From contig NC_092672.1 of assembly GCF_964355755.1 (NCBI RefSeq), forward strand, positions 22,132,501 to 22,196,500: a stretch of DNA of 64,000 nt. Direction: 5' to 3'. The DNA is from Antedon mediterranea. Taxonomy: Eukaryota; Echinodermata; Crinoidea; Comatulida; Antedonidae. The stretch's first letter is position 1. Every line of letters begins with the position of its first letter. Below, one piece after another: positions 1 through 64,000 of this stretch. The notes beneath the pieces were generated by a model. That model was not told where the DNA came from and did no database searches. It saw only the letters and a program-made list of their open reading frames with translations. The position numbers and the translations under genes were made by a program.

Positions 1-45
1 CAAGCGAACCCTCTAGGTATCATAAAGAGACATAGGCCAACATAC

Positions 46-339
46 CTTGTTTCAAGCATTTGAACTCATATAATATCCTTGTTGGAGGACCTTCAACTTC
101 GACTTCAAACGTGTCTACCTGAACACTCCTTAGCTCTAGATTATAGACAATGGTGTTCTCTGTGATGTTGTTGCACGGCACATTTATGTCAATCTTATTC
201 AATGTTAATTCTTCCTCAACAATTTCATTTAGTGATTGTCCAGTATAGTTTCCCGTAATGCGGTAAAAATACTGAGTTTCTTCATTTGGTGTTTCCCATT
301 GTAGTGACAAGACGTTTTCTGACGATGTTACGTTCACGT
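46..339 (-). CDS. Receptor exon 7: additional fibronectin III domain
   Basis: A 294-nt symmetric phase-1 exon between acceptor GATCATAG and donor GTATGT (45-40). One FN3-like domain is visible: VLSLQWETP with the B-strand Trp, YFYRITGNY, IVYNLELRSV and VEVEGPPTRI. It directly follows D2, so the receptor has at least Ig-D1-D2-FN3. The donor shows that the gene continues beyond the left edge. Confidence 0.82.
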
Positions 340-3300
340 CTATGATCATAGAAACTACAAAAACAAATTTAAAAAAGAAAATGTTCTAGTCACGTACTGA
401 TATATATTGATCGAGAAGGTAAACTGTTATTTTTATATACATTATGAGGATTTTGATATTTAATTTCATTTGGTCATTATTAATGCAGATCTGATTAGTG
501 AGCACATAATGACAACTCTATTTTGCAGCTGTCACTAGATACTATCTAGCTGACTATTGCAAGTTAGTTAGATACAACTGGAGGTGGATTAAATACACTA
601 TTAGTGACAGATGTAAAATTGGATGTAATGACCCTAATCACTACATATGGTTATTTGAACATTGAATGCAATTTACAAACGTGTAGAAACGATCTAGGTA
701 CTAGGTATACGTATTCTAAATTACTTTAAAACTCACTGGGTAGTGTGATAATTGGACTCCAATCACTGAACTGGTGATGTAATGAAAACCTTGATCGCAC
801 TTGAAATTCATATTCAGCCACAGCTGTCGTAATCTCCTCAATAATTATCTGCTTTTTATGCTGTTTTTCAATCTAATAAAAACAATTCGCTTTTAGTCAC
901 TTTATCAATTATTGGGAGCTACATGACCTTATTTTTCTTTTGAAGAATTTTTTTACGTTTCAAGAATCTTTAAAGGGGGATTCTGGGTTTAAAATTGCTT
1001 TTAAATATCGTTTATTTATTAAATAAAAAATATTATAACAATATAGACATGTCAGAATGAAGAAATAATAACGAGAAATTAAAAAAAATTAATTTCATAT
1101 ACATTTTAGGGTAAATTCATGGAAAGTCTGTTTTTCAGCAGCTTAGGGAAGCTCATTAATACTCATGAGATATTCACAGAATCACGTCATCAGTGGATTC
1201 CAAAATCGCGACGTCAAGCTTGTACGTTGTGTTCTCTCTCCTCTCTGTCAAACGACGACCACCCGATCATTGTGAAATACATTTTTTTGTAGATTTGCTA
1301 AGCTAGGCCTAATTAAAGTGTAATAATAACAGTAGTAGCATATATTTATTTGACATTTAATGAAATACAAAATTTAGTACAGATTACGGAGTCATAAATT
1401 ATACTATTTTTATACCTCGAATTAATAGTACAGATCGTATTTCGGCTTCACGTACTAGGCTAGGCCTAGCCTAAATAATATTATTCATGCCGGGGTGAGA
1501 GCCATTTCTGACTAGGGATTCCATGCCACGATGGCTACGTTAAAACATCGCTATGTCTAAATGTCTAAAGATACGGTACCGTATCCATACTTTAAAAAAC
1601 TAAAGGTACGGTAATTATAGAGGGCGCTATGTAATGTGGATGTTAATCAAATAGGTTATTGCATTGGTTTTCTGCAAGCCAGCTGTGTAGGCTAGTGGGC
1701 ATGTGGTGAGGCTTTGGCCTAAGGGGTTGTAGGTTCGATACTCTTCTTGACGTCTTTTTTTTAGTTTTTAATTTAAGAGAGATTATTTAGAGGGTTAGGT
1801 TTTTAATAATATTATTTAGGAAGGAGTTTAATATTTAGGAAGGAGTTTTATATTTAGGAACGAGTTTTATATTTAGGTACGAGTTTTAGGAATGCAATTT
1901 TACCGGACTTTTAGCAAACGGAAGCGCCCTCTATAATTACCGTATCTTTAGTTTTTAAAAGCATGGATACGGTACCGTATCTTTAGCAACGGCGTTAAAA
2001 CATTGGGGCCATCATTCATCATGGGCCTAGCTAGCCTATTACTAAACGATTGGCCCATCAATAACAAAACTCAGTGGATTCCAAACCCATCCTATCAAAC
2101 CAAACTCCTAAACAATCTAAACCTAAAACGTTCTACAAAAATCGGCTGTAAATATTGAGGCAAAACAAGGTCCGATCGCGTTGCCGTCCGCACGTCGTAT
2201 GGTGTCCCGATCGTCTAATAAGTAGGCCTAGTTTACTCTCCAAAAAAGCGGATACTGCATCAAGCAAGTAGACCGGTAGTAGGAAGGAGACCTAGCCTAG
2301 CCGATCCGGCCCAGTTAAAAATTGAGCTAGCTAGAGTGTAGTAGACCCTATGCGAATTGATACTACCAGGCCTTTCTTTTACTATAGGCTACACTTGTTA
2401 AAATTAGCAATACTGTACTTATGTTTACAAATATTCCAACTCTCTCATTCGAGCTATATTATTTATACCATTCCGGTGGGTTGAGTCGACCTTCTATCAA
2501 ATACTGTACATCGTTCATGTTGTGATTATAGACGGGGTATACTCGACCCGACCAGTTTGGTATTGTATACTGTATCTGCTTATCACGTGACGATGCCAGG
2601 CATGGGCAGAGAGAGCACGTGTATCGTCGTCTCGCTCTCCTCGCTCAGCAGGAATGTATATGTTACGCTTCATTGATTTTGAAGGCTTTCCCTAAGTCAG
2701 TGCGAAAATCGGCAAACGTAAAGTGCAAACTTATCTAATTTTTCACTGTTTTGATGGATTTTCATAGAAAATTGACTTTATAAATGGGAAGACCGACTAA
2801 AATTACATCAGATAAGTATAATTTTACAAAAGTAATTGATATGGTTAATGATAACGAGTCGTCGGAAGATTTACCATTTCACGAATTTCCTATTCTGTAA
2901 CCACAGTGTGATTTTGCCGTAGCTGCACTTGTAATCTGGCCTCATTTCACAGCCTTCGTTCTGCTTCACTGGGCGCTTATATAAATTGAAACTTTTACCG
3001 TTCAAGAGACAAACAAATATATTTTACATTTTTTACTATTCATTTTAAACCCGGAACCCACCTTTAAATTTTCTAATGAAACTGTACGATCAAGAGCGTC
3101 AAAAGTTTCAGATGTTTTGTAGAAGATGAATAAATTATTATTGTCATGTCATCACAGTAGCTTACCACAAAATCAGTGCAAATATTTTCACTTGCACTGA
3201 TGGAGGGCAAGTGCTGTCTGAAAGCTACAAAAAATTCATTTTGATTTAGGTCTTTGCTTATTTTATTTTGCATCTCCATTGCGATCTAGCCACTGATACC

Positions 3301-6300
3301 TACAGTCTCGTCATTTTTTAGTAATTTGCCTTTAGATTAATAAATAAATTAAAATAAATAAATTCTAATCCTGGATAACGGTATAACAATCTTTTAAAAT
3401 GTGTGCTTTAATATTTTGAAAAATTGTTTAATGAAACCAAAACGACAACGTGATCTTTAGGAAGGAAGTGGTCTTTTGGTGCATACGTGATATACGATAG
3501 TTATTCCACAATTTGTTGTCTCCTGATAATATACTGTAGATATGACAAAACAAATAGTGAAAATGATTGTAACTTCATACCTCTTCCTTCCATGTTTCAT
3601 TTAAACGTCTGTAACGAAGTTGAAACCATAGCGAGTTACAATAATAGCAATCTTCTTGTAGTTTCCAGAATACTATGACGTTTGATTCCTCCACTGAAAC
3701 GTTATCAATTAATGGTGACAAAGGTACGGCTAAAAAAACAACAAAATGAAACGATTAGATCGTGCGTACAGCCATGAGAGTTACTCCAGTGAATATTTAA
3801 CGATTAGATCGTGCATACAGCCGTGAGAGTTACTTCAGTGAATCTTTAACGATTATAATAATCGTGCGTACAGCCATGAGAGTTACTTCAGCGAATCTTC
3901 AACGATTAGATCGTGCGTACAGCCATGAGAGTTACTTCAGTGAATCTTTAACGATTAGATCGTGCGTACAGCCATGAGAGTTACTTCAGTGAATCTTTAA
4001 CGATTAGATCGTGCGTACAGCCATGAGAGTTACTTCAGTGAATCTTTAACGATTATATCGTGCGCACAGCCATGAGAGTTACTGCAGTGAATATGTAACG
4101 ATTATATCGTGCGTACAGCCATGAGAGTTACTTCAGTGAATCTTTAATTTAGATAAGTAACGTCTGCCGTACATCAAAAGACATAACAACAGAATCATTG
4201 AGACATTCTAAGGTTACCGAACATTAGTTCATTTAGGAGACACAAAAGCAAACCTAACTTTACTAGTGTTTATTCGTCATGCCAATCTTCAAACAATTTA
4301 GATATTATTTAAGATTAAAAATTATGATTTTTGTTATTTTATACTTCAAAAGCTCATTGAACGAAACCTTGTATCCCCGCCGGATTAATCACATAAAAGA
4401 GATTAGAAATTTGATCTTCTGTGGTGCTTGTATATTTTATGAAATAATTTGATGGTAATGATCTATATTTCCCAAACTTGTGCTAAATATTTGCCTACAG
4501 ACCTTCAGTCTTAGAATCAAATGTGGATGTTGTATTTGCAGTACCAAACATATTTTCAACAACTACTCGTACTAGATGTGCTGTCATCGGATTTCCATCA
4601 CTTTCTGAAACTTTGCACGTGCTGTCGTTTAGCTTATTAGAACAGTCGATCCACACATTAGAACTGTTTCTAAGAATTAAAACAATTTATAATTCAATAT
4701 TAATTGTTAGGAATCAAAATTCTATAAACAGTAATCAGTAATCTGTAATCAATAATCTGTTCTCGATAATCTGTAAACAGTAATCAGTAATCTGTAATCA
4801 ATAATCCGTAATCAATAATCTGTAAACGGTAATCTGTAAACAGTAATCAGTAACAATAATCGGTAATAAGTAATTGGTAATCTGTAATCAGTAATTTCTA
4901 ATCAATAATCTTAAACCAATAATCTGTAATCAGTAATACTCAATAATATTTAATCAATAATCTGTAATCAGTAATCTGTAACAATAATCGGTAATAAGTA
5001 ATTGGTAATCTGTAATCAGTAATTTCTAATCAATAATCTTAAACCAATAATCTTTAATCAGTAATACTCAATGATATTTAATCAATAATCTGTAATCAGT
5101 AATTTGTAAATATAATAGTATTATTTTGTTACTTTGTCCTTTTGTATAATATTTGATTATGCACGTGCAGCTGTTGAATTTAATGAAGGAGCGATGAACA
5201 GACAACTGGTTGGTGTCACATTACGAGACACTGTGATAAGAGAAGAGTAAGAATGGCAGCCGACAACCGGCAACAGAAGGGAAGGGACGACATTATTTCT
5301 AATACAGGAAAATCTTTGGCTAGGCCAGCACAGAACAGAAACGAATCATGGCAAATGCTTGTGGAGGGCTACAGTACATCCGACAGTGTTATGATGGAGC
5401 CGAGGTAAGGAAAGGTCATGCATTCTGTATTAGACATACCTAAAGAAATGTTTCATTTGAAATGAAACATTTAAGAAATTTATTATTTATGAGAAAAGTA
5501 ATGATTCTAATTATTTTTTTTCTTATTTATCAATAATACAAATCACTTACTGAAATTGAAATGTATAGACAGTTCTAACTCCGGTGAATTCCGTTGCCCA
5601 TGTACACCAATAATCAACAATATTTGTCGATCTGCAGTTTAATGTTGGAGACGATGGCACGACTAAAAGATACAAATATAGTATAATATATAATATAATA
5701 TAATAATATAATATTTATTCGGTCATCAATGTAAAAATAACCAGGAATGAGAATAGGCTAAAGCCCAAACAGATTCTGCACTCACTCCATACAATACAAT
5801 CAGTTAAAGATAAAACCATATACAAGAAAAATACAAATAAATTATACATAACATGAAATATAGTGTTTTGTTAGAGCAGCCTTAAATATTGAAATTGTTT
5901 GTGAATCTTTTATGTCATTTGGTATTTGCTCCCATAGTCTAGGAAAGGAAACAAATACAGAATTATGAAAAGTATTGCCTTTCGAATTCCAACGTAAAAG
6001 CCTACCCGGACATCTTTCACTAGTTTTAATATACTCATTGAAAGAATGGGGACAGTAACCTTTCAACACCTTAAATCCTAATGAAAGTCTATGTAATTTA
6101 AACAAGTCATCAATAGATAATAATTCAAGCACTTTCAAGGTATATAACTATCTGTTGTGTGGATTCTTATTACATGTAAGGAGTGGTTTTCAATAATAAC
6201 AACTCTCATCTCAGTCTCCAACCACATACAATAACAGACGGAAACAAATGTTTTAAATATATCATTAATCTGGGACGGTGCGGCCATACACGCCAATTGC

Positions 6301-7212
6301 CACATGTACCGCCGCAACATCTCTTTTTATTAACGGTGATTAATTAGATTCTAGGACTTCATAAAGGTAACATTCAAGATACACCTCGGTCCCGTTCATG
6401 ATTACACGTAAGTTTGCTTCATGGATCAATTATCGTTAACTTTGGCGGGATCAAATCATGTTTTCAAAACTATGTATGCCATTGACTAACTTACTACCAA
6501 CTGTAAATGACGATTCTGATCTATTTGTCGTTACTCTTCCATTTTGTTTTTCTACAAGTAAAAAGCATTCAATCCAATGTTGATAACCTGTCATGTTTAG
6601 GTTTGTTAAGGTAAGAATGGCTTCTGTATTTGAGATTACAGCAGTATTTTTTCCTAAATTAATAGGTACTTCGTCAACTTTCCATTCAATATCCGAGGCA
6701 TTGTACGATGTTTTTGTTTGATCTAACGTACATGTGAAGTTCAGGGTGGAACCGGCCAACGAATATGGATCAACGGGCGTCAGTTTAAGTGCTGCAATAA
6801 AATAAAAAAATGTTTAGGTACGTACAGCATATAAGTTGTGTCCGCACCCAACAATATTACTGTACAAATAAGAAAATAATGGTAACATTGTAAAGAACAA
6901 CAGTGAAATAGTTATTTAAAAAATATTTATTAAAGAAAAAAATTGAAAAAAGAAAGTTGTTAATTGTTTAACATTATAAAGAAGATTTATTAACCTATCA
7001 TGCAAATATTTCTATTTTGAAACATAGGTGTATTATAAGAAGTAAGTTCCATCGTTTCCTCAGAATATAATTCTTAAGTTAAATAGTTAAAATAAACAAA
7101 ATGATGGTGTCTACTTACATGATGTAGCTTTGAAAGCGCAGACAGTGGTCAAAATAATCCAAATCTGGAACGTACACAATGGAATGTTTAATGTATAAGA
7201 GAGTTCTGCCAT
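46..7212 (-). CDS. Class I cytokine receptor, gp130-like (5' seven exons; 3' part off the left edge)
   Basis: Seven minus-strand exons (7119-7212, 6495-6791, 5551-5662, 4503-4669, 3581-3729, 737-872, 46-339) have AG/GT borders and join in frame to about 416 residues. The order is signal peptide, Ig-like domain, cytokine-receptor D1 (C-x9-C-x-W, then a second Cys pair), D2 with a box FSDWS in the WSXWS position, and another fibronectin III domain. This is the layout of gp130, G-CSF-receptor and LIF-receptor relatives, which bind helical cytokines at the cell surface and signal through JAK/STAT. Intron phases are 1,1,2,1,0,1 and 1 at the last visible donor; as I recall, 1-2-1-0-1 across D1/D2 is what vertebrate class I receptor genes show. 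The last donor at 45-44 leads out of the window, so further FN3 domains, the membrane segment and box1/box2 cannot be seen. Ligand and orthology are unknown. The family call is strong; the individual splice sites are inferred. Confidence 0.88.
737..872 (-). CDS. Receptor exon 6: second half of D2 with WSXWS-type motif
   Basis: A 136-nt exon (phase 0 in, phase 1 out; donor GTGAGT). The end reads YEFQVRSRFS, then FSDWSPIITLP. Alternating basic residues before an F-S-D-W-S box are the class I receptor hallmark; the first Trp of WSXWS is Phe here. The long intron separating it from exon 5 holds the 1.9-kb dispersed repeat. Confidence 0.85.
1133..3066. repeat. Dispersed 1.9-kb repeat, copy 1 (in receptor intron 5)
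   Basis: This stretch aligns end to end with 55372-56757 in the same orientation, from the shared start agggaagctcattaat to the shared end aacccggaaccc. Differences are scattered indels plus a nested inverted-repeat element (1549-1992) that copy 2 lacks. Near the 3' end both copies open an ORF beginning MGRPTKITSDK (2785 and 56494). It diverges by frame after about 30 residues, so it looks decayed or is only a first exon. No terminal inverted repeats or transposase are visible, so the class is unknown. Confidence 0.85.
1549..1992. mobile_element. Nested inverted-repeat element (MITE-like) with target duplication
   Basis: The ends carry inverted repeats of about 60 bp (core CTAAAGATACGGTACCGTAT; inner part ends in AGAGGGCGCT). 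An 11-bp direct repeat CGTTAAAACAT flanks the element (1538-1548, 1993-2003), while copy 2 of the host repeat has this once, an empty site. The interior has a tRNA-like pol III pattern: A-box-like TAGGCTAGTGGG at 1688, B-box-like GGTTCGATACTC at 1732 and a T run at 1752. Four tandem copies of an ATTTAGGAAGGAGTTT-like unit follow (1802-1890). Confidence 0.8.
3067..3560. other. Intron 5 remainder, no gene seen
   Basis: Unique-looking AT-rich intron sequence. About 60 bp near 3285-3345 resembles 53732-53785 (shared catttttagtaatttt-like core), suggesting another dispersed repeat. ORFs here are short and unsupported. Confidence 0.5.
3581..3729 (-). CDS. Receptor exon 5: first half of D2 (FN3)
   Basis: A 149-nt exon after a T-rich acceptor (TTTTTTTAG), phase 1 in and phase 0 out, donor GTATGA. 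It encodes the D1-D2 linker (VPLSPLIDNVSVEE), the B-strand Trp in VIVFWKLQ, and LWFQLRYRRLNETWKEE, the typical C/C' strands of D2. A Cys-rich DCYYC insert sits in the B-C loop. Confidence 0.85.
3751..4146. repeat. 49-bp minisatellite, 8 copies
   Basis: Eight direct copies of a 49-bp unit starting acgattagatcgtgcgtaca (starts 3751, 3800, 3849, 3902, 3951, 4000, 4049, 4098). Copies are nearly identical; the third carries a 4-bp insertion. The array lies within receptor intron 4. Confidence 0.97.
4503..4669 (-). CDS. Receptor exon 4: second half of D1
   Basis: A 167-nt exon (phase 2 in, phase 1 out). It carries the second conserved Cys pair (IDC, eight residues, C) and the closing strand VVVENMFGTANT followed by FDSKTE. 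The last part resembles the V-E-x-N-x-x-G stretch that ends D1 in gp130-type receptors. The donor GTCTGT is non-consensus after GT, so the exact 3' edge is the least certain of the set, but the phase fits exon 5. A plus-strand ORF over this exon is an antisense shadow. Confidence 0.8.
4690..5112. repeat. AT-rich short tandem array (GTAATCWGTAATCAATAATC type)
   Basis: Irregular tandem repetition of TAATC-based units (taatctgtaatcaataatc). A longer block of about 120 bp occurs twice (roughly 4850-4960 and 4980-5090). Lies in receptor intron 3. Confidence 0.9.
5253..5408 (+). pseudogene. Possible LINE reverse-transcriptase C-terminal scrap
   Basis: A 51-codon open stretch includes SLARPAQNRNESWQMLVEGY, which has the look of the R-x-x-W...V tail found near the C terminus of non-LTR retrotransposon proteins. 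It sits antisense in receptor intron 3 and is too short for certainty. It is also less AT-rich than its flanks. Confidence 0.3.
5551..5662 (-). CDS. Receptor exon 3: first half of cytokine-receptor D1
   Basis: A 112-nt exon (phase 1 in, phase 2 out; acceptor CTTTTAG, donor GTAAGT). The peptide contains PTLNC, nine residues, then CTW: the C-x(9-10)-C-x-W signature of class I cytokine-receptor D1. It continues into the C-strand-like VRTVYTFQF. The exon is far too short to be found by ORF length. Confidence 0.85.
5690..6138 (-). pseudogene. CR1/jockey-like LINE 3' end (RT C terminus and tail)
   Basis: The minus-strand ORF 6138-5842 ends with FVSFPRLWEQIPNDIKDS and then a F-K-A-x-L-x-K-H-Y motif: the conserved R-x-W-x-x-L/I-P...F-K...L ending of non-LTR retrotransposon ORF2 proteins. 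It is followed by a short 3' UTR and a TATAATATAAT-rich tail (5680-5720). It lies in receptor intron 2, in the same orientation as the host gene. Only the last ~100 residues remain, a 5'-truncated copy. Confidence 0.8.
6495..6791 (-). CDS. Receptor exon 2: Ig-like domain
   Basis: A 297-nt exon, phase 1 at both ends, between acceptor TTATTGCAG and donor GTAAGT. It encodes one Ig-like domain: a B-strand Cys in LNFTC, a Trp in DIEWKVDE, the LTLTNLN strand and the partner Cys in WIECFL. Several N-x-S/T sites fit an extracellular domain. An N-terminal Ig domain before the cytokine-receptor module is what gp130, IL-6R and G-CSFR have. A symmetric phase-1 exon is the usual form for a shuffled extracellular module. 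Confidence 0.85.
7119..7212 (-). CDS. Receptor exon 1: start codon and signal peptide
   Basis: ATG at 7212-7210 opens 31 codons plus one base, ending at a perfect GTAAGT donor (phase 1). The hydrophobic core IWIILTTVCAF follows a 16-residue N region, as in a secretory signal. An in-frame TAG lies eight codons upstream (7236-7234), which supports this ATG if the exon is not preceded by a coding exon. Confidence 0.8.
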
Positions 7213-7330
7213 CGTCTTTGGAACAATAAAAAGCTAATGATAATTATACATAGTATTAACGTGATTGGTCGAAATGAATTATCGGAATGATCGTTCTAAA
7301 TGATAATCGTATGACGTCATCGAAGTACAC
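7213..7330 (-). promoter_or_regulatory. Possible proximal promoter of the receptor gene
   Basis: Reading toward the start codon, there is an ATGACGTCAT palindrome (7311-7320, CRE/ATF type) about 100 bp upstream of the ATG, and a CCAAT box on the minus strand (GACCAATCAC, 7261-7270) about 50 bp upstream. The motifs are visible; promoter function is inferred and no TATA box or start site can be assigned. Confidence 0.35.
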
Positions 7331-7744
7331 AAAATAAAATGAGAGGGTTAATTTAGTGTCAAAATCAAAACATTAACTCTAAGTGACCGGAAACATTCTT
7401 ATTGAAAGGCAAATGTAACCTTTTTTATGTAATATAACGGATATTGCCTTATTTTAAAGATATTTTATAACATTTGAGATCCTCGTTTAGTAGTCAATAT
7501 ATTTTCTCACCAGACTATAATTTCCATAAGCGCTACGCAATTCGAGGAAATAAAATACGATTGTGTTTCTTGTTGTTCTATGGATATTGCATCAACGGAT
7601 TCTGGTACTGCAGTTTCAGGGACATAAGGTTGAATAAGATCCACATCTTTCCAAATAACTGGTTAAAACTTAAGAAAAGACTAATCAGCACTTATCGTAG
7701 TCTTTCATGAGAGTGATCCCTTCCTCCTGGCTGAACAGCAAATC
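7331..7744. other. Upstream region; possible internal part of the BEL-like element
   Basis: If the LTR at 7762-8570 is a 5' LTR on the minus strand, this stretch is where leader and gag would begin. No recognisable gag or pol coding is visible. The plus-strand ORF here has no support. Confidence 0.35.
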
Positions 7745-8570
7745 CTGGTCACGGCACCAAATGTAACAGGTTCATACTACTAGCGTCGTAGCTGTATCGC
7801 GTAGTATTTTCCGGAGCTGCAGCACTGGCACAACACAATAAAATCATTCACAGAGACAGTTCTTGGTTTGGAAAAGTTACATTCTTTTATTGAAGCTAGT
7901 AACCAGTCGGAAGGAGATATAACAAAACCAGTGTTACTATATTTAAAATAACATCAGTGATCGTATCATTAACGACAGTATGCCTATAGGCTACTATTGC
8001 GTTGTGTCTAGTATAACATCAAATAACTAATCAACTATGTTAACTGTAGTAAAACCATTCTCAAATTAAGAGAGATAAAAATATAGATGCTTACCTAGTA
8101 ACCAGTCGGAAGGAGATGAAAACCTTCACTTTGGGCTAGGCACTAGTAAGTGTTATCCATTCTCAGTTGGGTACTATGACAATTTTTAACCGATGGTACT
8201 GTATATACATTTACCATAACGTTATTTCGAAGTTTACAGACCGATTGTATTGTAGGCCCAACTCGAGTCATACACATGTAATTATCAATTTAAATTCGGT
8301 TACACAAGATAAGAAACTATTAAAAATGCAAATCAATTAACAAAATCCCTTGTCCATTTATGAACTGACCCATACTGAAACATTATACACTAAATATTCA
8401 TGACCATTTTCCCGCCACTTGGATGAGGTGACTCGTCTATTTATAGCATGGTCACTTATCATTCCAGCTTTTACTTTAATGGGTCCCACAGGGTTTCTCA
8501 GATTCAAGTCAGATTCAGCAGATAAATCATTCAAGTATTTGGGTATAAGCATACCTGTTACCCTGTTACA
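7745..8570 (-). mobile_element. BEL/Pao-like LTR with primer-binding-site flank
   Basis: On the minus strand the element opens TGTAACAGGG (8570) and ends CCTGTTACA (7762), a terminal inverted TGTAACAGG/CCTGTTACA pair about 809 bp apart, as in an LTR. It is followed directly by TTTGGTGCCGTGACC (7761-7747), the kind of sequence I know from just behind the 5' LTR of BEL/Pao elements. A TATAAATAG box lies inside near 8440 on the minus strand. The unit gtaaccagtcggaaggagat occurs twice inside (7900 and 8098). No second LTR or pol is visible, so this is a truncated element pointing toward the receptor gene. Confidence 0.65.
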
Positions 8571-8930
8571 TATATAAATAAAGAATAATCGTACGCCTCT
8601 TTAAGTTTAATTAGGTGTTTTTAGTTTGAACTTTCAAACCAATACTATGACAATCTAATGCGAGTGATCGCTTGTGATTGGTCAAATCACCTTCGTTTCG
8701 CTTACGTACATACGTTACGTCCAAGAGGAGAACCAAGCTTTATTTTCACTGACGTATATTAAAATGTATATCCTGTTCATAATGCAATCATGGTAATATG
8801 CTAGATTACTTTAACCCAATGTAAACACACTTCTAATTAAGATGTAAATTATCGTAAAAGGCGACAGTACCATTAGGATAATTGTGTCATTTCGTTATTC
8901 GTGTACGTGAAGACCGTAAGCTTATTATAA
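8571..8930. other. No gene seen
   Basis: AT-rich sequence between the LTR and the LINE tail. No ORF, repeat or RNA gene that I can support. Confidence 0.5.
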
Positions 8931-8935
8931 ATATA

Positions 8936-9005
8936 AGATAAGATAAGATAAGATAACTTTTATTGATCCTCAAAAAGGAAATTCATTGCTCGTCATAATA
9001 ACAAA
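8936..9005 (-). mobile_element. Non-LTR retroelement 3' tail with (AAGAT)n
   Basis: Read on the minus strand, a GAATTTCCTTTTTGAGGATC block leads into CAATAAAAGTTATC and a (TTATC)n tract. This is the familiar ending of many animal LINE/SINE elements. A related (GATAA)n tail occurs at 17137-17165. The rest of the element is not recognisable. Confidence 0.6.
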
Positions 9006-9549
9006 GAAAACACTATAAAAACAAATATAGCATAAAACCATTCATATAAAAACATCTAAAAAATGAACAAATATATAGTATTTTAATACCTGCTGTATGA
9101 GTAGTACCGTATCCGTGCCCTGCGTCTTGTTATGATCCACCACAATCCACGATTTTTGTATTGTCATGGATCAGTTGTTGTTCGTGTGCGTTCTGCGTAT
9201 TTGCATATAAGTGTGTTGCTGCTAGTTGTTTTTTGAGCATTGTGTTTGGCGCATTTGCATATAGGTGATGTTTTGTTTAACTACCTGGTTTTTCTGTCTG
9301 CGCGTCAGAAAAGCTTTTGCTGCAAACACAGGAAGATGTGATTTTCATTACGGTGTTGTATATATTAGTATTAGGCCGTTGTTGAAGTTACTATTCTAAG
9401 TAGTAAAAAGAATTATATTACACGATAGACGGATCATTGCCTGATAATTTATTATAGGAAATTGCATGCATACTAAATAAAGCTGGCTTGACTGTGTGAT
9501 AATGGCCGTTTTGATTTGTTGGGTGTTACATTTGACTTAGAAATAAGCA

Positions 9550-9917
9550 AAATGACTAAAATAAATGTTGAAGAGAAAACTGGTAAAATTAGGTCTACTA
9601 TCAATGTGTGGCGTAAGAGAAATCTTACTGTGTTGTGAAGATTAACTGTCTTAAAATCTCTAATATTATCAAAACTTAATTATATTTTTACAAAGTTGCC
9701 AAACCCTACTACAGCTTATCTAAGTGAACTTAATAGGATGTTTTCTTAATTTTTTCTGGAAGGGAAAGGATAAAGTCAAAAGAAATAAGCTAATTAGAGA
9801 GTATAAGGATGGCGGAATTAACATGATTAATATCTTCAGTTACATAAAGGCAGAAAGATTAGTTGAATGCGAAGAATACACAGTGTGTAAGTATAGTGGT
9901 AATACAGTGGTAAAGTG
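9550..9917 (+). pseudogene. L1/Tx1-like LINE reverse-transcriptase fragment, broken
   Basis: In two stop-interrupted stretches the frame gives KIRSTINVWRKRNLTVL, then NFFWKGKDKVKRNKLIREYK and DGGINMINIFSYIKAERL. This matches the W...R-x-L-T-x-x-G and F-W-x-G-K...K-D-G-G-L-K-x-x-D arrangement near the end of L1/Tx1-clade RT. The related, longer minus-strand copy at 31937-33267 has the same blocks. Internal TGA/TAA codons make it a dead fragment. Confidence 0.75.
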
Positions 9918-10420
9918 AAGTTATAAACTGACTGTTATTGAAACTATGTAACGCTTGTTTGTATATTTGCAGGGCTTTTTCCTTCGTTCTCTTTATTTTC
10001 CGAGTAACGTTGATTCGTACACAATAAATGGTAGCCTATGGTAGCGGCAATCAACAACTTGTTGTCTTTCTGTTGGTCTTGATATTGCATTCATTTGAGC
10101 CAAGCCTCGCACGCTTGATACCCGGGGAGAAAACTTCTAAATTAATCAGCGGGGTTGGTGAAATCTGTCCATAATGGGTTACTTTTCTGTCCATAATAGG
10201 TTACTTTCTGTCCATAATAGGGACTAGAGGGCGCTGTTGTTTGTCCATAATAGGTGACTTTCATAATTGGCTGTCCAAAATAGGCGACTTTTTGTCCAAA
10301 ATAGGCGAGTTTATTGGAGTAGTGCGCCATCCATTGTGTTGTCCATAATAGGTGATTTTTTGGCCTACTCGTACGTACGTAGTTTATTTCGCGAGTAGAA
10401 GTAATAAATACTAATAGGAG

Positions 10421-10530
10421 GCCTAATTAGTATAAACATTTAAGTCTTTCTAGCCTAGGCCTAGGCTAGTCCTGTTAGTTAGGCTACCTCTATAGATAGG
10501 CCTACTAGTACTACTAGCCTAGGCCTAGTC
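10421..10530. repeat. TAGGCCTA palindrome cluster 1
   Basis: Repeated overlapping TAGGCCTA / CTAGGCCTAG / ACTAGTACTAG palindromes. The same motif is scattered through the window and forms a larger cluster at 29686-29990. Confidence 0.85.
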
Positions 10531-11344
10531 CATTTGTTATTGTCCACTAATAATAATGAAAATTTATTCAGCAACAAATAATTTAATTTGAACCTCATTT
10601 TAGGTTTGATAGTACGGACAGACATTACGCAACTTACCATACTATTGCAAGTTTAAATAAATCACCAAACCCACGCATTCTTTTACAAAAATAAAAAATA
10701 CCCCATAATACTCTAATACCGTAATAATATTGATTAAAGTTTTATTTTTATAAATGCATTGGTGTTTCAATGTATTTGTTGTATTTTTTTTTTCTTTGGA
10801 CTTATTTTGTTTTGTTAACAGTAATAATAAAAATCAACTTTATCAATTTAATATTGAAAAAGACATCACAGTTCAGCACTTCATTTGTCATTTTAGGTCC
10901 TCCCCTATTTCAAAATTCTGGATCCACATAGCTCAATGACAAAGTCTAAAGTAGATTAACAGCAGCACATCTCATCCATTTATTATATTGTTTAATTAAA
11001 TGAATCAATATTAATGTTTAATAATAAGAAATACGACAATAAATCAAGTTTACATACACGCAGTGTACAATCAACACCTTTGTTCTGTATTCAGAACAGT
11101 TTATTCAAAATCTAAATCACATTTAAAAAATACTGAATTATATTAATTTTATTAAGTGTAAAAACATGGTTAAACTACAATTTAAAAAATAGCAAGGATT
11201 AATAAAATACACCATAATTATTATGTTTATTACTATAATTATTGATCGATGATCAAAAATAATATGTTGAAGTGATGTACTTTTTCATTTCAGCAGCATA
11301 CTGTATATGAGCAGAATATCAAACATCTGTATGCCTATAATAAG

Positions 11345-12114
11345 CAAGGCCAACAGCCATTAAGTCGCGTGCTACAATGCATAGTGATACCGGACCGACA
11401 GACAGACCGACAGACCGACAGACAGACCGACAGACCGACAGACAGAGAGAGAGAGACCGACCGACCGACATAGTGAACTATACTGACCGAAATTACTGAA
11501 CATGTTTAAAAATATTGAAATGTTTAAAAACATTTATTTTTTTTTAATTTACACGTGCGTAGCCTGTCACTTTCGACGTGCTCGTATAACGTAATTTCGA
11601 GTTGAAAAGTAAGTCATAAAAACAGAAATCGGGCAAAAAGAGTGCGCAATAACATTTAACGCGCAGTGCGCGCGCAAAAATATGCGCACTCATGGCAATT
11701 TTGTAAACGCTTAAAATTGCCTGAAATGTACTCTTATTTCATCGAAAATAAATTTTGAAAATGTTAAGCGCGCGTACGCATGCGTTACATGCGCTACGCA
11801 CGTAATTGTATTGCCATATGATGATTTATGCCCTGAAATTTATGAGTACCAAATTTTATTTAATTGTGATTCATGGTTGTGAAGATATGATTACAAACGT
11901 GATTTCGTTAAATCGTGCGTAGACCGCGTAATTTTTTATAGCGCACCGTGAAAACATAACCACATTGATTCCTGGCCATAAGTAATATACTGTGAAAAAT
12001 TGACCTAGCTAGATTAAACTGATATCAAGATAAGGTCAGAAAGCGATAAAACGCATAGTGATACCGGACCGACAGACAGACAGACAGACCGACAGACAGA
12101 CCGACAGACAGACC

Positions 12115-12157
<43 letters not shown>

Positions 12158-12202
12158 CGACCGACCGACATAGTAAACTATAGAGTCGCTTCCACGCGAC
12201 TA
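11345..12202 (+). mobile_element. GACA/GACC-block element, long form, copy A
   Basis: An 858-bp element from CAAGGCCAACAGCC to the terminal hairpin AGTCGC-loop-GCGACT and TAA. It contains two direct blocks, each GCATAGTGATACCGG then a (GACC/GACA)n array then GACCGACATAGT(G/A)AACTATA, at 11378-11482 and 12053-12183. Between them lie about 570 bp of unique sequence rich in CGCGCG. It shares its whole length with 22199-24120 and 22822-23621. No coding capacity: the long Ser/Val/Cys/Leu ORF is the translated microsatellite. Confidence 0.85.
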
Positions 12203-12784
12203 AGAAAAGGAAGCATTTAAATACTATAATAATGTTTAAGTATTGTATAATGCAAGTAACTTCAATCTTAGTAATGCTGAGACAAATTTTCATGTTGTAT
12301 GGTGGGACACACTTAAAGTGTTCTGGGCCCATTTTGCACACCTGTAAATTAATAATTGTCTAGTGAATGAGTTTTTGCTTTATCATAACTAACGTTTACG
12401 TAATTATAGGACGTCTACGTGCATGCTAATTGATTTTCAAATTGGTTAGGGCCTAAAATCAAATACTTAAGCCTAACCTAAAACCACAAACTAACTAACG
12501 GTTGAATTTCATAAATATTAAGTATAAGATTCAATTAAAAATTGTTTGTTAGGGCTACTCAACGGATAAGTAATATAACCAGGGAACAATAAAAATAGTG
12601 TAATTTCACTGTTATTATAACTAATCATAATGTCCTAGCCTATTAATGAATTATTTCATGCGTTAAATATACTGTAATGTATGTAACGGCTAGTTAAATT
12701 AAACGAAATAAAATAACCATGAGACAGAAAGCAAATATTAACCATGAGACGGAAAGCATGAAATAATCAAGATCACAATTTGTT

Positions 12785-12945
12785 TATATTAAGTATTATT
12801 ATTATTATTTGTATAATGTAAAAAGAGGGACTAGGCCTACAGCGACATGCCAATTGGGCTTCTTGTAGTCTTTCGACCAAATTTTTACTTATATGCCAAC
12901 AATTGTAATGATATATATTTGGTCAATAAATGTTTCTTGAATTGA
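12785..12945 (+). mobile_element. LINE 3'-UTR-like fragment
   Basis: The sequence GGGCTTCTTGTAGTCTTTCG followed by an A/T-rich stretch and GGTCAATAAATG resembles CR1/L2-type LINE 3' ends. It is preceded by (ATT)n at 12796-12810. No ORF part is attached. Confidence 0.4.
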
Positions 12946-13738
12946 AAGTTTTAAAAATTGTTTGTTAAGGGTACTAAATGTTAAAGGATAAGTAAGATAT
13001 AACCAGGGAACAGTGAAATTAGTGAAAACAGTGAAATTAGTGTAATTTCACTGTTATATAACTAATGTACTAGCCTAGTAGTAGAGCCTAATAATGATAA
13101 TAATAATCATTTCATACGTTTAAATAATAATTATTAATAATAGGCCTACCTAGCCTAGTTTATTAATATATGTATAAATTGAATACACAGTAAAGTAAGG
13201 TTAGTCCCTACATAGCATAGGCCTATGTTAAGATGTAGGCTACTTATTTAATTACATAAATTTACCTGTTCTTGTCTTTGGGAAAATTGTAAAACTTAAG
13301 TTCTGGGTTGGCCTTTGAATTGCTTTTACAATTAATTGCAGCACAGTACATCCCTCCACCTTTTCTTTTTTCATTCAGTGTTTCTTAACCATACAAACTT
13401 TGGCGCGACTCCTCAATCCCATTTTCTAAAGAATATTGCGATCGTCACGCAAATGTTCGTTACTCGTTTAAGCGAGGGGGCGCACTATAATTTGACGCTC
13501 CTAAAGTGTTACGCGTAAACGCGGGAGTGTCACATCTTTAGTATATAAGATCTTTGAATAAACTGGCCTCGCATTTTGGAAAGCCAATTATGAAAGTTAC
13601 CTATTATGGACAAACAACAGCGCCCTCTACTCCCTATTATGGACAGAAAGTCCCCTATTATGGACAGAAATCCCCTATTATGGACAGAAAAGTAACCTAT
13701 TATGGACAGATTTTACCAACCCTATTGAATTAATCCGG

Positions 13739-15520
13739 GCATGGTCTCACGTACCACGACAGTATGAAACGCCATGTGTCCCAAATATGTATTATAAAAT
13801 ACACAGAATCACCATTTCTAATAAATACCACATTATAAATCCACTTGTATTTTAACTATTTACACCGAATGTTTGCACTTTGTTTATAACTATTGCAGAT
13901 CATGTACGGTGACATACATAACGAATAAAAATAGGCTTATAAATAAACGTGCCTTCAATAACTGAGAAGTCTGTATAGGTATTAACTCCAATAACGCTTT
14001 ATATATTTCCGATATATGTAAGCCGACTGTGTCATTAGCACATGTTATCAAAAGCATCTTATACATTTTTTTTATATTTTTTTTTTGGGTAGGGTATATG
14101 TAGGGTATATGACACCTAGGCCTAACTATATTTATATGGTCATACAACGCCTACTATTTATGCTCAATATAGAGATTTAAATACAACGCCTACTATACTA
14201 TGTTTCCATTACTACTAACCAACACTTTATATACACAGTCATACAGATAGGCACTAAGTCGCAGTTTCAACGCGTCCTCCACTAATAACATGATCATACT
14301 TACTCAAAGAGATTTGGATACTGCGCCGAATAGGCAATTATTAGTATCAATCCTCTTAAACTGTATATTATTATTATAGTAAAACATTCACATAAATAAA
14401 GTAACTCCGAATACTATGTAAAATCAAAGAGGAAATAAGACTCACCAGAGGTATTGAGAGCATGCACCGACTCTAGGAACAACGTACCAATCAATTCACC
14501 CATCCATATTATCATGTTGTCATTCTCTCGATTTAATATTCACTAATCCAAAATTGAACCAATATTATAAGTCACCGATTCCAGTGTGTGTACAATAACA
14601 ATAGCAGCATACTAAACACAAATAGAACACCTTTGTGTATGTATAACGTTTGATTTAGCACGCCGAGTTTCAGTTCTGAGAAAAGCCGAATAGGATATTT
14701 AAAGTATTTCCATAAATCATGGATTAATGAATGATAAATCCGGTTTCTGCTGCCAAGAAAATCGTAAATATACGGTATATTTCATATACAGTACTGTTTA
14801 GTTATCTCGATTGTTTTTGACGCACACAAACAATACAACTTGGTCATGACTACAAGTCGGGTAGAGACAGGCTTGCTCGATTAGATTTCTTCTCCCAATT
14901 CATACTTCCGACGAAACGCATTTTTTTTGGTAAAGGAAGCCGAAAACAGTCCTCCCACAAAGTAGGTTTAGGCCTAAATTGATAAAAGGAGAAAAAAATC
15001 TTACCAGATATGCAGGAATAAATACAATTGTACAATTGTATCATGGCCAATTCAACAAAGCAGGATATAAAGGTGTACAAAATCAGCGTGGGGAATTCAG
15101 TATCTGAACACCGATTGAAACGGGGGCGGTTAAAAGTGCTTGAAACATACCAGGCATTGCATAAAAGCATTAAAAAAACACGTTATAACAAGTTATACAT
15201 TCGCAACTTCGTGTGTTTTGCGCTACCTTTTAAAATTAAGACATAGTCCCAGTTTACATTTCATTTTGTTTTTTATGTTCTTTTCATTTTCATCTATTAT
15301 TTCCTTTTAACATATTTGTATAAATAAACTCCGAATACTTGGTTATGATCAAATAAAGTTCAAACATTAAATTATGAGTTCTTCCCTCTTATTATATGGA
15401 ATTGGTTGTTTTATACTATTATGTTATTTATACATAATCCGTACATTGCTTTTTTGTATTTTAACCTATGTAGGCCTATATATTTTTTATGACGAATAAA
15501 CTTGAATTGGAGATATTTCT
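13739..15520. other. No gene seen
   Basis: AT-rich, with three overlapping ORFs of 72-106 codons on both strands at 13890-15246. None shows family motifs, splice context or sensible composition, so none is called. Confidence 0.45.
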
Positions 15521-15524
15521 CTAC

Positions 15525-16005
15525 CTGTCTAAATCAGACACATTCTTCTACACAGCAGCACAACAATGGAACATATTACCACACATTTTAAAAACCATTT
15601 TTAGCAAGACAGATTTTAAATTTAAAGTAAAGGAATATTTAGCAACGTCTCATGAATGAATAAATGACAGATGTATTTTAACTTACTGTAAGTCGACTTT
15701 AAAGAATGACTTGTAATATTATTTGAATAATCAATTTTATACAGTATGCTTTTATATGCTATGTTTTATTGTTTTACTGGTTTAATATTTTATTGTTTGT
15801 ATGTATAATGTACCCCAATGGAAATAAGCTGGAATGATATTTACCGGCTTTTTGGGTTATCCATGGAACTACCGTATGTTTTAATTGTTCTTGTTTACCA
15901 ATTGTAATGTATATTTGTGTACTTCCGAATCAATTCAAACGAATGTTTAAGTGCTTAGAAGCATTGTGCAATAAGCGCTTTGTACGAACGAATATTATTA
16001 TTATT
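15525..16005 (+). pseudogene. CR1/jockey-like LINE 3' end with (ATT)n tail
   Basis: One frame reads FFYTAAQQWNILPHILK, then TDFKFKVKEYLATSHE and a stop (15659): the W-N-x-L-P...F-K...L C-terminal motif of non-LTR RT. About 330 bp of 3' UTR follow, ending in AAGCGCTTTGTACGAACGAA and (ATT)n. A 5'-truncated retrocopy. Confidence 0.75.
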
Positions 16006-17515
16006 AAGAGAGAAACAATATATATAGAAAAGCAAAGCACTGAATTGCCATCATATTCTTCTATGCTTTCTTCTATGTAACCGGTTCTTGCTGGTTACAC
16101 ACCAAATTCGGGATGGATTCGAGGTGACGTTCAGATAGTTTTATTCTCACTGCGGATCAGTCAATAAGAGATGAGGTTTCTTATTGATGTCCACATCGAA
16201 ATTCTGACCAAATCCATTTTCCGCGAAAGGAACCGACAACTTCGCGCATAAAAGACACTGCGATAAATATGTACTATATGAACAGCGATATAAATGTATT
16301 AAATAATAATGATATTATTTACCATTTTTATATGATTTCATAATTAATAGAATGCAACGAAATATTAACTTAATTAACCAAATAAATGTATATGTACAAA
16401 AATGGTAGGGTCCAACTAACTTAACTAATTAAAACTAGTATTTTAAGGAAAGATAAACAATTAACTTTACTAAATTAACCGGACTAAGAAAATATAAACA
16501 GCATGAATATTTTGGAGGTGTGAAAATAATCTTATTTCAGGAAGTTCTTAATGAGATAATAGTTAATTCACATGTGTATTAAGATATTAATGCAGAACAA
16601 AGGAAATAACAAGATAAAATACAAATAAGTAACAGGCCAGATAATTACCATAAGTAGAATATTTTAGCACTTTGTCGTAATTCAATGTTGTAATTCAATA
16701 AATGTGTACAATGTTAAACAACACACTGTTACATTAACAATTAATATTACATGAACTGATACGTACCACCAGGTGCACAATAGAAATTTATGTTTATACA
16801 GAATGTGTATATAGATTAAAAAAAGTACAATGACTTCCGTGTTTAACAATAATGAAATTATGGTGAAACTATAATTAATAAATACTTGAACCACGAAGGA
16901 CAGAATAGAAGTGATACAAACCACAATGACAAAACTTTAAACAAAATATTATTAATGAGTTTGTTGTTGTTGCTTTTATATAGTTTTGTAACTGCAACGT
17001 TAATTAATTCAAAACACTTTTATAAATAAATCTGAGTAAATTCATATAATAAATTAATAATTCAATTAATTAATACCAAAAATGAAACATAGATAAATCT
17101 AATTCGATTCATGTCCTTGAACAAATAATCTGTTGGATAAGATAAGATAAATTTTACAAGGCAATGTAAAAACAAAAAGAAAAGTATAAAAAAATAACAT
17201 AAAAGTAAAATGAAATACTGTAGTAAAAACAAGGTAATCTTACAGATCGAACAATACTTAACCTATATGATGGAGTTAATGTTATTATTTATTTATTATC
17301 AGTATTATTAATATTTTCAAGTTTAAAGCGAATATATTATCATTATTATTACTAACAAATATATATTATATAATTGCCAATTGATTTTATTATACTGTTA
17401 TTATTAAAATAAAGGCAACTGTTATATGATTATTTGTTCTTATTATATTTAATTTTAATAGCTATTTGTAATTTAATTAAACGTGATACTATTTTTAGTA
17501 TACTATTTAGTCTTA
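16006..17515. other. AT-rich intergenic DNA, no gene seen
   Basis: Very AT-rich sequence with TTATTA/TAATTA runs and a (GATAA)n retroelement-tail scrap at 17137-17165. The minus ORF 16924-16682 is hydrophobic by AT composition only. Confidence 0.5.
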
Positions 17516-17519
17516 TTTT

Positions 17520-19784
17520 TACATAGTTGGTATAAACTACACCTTTACATAGTTGGTATAAACTACACCTTTACATAGTTGGTATAAACTACACCTTTAC
17601 ATAGTTGACATAAACTACACCTTTACATAGTTGGCATAAACTACACCTTTACATAGTTGGTATAAACTACACCTTTACATAGTTGGTATAACTACACCTT
17701 TACATAGTTGGCATAAACTACACCTTTACATAGTTGGCATAAACTACACCTTTACATAGTTGGTATAAACTACACCTTTACATAGTTGGCATAAACTACA
17801 CCTTTACATAGTTGGCATAAACTACACCTTTACATAGTTGGCATAAACTACACCTTTACATAGTTGGTATAAACTACACCTTTACATAGTTGGCATAAAC
17901 TACACCTTTACATAGTTGGTATAAACTACACCTTTACATAGTTGGTATAAACTACACCTTTACATAGTTGGTATAAACTACACCTTTAACATAGTTGGCA
18001 TAAACTACACCTTTACATAGTTGGTATAAACTACACCTTTACATAGTTGGTATAAACTACACCTTTACATAGTTGGCATAAACTACACCTTTACATAGTT
18101 GGTATAAACTACACCTTTGCATAGTTGGCATAAACTACACCTTTACATAGTTGGCATAAACTACACCTTTACATAGTTGGCATAAACTACACCTTTACAT
18201 AGTTGACATAAACTACACCTTTACATAGTTGACATAAACTACACCTTTACATAGTTGACATAAACTACACCTTTACATAGTTGACATAAACTACACCTTT
18301 ACATAGTTGACATAAACTACACCTTTACATAGTTGGCATAAACTACACCTTTACATAGTTGGTATAAACTACACCTTTACATAGTTGACATAAACTACAC
18401 CTTTACATAGTTGGTATAAACTACACCTTTACATAGTTGGCATAAACTATACTACACCTTTACATAGTTGCCATAAACTACACCTTTACATAGTTGGCAT
18501 AAACTACACCTTTACATAGTTGACATAAACTACACCTTTACATAGTTGACATAAACTACACCTTTACATAGTTGGCATAAACTACACCTTTACATAGTTG
18601 GTATAAACTACACCTTTACATAGTTGACATAAACTACACCTTTACATAGTTGGTATAAACTACACCTTTACATAGTTGGTATAAACTACACCTTTAACAT
18701 AGTTGACATAAACTACACCTTTACATAGTTGGCATAAACTACACCTTTACATAGTTGACATAAACTACACCTTTACATAGTTGGTATAAACTACACCTTT
18801 ACATAGTTGGTATAAACTACACCTTTAACATAGTTGACATAAACTACACCTTTACATAGTTGGCATAAACTACACCTTTACATAGTTGGCATAAACTACA
18901 CCTTTACATAGTTGACATAAACTACACCTTTACATAGTTGGTATAAACTACACCTTTAACATAGTTGGCATAAACTACACCTTTACATAGTTGGCATAAA
19001 CTACACCTTTACATAGTTGACATAAACTACACCTTTACATAGTTGGCATAAACTACACCTCTACATAGTTGGCATAAACTACACCTTTACATAGTTGGCA
19101 TAAAGTACACCTTTACATAGTTGGTATAAACTACACCTTTACATAGTTGGTATAAACTACACCTTTAACATAGTTGGCATAAACTACACCTTTACATAGT
19201 TGGCATAAACTACACCTTTACATAGTTGGCATAAACTACACCTTTACATAGTTGGCATAAACTACACCTTTACATAGTTGGCATAAACTACACCTTTACA
19301 TAGTTGGCATAAACTACACCTTTAACATAGTTGGTATAAACTACACCTACATAGTTGGTATAAACTACACCTTTAACATAGTTGGTATAAACTACACCTT
19401 TAACATAGTTGGTATAAACTACACCTTTAACATAGTTGGTATAAACTACACCTTTAACATAGTTGGTATAAACTACACCTTTAACATAGTTGGTATAAAC
19501 TACACCTTTAACATAGTTGGTATAAACTACACCTTTACATAGTTGGTATAAACTACACCTTTACATAGTTGACATAAACTACACCTTTACATAGTTGGCA
19601 TAAACTACACCTTTAACATAGTTGGTATAAACTACACCTTTAACATAGTTGGTATAAACTACGCCTTTAACATAGTTGGTATAAACTACACCTTTACATA
19701 GTTGGTATAAACTACACCTTTACATAGTTGACATAAACTACACCTTTACATAGTTGACATAAACTACACCTTTACATAGTTGGC
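17520..19784. repeat. 26-bp minisatellite, about 87 copies
   Basis: About 2.27 kb of the unit ACATAGTTGGTATAAACTAC plus ACCTTT. Main variants are GGTATAAAC, GGCATAAAC and GACATAAAC. A 27-bp form with TTTAACATAG is scattered and then forms a near-homogeneous run at about 19320-19530. One copy carries an inserted tata (near 18450). The array ends at tagttggccataaaaaaaac. Confidence 0.98.
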
Positions 19785-20850
19785 CATAAAAAAAACATAA
19801 AAAGAATACAAACAATACAACAAACGGATACAAAATAAATGGCGTGAATACAGGAACAACTAATTTTAAACCAACCGACTCGATCTCTGTTGTAGTCACA
19901 CATCACTGAAATAAAAAAAACATTAAATATTAGGGTAATAAGTGAAAATAATCATAATAACTTAAACTATAGTATATATAATAATGACTGAAAAATATCG
20001 ATAACTGAAAGGGTAACATACACTACTCCACACTAACATTTGCAAGCTAGCTCTGAGATTATAATTTTGTTTTTCCATGATCTTTATCCACATAGATTGT
20101 TATTGCTGAGGAAAAGTGTATAGTGTTTATGTGTACTGTTGCATACAAAGTCACGTTAAATTAATAATGTTTCTTTCCGAAGTCCAGGCAATCTAACAAC
20201 AGGATGCAGGATCTATTATGCTATAATAATAAATTAATAATGTTTCCCTCCGAAGTGCTATACTAGATCACGTTATACCCAGATATTTATAATTTATACT
20301 ACACTCTAGATAGAAAAAGAGATCATTCAAACACACTAATATCGATCAGCAAGAAGTTAATTTTGAAAAAAATGAGTTGCAACCATAATTTCCACATTTG
20401 GCTAGCCTGAGATCATGTTTACTATTATAAATGCCAATACCTTTAGTCTTATAATAGTGCCCTCTATAATGGTTTGACATTTTTTCAAAATATTATAGTG
20501 CCCTCTATAGTTTAGACATAATTTTATAAAACCTCCAGGAATATTTAATTTTTCCAAATTGATAATTTTAGGTTCACATGAATTGACTGCTTTATAATTA
20601 TCAGCGAAAGACGCTGCATGGATCCATATCAGTTTGTATATTGCGTTAATGAGGACGATTTTTTATTTGTTATTTTTTAAATCCATTTGGCTCATCTGAC
20701 AAAGGTAAGTCCTATGCATATCTTCATTTTTGAAATTTCCTCTCGGCATTTAATACCATCGACTCTCTTATGTATTAATAGATAAGCTTTGTTTTGCCCA
20801 TGCCTCACCTCCATCTATCCAATCTGGAGCAGTTGTATCGTTGATGGTGA
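19785..20850. other. No gene seen
   Basis: AT-rich spacer. Small local duplications are visible: ttaataatgtttc(t/c)(t/c)tccgaagt at about 20162 and 20232, and tatagtgccctctata at about 20451 and 20501. Confidence 0.5.
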
Positions 20851-20859
20851 TTTTACTGA

Positions 20860-21035
20860 AATGAGTATTTTAAGAATGTTGTTTATAACAGAGGCAAAAT
20901 GTTTTTGAACAAAAATGAGACCGTCGATATCTAGCTTTGAATGAAGCAATTGTTGTGGAATATTTAATTTCAGTTGGTAGGTTATTCCATATTTAAGAAT
21001 GTTGTTTTTAACAGAGGCAAAAACATTCCACAATA
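20860..21035 (-). pseudogene. LINE RT C-terminal fragment
   Basis: On the minus strand one frame reads WNNLPTEIKYSTTIASFKAR followed by YRRSHF, the standard W-N-x-L-P...F-K C terminus of CR1/jockey-type RT. The segment ttaagaatgttgttttaaca with agaggcaaaa occurs twice (about 20868 and 20995), bracketing the fragment. Confidence 0.65.
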
Positions 21036-21309
21036 TCAGTGTTCAGTGGCATGGTACAAGTTTACACCATGAGGCAAATGTATTTCTAATGTTATATTAA
21101 AATGATACACTTGACGTTAATGCTATTAGGCCTGTCAATTTGGCTGATATGCAAGAGCTTGTGGTCAGTGTGATAAAACTGGGTAGATTCAGAAATACAA
21201 GATATTCGATATAATACTCGTAACGAAAAGTTCAAGTATGTTTACATGACCATTGCGTGATGGTATATCATTAACATCTTTAGGCCTATACAGGATTAAA
21301 CTATCAGGT

Positions 21310-22168
21310 AAAAGAAAAAATACTTACTAGCCTATACATAGATTCTTTATTCGTTCGTCATTCCGAAGTTTAAAATAAACCATACTAGCATATACTGATC
21401 TTGCATTTTGTTCGCTTTTGATTCTCGCACTGAGTGGTGATATAGCATTATAACCCCGGCCCACTAAGGATCCATTTGGAAAATCACAAGAAGGGCAGGG
21501 CTTAGGATTGTAATTTATGTATATACTTGAATGTAAACAGGATGCAGGAACTGTGTATAACAAACGACTTACTGTATTAAAGATGTAGGTAACCTGTACG
21601 GATTATGGATGGAATAACGCTATCTTCTTTGTGAAGCAGGTGACACATTTTGTAGATTGCGTTTTACCAAGAGAACACATGCATCCTGTTTACATTCAAG
21701 TATATACATCAATTACAATCCTACGCCCTGCCCTTCTTGTGATTCTTGTAATTTTTCCAAATATAGGCCTAGTAGTTTCTCGACAAAAGAAATAACACTA
21801 ACTTATTGTCAAGAGATCGGTAATTTGTAATTATATACTCACAAGAACTGTACAGTTGTTTTGATTTAACCGCATGATCTCCATTGTATTTTAAATTACA
21901 ATTGAGTTTTATCCCTTTGTTTTTGTTTCAAGCTGTACCGTTTATCGATTTATTTATTTGTCTGTATTGTACAGGCCACATACAGTGAACATGGGAAATC
22001 AAAGAACTGCCCTAGTAGTTCTATTAATATTTGTAATTTGTAAAAGGGGGAAGGCAGAATGCTTGTTAAAGTCAACTGATACTGTGGAATCAACACAAAT
22101 AATAACACGCTTCTTAAGGCTTACTAGCCTATACATAGATTCTTTATTCGTTCGTCATTCCGAAGTCC
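21310..22168. repeat. Left arm of a large inverted duplication
   Basis: This arm is the inverse of segments in 24960-25950. Matching blocks include ccgtttatc(g/t)atttatttat (21938 / about 25290 inverted), tctcgacaaaagaaataaca (21778 / about 25720), gaagggcagggcttaggatt (21491 / about 25770) and cctatacatagattctttat (21332 / about 25090). The last block also occurs a second time at the inner edge (22128), so the arm is itself bounded by 40-bp direct repeats. Confidence 0.8.
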
Positions 22169-22197
22169 AAAATATCATAACCAGCAACTACAATTGA
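21991..22197 (+). CDS. Short signal-peptide-like ORF (unknown)
   Basis: The ORF opens MGNQRTALVVLLIFVIC followed by KRGKAECLLK, an N terminus that looks like a secretory signal. It runs 68 codons, the last part over the 40-bp repeat block. The inverted copy (about 25255-25090, minus strand) opens MGHQRTALV and is then broken by a TA insertion, so at most one copy can code. I do not recognise the family. It could be a first exon or chance. Confidence 0.25.
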   Translation: MGNQRTALVVLLIFVICKRGKAECLLKSTDTVESTQIITRFLRLTSLYIDSLFVRHSEVQNIITSNYN

Positions 22198-22725
22198 ACA
22201 AGGCCAACAGCCATTAAGTCGCGTGCTACAATGCATAGTGATACCGGACCGACAGACAAACAGACCGACAGACAGACAGACCGACAGACAGACGGACCGA
22301 CCGACATAGTGAACTATACTGACCGAAATTACTGAACATGTTTAAAAATGTTGAAATGTTTAAAAACATTTATATTTTTTTAATTTACACGTGCGTAGCC
22401 TGTCACTTTTGACGTGCTCGTATAACGTAATTTCGAGTTGAAAAGTAAGTCAAGAAAACAGAAATCGGGTAAAAAGAGTGCGCAATAACATTTAACGCGC
22501 AGTGCGCGCGCAAAAATCTGCGCACTCATGGCAATTTTGTAAACGCTTAAAATTGCCTGAAACGTACTCTTATTTCATCGAAAATAAATTTTGAAAATTT
22601 TAAGCGCGCGTACACGTAATTGTATTGCCATATGATGATTTATGCCCTGAAATTTATGAGTACAAAATTTTATTTAATTGTGATTCATGGTTGTTAAGAT
22701 ATGATTACAAACGTGATTTCGTTAA

Positions 22726-23845
22726 TAATAATAATAATAATAATACCACATTTATATAGCGCCCTTTTCATGAGTAATCATGCTCAAAGGCGCTTTACAA
22801 GCATTATTACCCCAGTATTTTTAGTCGCGTGGAAGCGACTCTATAGTTCACTAAGTCGGTCGGTCGGTCTGTCTGTCTGTCTGTCTGTCGGTCTGTCGGT
22901 CTGTCTGTCTGTCGGTCCGGTATCACTATGCGTTTTGTCGCTTTATGACCTTATCTTGATATCAGTTTAATCTAGCTAAGTCAATTTTTCACAGAATATT
23001 CCTTATGGCCAGGAATCGATGTGGTTATGTTTTCACGGTGCGCAATAAAAAATTACGCGGTCTACGCACGATTTAACGAAATCACGTTTGTAATCATATC
23101 TTAACAACCATGAATCACAATTAAATAAAATTTGGTACTCATAAATTTCAGGGCATAAATCATCATATGGCAATACAATTACGTGCGTAGCGCATGTAAC
23201 GCATGCGTACGCGCGCTTAAAATTTTCAAAATTTATTTTCGATGAAATAAGAGTACGTTTCAGGCAATTTTAAGCGTTTACAAAATTGCCATGAGAGCGC
23301 AGATTTTTGCGCGCGCACTGCGCGTTAAATGTTATTGCGCACACTTTTTGCCCGATTTCTGTTTTCTTGACTTAATTTTCAACTCGAAATTACGTTATAC
23401 GAGCACGTCAAATGTGACAGGCTACGCACGTGTAAATTAAAAAAATATAAATGTTTTTAAACATTTCAACATTTTTAAACATGTTCAGTAATTTCGGTCA
23501 GTATAGTTCACTATGTCGGTCGGTCCGTCTGTCTGTCGGTCTGTCTGTCTGTCAGTCTGTTTGTCTGTCGGTCCGGTATCACTATGCATTGTAGCACGCG
23601 ACTTAATGGCTGTTGGCCTTGTTTGGGATCAAACACGTATGGAAACATACTCCCATAATGCAGCCGGTAACCAGCGCAAAGTTGTGTCTAGATCTAACTG
23701 GGTACCCATTTATACACCTGGGTGGAGAGAGGCAACGTAAGTAAAGTATCTTGCCTACGGATACAAGCAATGCGGCGAGAGTTGGATTCGAACCTAGGTC
23801 TGACGATCGGTAGTCCAACGTCCAACACACTGCGCCACACGCCCT
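22726..23845 (-). mobile_element. tRNA-derived SINE with (ATT)n tail, split by an inserted element
   Basis: On the minus strand the head (23845) has an A box TGGCGCAGTGTGTTGG and a B box GGTTCGAATCC. The body contains CTCTCTCCACCCAGGTGTAT and AAATGGGTACC, a block widespread in invertebrate SINEs. The 3' end GGCGCTATATAAATGTGG plus (ATT)n lies at 22726-22790. Head/body (23622-23845) and tail (22726-22821) are separated by the 800-bp element copy C. It sits inside copy B at a TTAA. Confidence 0.8.
22822..23621 (-). mobile_element. GACA/GACC-block element, copy C (innermost)
   Basis: Full long-form element in reverse orientation, from TTAGTCGCGTGGAAGCGACT (22822) to GGCTGTTGGCCTTG (23621). It is inserted in the SINE, which is inserted in copy B of the same family. 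Its two GACA/GACC arrays are at 22858-22920 and 23515-23575. Confidence 0.85.
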
Positions 23846-24119
23846 TACTTAAATCGTGCGTAGACCGCGTAATTTTTTATTGCGCACCGTGAAAACATAA
23901 CCACATCGATTCCTGGCCATAAGGAATATTCTGTGAAAAATTGACTTAGCTAGATTAAACTGATATCAAGATAAGGTCATAAAGCGATAAAACGCATAGT
24001 GATACCGGACCGACAGACAGACAGACCGACAGACAGACCGACAGACAGACCGACAGACAGACAGACAGACCGACCGACCGACCGACATAGTGAACTATAG
24101 AGTCGCTTCCACGCGACTA

Positions 24120-24870
24120 AAAACATTCATGTAAACAAGAAAAGCAATTTACAAATATAAACTGAACTTGTCATGTCACACAACAAAGCGGCAAGTACGC
24201 CACCACTATTTTGGAACGTAAGTGATAACAGTTATCAGACATTCAAACACTCTCCGTTTATTTAAGTGTTGATATACTATTTGTTAGCAAAGTGTATTTA
24301 GAAGTGATAGTGAGTTGAAAATTACAGTAGGCCTGTAAAGATGGTCTATGATTGTGTAAATGCTATTTTAGGAAACAAATGCAAACTTTGTCTTGCTAGT
24401 ACTTAAAGATGTATTGTCCCCCAATAACATGAAAAATAAAGATTAATTAAATCAGACTTTGAATAGATTATTTTGTAGTTTTAATTAAGTTACTCACTTC
24501 TGGCCGTAGAAAAAAAATAATAATTTCACTTAAAAAATAACATAATACAGTAAATGGTTAAATTCAACCAAAAATCCATTGGCTGGCAGTCAATTTGATC
24601 ATCTTTGCTTAAATACTTTTTATAGATCAAATTTATCGAACAGTGGATAACTATCATGTGACATTAAATTGCATATTCAACAACAAAAAAGTTAAAAATT
24701 ATTTTTCAGGGGGGACAATACATCTTTAAACGAAATGTCCTAGATTTAATTAATTTTGTATGCCTGCTAACTATATGGCCGTCCAATAAAGTGTAATTTG
24801 ATTGTATGAGCATTAACTGATGGGACTGATTTCGCGAGAGCGTAAAACTCATCCTCTAAAAAGTTGGTAC
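24120..24870. repeat. Direct duplication, copy 1 (matches 28205-28980)
   Basis: Long collinear identity with 28205-28980, including aagcggcaagtacgccacca, agtgataacagttatcagac and tttgttagcaaagtgtattt. Copy 1 lacks about 40 bp present near 28240 and has other indels. Both copies contain the AAAGATGTATTGTCCC element. Confidence 0.9.
24403..24729 (+). mobile_element. MITE with TIR AAAGATGTATTGTCCCCC, copy 1
   Basis: The ends are TTAAAGATGTATTGTCCCCC and GGGGGGACAATACATCTTTA, inverted repeats of about 19 bp around a ~320-bp AT-rich non-coding interior. TTAA at both edges suggests a TA or TTAA target. Related copies lie at 28612-28898 and, inverted and truncated, at 61840-62101. Confidence 0.8.
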
Positions 24871-24959
24871 AATTCAGATGGAATCAATAGTTGCAATCGT
24901 CGCATTGAATACCGCGTTGATTCGATCTGACACACTTAGAACAAGAACCGAATGGATCC

Positions 24960-25950
24960 TTAGTGGTCTGGAGTTATATGCTATATCACCACTCAGTGCG
25001 AGAATCAAAAGCGAAACAAATGCAAGATCAGTATATGCTAGTATGGTTTATTTTAAACTTCGGAATGACGAACGAATAAAGAATCTATGTATAGGCTGGC
25101 AAGTCTTGGGAAGCGTGTCATTATTTGTGTTGACTCCACGGTATCGGTTGACTTGATGAGTATTCCGCATTCACTTCAAAACGTCCATTTACAAATTACA
25201 GATATTAATAGAACTACTATACTAGGGCAGTTCTTTGATGTCCCATGTTCGCTGTATGTGGCCTGTGCAATACAGACAAATAAATAAATAGATAAACGGT
25301 ACAGCTTGAAACAAAACAAAGGGATAAAACTCAACTGTAATTTAAAATACAATGGAGATCACGGTTAAATCAAAACAACTGTACAGTTCTTGTAAGCTTA
25401 TAACTACAAATTACCGATCTCTTGACAATAATTTTAATGAGGTGGTTCACTTTAGAAACTAGTGTATGATATTGTCGTAAAATGAACTAAAATTAGAACC
25501 TGAACGTGAACCTGATTCAAGTTGTCATATTTTACTACAAGATGCACACTAGGAACAATGTTAAAATATGCAAATTAATTACTTGCGAACTTGATTAAGC
25601 TTGGATGGTGTAGACATAATTTACATTTAAGGAGCTTCTCTAATTTGTTTCGGAAAATTTACTTTTTAAATTCTTAAAATGTTGTATGTATCGGCCTGTA
25701 GGCCTAATTGTTAGTGTTATTTCTTTTGTCGAGAAACTACTAGGCCTATATTTGGAAAATCACAAGAAGGGCAGGGCGTAGGATTGTAATTGATGTCTGT
25801 AATTGAATTTAAACAGGATGCATGTGTTGTCTTGGTAAAACGCAATCTGCAATATGTATCATTTGCTTCACAAAGAAGATAGCGTTATTCCATCCATAAT
25901 CCGTACAGGTTACCTACATCTTTAATAAGTCGTTTGTTATACACAGTTCA
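24960..25950. repeat. Right arm of the large inverted duplication
   Basis: Inverse counterpart of 21310-22168. It contains an ORF (24878-25156) whose AISPLSARIKSE and YFKLRNDERIKNLCIG segments recur on the minus strand of the left arm. Near-identity of DNA means this is not evidence of coding. The left-arm version ends at a GTAAGT (minus strand, near 21318) that is changed to GCAAGT here. Confidence 0.75.
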
Positions 25951-26260
25951 TTGTTGCTATATTATTATTCATAGAGAGCAATCCCGGATCACTTCATTAT
26001 TTCTTATAGTATATTTTGAAACAGCTTTAAATAATACAATGTTTAACCAGGTTTTATATTTTTTTCTATATATTTGGTATTAATGAAAATAATGTATTTG
26101 TTATGTATATTGGAAAAAATATATAAAAAATAAATATATTTACAATATGATTTTAATTATTTGTATATAATTTGACACACGCACATACAAAGACGCAGAC
26201 AACTGATGGGTAAACTTTTACTTTGATTAGAAGAATTTAATATTGGATTTGATATAATAA
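25945..26260. repeat. Segment paralogous to the flanks of Helitron copy 1
   Basis: Matches 26540-26660 plus 27683-27900 in order (cacttcatt...tagtatattt, then ataatacaat...gacgcagacaactga/taaacttttactttgattag). The two halves are contiguous here but separated by the Helitron-like insertion in the other copy. Confidence 0.75.
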
Positions 26261-26660
26261 TTCTAATTTTTGTTAATTATAATCACAGACAAAATGAGAT
26301 TTTAAGCTACAGTAATCATTCATAATACCGTAAGCATTAATCTACAAGCACATTTAATTGTCATAAATGTAGGCCATACAACTTTGGAATGTTGGTCTTT
26401 AACTCGCTGAGATTCCGTATTACCGTAGGTTAGAGCCTATTTATACACGTATATGCGTAAGCCATGGCGTACGCATTGCGTAGCATACGCCTTGCGTGTG
26501 AACTAAGCACTTACTACGCCACGGCCGTGGCGTTAGATAACGAGATAACGAACAGTTCATTGTTGCTTGATAATTTATTCATTCAGAGCAGGGAGTTAAT
26601 AACAACTCCCTGTTCAGAGCACACCGGAACACTTCATTCAATTTTTCAATAGTATATTTA

Positions 26661-27682
26661 TCTATATATAAATTTACGTAAGGGCAAAAATCGGTAAATC
26701 ACGCGTTATTTCTAGAATGTTTACTCGATGGTATATAAAGTTGGTTCGTACTTTCGGTACTAATTTTTTGTATTAATTAATAATTTAAAAATATATAAAC
26801 GTACGTAGTGGTGTATCGTTACATGTACTTTACTATTTCAATCGACTATGACAGTGAGAGTTTTAACAAAGTATTAAATCGTAAATGTTTTACTGTATTT
26901 AGTGGTATATTATTTATAGGCCTATAAAACATTAAAAACAATATTTCGTTACTGAGTGGATAAGAATATATTTTAAAATGTTTCCTCTTTGTACCTATCT
27001 TCTTCCCCCATCCCTCAACTCTTAATGTTACATACAAAACACAAATTGGGTTTGTTTAAATGAGTCCAAATAAAAAAATTTGACTCATTTTGTTTCTCTC
27101 TCGGAAGTAATTCCCAGGGTGCTAATTTTAGCTGACTACATAAATCATCGTGTATATTTATTCGTTTCTGTAAACGACAATGTATTATAGTCCTGCAGTA
27201 CGTACATTTGAAATCTCCATTTTTTTCTCGCTGGAAAATACTGTGTATTAAATAAACGTCGTAGTGGTGTATCGTGACATGTACTTTATTATTTCAATCG
27301 ATTATGACAGTGACAGTTTTAACAAAGTGTTAAATCGCAAATGTTTTACTGTATTTAGAGGTATATTATTTATAGGCCTATAAAACACGAAAAAAATATT
27401 TCGTTACTGAGTGGATAAAGAATATATTTTAAAATGGTTCCTCTTTGTACCTATCCACTTTCCCATCCCTCAACCCTAATATAAAAAAACCCATACAAAA
27501 CACACATTGAGTTTCTTTAAATGAGTCCAAATCAAAAATTTGGACTCATTTTGTGACAATATAGTCCTGCGGTACGTACATTTGAAATCGCCAGTTTTGT
27601 GACGCTGAAATTACTGTGTATTCGAGAACCATCTGTGGGCACAACCTAGATGGTACGCGAGCGAAGCGAGCGTACCATCTAG
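26661..27682 (+). mobile_element. Helitron-like non-autonomous element, copy 1
   Basis: Begins TCTATATATAAATTTACG after an A and ends ...ACCATCTAG before a T: the 5'-TC, 3'-CTRR, A|T insertion rule of Helitrons. The 3' end is a hairpin with perfect 13-bp arms CTAGATGGTACGC / GCGTACCATCTAG around gagcgaagcga (27646-27682). No target duplication. A ~270-bp internal block (gtagtggtgtatcgt...) occurs twice. No Rep/helicase coding. Confidence 0.7.
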
Positions 27683-28204
27683 TATAATACAATTTTTAAT
27701 AACCAGATTTTAAATTAAATTTTGTAATGACCAATTAATGATATATTTAATATGTATATTGGACAAAATAAAAAAAGAAATATATTTGACATATTATTAT
27801 TTGATATAATTTAACGTACGCACATAAAGAGACGCAGACAACTAAACTTTTACTTTGATTAGAAGTAATAATTGTTTATTTGATTTGATATAATAATTCT
27901 AATATTTGCTACGTCTACTCTAAGACCCGTAAGGTCCGTATTAATGACTGGACTATCTCTGGATTTAGTCTGGACAATCTTTAGTCCTGGACTAAACCAG
28001 TATTAAAATCGGCAAAAGATAGTCATGAATACGGGCCAATGTGATTGTGGCCTACACTATGCAGTCATTCACAGTAAGCATTAACCTCAACAACAGTCAC
28101 TGATCGTTTTATATTTTAGTACATATAGATATAGATATCACATACCAGTTCATAAATCACATTTAGTCCAAAAATATCATAACCAGCAACTACAATTGAA
28201 AAAC

Positions 28205-28980
28205 ATTCATTTAAACAAGAAAAGCAACTTACAAATATATTAATAAACAACTTCATTTAACAGGTCTGCCTCATATTTAAGCCCTTAATTTCAAAACTGA
28301 ACTTGTCATGGCACACAACAAAGCGGCAAGTACGCCACCAATATTTTGGAACGTAAGTGATAACAGTTATCAGACATTCAAACACTCTCCGTTTATTTAA
28401 GTGTTGATATACTATTTGTTAGCAAAGTGTATTTAGAAGTGATAGTGAGTTTACAGTAGGCCTGTAAAGATGGCCTATGATTGTGTAAATGCTATTTTAG
28501 GAAACAAATGCAAACTTTATGTCTGTTCTGTTATACTAGTAGGCCTACTTTAACTAAAATCATTGGTAATGTTTGTCTTGCTAAAAGATGTTGCTAGTAC
28601 TAGGTTGTACTCAAAGATGTATTGTCCCACAAAAACATGAAAAATGAAGATTAATTAAATCAGACTAATAAAGTTAATCAATTCCGTAGGAAAAAAAAAA
28701 TGTTTTCACTTATAAAATAACATAATAAATAGTTAAATTCAACCAAAAATCCATTGGCTGGCAGCCAATTTGACCATTTTTTCTTAAATACATTTTTTCC
28801 AATTTATCCAAAAGTGGATAACTATCATGTGACATTAAATGGCATATTGAAAAAGTTAAAGTTAAAAATTATTTTTCAGGGGGGACAATACATCTTTTTT
28901 TCCCCTAGGTTTAATCAATTTAGTAGGCCTAGTATATATGGTCGCAATAAAGTGTATTTTGATTGTATGAGCATTAAGCG
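28205..28980. repeat. Direct duplication, copy 2 (matches 24120-24870), with empty site
   Basis: Collinear with 24120-24870. Its left edge (28175-28205) continues the match to 22165-22198, the other side of copy B. This is therefore the uninterrupted version of that locus. Confidence 0.9.
28612..28898 (+). mobile_element. MITE with TIR AAAGATGTATTGTCCC, copy 2
   Basis: Shares TIRs and interior (gttaaattcaaccaaaaatc, gtggataactatcatgtgac) with copy 1, with internal deletions. It sits at the same place in the duplicated segment, so it predates the duplication. Confidence 0.8.
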
Positions 28981-28989
28981 ATTGATTAT

Positions 28990-29680
28990 TCAAACTTTCG
29001 CTTGTCATTTAATTTAATTTAATTGTCATTTAATATTTAATTTTAATTGGTTAAAACAACGAAAGGAATGTGCTCACCCCCACAACTAACGTTTGCACTA
29101 TTTTCTATAAATCGATAACAGGCGTAAAATCAGAAGTAAAATAGGCATACAACTTATTTTTCTAAGCATGCAATTTGGGTAAAAATACACACAATTTTTC
29201 AATAAAAATAGGTAGTCTGTGTAAAAAATAATATAAAAATATATTAGTTGTTAAGGTTTTTTTTAAAATTGTTGTCATATTGTTTATGGGGCCCTCAAAA
29301 CGACAACAAAACATAATAATGGCATAAAAATGGCAAGGAGGCATTAATAAAAAGATTAAAATGTAGGGCTACAATAAAACAATGTTAAAAATTGGATTAA
29401 TTAATATGTCATTGCAGTCATTTCCCAGGTACGTACTTCTCAAGATCCAGGTCATAGAATGTAGAGTCGCCCACCCTTCTTCAGCAGCAGCACAGTACAC
29501 GTGTGTGATGGCATGATGGCTCATCAAAAAAAGTTCTCAAAATGAAACATGTATTTATATGGGGTGAACATGATGTTACGTTTGTTACCGGTTATATTTT
29601 ATGGTAATTAATAATTTATAGAACAGTGAATGTTAGGAAAAAATGGCGAAATAAATGTAAGGGTACACTCAGCTACTGAA
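28990..29680. other. No gene seen
   Basis: AT-rich spacer with a short ORF of no recognisable content at 29344-29162. Confidence 0.5.
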
Positions 29681-29685
29681 CTATA

Positions 29686-29990
29686 ATTAGGCCTAGCCTA
29701 GCTAGGCCTATTAGGCCTAGGCTAGTACTAGTAGGCCTAGGCTAAATACTACGTACTAGCTAGGCCTAGCCTAGGCCTAGCTAGGCCTAAGTGTCTGTAG
29801 GCCTACTTATGTAGGGTGATGTAGGCCTAAGGCTATACTACTAACTACTTTCTCTAGGCCTAGGCCTAAATACTAAATACTACTAACTAGGCCTAGGGCC
29901 TAGTGTCTGTCTATAGGCCTAGGCCCTAGGCCTACTTATGTAAGTTGATGTAGGCCTAAGTAAGGCTATACTAGACAAAAAGGGTGCTAG
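29686..29990. repeat. TAGGCCTA palindrome cluster 2
   Basis: About 300 bp made largely of overlapping TAGGCCTA, CTAGGCCTAG and GCTAGGCCTAGC motifs, in places nearly continuous. A local ~130-bp segment repeats (gtgtctgtaggcctacttat / gtgtctgtctataggcctag). Confidence 0.9.
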
Positions 29991-30549
29991 AGTAATACAT
30001 AGGAGGAGGAACAGGTAAGGCTGGACCAGGCCTAGTACAAGTTAGGCTTATTTATAGCTAGCTAGATACTGTTTAGGCATAGCCTACTAGGATCATCATA
30101 ATAGCAGTTTTCATACTGGAATTACGGAAAAAGGTTAAAGGTTTCAAGATGGTTTTAGGCCTGGGGTTAAACCATATAATATTTATATTATAAATAAAGG
30201 AAGTAAATTCATTGGTTAGTGTTCATTAAATATCTTTGTATCAAAATTGATTAAATTCACAGCGTTAATAAATGGTGGCACAGAATAGCTAGCTCTTGTT
30301 AAGAAAGCTAATTGTAATACTTTACTCTCTGTCCAAATTAGCTATTAAATCAAATCAACATCACAGGCAGAATGGCAAAGCATACCAGGTACACACACAC
30401 ACTCACATTTCTATTTTTCTAAGGACACAATTACAACTCCACTCCCAAAGACTTGTAATAAGACTTTGTTTATGTAGAGCATCTTGTGTATATGTTTGTC
30501 TTGTGAACCTAGCTCTGAGGGTCCCTAATGATCAGCAATTTTTTTGTTT

Positions 30550-31650
30550 TAATCTTATGTGGGTTCATCCCACTTTTATTTCCATACAACTGTTCTCTTT
30601 ACATATTTTTTTCACTATACACTATACATATCATTATATTTACAATGTTTGTTTAATCATCTGTTTACATATACTTATTTAAAGAGTTTTATTCATTTGT
30701 TTACATATTATCACATTGATTACATAGCTTCCTCTTTTTAAAATAATTATCTGTAACACATTTTCATTAACAAGCTTATTTTTTTTCTTACATAGTTGTT
30801 TTTGATTTTTTCATCTACCACATTTTCATTTAACAATGCATATTCTCTGTTATACTCATTACTTACTAAATGTTTACTGTTAACATAATATTGTTCTCAT
30901 CCTTTAACATTAATATTAATATTTTTGTTCTTTAATGTTTACAAAACTTTTATTTCCAGCAGATTATCCTTTTTTTTGCATCTATAACTTCTTAAATTTT
31001 CATTTAACTTTTTTACTTTCTTCTCTTATGTGGATTCATTCCACTTTTTTTTTACTTATTTTCTTTAAAAAAAAACTATTTCCATATATTATTTTGTTTA
31101 TACATACATTATCATTTAATCACATTGATTATATAGTTTCCTCTTTTTATACATATTATCTATAACACATTTTCATTAACAAAGCTTATTTTTTCTTACA
31201 TAGTTGTTTTTGTTTTTTTTTCATCTACATGCATATTTATTTCATACAATTATAATACGTTTATGTTTAATAAATCCATCCCATGGGTTTGTCCCATTTT
31301 ATTTTTCTTTGGATTTATCTATGCAAACCTATTTTCATTTAAACAATGCATATTCTCTGTTATACTAATTACTTACTAACTTTTTACTGTTAACATTATA
31401 TTTTCCTCATCCTTTAACATTGATTTTTTGATCTTTAAATGTTTACAAAATTTATTTCCAACAGATTATCCTTTTTTACATCTACAGTATAACCCATCAA
31501 AGTTTCATTTAACTTTTTTTTTCTTATGTGGGTTCATTCAATTTTTTTTTTTACTTATTATTTATTATATTATTTTTTTATACATACATTATCATTTAAC
31601 AACATTTATGTTTAATGATCCATTAAAAAAATTAGACATTTTTTTTTCTT
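30550..31650. repeat. ~470-500-bp tandem duplication, 2.2 copies, T-rich
   Basis: Blocks ttatgtggg(t)ttcat at about 30554, 31026 and 31524, tattctctgttatact at 30840 and 31348, and cacattttcattaaca at 30755 and 31165 recur in order. Lies beyond the C terminus of the minus-strand LINE and may be its expanded A-rich 3' UTR. ORFs in it are poly-T/A artefacts. Confidence 0.8.
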
Positions 31651-31936
31651 TTTAACCATTTTATCATTTCAAAATTCCACATGCAGTAAGAATGTGCAAA
31701 TTACATATATATATATACCTATATATCATTTTTTTATCATCAATCTATAAAAAGCTTTTCACATTTTGTCTTTTTGTTTTCAAATCATCAAGGTATACAT
31801 ATTTACAAAACATACAATATAGTAGCAAGAAAAAAAAACAAACATAATAGATTCATCATTCATGGTATCTCATTTACATATTTTCTTCCTTAATCTGGTT
31901 GAGCATATACAGTATACCTGCAGATTTACATATTTC

Positions 31937-33267
31937 TTATCTTTTTTTCAGATTTAAACATTTGTAGGATACAAACATTTCGTAATTATTGTCAGTTTCA
32001 AATAAAAGTCTTTTGAAAGAAAAAACAGGAATATGTATGCTTACTGCTCTAATTATTTCGTTTATCTCTCTCCATAAACATTTTACTGTTATGCACTCTA
32101 CTAACATATGTTTATCATTCTCAATAACATTGCATGTGTCACAAAATGGGGAATTTACAAGTCTCCACCTATGTAATCTTTCATTTGTTGGCAATATTTT
32201 GTGCAACAATTTAAAATTAAAATGTGCTAGTTTTTTTTCTTTAAGACCAGAAACTTTCTTAACCCATATTTTTGTCCATAGCATATTACCAAATATGGAT
32301 TCCCACTTAACCTGTGCCGTAGGCGTAATATATTGAGCATCTATTATGAATCTATATAATTGTCTAGACGTCATATTTAAGACCTTATTGTTTGTAATAG
32401 GTATATCATTTACATTAATGTCATGTGTTGATTTTAAAATACATTTCCATTCTTTTGGAATGGCTTTCAATTTACATGAATATTCACTGATCCAATTTTG
32501 TGTACATCTTAACCTTGTTATCTCTATCGCAGGCTTAGACACATTATATTTATTACATCATATCTTTTTAAAAACCCTGATCTAATCCAGTTACAGTTAT
32601 ATAACGGCTTCTTTTTAATACATATAAACTCATTACCCCATAATGATTGATTAATAATGTCATCATAGCTTATTGGTTCCTTATTTAATCTATTATTACA
32701 AGCATTAGCTACTGCTATAGACTTAATAACTCAGCTGAGAGGTAAAATGGTGGTACGGATATATTACACGGAACTTTTGATAAATTTGAGGTTAATGATT
32801 TTGGGCCTATTTTTTCTATATAAAATGTAGGTAAATATTTCCATTTCGTTTTCATACAGTCTCCTGTGCCATTTAACTTGGAAAGATATTACCTGAGATC
32901 TGAATTCTACCATTTTTAGACCACCTTGACTGTAATTGGCACACATGGTTTTTCTTTTTATTTTCTCTTTCTTAGTTTCCCAAATGAATTTAAAAATTAA
33001 TTTATCCACCTCTTTTATTACTTTTTCTGGTACTAGCAAAATGCTGGAATTGTATATAATTTTTGAGAGCGCTAATGTTTTTACAATAGTAATTCTTCCA
33101 AAAAAAGTGAGGTGTCTTTTCTCCCATGTTTTTAGGGTATTTTCTAATGCGTCTATTTTTTCTTTCCAGTTCTTTTGATAACAATATTCCTTATCATGTC
33201 CAACATAGATACCTAATATCCGAATTGGTGTGGATGTCCAAGAAATGTTACCATGTGTGTCCTGCAA
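31937..33267 (-). pseudogene. L1/Tx1-like LINE reverse-transcriptase C-terminal half, disrupted
   Basis: Two minus-strand ORFs, 33267-32764 (167 aa) and 32542-31937 (201 aa), are parts of one non-LTR retrotransposon ORF2 broken by stops or frameshift between 32763 and 32543. The first has IRILGIYVG, the W-K-E-K-I...L-x-x-W-x-x-R-x-L-T-x-x-G-R block, and FKFIWETKKEKIKRK with SQGGLKMV. The second has HFNFKLLHKILPTNERL and a C-x2-C-x7-H-x4-C finger (CDTCNVIENDKHMLVEC), the Zn-knuckle-like end of L1/Tx1-type proteins. The RT core with YxDD is missing, so the copy is 5'-truncated and inactive. Confidence 0.88.
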
Positions 33268-34199
33268 TGATCAGCAATTGCTGGATGGATCACCCTCATT
33301 AAATATGGTTAAAAAAAAATATTAAAAACTGTAAATCAAGAAAAACAACATAAAAAAGTAAGTCGCAATGTGTACATCATCATCATCATTTCATAGCCTT
33401 TGTCAGCTTATTGATCATGTCATCTGGACTGATTTTAATAATATTTGTTTTTCTCTTTTATTCTCTATCTAGAAAATCATGGCACTTTCAACTTTTAAAT
33501 CCCAAAAAAAAAAAAAAATGTATAGAATTTGTCAAATTTTATATAAATATTTATTAACATAGTAAATAAGTCAATACAGTAATTGTGTCATATTTGTTGT
33601 GATGGTTTGTTATCCAAACATGATAAATATTTGTATACATTACCTTTTATTTATACATCATTAATGATCATAACAGTTTAAATTTGTAACTAACTTTATC
33701 ATATAGATTTTGCCTCTTTCACTGTAAATGAATTGATAAAATGCACTTTGTGAAGTGAAACAACTTAATGTAATAAAATTCACTTAATGAAATAAATTAA
33801 ATCAATAAATTTAAACTCAGATTACAAATACTGCCACCAGTGTCCCAACATTTGAGATCACTTCTTTCTTGGGGCCTGTTTCTGCTGCATAAAAATAACC
33901 GGTTAAAATCGGTGTGAATAAATTAAAATCGGTGTGAATAAATTAACTCCATTTTCTTGGCAGCAGAAACAGGACAAATTTGTGGTAACCGGTTAAAACG
34001 CAGCGCAAAATCACCGGTTAAAAACACCAATTTAAATCGGTGTTAGAATGCCGTTTAACCGGTTATCGCTGAGCAATTCTTGGCTGCAACACGAAATAAC
34101 GGTTATTTGATTGACAGTTGTGACCCCGGGTCAGATACCGTCGCGTACCATGTGTGTTTTCCTTGTGGTTTTGACAGTCGAACGAAGAAGTGAACGTGG

Positions 34200-34499
34200 A
34201 TGAATGAAAATCACAACATATGTTATTCAGTTGTGGGGGGAAGATGTGGGGGGAAGATGTGGGGGGAAGAGAAAGTGCGGGGAAGTATGGCAGGCAATAG
34301 AAAAGATTCACAGATATATAAGAGCATTTTTGCGAAAGTAAAAGAGGAATTCGGGGTGGAGTTCCGAACTACCCAAGCTAAACAATTTGAGGCTTCACGC
34401 TCGCGAAGGGTAGGCCTATGGTCCTATAAACACCAAACGGAAACAAAAGGGACTCAGAATGTTGCAAATACCTACCAAACAAGAATAGATAATGGTTAA
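34200..34499 (+). pseudogene. Myb/SANT-like ORF of the Harbinger-like element, interrupted
   Basis: A 99-codon ORF. Residues about 30-65 (GNRKDSQIYKSIFAKVKEEF, then GVEFRTTQAK) look like the helix-rich Myb/SANT-like DNA-binding protein of PIF/Harbinger elements (N-R-x-x-x-x-Y-x-x-I...R-T-x-x-Q). The frame runs into the inverted-repeat insertion at about 34410, so the C-terminal part is not native. Confidence 0.5.
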
Positions 34500-35010
34500 T
34501 TAATTATGAAAACCCAAATTTTATAGCAAAAATCGTCCGAATTTATGTTAAAAACAATGAATTTAGCAACAAAAACTGAAACCAAACGAGCGTATTTATG
34601 GCACGCCATTAGTGCCTTTAATAGGAGAACAATCTGATTGTTTTAAATAATATAATTTTTTAGAAAAAGGTTATCAGAGCCTTTGATAATATATTAAATA
34701 TAATTTTATTAAGCATAGAAATGTGTTATTATTTATTTTAGTACATAAATATACGAAATAATGTTCAATACTCATTGTTCTATTAAAAGGCACTATCTGC
34801 GTGTGATGTTCTATGACTTGGATACTCTCGTTTGATTTCAGTTTTTGTGGCTAAACTCGTTGTTTTTAACATAAATTTGGACGATTTTTGCTATAAAAGT
34901 TGGGTTTTCATAATTAATTAACAATTATCTACTCTCGTTTGGTAGGTATTGCAACATTGTGAGTCTTGTTTTTGTTTCCGTTTGATGTTTAGTAGGACCG
35001 CGCTCGCGAA
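34400..35010. mobile_element. Foldback insertion inside the Harbinger-like element
   Basis: Arms of roughly 200 bp or more are inverted copies (gtcctat...aaacggaaacaaaa... at 34421 versus ...gtttccgtttgatgtttagtaggac ending at 34997; inner cgttaaaaacaa region and gtgcctttaatag). The motif GCTCGCGAA occurs just outside on both sides (34400 and 35001), a likely 9-bp target duplication. Confidence 0.65.
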
Positions 35011-35449
35011 AGACAACAAGCATTCAGCTCAGGTGGGAAGGGAATTAGGCAAGATAATAATTATCCTAGGCGATCGGGCACTGCACGACCCTCCCCATGT
35101 TATTGAAGGTGCCATGAGAATTAATGTAAATTAGCGATGGTAAGTAGGCTTTACAAAAAACAAAATTTGTAGACCTGGAGACAACATTTTATTATTTTAA
35201 CATGTTCGGCGATATCACACACGTGTGTACTGAGCGTCGATGTAAACAAACAGCCAACTTACTACTTCCGTCTGAGTGTATTGCATTTTGGGTAATGATG
35301 ATGTTTTGCTCGACGACCACCCATTGTAGATTTAATCGGTTATTTCGGAGCACAAATTGAGCAGAAACGCGGTCTTTGTTATTGTTATCTATTTTTAATC
35401 TATTTAAAAATAACCGGTTAAATTGCGTTATGCAGCAGAAACAGACCCT

Positions 35450-36515
35450 TATAAATACTGCCACCAATGTAAGCTTATTTGTTATCTTTGCTGTTCTATA
35501 TTTGTAATCAATACAAAGGTTAAAGTGTAAATATTACCTTTTTATGGATTCTCTTCCTACAGTGTTGAGCCTAATCTAATACTGTTTTACTTAAATTGTA
35601 CAAAGGCTTCTTAAAGCTTATTCACATGTCTAAATTAGACGGAAGTTTTTCAATTCAATTGTTACTTACAGTTTTGCTGAAAGAAATTGATAGGTTGCAA
35701 ATTTAAATTGATTTAACAAAGTTACGAATGTGAATTGAGTGATTGTTCCAAATGGCTGGAATGACATTTAAAAAGAATATTTAAGAGAGTTACAATGGAA
35801 AAAAGGGATACAGAAAGTGGGGAAATCTCTTCTTTGATTAATAAAGTATTACAGACCAAAATGTTTCATTATTTTGTGTTTTAGCCTAGAGGGCGTTTTT
35901 AAGAATTGTGTTGTTAATTGTTCAAACATTTTAAAAGATTACTTTGTACTGTTCATATTTATTTTACAGGGTGTGAGTGAGTGTAGCTACTGTATGACAC
36001 AAAGTACAATGTTATTGAACTTCCTTCAATATAGGTAGCTTGTAAACAATTGACTATTATGTAATTTGCACATTTTGAGCTTTGCTGTCATGTGACTATA
36101 CAATCACTCAATCAATTTTCAATAAAATCATTAAATTCATTTTTAAACATTTTATTTGATTAATTTATTCACCGTGTGACATGATCAAAAAGAAAAATCA
36201 ATATGCATCTGTAGTATAAGATGCTTTTATTAAAATGTCATTATAGCACACGGCAGAATTGGAAGTAATGTTTCACAATAGTAAAAAATAGTTGAAATGG
36301 TAAATCATACAAAATGAAAAATCTATACAAATTTAACAAATCAGGATAAAAATTTATTTGACATTGACATTATCTTTATATTATGACCTTTGGATTTTCT
36401 ATTTATTTTACCTTGTCTTTAACCAATATTACATTTGAAATTGTAGGGCAATGATAAAATGAAAGCAAACATTAAATCATGCGACTTTGAATACTTGATT
36501 GACGCAGACAATTTA
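35450..36515. other. No gene seen
   Basis: AT-rich unique sequence. The segment aaatactgccaccaatg at 35454 repeats aaatactgccaccagtg at 33826, flanking the Harbinger-like element at unequal distances. Confidence 0.5.
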
Positions 36516-36518
36516 TAA

Positions 36519-36690
36519 CAATTCTTGTCCAGTATTGGTCTTCACTATTTCATGTCTTTAAAAGTAAAATTTTCACTGTAGAGTATTTGTATGTAGCTGT
36601 TTAACAATTCTTGTCCAGTATTGGTCTTCATTATTTCATATCTTTAAAAGTAAAATGTTCATTATAGGGTATTTGTTGTAGCTGTTTGTC
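36519..36690. repeat. ~87-bp tandem pair
   Basis: caattcttgtccagtattgg and the following tcttcaytatttcatrtctt occur twice (36518 and 36605), with the intervening sequence conserved. Confidence 0.9.
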
Positions 36691-36982
36691 ATGTTGGTTT
36701 ACCTGCTTATCTTTACAATCTATTAGTATGTTAAACATTTTGTACAGTCAAGAGTTAAGTTGTACATTTTACCCAGTTGTTTCTTGTCTTTATTGAAAAT
36801 GATACCTTAATATCAGTGGTACTGGTGTCACACAATGCATCCAAAAAGAATAAACAAAAAAAACAACAAAAGTAATTAAATGAACAAATTGAACATTAAA
36901 CTTTTAAACTTCTAAACTTCTTATACATTTTTTAGTGAATTTATTTGTTCATTTCTAATTAATAAAGTATCAAATACATTCT

Positions 36983-38058
36983 ACAGTATTGTTTTATACC
37001 TGTTTGTTATATCATGTTGGTTTATCTGTGGCTTTCTATTTAATAAAGTGTATCAAATACAGTATTGTTTTATACCTGTTATATCATGTTGGTTTATCTG
37101 TGCCTTTCTGTTTAATAAAGTGTAATACAGTATTGTTTTATACCTGTTATATTATGTTGGTTTATCTGTGCCTTTCTGTTTAATAAAGTGTATCAAATAC
37201 AGTATTGTTTTATACCTGTTATATCATGTTGGTGTATGTGTGCCTTTCTATTTAATAAAGTGTATCAAATACAGTATTGTTTTATACCTGTTATATCATG
37301 TTGGTTTATCTGTGCCTTTCTGTTTAATAAAGTGTATCAAATACAGTATTGTTTTATACCTGTTATATCATGTTGGTTTATCTATGCCTTTCTATTTAAT
37401 AAAGTGTATCAAATACAGTATTGTTTTATACCTGTTATATCATGTTGGTTTATCTGTGCCTTTCTATTTAATAAAGTGTATCAAATACAGTATTGTTTTA
37501 TACCTGTTATATCATGTTGGTTTATCTGTGGCTTTCTATTTAATAAAGTGTATTAATACAGTATTGTTTTATACCTGTTATATCATGTTGGTTTATCTGT
37601 GGCTTTCTATTTTAATAAAGTGTATTAATACAGTATTGTTTTATACCTGTTATATCATGTTGGTTTATCTGTGGCTTTCTATTTTAATAAAGTGTATCAA
37701 ATACAGTATTGTTTAATACCTGTTATATCATGTTGGTTTATGTGTGGCTTTCTATTTAATAAAGTGTAATACAGTATTGTCTTATACCTGTTATATCATG
37801 TTGGTTTATGTGTGGCTTTCTATTTAATAAAGTGTAATACAGTATTGTTTTATACCTGTTATATCATGTTGGTTTATCTGTGGCTTTCTATTTAATAAAG
37901 TGTATCAAATACAGTATTGTTTTATACCTGTTATATCATGTTGGTTTATCTGTGGCTTTCTATTTAATAAAGTGTAATACAGTATTGTCTTATACCTGTT
38001 ATATCATGTTGGTTTATCTGTGGCTTTCTATTTAATAAAGTGTATCAAATACAGTATT
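36983..38058. repeat. 72-bp satellite, about 15 copies
   Basis: Unit: cagtattgttttatacctgt, tatatcatgttggtttatct, then gtg(g/c)ctttctrtttaataaa and gtgtatcaaata. Starts are spaced 66-75 bp, mostly 72. Since 72 is a multiple of 3, long ORFs result (37168-37716 and 37188-37556); they are repeat artefacts. Confidence 0.97.
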
Positions 38059-38059
38059 G

Positions 38060-39535
38060 TTTTTAACTCTTATATTATTTGTATTGTATTTTTATTTTGA
38101 CTGTGTCTTGAAACATGATGTAAAGTAACTTTTGTTTGGTTCATCTGTTGGCCCTGGCTGTTGCTTGAACTTAGACTACATTAATCTAATAACCTTTGCC
38201 TTAGTTTACTGTTTGTTTGTCACCCTGTTATTCCTTTAGTAATATCATATCTGATAAACTTATAGCAAATATTAAACCAGGCTTTGTTGCACTATTGTAG
38301 CATTAAAATAGTAGGTTTATTTATATACTTTTTTAAACACTCTGAAATTCACAGTACACTTTTTTCAGTTTGTCTTCTGTCTTTATACAACTTTGTTTAA
38401 ATATTATTATTACAAAATAGTGTATAATTTACTTTATTATTATTTAAATCCAAAGTTGTTTAAGTATATTAAGTCTTTTGTCAGAATGTCTTATTAGCAT
38501 TTTTTTTCTTAAATTTCAACTCCGTATTTTTATTTAAAAACAAGCTAATTTATTATTATGTCTGATTGCTGAATTTATTATTATATTTGACCAATAACTG
38601 TCTTCAATATTGCTGAAGCCAGAGTAGAGTTATTTTGTTTTCCTTCTCAGTGCAGTCAAAATTGTGCCGCTCATGCCTCCATGTTGTAACCATTGTCATG
38701 AGTTTAACAATAATCTGTTAAATGTAAAACTAAACGATGGAAACACTCAGTTCCTGTTATTACTAATATCATTAATAATGTTTATTTACTAAAACCTTGT
38801 ATGAACCTCGTCTCATTTAATGTATTATAGTATTTTGTCTAATTTCAAGTAAAAATATATTGCATAATTTTCACAAGACCTTAATCAGTCATTATTAGAG
38901 TTTACCTGGGGTACCTTGATACACATTGTTTGCTTTACCTAAAATGGTAATTCACGTTGGTTTGTAGTTGTAATCAACTAAATGATAAGAACAAAGCAAA
39001 CACTAAGTCACGCTATGTTGTAATTTGTATAGAATCCATTGAATTGCACTGGTTATCATTATATAAATAATGATATAAAAGTGTTTGGTCTTCTGTACAA
39101 CAACCACTTGCATTCAACTTTTGAAAAGGAAATGTTGCATATTTTGGATTTCTTTTATTTTAGCATTACCACTGTAAGTGTACATAGTACTTGTAGGTCT
39201 AAATAATGTTATAACATTATTTGATTCAGTTCTTGTACCATATTTATATTTGTTACTTTCAAAATTAGAGGGAGGGATGCTTTTATTTAGATAAAGGGTG
39301 ATTTAAAGCCACAACAGTCTATAGATGATTCTAATGATTTGTTGCTTCATCACCTTTGCTGTTGTCATGAGCTGTTATCACTAAGTATCTACCATTAATA
39401 TTCAAGTAACTCGTAATCAACTATTTTTTAATGTGTGTGTTACTTTAATATCAACCATACAAATTTTGAATTGACAAATTGTTTTTGTTTTAATTCATTT
39501 TAAACATTATACATTGTTTCTGCCCTTTTTTCAAT
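38060..39535. other. Upstream of the ankyrin gene; 5' exon not identified
   Basis: The ankyrin exon at 39540 has a 3' splice site, so a more 5' exon must exist. No convincing one, and no promoter motif, is visible here. Confidence 0.4.
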
Positions 39536-39539
39536 TTAG

Positions 39540-39600
39540 CAGAATTACAATGGATCTTGTCGAACACCTTCTTGATATGTGTGCATTCAATGGCATTCAG
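39540..39600 (+). CDS. Ankyrin gene exon: first coding part
   Basis: A strong acceptor (TTTCTGCCCTTTTTTCAATTTAG) precedes 39540. ATG at 39550 opens MDLVEHLLDMCAFNGIQ, ending CAG|GTAGGC. Upstream of the ATG the exon has only three in-frame codons, without a stop, so the true start could lie in an earlier exon. Confidence 0.65.
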
Positions 39601-42600
39601 GTAGGCAAGTTTACACTGTTTTAGTATAATACAATTTAACCAGCAACAATTAACTAGCAATACTAGCTCATTAGCAACTTAATAAATTGTTCTATGAGCT
39701 AATGCGCTAGAAACTGAAGAGAGATAAAACAAGTAACTAAATGAATTAAAAACCAAAACATGGCGGTATAAAATAGGGTCACAACAACTTACAGTGCCGT
39801 CATAATGGATCAAAATAATCACTGTAGTGCTATAAACACTGGTGGCTCATTTGATGTGATTGTTTTTTTAAATTTATTTGACCATCATGATGTCAATACA
39901 AAACATGCAATACAACATATGAAAGATGAAAAATGCTGGGCAGGGGCAGCTTAAGCAAAATACATTGCTGTAAATCAAACAAGCCAGCTACCCTTCATAC
40001 AAAAATAAATATAAAAAAAATAATTAAATACAAATTTCATTAAAATTTTTCTATAAAAATGTCTACAAAATTTAAGACAAGAAGAAAAAAAACTTATTTA
40101 TTTGGGAAATCTAATATATTATGATAATATTATAATATAATGGGTGTAATTTAATACAACATGGAATGTATGTTGTCGTCTATGTTTACTATAGTATATG
40201 AATTTTAATGAAAATTGTAACTGAATGCATATTGATCTATATGTTTTATTTCATAGATTGAAAGAGAAAAAACTGCTGAAGAAATTTGCCATTTCATTGT
40301 TAGCAACAATGCTGTCAACATCAAAGACCAGGTATACATCAATTTGTTTTCCTTTGTAATGAATTTGATAATACAAACCTAAAATTACTTGACACTAATT
40401 AAAGTGCATCAATACTAATTTGTTTTTAGTATCTCCTATAAGTGTTCTCTCGTTGCATATTTGCAGTTAACATTCACACTGATTGTTAAAAGCATCATAT
40501 TTGTTTCACTTCTTGAGCATTTTTTAGTGTTAAAAAAGTATATTGTGTGTTTATATCTTATCTTAGCTGTATGTTAGATGGTTTGTCAATATAATTTAGT
40601 ACATTAGTCTTTCAGTACAATTTGCTTAGACAATTTGATTGGCTAATAATACTGGATTTGAATAATGGCTTGGTTACTCAATCTCCTGTAATTGTAATTA
40701 ATTTCAGAATCTGAACAATGATATAATTATTCATCTGTTGAACAAATAACTAAACAAACTTCATAAGAAATATATACATCACTGAAAGAAAAATACAAGG
40801 CACAAGACAGTGAAAAAAGTGATGAACAGGTGGCAAGCACTTCTATCCACATTGGACCCCTTGTACAAATAACAAAACATAAAAACACAAACATTTAAGA
40901 TATAAAAATAGCTGAAATGGTACTATTTGTATATTGTGTGTTTATATCTTATCTTAGCTTTATGTTAGATGGTTTGTCAATATAATTGAGTACTCTTTCT
41001 TTCAGTACAATTTGCTTAGACAATTTGATTGGCTAATACCGGATTTGAATAATGGCTTGGTAACCCAATCCCCTGTAATTGTAATTAATTTCAGAATCTG
41101 AACGATGATATAATTATTCATCTGTTAATAATATAATAATAATCTGATAACTAAACAAACTTTTATTAACATCATACTAGAGTAGTAGAAATATATACTT
41201 TTCATTTATTAAACTTTATCACTGAAAGAAAAATACAAGGCATAAGACAGTGAAAAAAAGTTATGAACAGGTGTCAAGCACTTCTATCCACATTGAACCC
41301 CTTGTACAAATAACAAAACATAAAAACACAAACATTTAAGATATAAAAATAGCTGAAATTATACTATTTTCAGTTTCATATATAAAGCATGCAACATACC
41401 ATCATTTACAACCTGGATTTCACACAGCAGTTTGAAACAAACAATTCAATTTTCCATTTATAAAATGTACCATAACATTAACAAATTGATAAAACCTAAC
41501 CATTTAAAAAAAACAACCTAAAACATGGTAGAACACTGGAGGCCTTTTGTTTCCCCTTCCACCACCGGTTCCTGTGGCTGATTGTTCAAACTTTATATGA
41601 TCATTCCAACATAGGTATGATGCTATTTTGACACCAAGATTAGTTTGTGTTTTCTCAAAGATACAACCATTCTTCTGATAAAAATATGTGATGAGATGTT
41701 TATCATGTGATATAGAAATAATTTGAAAATTAATTTCCCATGTTACTCCATTGAATAAGAACATCATGTCCATCTGAGGCAAATAAAAATTCATCAATGT
41801 TAATGATTGACTTGTAACATTTTCCCTATTTAAAATATACGTCATGAACCTATCATGCACATTAATTTAGATGTTGGTGCACTACCCACTGCTTCTTGAG
41901 GCTGACATCAAACCCTATCAGCTCAAGCTCTGTGTTGTATACAGATTTAACCACCAGACTAGTGACTGTTTTATTACTACAGTATTACTATTTTATTATT
42001 GTATTCAATTATTCAAGACCCAACAGTGTATCAAAACACCAATACAGGATCAAAATAAAAGTACAATATAACATATTTACATGATAAAAATATTAACATA
42101 ATTAAAAAACTATTCATTAAACATTAACAATTCAACAGATTTAGTTATTCAAGTTATTTAAAATGACATTAAATGCTGTATAAGTATTAATGTGTAAGTG
42201 TTACAACTAAAAATATCAATGTTAGGAAATATTTAACTAGATCATTATAAAGCTCTGTTTACACTATTAAACTTTATGTGACAAAAAAATGTGATTTGCC
42301 CATATATGGACAAAATGATGCCATATCACCACCATATTTGGGCAAATCACCACCATATTTGGGCACATCACACATTTTTTTGTATATCTAGTCTAGTGAT
42401 AGTGTAGACATAGCTGAAGTTGAGCAACATGACAGAAAGAACTGTTTTTACTATATAACAGGCACAGAACATGAGTTTTAAACCGCCTGATTATATACTG
42501 AAATTTGATTAATTAATTTGAAACAATAAAGATGAGGAAACATAAGAATATTTAAATTACAAATAAATTGACATTTAGTCCTTATTACACTCAAATCTTA

Positions 42601-45600
42601 AAACATTAATCCTCTCAACATTTTAAAAATTCTATAAGAATAATATTTAATATAAAAATAATGTTGTTTTACTCTACTATCACTTTGTTCTATATTTATT
42701 TTACTGCATGTTTGTGTCTTTGTTTTTCTTATTCTGAAATATTTAAGTTATTGGTGAACTCTACACAGCAGGGACATTGTAAATAAACTATAGAAAGTGA
42801 TACCAAGAACTATGTTTATCCTCTTTCTTTTAGAGAATCAAGAGGGATTTTGTGGATGGATGTCCTCAATAATCCTCATTATGGGATTATTTTAAAAATG
42901 TGTTAGCATTGTGAAAATAAACAAACCATGTTCACAAGAAGAAAATGTTGTGAATGAAATCATTAAGATTAGATTTGGGTTATGGCTGGTAGATGGTATA
43001 CATTACAAAAATAATAAATAGTAAACTGAATCAACAAATTAAACTTGTATAAATGATGGCAAATACTCACAATAAAAGCTTAAAAAATGTTTGCTCATTT
43101 GACTGGCACATAATTAGTATGTTATGTTCAGGCCTAATTTATCTAATTTTCTTTAGTACCGTACTTGACTACAGTCGGTATAACATAGTATAATAGCAAT
43201 AATTCATGTTATTCTTTCAATGAATGTGAACATACTGTCTGTTATTATTTCATAGATCCTAAATGTATATCAAAGCAATGCTGAAAATTAGTATTATACC
43301 GTATTGTTTTTGTTATACAGATATTAAGTTTTAATTGATTAATTTTATTAGATATATTTTTGACACAGCAAAATAATATGATTGTAAAAAGGTGATGTTA
43401 TAATTACACTGTCAATTGTGTATAAAATAGAAATGCCTACACACAAACACACACTAATCAGTAGGCCTAAATGATTATCAACAAGTATGCCTATTACAAG
43501 TTGGAGTGGTGTAATTGAATAGTGAAAACCTGTTATTAACAGATACAACACAATTTGAAATTTAAAATAAATTTTCCCGATTTATAATTGCACTGTAAAA
43601 TAATACTATAAAATTGTTCAAAATATGTAGGATGAAGGTTTATTTTAAAATAGCTTTTACAGTCTGCCCAACTATTTCAAAATAAAATTGATTATAGATG
43701 ATATAGTTAGTATTATCTGTTTTATATTTCAGAATTCAAGTACCTTGATCATGAGCATAAGCATAGTTTACACAAACAATACATTTTACAATGCTTTATA
43801 GAAATAATCATTTAAAGTTGATTGTTAGTTATTAGAAAAATATCTTTCAACATTGAAAACAAAGTAATAAACTGTTATCAATTAAGGATATTTATTTACA
43901 AGATTATTAGTCATTTTTTTGTTTAGATATTAAGGAATAAGATGTACATGTTTTGTAACTTTGTTTATTTAATATTTTCAATAGGATGGCATTACAGTGT
44001 TGATGTGTGCTGCTGTTGTAGGTAATGCAGCCATCTGCCATCAACTTATTGATGGTGGAGCTGATATTAACCTACAAGATAAGGTAAGTAATACACACAT
44101 TTTTTAAATAAAATTATTGAACCTTCAGTGAAACAAATCAATGAATTGAAACTATATTGTTTTAGAATGTATATGCTACCACCACTATAACTTTAGGAAA
44201 CGTGAATTCTGTAATCCGATTGGTCAATATATGAGATATAATTCCGTATTACGCCCATTTACTCAGTCAAGTGGATCAGAAGGGTAATATATCCCGTATT
44301 ACCTGTTTGATGTTTCTACGCGCGCGGTGTTTATGTATTGTATTTTTGTCGTTGAGCGCATGTGTAGTTGTGATTTCAACCATCGAATATGAACCAGTCT
44401 CTTGTCCAATTGCTTATAATGTGTACACTAAGAGATAAAATCGTTGCACCCTATAATAACACAATACTGGTGTGTGTACTGTATATAGGTCAATATAGAA
44501 ATGATGTAATAACTTATTTTCTTCTCACATAAAACATTTTACAAATTCTCAAAATATTCTGTTTAAACTTGCAATCAAATTTTTGTATTAAGAAAATGTA
44601 TACTTCAAGTTACTTGTTTACAACATTAATATGTGTATTCAATAATATACACATTTATTTTCCATAATTCGTTGCCGAATGCTGCTTTAGAAATAAAGTG
44701 TGAAATGAATTTTACAGCACAGTTTTTAAATATTTTTGCTATTGATCTATATATAAATTTACGTAAGGGCAAAATTCGGTAAATCTCGGTTTATTTCTAG
44801 AATTTTTACTCGATGGTATATAAAGTTGGTTCATACTTTCGGTACTGATTTTAACCATCTGATGTAACCCTGTTTACTAATTAAATTGAGTTAGGTAATT
44901 AGTTATTGACGATTAAAACGAATTTAGGTTCAACGATTTGCCCCAAATAGGGGTGTTTTCCGATCGTGGTATACACTGTCTAATGGATGTCCATCTTGAA
45001 AAATACCCGCCACAAAAATACGAGGAGGCTTCGCATTTTCCTACCTCCTCCTACGATAATTGTTTTTAATAGCTGAAAACTGGTTGAACAGCTAGAGTAC
45101 AGCATCATAATGTTGAAGACAGGCCGATTTTCTTAAAAAAATACTATTTTGATAGATTTAATATACGATTATACAAATGTATTGATTTGCGATGAATGGA
45201 ACATTTCAATCTCTGTTTCACAAGTGTCTATTCCCTCAGGCGTCGTAAAGGCAAGTACAGTACTGTATACTCGAAATTCGATCCATTTTTGTTTTCAATC
45301 TGTGCTGCAGAGGTTGGATATAATTTTTTTTTAAACGGATAATGAGCTAGCGTTTTCACTCGCCGTATATTATGTACAAATCTTTATTATTGCAGTTAAA
45401 CCACCCACATCATCACCTTTCCCTCACTGGCATGAGTAGCGTTGTAAAACCAATAGAGAATAGGCCTACGGTACATCACATGCCCTTAACGCAGAACAAC
45501 TTTGGTGGGTAGGGTAGGAACCAACTTAAGTATGAATTGGCTCTAAGAAACAATTGAAAACCATTAGGCCTACTAATTAAGTTGAGTTAGATAATTTAAT

Positions 45601-48600
45601 ATTTATTGACGATTAAATCGAATTTATGATTTTCCCCGAATAGAGGTGGTTTTCACAAATTGTTTTACATTATATTATAAACATACACGTCGTAGTGATG
45701 TATCGTTACATGTACTGTACTATTTCAATCGACTAGGACGGTGATAGTTTCAACAAAGTATTACATCGCAATGTTTTACTGTGTTTAGTGGTATATTATT
45801 TGTAAAACATGAAAGCAATTAATATTTCGTTACTAAATGGATAAAGAATATATTTTAACATTGTTCCTCTTTGCACCCATCCTCTTCCCCATCCCTCAAC
45901 CCTAATGTTACATACAAAACACAAATTAAGTTTGTTTAAATTTGACTTAAACCATTGGTCTTATTTTGTGACAAGTTTCTCTTTCGGAAGTAATACTAAT
46001 AGGGTGCTAATTTTAGTTGAGTACATAAATCACAGTGTCTATTTATTCGTTCCTGTAAACGACATGTATTATTGTCCTGCGGTACGTACATTTGAAATCG
46101 CCAGTTTTTTAACGCTGAAATTATTATGTATTCGAGAACCATCTGTGGGCACGACCTAGATGGTACGCGAGCGAAGCGAGCGTACCATCTAGTTATTATA
46201 ATTTAACTACTATACTGTAAAATAAAAAATGCTGATAGCCTACACCTAATCATCAAAGTTTGTACAGTTAAATGGTATAGTCAGTATGTTTTTATAAATT
46301 GATAACATTCAATAGAATGCTCATAACACAAACTTTATTCTTTTGAATATTTAACTGTATTTTAGTATTAGGCAGGTTAGATAACAGGAATAACATTTGT
46401 TAATATAAGTTAAAAAAAAAATGTACATTTTAAAAAAAGGTTGTGAATATGAATCATGTCTATCATCAACCTCCACCTTGATTCCTTTGCTCTTTATATT
46501 TTAAGGATATTTCTAGATTAAAATGATATCTATGCTGAAATGAAAGGTTGTGAAGATTACTTTTGGTAGAAGGGCTCTTCTTACCTAAAATTAGAGCAAA
46601 TACATAAGGCCATAACACCATAATAATATTATGAGAAAAATTACATATACGCACACATATATTATACAAAATTTCATATTTTTGGTGGTATATTGTTCTG
46701 TATAATTTTGAAGATTCTAAGTTGTTTAAAGCCCCATTCCCTACGTTTTTTAGATCTAATTTAAGATCACAAACTATATTTAATGTAAAAATAATACTAT
46801 ATGGTCCTATTGCGATAACTTTTTTCGTCTTTAAACGGTTAAAAATGTGAAAAATAAGCCGATTCTAATAATTATAGCGGCCCGCTATAAATCCCAAAAT
46901 GCATTGCGCGCGGATTGATATTTTTGTTTTTCACCTGTAATTCGCCCACTTTTCGATCGATCGTGAGGCCAAAACAAATGGAAGACTCCTAACTTTTCAG
47001 CGAAAATACCGGGTTTTCCTCAATTTGTATCAACGGAGTCTGGCAAAAATAGAAAGACAATTAATGCAGCAACTATACAACGTCAGGCTAGGTATATAGC
47101 TCGCGTACGATGTTCGTACGTTACCGATGTTTACCAGCTAGGCCTACAAAACTAAGCCTAGCTAGGCTAGGCCTAAGACCGTCCACGAGAGGTCGATCGC
47201 CGCGAGCTACTTAGGTAGTGCATTGTTTCTCACTTTTTATCATAATTTACCATAAAACGTACATTTAAGACAAGGAATGACATGGTTTAATGTTTTTAAA
47301 GTGATATATATGTATTATTTTCCAAAAAACGTCCAAAATTGCAGGGAAGGGGTCTTTAAATTTAACCAATTGCAGCATATCATATTTAAAATTGAGTTGC
47401 TCCTACAGCCTTGTGTTAAATGTTAGTTGGAACCATGAATTTGAAATCTTTCGGTTTATGAACCAAATCCAAGCCTATTAAATTCTATTGGCTTGCTACT
47501 CATATATCTTCGTAATATTTTGATTAAATTTAGCCATTAGGCCTTTCAACAATCTACAACATTCTAATTTTTATGGGCTAATTAAAATGCAGTATTATTA
47601 TTATTTGAATTTTCGAAATCTACAGTATTCTAGCTAATCTTGATTTATTTAAAACGGATTGTAAATTGCTAAAAGATCACATAACCAAAAAAAACTTGTA
47701 ATTTTTATTTTTTGGTGTTAAACAGTTTATGAGAAAAAATTGCCTTACTTGAAGCGTAACAGTATTGTGGTTATGATCAAGAAATTGCAAATTTCAAGGC
47801 AATTAAATTAGTTTACACTGATAAAGGTACACACAAGTGTAGCCAACAATTCTTGAGTATACAGTAATAAAAGTAAGAAATTGTGTTGTTGGAATTCTAA
47901 TATACGTATATTTTTTAATATTCATGAGAACAAATTATATAATTTTTTTCATGCGCGCACTAAAATATGATTTTAAAATAAGTTGGAGTCTTTAATATGC
48001 TACAAAATGCACTAGGGTTATTAAATTAAAAAGTTGCTTAAACGGTAAAATTTCGATTTACCAAATGATACGTCTATGGCTTGATAAAAAAATATGATTA
48101 ATTTGTTAGCTGGTATAAAAACTGCGATATCTCCGTGAAAATTTACTCGATTTTTAAACGGTTTTTTCGAGAAAAAAGCTCAAAGAACAATGAACAACTG
48201 CACAAAGGTCATGCTTCACTATGATGTATTAGAAACTACTGCACAGCCTCTGTTTACTTTTACTGAAAAAATGGTTTACAAATTGATAACTGTATTTCAA
48301 ATGAAGACTATGTTATTGTTACATGCAAAAAAGCACTGAATTCAAGACTGACATTTTTGTACAGGCAGACTAACTTCTTAGACATGCAAAGTAGACACGT
48401 ACTTTTATGCTCTGCAATAATTCAATGTGTTTTCGACTACTGTATGCTACATCAGTCTGGTATTCTGGTTTAACGTCACTCCTCAAAATAAACTGTAACC
48501 CTAAATAAAATTGTACAGTTTTTTCTTATCACCCACTAACAATCAACCACTAATGAAACAATTTCATTAACCACTAATGTACAAAACTTCATTAAAGTAG

Positions 48601-51600
48601 AAAATTAGTTTAGAGTTATTTTGGAAATATTCTATATTTTTTTGTGGAGAAAACATTTTTTAATTTGTTGAACTTCAGTTTTAATCCTATGTGTCTTTGT
48701 CAATTCTCTATGTTTTTCTTCTCTGAGACAAATATGGTACTACATTTTTCACATGTACGCTGAACTTTTATCTGTCCCACTTAATAAAGTTGAATTGTCG
48801 AGTTTGTTGAATTTAGCCTGGTTAGTGTCTGTCCGTTCATTCGTTAATTTAATATTTTTACAACTGTAAGACATACAGTATAGGGTCTTTACTTTTTATA
48901 GGGTCTATTGAACCTAGTTTGACTGTCTGTCCATCCTTCAGTTCTCATTTTTAACCTTTGGACTAAGTGTATTTAATAAAAAATGCCGCCTTCGGTTTTT
49001 TGCGAGTGGGAGACGTGGAAATGACAATTCACAACGAGAGTATCTCCCCAATCCCCTATTAGAACAAAGTAAATTCTCTTATCTAATTATAATTTGAGTA
49101 GAATATAAAAAATGATGAAATATAATGAAACACCTAACTTTTTCTTCAAATATGTTTGATACAGAGATGCTGTACTGTAAGTTGCTAACTTTTTTTATGC
49201 AATTGTTGTGTATTAAAATTGATTAGGGAAAAATGAAATCACAAAACATTTTAATCTTTTGTAGTTTATTGTAAAGAACATATTGTTTTTATTTCATTTT
49301 CATAAATTATAGTATACACCTACATATAAATAGAATTCAGTACTGTACTGTAATACTTAAAAACATATGGCCTACAATGTTTCAAGCAGTTAAGGGGAAT
49401 CATTGGACAGTATTAAACAGTTAAAAATTTTTTTAAAAATTAAATTTATTGTATTTCGGATCTCAAACAACAAGTGTTTTTCAGTGACTTTATAGAGATC
49501 ATTACTGCTATCTGCCAAGATATGTTTTTCTTGGTTCTGTGAGATTTTGTTTAGTACATGTTGTTGTATCTCTACACTTTTCCGAAATCCTTTATTGTTT
49601 TATTAATCCTTCTAGCTTCATTTTCATTTTGTTTGTCATTTCTGTCATGGTCTGTTAAATGAATAGGAAAAAATATACCATTTAGTGACATGAATTATAT
49701 ATTTATACTTTTATTGTACATGAATGTTATTAAAAAGTGAAATGAGGTTGGTTATATTTTTTTAACATATGTACAAAATTGAACTATTGTGAAATGCATG
49801 CAGTACATGAATGTTATTATAAAAAAATGTTACACCTTTGCAGGGAGATACATCTCCCTGACCTTTGTACCAGTAACTTCCATAATGAATGAAGGAATGT
49901 TGAATACTTTGATTTGGGTGAGGGTGGGGCTACTGATATTTTTTACCTGCCGGTAATAGCTTACTTAATATTATTTTATTTTTATTTTTTAATTTTAATT
50001 TATATATCAACTGACAGATATGAAAACAATTCCACTAAAAAGTTGATAAACATGAAACAGTAACATCTTTATCTCATTCATTAAACAACGGAAGCAGGTT
50101 AATAATACTGCAGTGTAATTCTTTAATATAATAAACAGTATGAATATTATTATTATAAAGTGTTGTACATTAAACAAGCATTGCGGATTGTTTGTATATT
50201 AGAAATATGCACAAAATTAAATTATGACAAAGTGCCAGTGTAACTTGGTAGCAACAGTTTCTACTAGGCCGACATTACAATTCCTTAATCTAATAAAACA
50301 GTGCATGAATCTTATATGAATTTTGATGCACATTACACAGGAGGTGGAAGATGGGTAGGGTTAATTTAAATAAGCACAATGGTGGTACTTACCTGACTGA
50401 ACATTGAATATTGATTGTTGAATGTGTCTCTCCTGGCGGAGGGAAACAACAATTTGCAAAAGAATGCCATAACATGTGGAGTAGCGTGATTGTTGTTCAC
50501 CTAGTTGTGTGTGTATGTTATTATAAAATTTATTTTATCAAAATATTAAAACCACTTTAAAAATGAAACTAGACATGAAACTCGTCACTTTGACGAGTTA
50601 GTTATCCGCACCACGACAAACGCCACGTGCACGTCATGGAATATTGCACACAGATAAAGATTATGGCATTATGACAAGAACGGAAGAATATGATATGCTG
50701 TAGTGTTAGAGTGCTGAATTCTGTCAATTTTGTGTCATATAGTATATACATGCAAACACTACAGTATAATCTGTATACATATTACATACAGTGTAGAATA
50801 GGTGAAATTACGGGACCCGCCATTTATTCCAATTTTTAACATGGCGACGGTATCAAAATGAAACACTTAGATAGCAATTTCAGACGGAAATTATCTTAGG
50901 AACAACATATTAACGTGTAGAAGAAATTTGAATACGTAAAATATATAGATGCGCACCCTTTTAAATGTGATGAACTATTACGCAAAATATGAAAATACAA
51001 CTTTTTTTATTCAGACATTTTAATATAGATATCTTTATTGTTTGTGTATAAATGGACATTTATGTATATTTTGTTAATATTTTTTAATTATATCGTCACA
51101 CGAACCGGCGAATCCGCAAAATGTCCATTTTGAGAAAATCGCGATTGTAAAAAAGGTACTTTTTGCACGGTCATTTCTTGCAAGAAAATAAGCGAATGTC
51201 CATTATTTTTGTGGTAATTATGTAAATATATATCAAATGAATAATTTTAAAGTGTCCATAAAAAAATATACTCATTAATTAAAGAGTAATCACTTAATTA
51301 ATACATTTGTCACTTCGTGTGAATATTATTTACCGCGTATCGCGTAACTAATCGATATTCGACGCATATTCGTCACTTCGCGTGTGAACAAGAATCTTGC
51401 GCAATGACTATGAAATATGCGGTATTCGCCATGATTGCGTGGTAATGAATAGGCAGTTCCACCTAAACATCTTAGATAGGGCCCTCACGATAATAATATA
51501 AAGTAAACAAATTATTCTGTTAAAAATGCAAAAGAATAATCACAAATCAGTTGCAAAATATAATTTATAGTAGCCTAACTGATGCACAAACATCATTTTA

Positions 51601-54600
51601 GCTATTGTAAATAATGCAAAAACGTAAACATGGTTCATTTAATTAAATTTAATTATTAATTTATACATTATTTGATCTCTACATAAGGCAAGGCAATGTT
51701 AGATAGTTAGAATAAACGTTTTTAATTCAATATTCCCTTAGTAGGCCTTACGGGAACAGTTACAAAATAATTTAGACAGTTTATTGTACAATACGGCTTT
51801 ATCAGCATATTAGGCCTACAATCATTTAGCCATTCATGGCCAATATAGTATTTATTAAATAACATTAAATGTGTTATCTGCCTTTTCTAATATCCGTATT
51901 ATAAGGCTAATTTAAATTATTTACTAATTTAATGTGATACCGTAGAAATGTGGTCTTATTGTAGGGCATATCACAGGATAATGTGCTGACTACCCTATAT
52001 AATATCTTTGGGGGCATGGCTATACTAAATACTATCGGGTAGTATTTAGTATAGCCATGCCCCCAAAGATATTTGGTGACGCACTGATTATAATAACTAT
52101 ACTGTAACTATCTAATTTAAAAAGCAAAAACAAAAAAATATAAATACTCTAACATCAAAATGTATGAATTGTTTAATAAAAATGTGTATACAGAAATGAA
52201 AGTTATTATCCTTAGTAGCATTATCCATTAACAATAAAGGTGAAATTTGATGTTTCTTTTTAATAATCAGGTTATTTATTCTCTAAAAAATTAAATATTT
52301 CAAAATACTTATGACTATAACATTGATGTAGGCCTAATCGTTACCGTACCGTTTTGTGTATGTGTTGTCAGTGCCATAATTTAATTTAATGTTTTTGCTA
52401 GTGCTCGAGTGAACGTACGAAAGAACAAACATGGAAACGTTGCATTACATTTCCTGAAATGTATTTATATAATTAGATTACTAAATAATTTATCAATAAC
52501 CACAAAAATCAGTTTTTACTGGTTAAAATACTGTTCAATATTCTATAATCTATGCTCAATCTAACTTCGCGGGACTGAAAATTTGCCATAAAATAATGGA
52601 ATGTTCCAGATATATGCAATAAACCAATCAGATCACAGGCAATTAGTGACGAATTGCATATTCGCCGTTTATTGAGGTGCGTAAACAGTGTGCGCGATGC
52701 GCGTTTTACTCACACGAAGTGACGAATCGATATTCGACGGATCGTGGGACGAATGATTATAATATCACAATATATTCGCCAAATTATAATTAAAATAATT
52801 AATTAATAAAATAAGATACGCAGTTGATATTTGCATCAATTGTTCTTTAGAATAAATACTTTCGAAATATACAAAAAAAATTTCGCGCCAAAAATGACGA
52901 TTCGCCGGTTCGTGTGACGAGTTACGATATGTCAGTCACATATTTTCCATCTTCATGTTTGGTGTAGGACATTAAAACTGCATTCATTGTCACGTTTTCT
53001 GAGCTTTCAAAGCCTGTTCTTTAATATCAGTTCAAATATTCTAATATTGTTCAATGTTTTTAATGTCTTGATTTGTGGTGAAAGGAATGGATGGCAGATC
53101 CAGAGGGAGAAAGTAAAGTACTTTCAATTCATTAATTAAAACACATTGTTTCAGCGCCGTGCTAATTTAGTCTTTATTAGAGGTTGCCATTGCTGTTGCT
53201 GTCGTCACACAAAATTATTGTTATGGGTGTTTTGCTAAGTGGTATGACACATGTTCTTTTGCTGCCTAGCTAGATAATTCTGAAGAATATTATCAGCCTA
53301 GACAAAGAGCGCACAGGAGAAATATTTGAATACTCATTTACCCAAGCGATTCCTATACTGTAATTTGAAAACAGTCCTGATAGTCTCTCCAAAACATTGG
53401 AGAGTTTGTGTGTTTGAAAACTACTGAAAAGATGTTCAATTGCATTTTTTGATTACTAAACCCTGCAAAAAGTGCATCAGTAGAGCGAGAACATTTAGCT
53501 CTGGAGACTGTAAAAAATTATTTTTGAGGTACCATAATGGAAGATCGCATAAATGCATTGTTATTGATGTTTGTTCATCAGGACAACTTTATTACGATGT
53601 CATTATTCTTAAGTATGTGAATATGTATCCCCGCTGGATGAAGTATGTAGGCCTATTTTTATTTATTAAATTTACAGCATAGTTATTACATGTTATTGTT
53701 AAGATAATAAAATTAATAAGCAGTATAGAGATTCAGCCACTGATTACCACAGCATTGTCATTTTTTAGTAATTTTCCTTTTGACCTTTTTTTAAATAAGA
53801 TATAGGCCTATAGCCCTAAAATCCTAAAACACGCTCTTTCACTATGTATATTATTTAACATAACTAAGGCAATATGATAAATTTGAAGTCGTGTCATTTT
53901 TTTAAAGTAGTTAATAGGCAGCTTTCGAAACACACGACGCAGCGATTATCGAGATAAAAAAGACTGAAATCCTACTGCGCATGCGAGAGCAAAGCCAGTT
54001 TGTTCGGCCTTCTCATCATGAGACGGGATTCGGCTGATTTGGCATATGCCTGGAAGACATGACTTGTACTACTGATTGTATTTTATTTAGAAAGATATTT
54101 AAAAACTCTTGTGTGATGACAATGTGTTAAATTAGGCCTATAGACCCTAGTAGGGAAATGCGATCATCATCATGAATCATGGTGATAAGGATGGCGATGG
54201 CAGGTGCTTTAGTATTAGCGATCATGTGACAATGACCTGATCTCGTTCTTATAAAATTGAAACAGTTTATAATTCGTGATGCGAAAGGCATGCAACGGTA
54301 TCCATGGTTGACTGACTTCCGCGTCTCGCGTCGCCACTTTGAAAGCTCACTGTTATTGCCATACCGGAAGTACCTTTATCAGGGAATTCCCCCTGATGGT
54401 CACATTGAACGTGTGTTTACCAGCGGAATAAGTAGACTACAATCTTTTTACCAATTTTTAACACGCTATGGGAGTGTCATTTCCGACCAACTATAGGTGC
54501 CATTTATCATAAATTTTACGTGCGGGAATACCATTTCTAACCGTATAGGGGTGTCAAAATTTGCTCCACCTCATGTACTTGGTGACTGGTTGCATCCCCT

Positions 54601-57600
54601 CTCCCCTTGTTTATGATGAGCAACAATGCCTGTTTTCTGTGTGGTGTAATTAAAAAGAAGTAAATATGATTGCAACTTCATTCTCCTTGTACCTCCTTGT
54701 ACACACCTTGAAATTGAATTGCATAAATGAATAATTAAATATCAAAATGAATAATATTAAACATAATGTTAGTCCATCATGTACTTCATATTTATAAAAC
54801 GCTACCAGGCACTAATAATAGAATTAGAAGCCAGGCATATACAGTAGGCACATTGGTGGGCTGGTTTGTCCTGAATTCAACTTCTAATAAGTAGCCTAAG
54901 GTGCCCCAAATACAACATTTGGCAAAATTCTGCCAGGAAGACTTTTTTTCAGTAGTTAGGTAGTTTAACCTAATGTAATAACATGTCTGGTGACTCCCTA
55001 CTTTATTTATTTATTATTTATTTCCTTTATTGCATCAAGTAAACAGTGATGAAGTTGACATAAATATAATAGTAAATATGTAAACATATACTGTAGTATA
55101 ACACAGTCCAAACAAGTAATACTAAAATATCATAGTCCACAAATCAGTCTTTCAATGGCCATCATAGTACATCCAGTAACACAAACCAATAGGGGTTCAC
55201 CATTTGCTTATCATAACTCAGTTACTGATCATTCACCAATCATTGAAAACTCTGTGGAAAGTAATGAAGTTTTTTGTGCGTTGTGTCCGGACTTTGGGAA
55301 GGGTGAACGATCTAACGCGTCGGAGCTGATGGTTGTGTGTGGGAGGTTTATACATTTTTGTTTTTTTAGGGAAGCTCATTAATATTCATGAGATATTCAC
55401 AAAATCACGTCATCAGTGGATTCTAAACTCGCGACGTCATGTACGTTGTGTTTGTTCACTAATTTACATCTCTCTCCCTTGTCAAACGACGACCATCCGA
55501 TCATTGTGAAATACATTTTTTGTAGATTTTCTAAGCTAGGCCTACTGTGTAATAACAGTATCATACAGGTATATTTATTTGACATTTAATGAAATACAAA
55601 ATTTAGTACAGATCATGGAGTCATAAATTATACTATTTTTATACCTCTATAGTACAGATCGTATTCGGCTTCACGTACTAGCCTAAATCATTTTTTTTAT
55701 GGGTGAGAGCCATTCTGACTAGGGATTCCATGCCACAGTGGATGGCTACGTTAAAACATGGGGCCCATGGGCCTAGCTAGCCTACTAAACGATTGGCCCA
55801 TAAATAACAAAACTCAGTGGATTCTAAACCCATCCTATCAACCAAACTCAATAATAAACAATATAACCTAAAACGTTCTACAAAATCGGCTGTAAATATT
55901 GAGGCAAAACAAGGTCCGATTGCCGTCCGCACGTATGGTGTCCCGATCGTTAGTAGTAGGCCTAAAATAGTTTACTCTCCTAAAAAGCGGATACTGCATC
56001 AAGCAAGTAGACCTAGTAGGAAGGAGACCTAGCCGATCCGGCCCAGTTAAAAATTGAGCTAGCTAGTGTAGTAGACCCTATGCGAATTGATACTACCAGT
56101 CCTTTTACTAGGCTACACTTGTTAAAATTAGCAATACTTATGTTTACAAATATTCCAACTCTCTCATTCGAGCTATATTATCTATACCATTCCGGTAGGT
56201 CGAATCGACCTTCAATCAAATACTGTACATCGTTCATGTTGTGATTATAGACGGGGTATACTCGACCCGACCAGTTTGGTATTGTATACTGTATCTGCTT
56301 ATCACGTGACGATGCCAGGAATGGGCAGAGAGCACGTTTATCGTCTCGCTCAGAAGGAATGTACAGACGTTACGCTTCATTGAATTTTAAGGGTTTTCCC
56401 CTATTGTCAGTGCGAAAATCGGCAAACGCAAACTGAATCTCCAAATGATTTTACACAATTGTGATGAATTTTCATAGAAAATTGACATTATAAATGGGAA
56501 GACCGACTAAAATTACATCAGATAAGCATAATTTTACAAAAGTAATTGATATGGTTAATGATAACGAGTCGTCGGAAGATCGACCATTTCACAAATGTTC
56601 CTATTCTGTAACAGTGTCATATCGCCGTAGCTTCACTTCACAGCCTTCATTCTGCTTCACCGCTCACTTTATAATAAGTGAAACTTTTACCGTTCAAGAG
56701 ACAAACAATTATATTTTATTTTTTACTATTCATTTTAAACCCGGAACCCCGCTTTAAAAGTAAATAATAGTCAACCAGAAATAAAACTTGGTTTACTAAA
56801 GCTTTGGTTGCCAACGCAATGTAGGCGCTACGCAAGTGAGTAGTTGACCAATAACAAGCAACAGTTCCGATAATCCATCACATTGTGATTGGTCAATTTG
56901 CTTGATTTAATTTACAAAAAAATTGGATAGACTACAGACAAATGGACAGACTAAATGTTGGGACAAACAAACTTATTACATGCAATTATTACTCAGTAAT
57001 CACCTCTGTAGTCCCATGGGTTTTCTTTTAAATAGTTATTGATTACACTGCCTTAAAATATTCTTTAAATAATAATTGTGTAAATGAATTTGACCAGGAC
57101 CTTTACCATGCCAATCCATATCAATACTTTGAGTTACAATTGTAGAAATATATATATTGATATTCATTTGTAGCTATACACTTATAGGCTTCATTATCTT
57201 AAGATTATTAGAGTATGCGTAACAGCAGTTGATCATACGCACTGTTTATATTTTGTGTGGTGAAACGAGTACAGGGGTAGGCCTATAGCTACAGCAGTAT
57301 GATCGTAATCACTGTTTATATTTTATGTGGTGTAGTAGGTACAGGGGTAGTCCTATGCTACAGCAGTATGATCATAATCACTATAGGGCTGGAAGTCATT
57401 CAAATATATAGGGTTGTAATTGTATTAAACTACTGTGGAGTAGGGAATAGGACAAAACATCTGACCAATTACTCAACTCCCTGACGCAAAGCTACTCCAC
57501 AGTAGTTTAATACAATTACGCTGCGTACTTGGGCTCGAATCTAACCACTAGCCATCAGCGCAAGTGGTCAGAGGTATGAACGGCAGGCTAGTGATCTGGA

Positions 57601-58308
57601 GGTCGTGGGTTCGTCTCCCACCCAAGAACTTTTTTCGCAAGTATTCTCAAATGTACTTAGTATGAAGTACAAATGACGTCAGAGTAGGGCAAAACATCTG
57701 AACAATCATTCAAATATACCAAATTCTATATTGTGTGGTGTCTGGTACAGGGGTATGGCTACATCAGTATGGTCATACTCGCTTAGTGCTTAGTATGTGA
57801 CCTGATTTTAGTGAAGGTGACAAAGTCACATTCCTCAAATATGTATCATGTTCAAAGAGACTTTAATACCATATAACCATAACATCTTTATTATTTTGTC
57901 TGTTTTTGTTATTGCATGCATCCATACATATGGGGAATAGAAAGTGACCGCAATTAGGATTGTACTGTGAAGTTTTAAACTATAATTGTAACAGGTATTC
58001 TGTACTTTATAGTATAAGATATGTTTTTATTCAACTGTGATATTTTATGTAAAGGTTGTAATTTTGTTTTTTGTTTTATTATTAACAAAAATGTGCATTT
58101 ATCTAACATATTTATTTTATTTTAAAATGTTAAATAGAATGGCGAAACAGCATTGCATTGGGGTGCAGCAAATGGTCATGTTGATGTCTGCCAAATGTTG
58201 GTAGACATGGCAGCAGCAGTGGACCAACAAAATAATTTAAGTCATAAATTAATGTTTGTATTGAGAACCATTCAGGATCAGAATCCTAAATTTTATTCTT
58301 CATTTTAG
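39540..58308 (+). CDS. Ankyrin-repeat protein gene (four exons recognised)
   Basis: Exons 39540-39600, 40257-40331, 43985-44083 and 58138-58308 have good acceptors. The first three have GT donors, all in phase 0. The joined product reads as a non-canonical capping helix pair (42 residues) followed by two 33-residue ankyrin repeats: DGITVLMCAAVVGNAAIC ... GGADINLQDK and NGETALHWGAANGHVDVC ... VDQQNN. Exons 3 and 4 each encode exactly one repeat (99 nt), the usual module. Ankyrin repeats mediate protein binding; partner and cell location are unknown. Introns are 656, 3653 and 14054 nt. The gene has an unseen 5' exon, and the fourth exon lacks a GT donor (TTAAGT at 58237), giving a 23-residue non-ankyrin tail and TAG at 58306. 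It may be a truncated isoform, a decayed paralogue or a sequencing error. Confidence 0.78.
40257..40331 (+). CDS. Ankyrin gene exon: cap repeat
   Basis: 75 nt between TTTCATAG and GTATAC, phase 0 at both ends. It encodes IEREKTAEEICHFIVSNNAV plus NIKDQ, with the N-x-x-D end of an ankyrin repeat. Confidence 0.7.
40538..41365. repeat. ~390-430-bp tandem duplication in ankyrin intron 2
   Basis: tattgtgtgtttatatctta, cagtacaatttgcttagaca, aataatggcttggt, and the end caggtg(g/t)caagcacttctatcc recur in order (40544-40925 and 40930-41360). The second copy has an extra ~60 bp around 41125-41210. Confidence 0.95.
41504..41860 (-). CDS. Hypothetical 118-aa ORF antisense in ankyrin intron
   Basis: The longest non-repetitive ORF in the gene's introns. 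Composition is protein-like (MNFYLPQMDMMFLFNGVTWE, later GVKIASYLCWNDHI) with a glycine-rich stretch near the end. I recognise no family and see no splice or transposon context. Could be a retrocopy fragment or chance. Confidence 0.2.
   Translation of the reverse strand: MHDRFMTYILNRENVTSQSLTLMNFYLPQMDMMFLFNGVTWEINFQIISISHDKHLITYFYQKNGCIFEKTQTNLGVKIASYLCWNDHIKFEQSATGTGGGRGNKRPPVFYHVLGCFF
42251..42415. mobile_element. Short MITE-like inverted-repeat element
   Basis: 165 bp with matching ends AGCTCTGTTTACACTATTA / TAGTGATAGTGTAGACATAG plus AGCT, and an inner pair around ACAAAAAAATGTGATTTGCC. The unit accaccatatttgggcaaat is doubled in the middle. No coding. Confidence 0.7.
42420..43980. other. 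Ankyrin intron sequence, no feature seen
   Basis: AT-rich with no ORF, repeat or RNA that I can support. Confidence 0.5.
43985..44083 (+). CDS. Ankyrin gene exon: repeat 1
   Basis: 99 nt between TTTCAATAG and GTAAGT, phase 0. It encodes a full 33-residue ankyrin repeat with the G-x-T-x-L-M-x-A-A and G-A-D-I-N consensus positions. Confidence 0.85.
44746..46192 (+). mobile_element. Helitron-like non-autonomous element, copy 2
   Basis: Same 5' end (A|TCTATATATAAATTTACG) and same 3' hairpin ending CTAG|T (46156-46192) as copy 1, in the same orientation, but 1447 bp long. It has an extra interior (44870-45660) holding two ~85-bp direct repeats (gttattgacgattaaa...cgaattta). Shared interior: gtatcgttacatgtact and ggtacgtacatttgaaatcg. 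Confidence 0.7.
46726..47360. mobile_element. 635-bp inverted-repeat element
   Basis: The ends TTTAAAGCCCCATTCCCT and AGGGAAGGGGTCTTTAAA are inverted copies with two mismatches. A second internal pair is acgttttttag/ccaaaaaacgt. The interior is GC-richer than its surroundings with TAGGCCTAG motifs and no coding. Confidence 0.7.
47361..51085. other. Ankyrin intron 3, no gene seen
   Basis: Long AT-rich intron stretch. Only minor local repeats: gtctgtcc(g/a)t(t/c)c at 48826/48927 and tacatgaatgttatta at 49718/49803. No ORF with family character. Confidence 0.5.
51093..52920. mobile_element. 1.83-kb DNA element with TIR TCGTCACACGAACCGGCGAA
   Basis: The left end TCGTCACACGAACCGGCGAA and right end TTCGCCGGTTCGTGTGACGA are perfect inverted copies of 20 bp. 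Subterminal inverted motifs follow on both sides (gtcacttcgtgtgaa / tcacacgaagtgacgaatcg; atcgatattcgacg). The interior is AT-rich, non-coding, and contains a perfect 34-bp-arm hairpin (52001-52073). No transposase, so non-autonomous. No target duplication identified. Confidence 0.75.
52001..52073. repeat. Perfect hairpin, 34-bp arms, 5-nt loop
   Basis: Arms 52001-52034 and 52040-52073 (starting aatatctttgggggcatggc) are exact reverse complements around tcggg. Confidence 0.98.
52921..55370. other. Ankyrin intron 3, no gene confirmed
   Basis: Contains ORFs of 79-80 codons at 53440-53682 and 54257-54496 (the second with GMQRYPWLTDFRVSRRHF). Their composition is protein-like but I recognise no family. 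About 55 bp at 53732 resembles 3285-3345. Confidence 0.35.
55372..56757. repeat. Dispersed repeat, copy 2 (1.4 kb)
   Basis: Same start and end as copy 1 (1133-3066), same orientation. It lacks the nested MITE, giving its empty target site at about 55752-55765 (gctacgttaaaacatgggg). ORFs 55817-56032 and 56494-56757 lie inside. The second opens MGRPTKITSDK like copy 1, then diverges. Confidence 0.9.
57225..57390. repeat. ~75-bp tandem repeat, 2-3 copies
   Basis: cactgtttatattttrtgtg, gtacaggggtag and ctacagcagtatgatc recur at 57240 and 57311. A diverged third copy lies at about 57728-57790. Confidence 0.9.
57416..57519. repeat. Perfect inverted repeat, 28-bp arms, 48-bp spacer
   Basis: 57416-57443 (gtaattgtattaaactactg...) and 57492-57519 are exact reverse complements. 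Confidence 0.97.
57548..57640 (+). mobile_element. tRNA-like sequence (SINE head or tRNA pseudogene)
   Basis: An A-box-like AGCGCAAGTGGTCAGAGG and a perfect T arm (GTGGG, loop TTCGTCT, CCCAC) are present, followed by CAAGAACTTTTTT, a pol III-type stop. The acceptor stem does not pair, so this is tRNA-derived rather than a working tRNA gene. Just upstream (57525-57550) a second, inverted B-box/A-box pair (GATTCGAGCCC, TGGCTAGTGGTTAG) is visible. Confidence 0.6.
58138..58308 (+). CDS. Ankyrin gene exon: repeat 2 with read-through end
   Basis: After TTAAATAG the exon gives NGETALHWGAANGHVDVC and the rest of a 33-residue repeat to 58236. A donor is expected here by length and phase, but the bases are TTAAGT. 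The frame stays open for 23 more codons (to TAG 58306) with no ankyrin character. Confidence 0.75.
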   Translation, partial: NGETALHWGAANGHVDVCQMLVDMAAAVDQQNNLSHKLMFVLRTIQDQNPKFYSSF

Positions 58309-59045
58309 TTTAAAATGCTTGTTCCTCAAACAGGAGCACAAAATGTAGCCTAAGAATGGAATTATTTTATTATGGTATAGAGGCTACTTGTTAATACCTT
58401 CATATTTTTTACTTATTTGAAATTTTTATTAAATTGTCTAATTATTCAACATCTTGAATTTAACATATTTATACCATCAAGATAGTGCAGACAAGTCAAC
58501 ATTAACAACAAAAAAATAAACAAGTTTAAAATGCTATTTTTTCTTTAATTATTTCTCTATTAAATAAATGTCATGAAAACTATAGCGCTTATTGCTTAGC
58601 TTAGAAGTTGCTTGTTGGTATGACAACTACAACTAATGCAGATCCTGCATTGTATCTGTCTCAGAATATTCTTGTTTAATCAATCTTTTTTAAACTTTTT
58701 TAATCATTACATTAGTAATGCTCATTTTAATACACGATTATAATATTATTGAATGCATTTTCATGCATTTCTCATTTGTTTCATGCTGCACAATTTTGAT
58801 GTGTCAGGCACGTGTCTGATGGTAATGGTATCTTGGACCTTGTGTGAATGGATAAAAGGCAAACAACTTTGGGGAATACATTTTTGTTATACTGATGTTG
58901 TCACAAAAGTTTGTAGTTTTTCTGATTTCAGGATATGTTATTTGTAAAGTAATGGCATAAAATTTAAACTGAATTCAAATTGAATCAAATATTAAACTTC
59001 TTCTTCTACTAAAATGTAGAGTAGACATTACTCTATACATTGATA
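58309..59045. other. No gene seen
   Basis: AT-rich. No further ankyrin exon is recognisable in the remaining plus-strand sequence to the window end. Confidence 0.45.
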
Positions 59046-59049
59046 TAAA

Positions 59050-61399
59050 CAGTGGGAAAGCCACTTCGCGTTTTGACCGTTAAATCGTGTAAAATCGACT
59101 TACTTCCGCATTGACGATTTTGAAGCGCCACCTATCGTTGAAAACTGAAACCACGATTTTTCGTCGCCTAGCAAATAAGTGTTGTTTTATTTTAAGCTCT
59201 CATAAATATTTAAGAACCGCCCAACATTACCTATTATGGTAAAAGCATTTCCTAATAAGTATAATTGGATAACCAATCGGTTTCCTTCAAAGATACCGAA
59301 GCTAATACAATACATTCGGCGACTGAAGTCGGGACTCGTGAAATTACTGTTTTGTTGTCCATTTTCTGAATAGTCGGAGGTGCATCCCAACAAATTACAA
59401 ACATTATAATCAATTGTTTTATCAAGAATAATATTAGTTTAATCGAGTATGATATATTTCTATCCTGTTCAAAATTTGTTGGTGTATTCTCAGGCCTCGA
59501 AAGGTAGGTACATTTTCTAGCTGTGAGCATGGTTTCGGCAACGCGAGACACGTGTGTCAGTATAGGCGATAGGATCAGATTATCAGACGACTATCGGATC
59601 AGCATCAACACAGTACAATTGTACTGTGTTGATGCTGATCCGATAGTCGTTAAGTTGTACTGATTACGAGTATCATTGGTGCCTGGCCGGCCTAGCCTGG
59701 TGATCTGATCCCCCCCCCCCCCCCCAAAATACTTTTGTTCAATCAGTATTAATATTATTTTATTTTTCATTTATTATTTGATTTATTAGGCTCAATAGAT
59801 GCCTAGCTAGGCTACTACTAGTAGGCCTAGATTATATAAATAATAATATAGTAAATACTGTAATTTAAATAATAAAATACAGCCCCATTTTACTTTTTAG
59901 GCCATCATATAATATTATAATTATATATACAACCAGACATTAGAATTTTTTTTAAATAATATTTATTATTTTTTCTGACACTTTCAGGAATTGTTGATGA
60001 TGCAGAGTTCTTCGTCTTTGTGACTTCAAATTGAGAGTGAAGTGGATAAAAAGATGACACCGGTACCACCTACCGACATTGTCATACCCAAACTATAATT
60101 TAATAATTTAAAACAAAATGTTGAATTACAAATAATATATGTAGGCCTATGTTGCAGAGGATTTAGAAGAATTACAATACAAATGTTTTATGTTGAATGC
60201 AAACCTACTACACTATACTCTGTAAATTATGTTATTGTCATGTGGTAGATCTTAAAAATTGAATATTTATTGTATGTTAGGCCTCATTTTTGTATAATTT
60301 ATTATTTTGTATGTTTCTATTTTGTATATTTTTATTGGTCTAGGTACATGCATGTAAAAGTTACCCACAATCTGGCCTTTGGCCACTAGTGGTAACTTGT
60401 GGCATGGTGGTGTCTAATGTTTTTGATGTTTTATATGAAATAAAAGAATAATATAATATATATTATATTTTATTAATACTATTACTATTAATTTATATTA
60501 TACAGTACTAGTTTGTACATGTTTTTACCAAAAAAAAATGAATAAATAATTTGTTATTCAATCTAATTGCTTGTTTGTTCATCGATAACAAAACAATTGT
60601 AAGCAAGTACAGTATATAACAGTTCTTGTTAGCCGCTTATTTCAGGTCATATTATTAATATTAGCTAGGCCCGACGCGCCCGATCACTAAGTGACTTTCC
60701 GCCCCTGGAACAATCGCTCGCTAAATAGGGCTAGGCCTCGGACTCGTATAAAAGCTATTATAATACTTATGTTAAATATTCCTCAACTAAAATGTTTATT
60801 GTGATAAATAAACAAATAATAATATACGTTGTATTGGAATGTATTTATTTATATGAATTCTTATACGCGGACAATTATAAACATCGCGTATATCGTTCGC
60901 AATAAATAAATTCATAAACACGATGACGATGTGTTTACAAAATGGCGGTTTCGCTAGTTTTCGATGGAACAAATAGAGGTACCTTTAGTTTGAATAGTCG
61001 GAGCTGCATCCCAAGCACCAAATTTTGTATCTTAATATCGTATTCTGTAGATTATTAATTTTTCTAACAGGGATTTTAAATTCAGGACTGTTCAATTTTT
61101 CTAAATCTTTTATTTTAACGATTTTCTAGGGTACAATTTCGGAAAAGAGACATTGGTTGATTTTGCCGTTAAATTACAGATTATCGTTTTGTTCAAATAC
61201 ATTTAATTTTACATGACAATATATTAAAACCATTTATGAATTTATTTCACTAACAATATTTTTCCGATAATCAGCTAAATTTACAAATATTGTGTTTTTC
61301 AAACACCCTAAAATTGAGCAATTTTGAACTAAATTAGAAAAGTGGGGCGCCCTCTCCGAGTTGAAATTTGACACGATTTGTCGACTGGCTTTCCCACTG
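59050..61399. mobile_element. 2.35-kb DNA element with TIR CAGTGGGAAAGCCA
   Basis: The ends CAGTGGGAAAGCCA (59050) and TGGCTTTCCCACTG (61399) are inverted copies, flanked by TAAA on both sides (59046-59049, 61400-61403), a possible 4-bp target duplication. Inside are a 64-bp perfect palindrome, a C16 tract (59711), TAGGCCTA motifs, and two related segments gaatagtcgga(g)gtgcatccca (59367, 60993). Minus-strand ORFs near 59187-59551 show no transposase motif. Confidence 0.65.
59587..59650. repeat. Perfect 64-bp palindrome without spacer
   Basis: 59587-59618 and 59619-59650 are exact reverse complements, meeting at GTACAATTGTAC. Confidence 0.98.
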
Positions 61400-61713
61400 T
61401 AAAGAATTAAATGTTTGAACAAGAAAAACTGTACTTATAGCTATTTTTTATCATACCCTACCTAAAATTGTTTAATAATCTAGAACTCAGTGTTTTGTTA
61501 ACTTGTGTTCATACATATTCATAGCTATAAACATGTGCATAACGATGCTTAAATTAAACAGAGTATAGGCCTACCTATCATACAGTATATTATATATATG
61601 AGAATTTTATATAAATCATACTGTAAATTATAGAAACAGTGCTCATATTCGGAACATGATCTCATAATAGCTCATTGGCGAAAGTTCCATACTTTTTAGT
61701 TGTATGAAATAAT

Positions 61714-61784
61714 GTCTCTAGCGGGATTCAAACATGCAACCTCTCGCTTACAGGGCGAGTATCATACCACTAGACCACAGAGCC
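61714..61784 (-). pseudogene. tRNA-like gene, anticodon UGU by position (probable tRNA pseudogene or SINE head)
   Basis: Folded on the minus strand, all arm lengths fit a tRNA (71 nt). The acceptor stem pairs at 6 of 7 (one G-A mismatch, one G-T), and the anticodon stem CTCGC/GCGAG is perfect around loop CCTGTAA. The anticodon position reads TGT (Thr), but position 33 is C instead of the near-universal T, and the T stem has two mismatches. The body resembles tRNA-Pro/Thr. No T run follows directly. Likely non-functional. Confidence 0.65.
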
Positions 61785-61839
61785 ATATATGGTATTTTCA
61801 CAGATTTTCTCTCATACAACAAATGATATGGACATTTTT

Positions 61840-62101
61840 TTTTACATTTTTTTGTTGATTATGCCATTTTAATATCATATAATAGTTATCCACTTTGACC
61901 AAAACTTGGATTGGAAAAAAAATTATTTACCTGAAAAAACTGTAATTTAAGGCAAACAAGTCAAATTGCCTGCCATACCAATGAATTTTTGGTTTGGTGT
62001 CATTGTAGTGAAAACATGATTTTTTCTTCGTTTTTTTCTACGCAATTGATTAACTTGATTATTCTTCATTTTTTCACGTGGGGGACAATACATCTTTAAA
62101 A
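61840..62101 (-). mobile_element. MITE AAAGATGTATTGTCCC, copy 3, truncated
   Basis: Inverse of copies 1 and 2: the right edge reads GGGGGACAATACATCTTTAA, and inside are the reverse complements of caaccaaaaatccattggc and gtggataactatcatg. The other TIR is missing. Confidence 0.7.
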
Positions 62102-62670
62102 AAACATAACCTAATGTCCTTGTTCTACATGGAACCCCCGCAGTTTAAACGCGGACAAAACCACAGAAGAATAGCTTCTCTTTCTTGAGCTATACTTGCT
62201 CACTTTATTTCTATCCATCCGTTCATCCGGTAAACTAAAATAAAAACAAACAGAGAAACAATTGACACGGCGCCGTGAAGCACGTCTCTAACGTATACTA
62301 CGGCTTATCATACATAATTCGTCGTTAACATGGGCATACTATCATCATTATGTCTATCAAACCTAACTAATTCATAAGTAAATAATAATATATAAGATTG
62401 TCTCCACACGGAGCATTAAAGGTGTACAACAACGTTAATACAACGTATCGCCTATTGTGCACAGCTCTCATACCATGAACAGTGACTACAACAAACCGTG
62501 ACTAGCCTAATTTACATATCAAGGTATCAAGGTGCGATGTACATACATAACATGGCTCCCTGCAAAGATAAATTATGAAACTGACAGTATCATCACTTTT
62601 CCTTTGCATACACAACAATAGTGGCTCCTTGACGGGGAATTGATTACAATAATACTAACTACTGACATTC
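62102..62670. other. No gene seen
   Basis: Unique-looking sequence without supportable features. Confidence 0.45.
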
Positions 62671-62673
62671 AAT

Positions 62674-62988
62674 GTTTGTTTGTTTGTTTTATCTTTATAC
62701 TGGGTGACCTCTTCAGTCAAAGACTGATCTCCCAGAGGGCCCAGTTGGTGATCAGTGGCTGTGATGTACTAATACACCGGGGTAACCCCCTACTCGTCTC
62801 GAAAGATGTACTAGGTTCTTTAAAGTGCACACGAGCAAGTTGTGTACACTGGACCTACGGTTTATAGTCCTTATCCGAGAAGACTCGTTCTACCACCAGA
62901 ACCATGGAGTGAGTGAGCCTCGAACCCCTGCCGATGTTATGGCTACGTGATTACGGTTCCACTGTCTTAACCGCTCGGCCACTCACCC
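62674..62988 (-). mobile_element. tRNA-derived SINE, near full length
   Basis: The minus-strand head GGGTGAGTGGCCGAGCGGTT (A box, Leu/Ser-tRNA-like) and B box GGGGTTCGAGGCTC are followed by a body with GTCTTCTCGGATAAGGAC, AAACCGTAGGTCC and GTGCACTTTAAAGAACC, motifs I associate with widespread invertebrate SINEs. It ends in an (AAAC)n tail at 62674-62690. The plus ORF over it is a shadow. Confidence 0.8.
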
Positions 62989-63133
62989 AATGATTGAAGG
63001 TTCTCCTTCATCTAATGTTCAAGCAGTATTGTTATAATTTTTTTTAATAATTGCCTTGATTTAATGCACAACTATTAACTTAGATTGTATACTGGCTTTT
63101 TCTTTTATCCAAATGTACATACGAAAATAATAT

Positions 63134-63390
63134 GGAGTTGTTGATAGCCGAGTAGTTAGGACACTTGACTGTCATACAGATAGACCCGGGTTCAATTCCC
63201 GAAAACTCCCAGTCCACTCAGCTGTAAATGAGTACCTGGTTGAAAATACTAGGGAGAAAAAAGGCGGCGTGGAAAGGAACTGGCCACCTTACCACATAAT
63301 GCCGAGGCTTAGTACAATGAGCTCCTAACAGCTCATTCCCCTACGTTCAGAGAACACGGGACTCACCTCACCTTACATATGAAAAACATA
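63134..63390 (+). mobile_element. tRNA-Asp-like SINE
   Basis: 63134-63209 folds as a tRNA-like head: acceptor GGAGTTG/AAACTCC pairs at 6 of 7, the T arm CCGGG-TTCAATT-CCCGA at 4 of 5, and loop CTGTCAT would give anticodon GTC (Asp). The anticodon stem is poor. The body continues AGTCCACTCAGCTGTAAATG, AGTACCTGG and GGCGGCGTGGAAAGGAACTG, a conserved SINE domain, to about 63385. Confidence 0.75.
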
Positions 63391-63466
63391 ATCACTCCTT
63401 TTGAGGACTTGTGATGAGTTGAAAAACAAATAACAATATTATCAAGTTAAAGTTCAATACAATTTT

Positions 63467-63581
63467 TAGTCGCGTGGACGCGACTCTATAGTTCACTATG
63501 TCGGTTGGTCGGTCTGTCTGTCGGTCCGTCGGTCTGATATCACTATGCGTTTTAGCACGCGACTTATGGCTGTTGGCCTTG
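63467..63581 (-). mobile_element. GACA/GACC-block element, short form (copy E)
   Basis: 115 bp with both family ends (TTAGTCGCGTGG..., ...GGCTGTTGGCCTTG) but only one GACA/GACC block and no central region. Matches the outside halves of the long forms. Confidence 0.85.
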
Positions 63582-63589
63582 TTTTCGTA

Positions 63590-64000
63590 ATAGTCAAATG
63601 AATACAAAACAGAAAATATATGTAAGTTACACAATTTGTTTAAAAAGTAGCATGAAAACATATAAAATAAAATACATGATTAAAGGTATTATGACCATTA
63701 CAGGAACCAGAACTTAAAATAAATAAATAAAATCAACAGAAATATAGAAAATAGCATATTATTTTCATCAGAAAAATTATTATATAAAAGTTTTTCTAAT
63801 TAGAAACAATGGTTAAATGAAGACTATTCCACTTATATTTGAGGTAAAACATAATTTTTTGTTTAAAATAATTGCTAAACTCTGCAATCCTCCAAAAAAC
63901 ATAGCAAACCTCATTTAAACAACAAAAAAGTGATTGAAAGTTGTGTACAACTCACTTGGTTTATCAATTAACATGTAAATATATTTTTGTTAAATACTTA
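63590..64000. other. No gene seen
   Basis: AT-rich sequence to the window end. Confidence 0.5.

Follow-up and report, generated by a model that had tools for sequence, protein, structure and literature searches.

A predicted Ig-bearing class I cytokine receptor gene and its paralogues in the crinoid Antedon mediterranea

Exon structure of the gene and other elements in the window

A stretch of 64,000 nucleotides from chromosome 3 (C3) of Antedon mediterranea (contig NC_092672.1, positions 22,132,501 to 22,196,500), here called the window, was analyzed by sequence reading, profile searches and structure prediction. The preliminary description of this DNA had proposed that it encodes a class I cytokine receptor of an invertebrate, arranged as Ig-D1-D2-FN3, and had correctly suspected an echinoderm source, as the animal is a crinoid. 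Between positions 7,212 and 46 of the minus strand, reading of the sequence verified seven exons that are bounded by AG acceptors and GT donors and join into a single open frame that spans 421 codons and one further base (421 residues in place of the 416 given earlier). Exon 1 (7119..7212, 94 nt) contains the start codon and a hydrophobic leader, from which a signal peptide was assigned by eye; it ends in phase 1 at a GT donor with the frame open and was found in all six chromosome 3 copies of the gene. Exon 2 (6495..6791, 297 nt, phase 1-1, AG and GTAAGT) encodes the Ig domain. Its donor after 6495 (GTAAGT) is also the one chosen in NCBI's model for paralogue F; a 420-aa version, in which exon 2 ended at 6498 (294 nt), was the query in the protein searches and in the comparisons with IL-2R-beta and NCAM1. 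Two exons encode D1, the first half with C-X9-C-X-W lying in exon 3 (5551..5662, 112 nt, phase 1-2) and the second half with the second cysteine pair in exon 4 (4503..4669, 167 nt, phase 2-1). D2 is likewise divided between exon 5 (3581..3729, 149 nt, phase 1-0) and exon 6 (737..872, 136 nt, phase 0-1), the latter containing FSDWS, a motif of the WSXWS type. Exon 7 (46..354, 309 nt, phase 1-1) encodes a single FN3-sized (D3) domain, an assignment based on exon size and position in a region that was not confidently modelled. The intron phases inside the window are therefore 1,1,2,1,0,1, with phase 1 at the last donor. The domain order described earlier was recovered, and of the exon size range of 94-297 nt the value for exon 2 is right, the longest exon being exon 7.

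The gene is one of at least six close chromosome 3 copies (A-F) and is designated copy B. A transmembrane (TM) segment and a box1 motif, which the preliminary description had suggested looking for further to the left, were both found downstream of exon 7, beyond the left edge of the window. There, three tandem stalk exons of 63, 63 and 60 nt (C3:22132176-22131722, minus strand), all in frame and phase-symmetric, are followed by an exon for the TM segment and box1 (C3:22131332-22131202, minus strand) and by a tail exon (C3, from 22130621, minus strand), in which a net shift of the reading frame compared with copy F brings the tail to an early end. The full predicted product has 650 aa compared with 702-707 aa in copies A, C, E and F. 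Cut short by this frameshift, which lies in the last coding exon, its tail lacks 51 residues compared with these four intact copies; the tyrosine sites YRSS, YMVV, YFRL, YTPM and YWKL are kept and YYSR is lost. Also missing is EIDNLL, which we take to be an acidic dileucine-like motif; it was found in A, E and F, reads EIENLL on chromosome 4 and differs by one letter in C.

Several other elements were detected in the window. Within the receptor gene, the intron that separates exons 4 and 5 contains a 49-bp tandem repeat in eight copies (3750-4147). In two further arrays, a 26-bp unit is repeated about 87 times with 95% matches (17518-19790) and a 72-bp unit about 15 times (36982-38075); the second array explains a 182-aa plus-strand ORF without a Pfam match. 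A remnant of a LINE-type retroelement (31937-32542, minus strand) matched zf-RVT above the Pfam cut-off, and a Pfam search with the neighboring ORF (32764-33267, minus strand) gave no match. An Rfam tRNA match of 39.6 bits at 61713-61784 (minus strand), which was not reported by ARAGORN, is possibly a tRNA pseudogene or a tRNA-derived repeat.

Paralogues on three chromosomes and their annotation

The closest protein match to the window gene was P0001, an "uncharacterized protein [Antedon mediterranea]" of 707 aa with 90% identity over the 420-aa query; the record stands for six clustered sequences. P0001 is identical letter for letter to the spliced product of copy F (C3:25317219-25323663). 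NCBI names a chromosome 3 paralogue and the chromosome 4 paralogue "uncharacterized protein" and three chromosome 6 paralogues "cytokine receptor-like factor 1". The receptor family is therefore already annotated, but without a receptor name on chromosomes 3 or 4, and the earlier impression of an unannotated gene does not hold, since predicted proteins exist for a chromosome 3 paralogue, for the chromosome 4 paralogue and for the three named ones.

All six chromosome 3 copies are located on the minus strand within the 20.62-25.32 Mb interval and keep the exon structure, with per-exon identities to copy F of 87.5-100% (for the tandem stalk exon, the best-aligned stalk copy was used). Copies A, C, E and F are open to the normal stop and B has the shortened tail, so that the ectodomain is open in five of the six. 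The exception is D, whose FN3 exon carries a 7-base insertion and whose tail shows a change of the same kind as in B. As the structure is preserved in six copies, five of them open through the ectodomain, and as P0001 equals the product of copy F, the exon model is not a product of chance.

A relative is found on chromosome 4 (C4:138020-142794). The proteins P0002 and P0003 come from this chromosome; P0003 appears to join the receptor Ig domain and half of D1 to an unrelated leucine-rich-repeat-like protein (PF24758) and is probably a gene-model error that splits the chromosome 4 receptor. On chromosome 6, a 73-kb minus-strand tandem cluster (C6:1241617-1314570) contains at least seven matches to the Ig module, one of the seven being partial with stops in the part read, and at least four matches to the TM and box1 exon; about six genes were counted. 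All genome copy counts are lower bounds. In one locus of the cluster, a single TM exon is preceded by two tandem Ig-D1-D2 modules, and P0004, the NCBI model there, continues from one module into the other. Another chromosome 6 protein, P0006, has no recognizable D2, yet TM segment, box1 and tail are kept. The matches listed by protein searches that required shared 5-residue words were all Antedon proteins and are uninformative on absence in other animals. The EpoR_lig-bind profile gave seven matches over the genome, none above the cut-off; four lie outside the chromosome 6 cluster, and the one examined is an Ig domain.

Assignment to a receptor class

Comparison by profile, as had been suggested for this gene, ranked class I receptors first. 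A profile of eight crinoid ectodomains matched CRLF1 (6.7e-21) and gp130 (1.3e-17) across Ig-D1-D2. Predicted structures matched IL-11R-alpha, CNTFR-alpha, CRLF1 and gp130, models and profile agreeing on the fold of the D1-D2 module, and D2 of the window copy (420-aa version) could be aligned with D2 of IL-2R-beta. The P0001 model has a mean pLDDT of 42.6 and is poor outside D1-D2, FN3, stalk and tail not being confidently modelled; a TM helix was predicted at residues 451-474. A profile built only from P0001-P0003, which represent chromosomes 3 and 4 and include the chimeric P0003, gave weaker values (CRLF1 0.0045, gamma chain 0.049), and in a Pfam search with P0001 and P0002 no family exceeded the cut-off, the best being DSCAM FN3. 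The strong sequence match thus depends on the chromosome 6 paralogues.

Box1 and WSXWS are features of class I cytokine receptors. The box1 (PxP) motif of the window gene is FIEWPDPKFF, and the four intact copies have FIEWPEPKFF, giving the common form WPxPKF. WSXWS is present as a one-letter variant, FSDWS in all five chromosome 3 copies tested, FSEWS on chromosome 4 and WSDWG in five of five chromosome 6 models; the strict motif occurs in none of these. The D1 cysteines follow C-X9-C-X-W-X24-C-X8-C in all five chromosome 3 copies tested (A, B, C, E and F) and in three of five chromosome 6 models, the other two having X25 and X27 with X8, and the chromosome 4 relative X24 with X7. The cysteine order is present, with spacers of 24 and 8 mostly just under the published CX(9-10)CXWX(26-32)CX(10-15)C. 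D1 and D2 are encoded by two exons each in all six chromosome 3 copies, with entry phases 1,2,1,0 and exit phase 1. The five chromosome 6 models, one of which lacks a good last donor, were selected by requiring the same phases and so provide no independent test of phase. Phases 1-2-1-0-1 are usual in vertebrate class I receptors; a literature search for intron phases of this class returned nothing usable.

Taken together, class I cytokine receptor identity of the window gene is strongly supported by profile, predicted fold, CXW, FSDWS, the TM segment, box1 and the division of the module over four exons, as is the Ig-D1-D2-FN3 layout proposed earlier, and by profile and predicted fold the gene lies nearest to CRLF1, gp130, IL-11R-alpha and CNTFR-alpha. 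Our overall reading, to which we assign a probability of about 85%, is that the window contains the first seven exons of a single-pass, Ig-bearing class I receptor of gp130/CRLF1-like type that would couple to JAK-STAT, and that this copy is recombined and has an altered tail.

An Ig/FN3 adhesion protein of the DSCAM, contactin or NCAM type, with an FN3 pair that only resembles a cytokine receptor, would account for DSCAM FN3 being the best Pfam match of P0001 (0.011, under the cut-off), for matches of all eight ectodomains to DSCAM FN3 at E values up to 1 and for the NCAM1 value of 0.048 with the 420-aa query. This identity was rejected despite the Pfam result, as class I receptors rank first in both profile and fold comparisons; CXW, FSDWS, box1 and the D1-D2 split over four exons are moreover class I features (for the exon split, see the available part of PMC1963337), and the adhesion reading appears hardly tenable. 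Class I-related proteins are known outside vertebrates (PMC1963337 and PMC3296744, available parts), and a receptor of the CRLF3 or Domeless type in place of the gp130/CRLF1 type had to be weighed. Fly Domeless is likewise an invertebrate class I receptor acting via JAK-STAT, but its module, like that of Ciona CLF-3, is a single exon according to the accessible text of PMC1963337, compared with four exons in the crinoid. The same text describes the CX9-10CXW motif as absent from CLF-3/CRLF3; CRLF3 possibly also lacks a leader, whereas the crinoid protein has both CXW and, judged by eye, a hydrophobic leader. A CRLF3-type or Domeless-type receptor is consequently very improbable. The gp130/CRLF1-like assignment also agrees in exon organization with the Ciona gp130-like receptor, which has a gp130-like split-exon module (PMC1963337, available part); the crinoid cysteine spacers are shorter than those of gp130 and of this Ciona receptor.

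Mosaic origin, proposed signaling and comparison with known receptors

Through most ectodomain exons and introns (alignment coordinates 67-9594, with gaps), copy B matches E at 97.6-98.7% identity, but beyond the stalk exons it resembles D (98.6-98.9%) more closely than E (about 92%). The synonymous distance between B and E, 0.021 in the ectodomain and 0.14 in TM and tail, agrees with this pattern, and judged from the alignments copy B is a mosaic of an E-like ectodomain and a D-like tail. The change from E-like to D-like sequence is located within or next to the repeated symmetric stalk exon of 57-63 nt, which, counted by a fixed motif, is present three times in B, twice in D and E and once in A, C and F. 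A complication is that in the flank and first exons B is close to C as well (96.6-98.8% identity) and to D (up to 97.7%); the upstream flank is common to B, C, D and E at 97-99%, A and F being more diverged there. Sequence from the 20-22 kb part of the window recurs at four C3 places with 97-99% identity; copies C and E lie within about 30 kb of two of these places, and the other two are near no copy, so the duplicated blocks extend beyond the gene. Segmental duplication and recombination are the best explanation for the six chromosome 3 copies. Ectodomain dN/dS values of 0.23-0.64 in all ten pairs among A, B, C, E and F indicate that the ectodomain is constrained. For TM and tail, the four pairs involving B gave a dN/dS of 0.41-0.44; of the six pairs formed by A, C, E and F, four were above 1, one was 0.96 and one had no synonymous change, with 5-10 changes per pair, too few to judge selection on the recent tails.

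The last coding exon frameshift raises the question whether copy B is a decaying pseudogene or a non-signaling copy, with only A, C, E and F working. The frameshift is common to D, which adds the 7-base insertion, and the TM and tail dS of 0.13-0.14 separates B from the four intact copies. Against decay, no stop interrupts exons 1-9 and their splice sites are intact, the change lies near the C terminus and spares box1 and five of the seven tyrosines that the intact tails have, and ectodomain dN/dS relative to E is 0.23 (11 changes). A pseudogene is thus unlikely, although it deserves more weight than the alternative receptor classes. As a functional receptor, copy B would most likely signal with altered internalization or output, as the 51-residue shortening and the loss of YYSR suggest, or may act as a tuned or dominant partner.

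In the proposed mechanism, a four-helix-bundle ligand would bind at the elbow of D1-D2, helped by the Ig domain, and would pair or cluster receptors into a dimer or higher assembly. A JAK at box1 could then phosphorylate the tail tyrosines in YMVV, YFRL, YTPM and YWKL, and the phosphorylated tail may recruit STAT and perhaps PI3K via a recurring YTxM site. YTPM, YTKM and YTNM, which fit the PI3K consensus YxxM, recur across tails from chromosomes 3, 4 and 6. STAT exons are found at C2:2983157 and 2982547. A JAK is probably encoded in this genome, as suggested by one sub-threshold exon at C8:1972084 (19.6 bits against a Pfam cut-off of 26.1, E 0.16), which we take to resemble the JAK FERM/SH2 linker. 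The JAK FERM profile PF18377 matched neither the genome nor the controls. Among the kinase-domain matches, four were read as DNA (C11:18073900, C6:20648780, C6:1737480 and C8:1958900), none of these four being clearly JAK by eye, the last being JAK- or SYK-like.

The gp130-like architecture claimed in the preliminary description stood as regards Ig-D1-D2, TM segment and box1, but not beyond. Three FN3 domains follow D2 in gp130 (IL6ST), whereas all six chromosome 3 copies have one FN3-sized exon between D2 and stalk, a single FN3 domain being indicated because P0001 is accounted for in full by copy F exons. Moreover, gp130 has YxxQ docking motifs for STAT3, and YxxQ is absent from the five chromosome 3 tails listed and from P0002; P0006 on chromosome 6 has one (YPAQ). 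CRLF1 is secreted and CNTFR-alpha is GPI-anchored. In contrast, the proteins from chromosomes 3 and 4 combine a TM helix and box1 with a long tail that bears tyrosines, even though CRLF1 is the best profile match to the crinoid Ig-D1-D2 and gives its name to the three chromosome 6 paralogues.

The suggestion that this gene bears on the date of IL-6-type signaling could not be upheld: according to the accessible parts of the papers IL6R has already been published in sea urchin, hemichordate and Ciona (PMC13203501), along with the Ciona gp130-like receptor (PMC1963337). These IL6R proteins are likewise class I receptors of deuterostome invertebrates. The available text of PMC13203501 (2026) reports the S. 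purpuratus IL6R and places all other IL-6-family receptors in vertebrates only, and the words crinoid and Antedon are absent from its main text. An earlier source saw no apparent cytokine receptor signaling in the sea urchin (PMC3296744, in part), and for the IL-6-like molecule once reported from the starfish Asterias forbesi the similarity was found to be below threshold (PMC8226699, in part). A search of the open-license literature found no crinoid cytokine receptor. The window gene thus adds to a known receptor family, an echinoderm IL6R being already published, with an Ig-D1-D2-one FN3-TM-tail layout that differs from gp130.

As far as the literature searches go, the crinoid expansion and the mosaic copies are undescribed, and the expansion is the more interesting part. 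Crinoids may have independently built a multigene class I receptor repertoire of about 13 loci (six on chromosome 3, one on chromosome 4 and about six on chromosome 6), as vertebrates later expanded the family separately. On chromosome 3, recombination at the repeated phase-symmetric juxtamembrane exon would have swapped ectodomains and tails, giving full-length, tail-truncated (B) and TM-less (D) receptors; the whole proposal is tentative. Among living echinoderms, crinoids form the sister group to all the others. Complete receptors with Ig, D1-D2, TM segment, box1 and tail, present in many copies together with STAT and probably JAK, would place a gp130/CRLF1-like receptor in this sister group, and a feather star would be a place to test the role of class I cytokine signaling before adaptive immunity.
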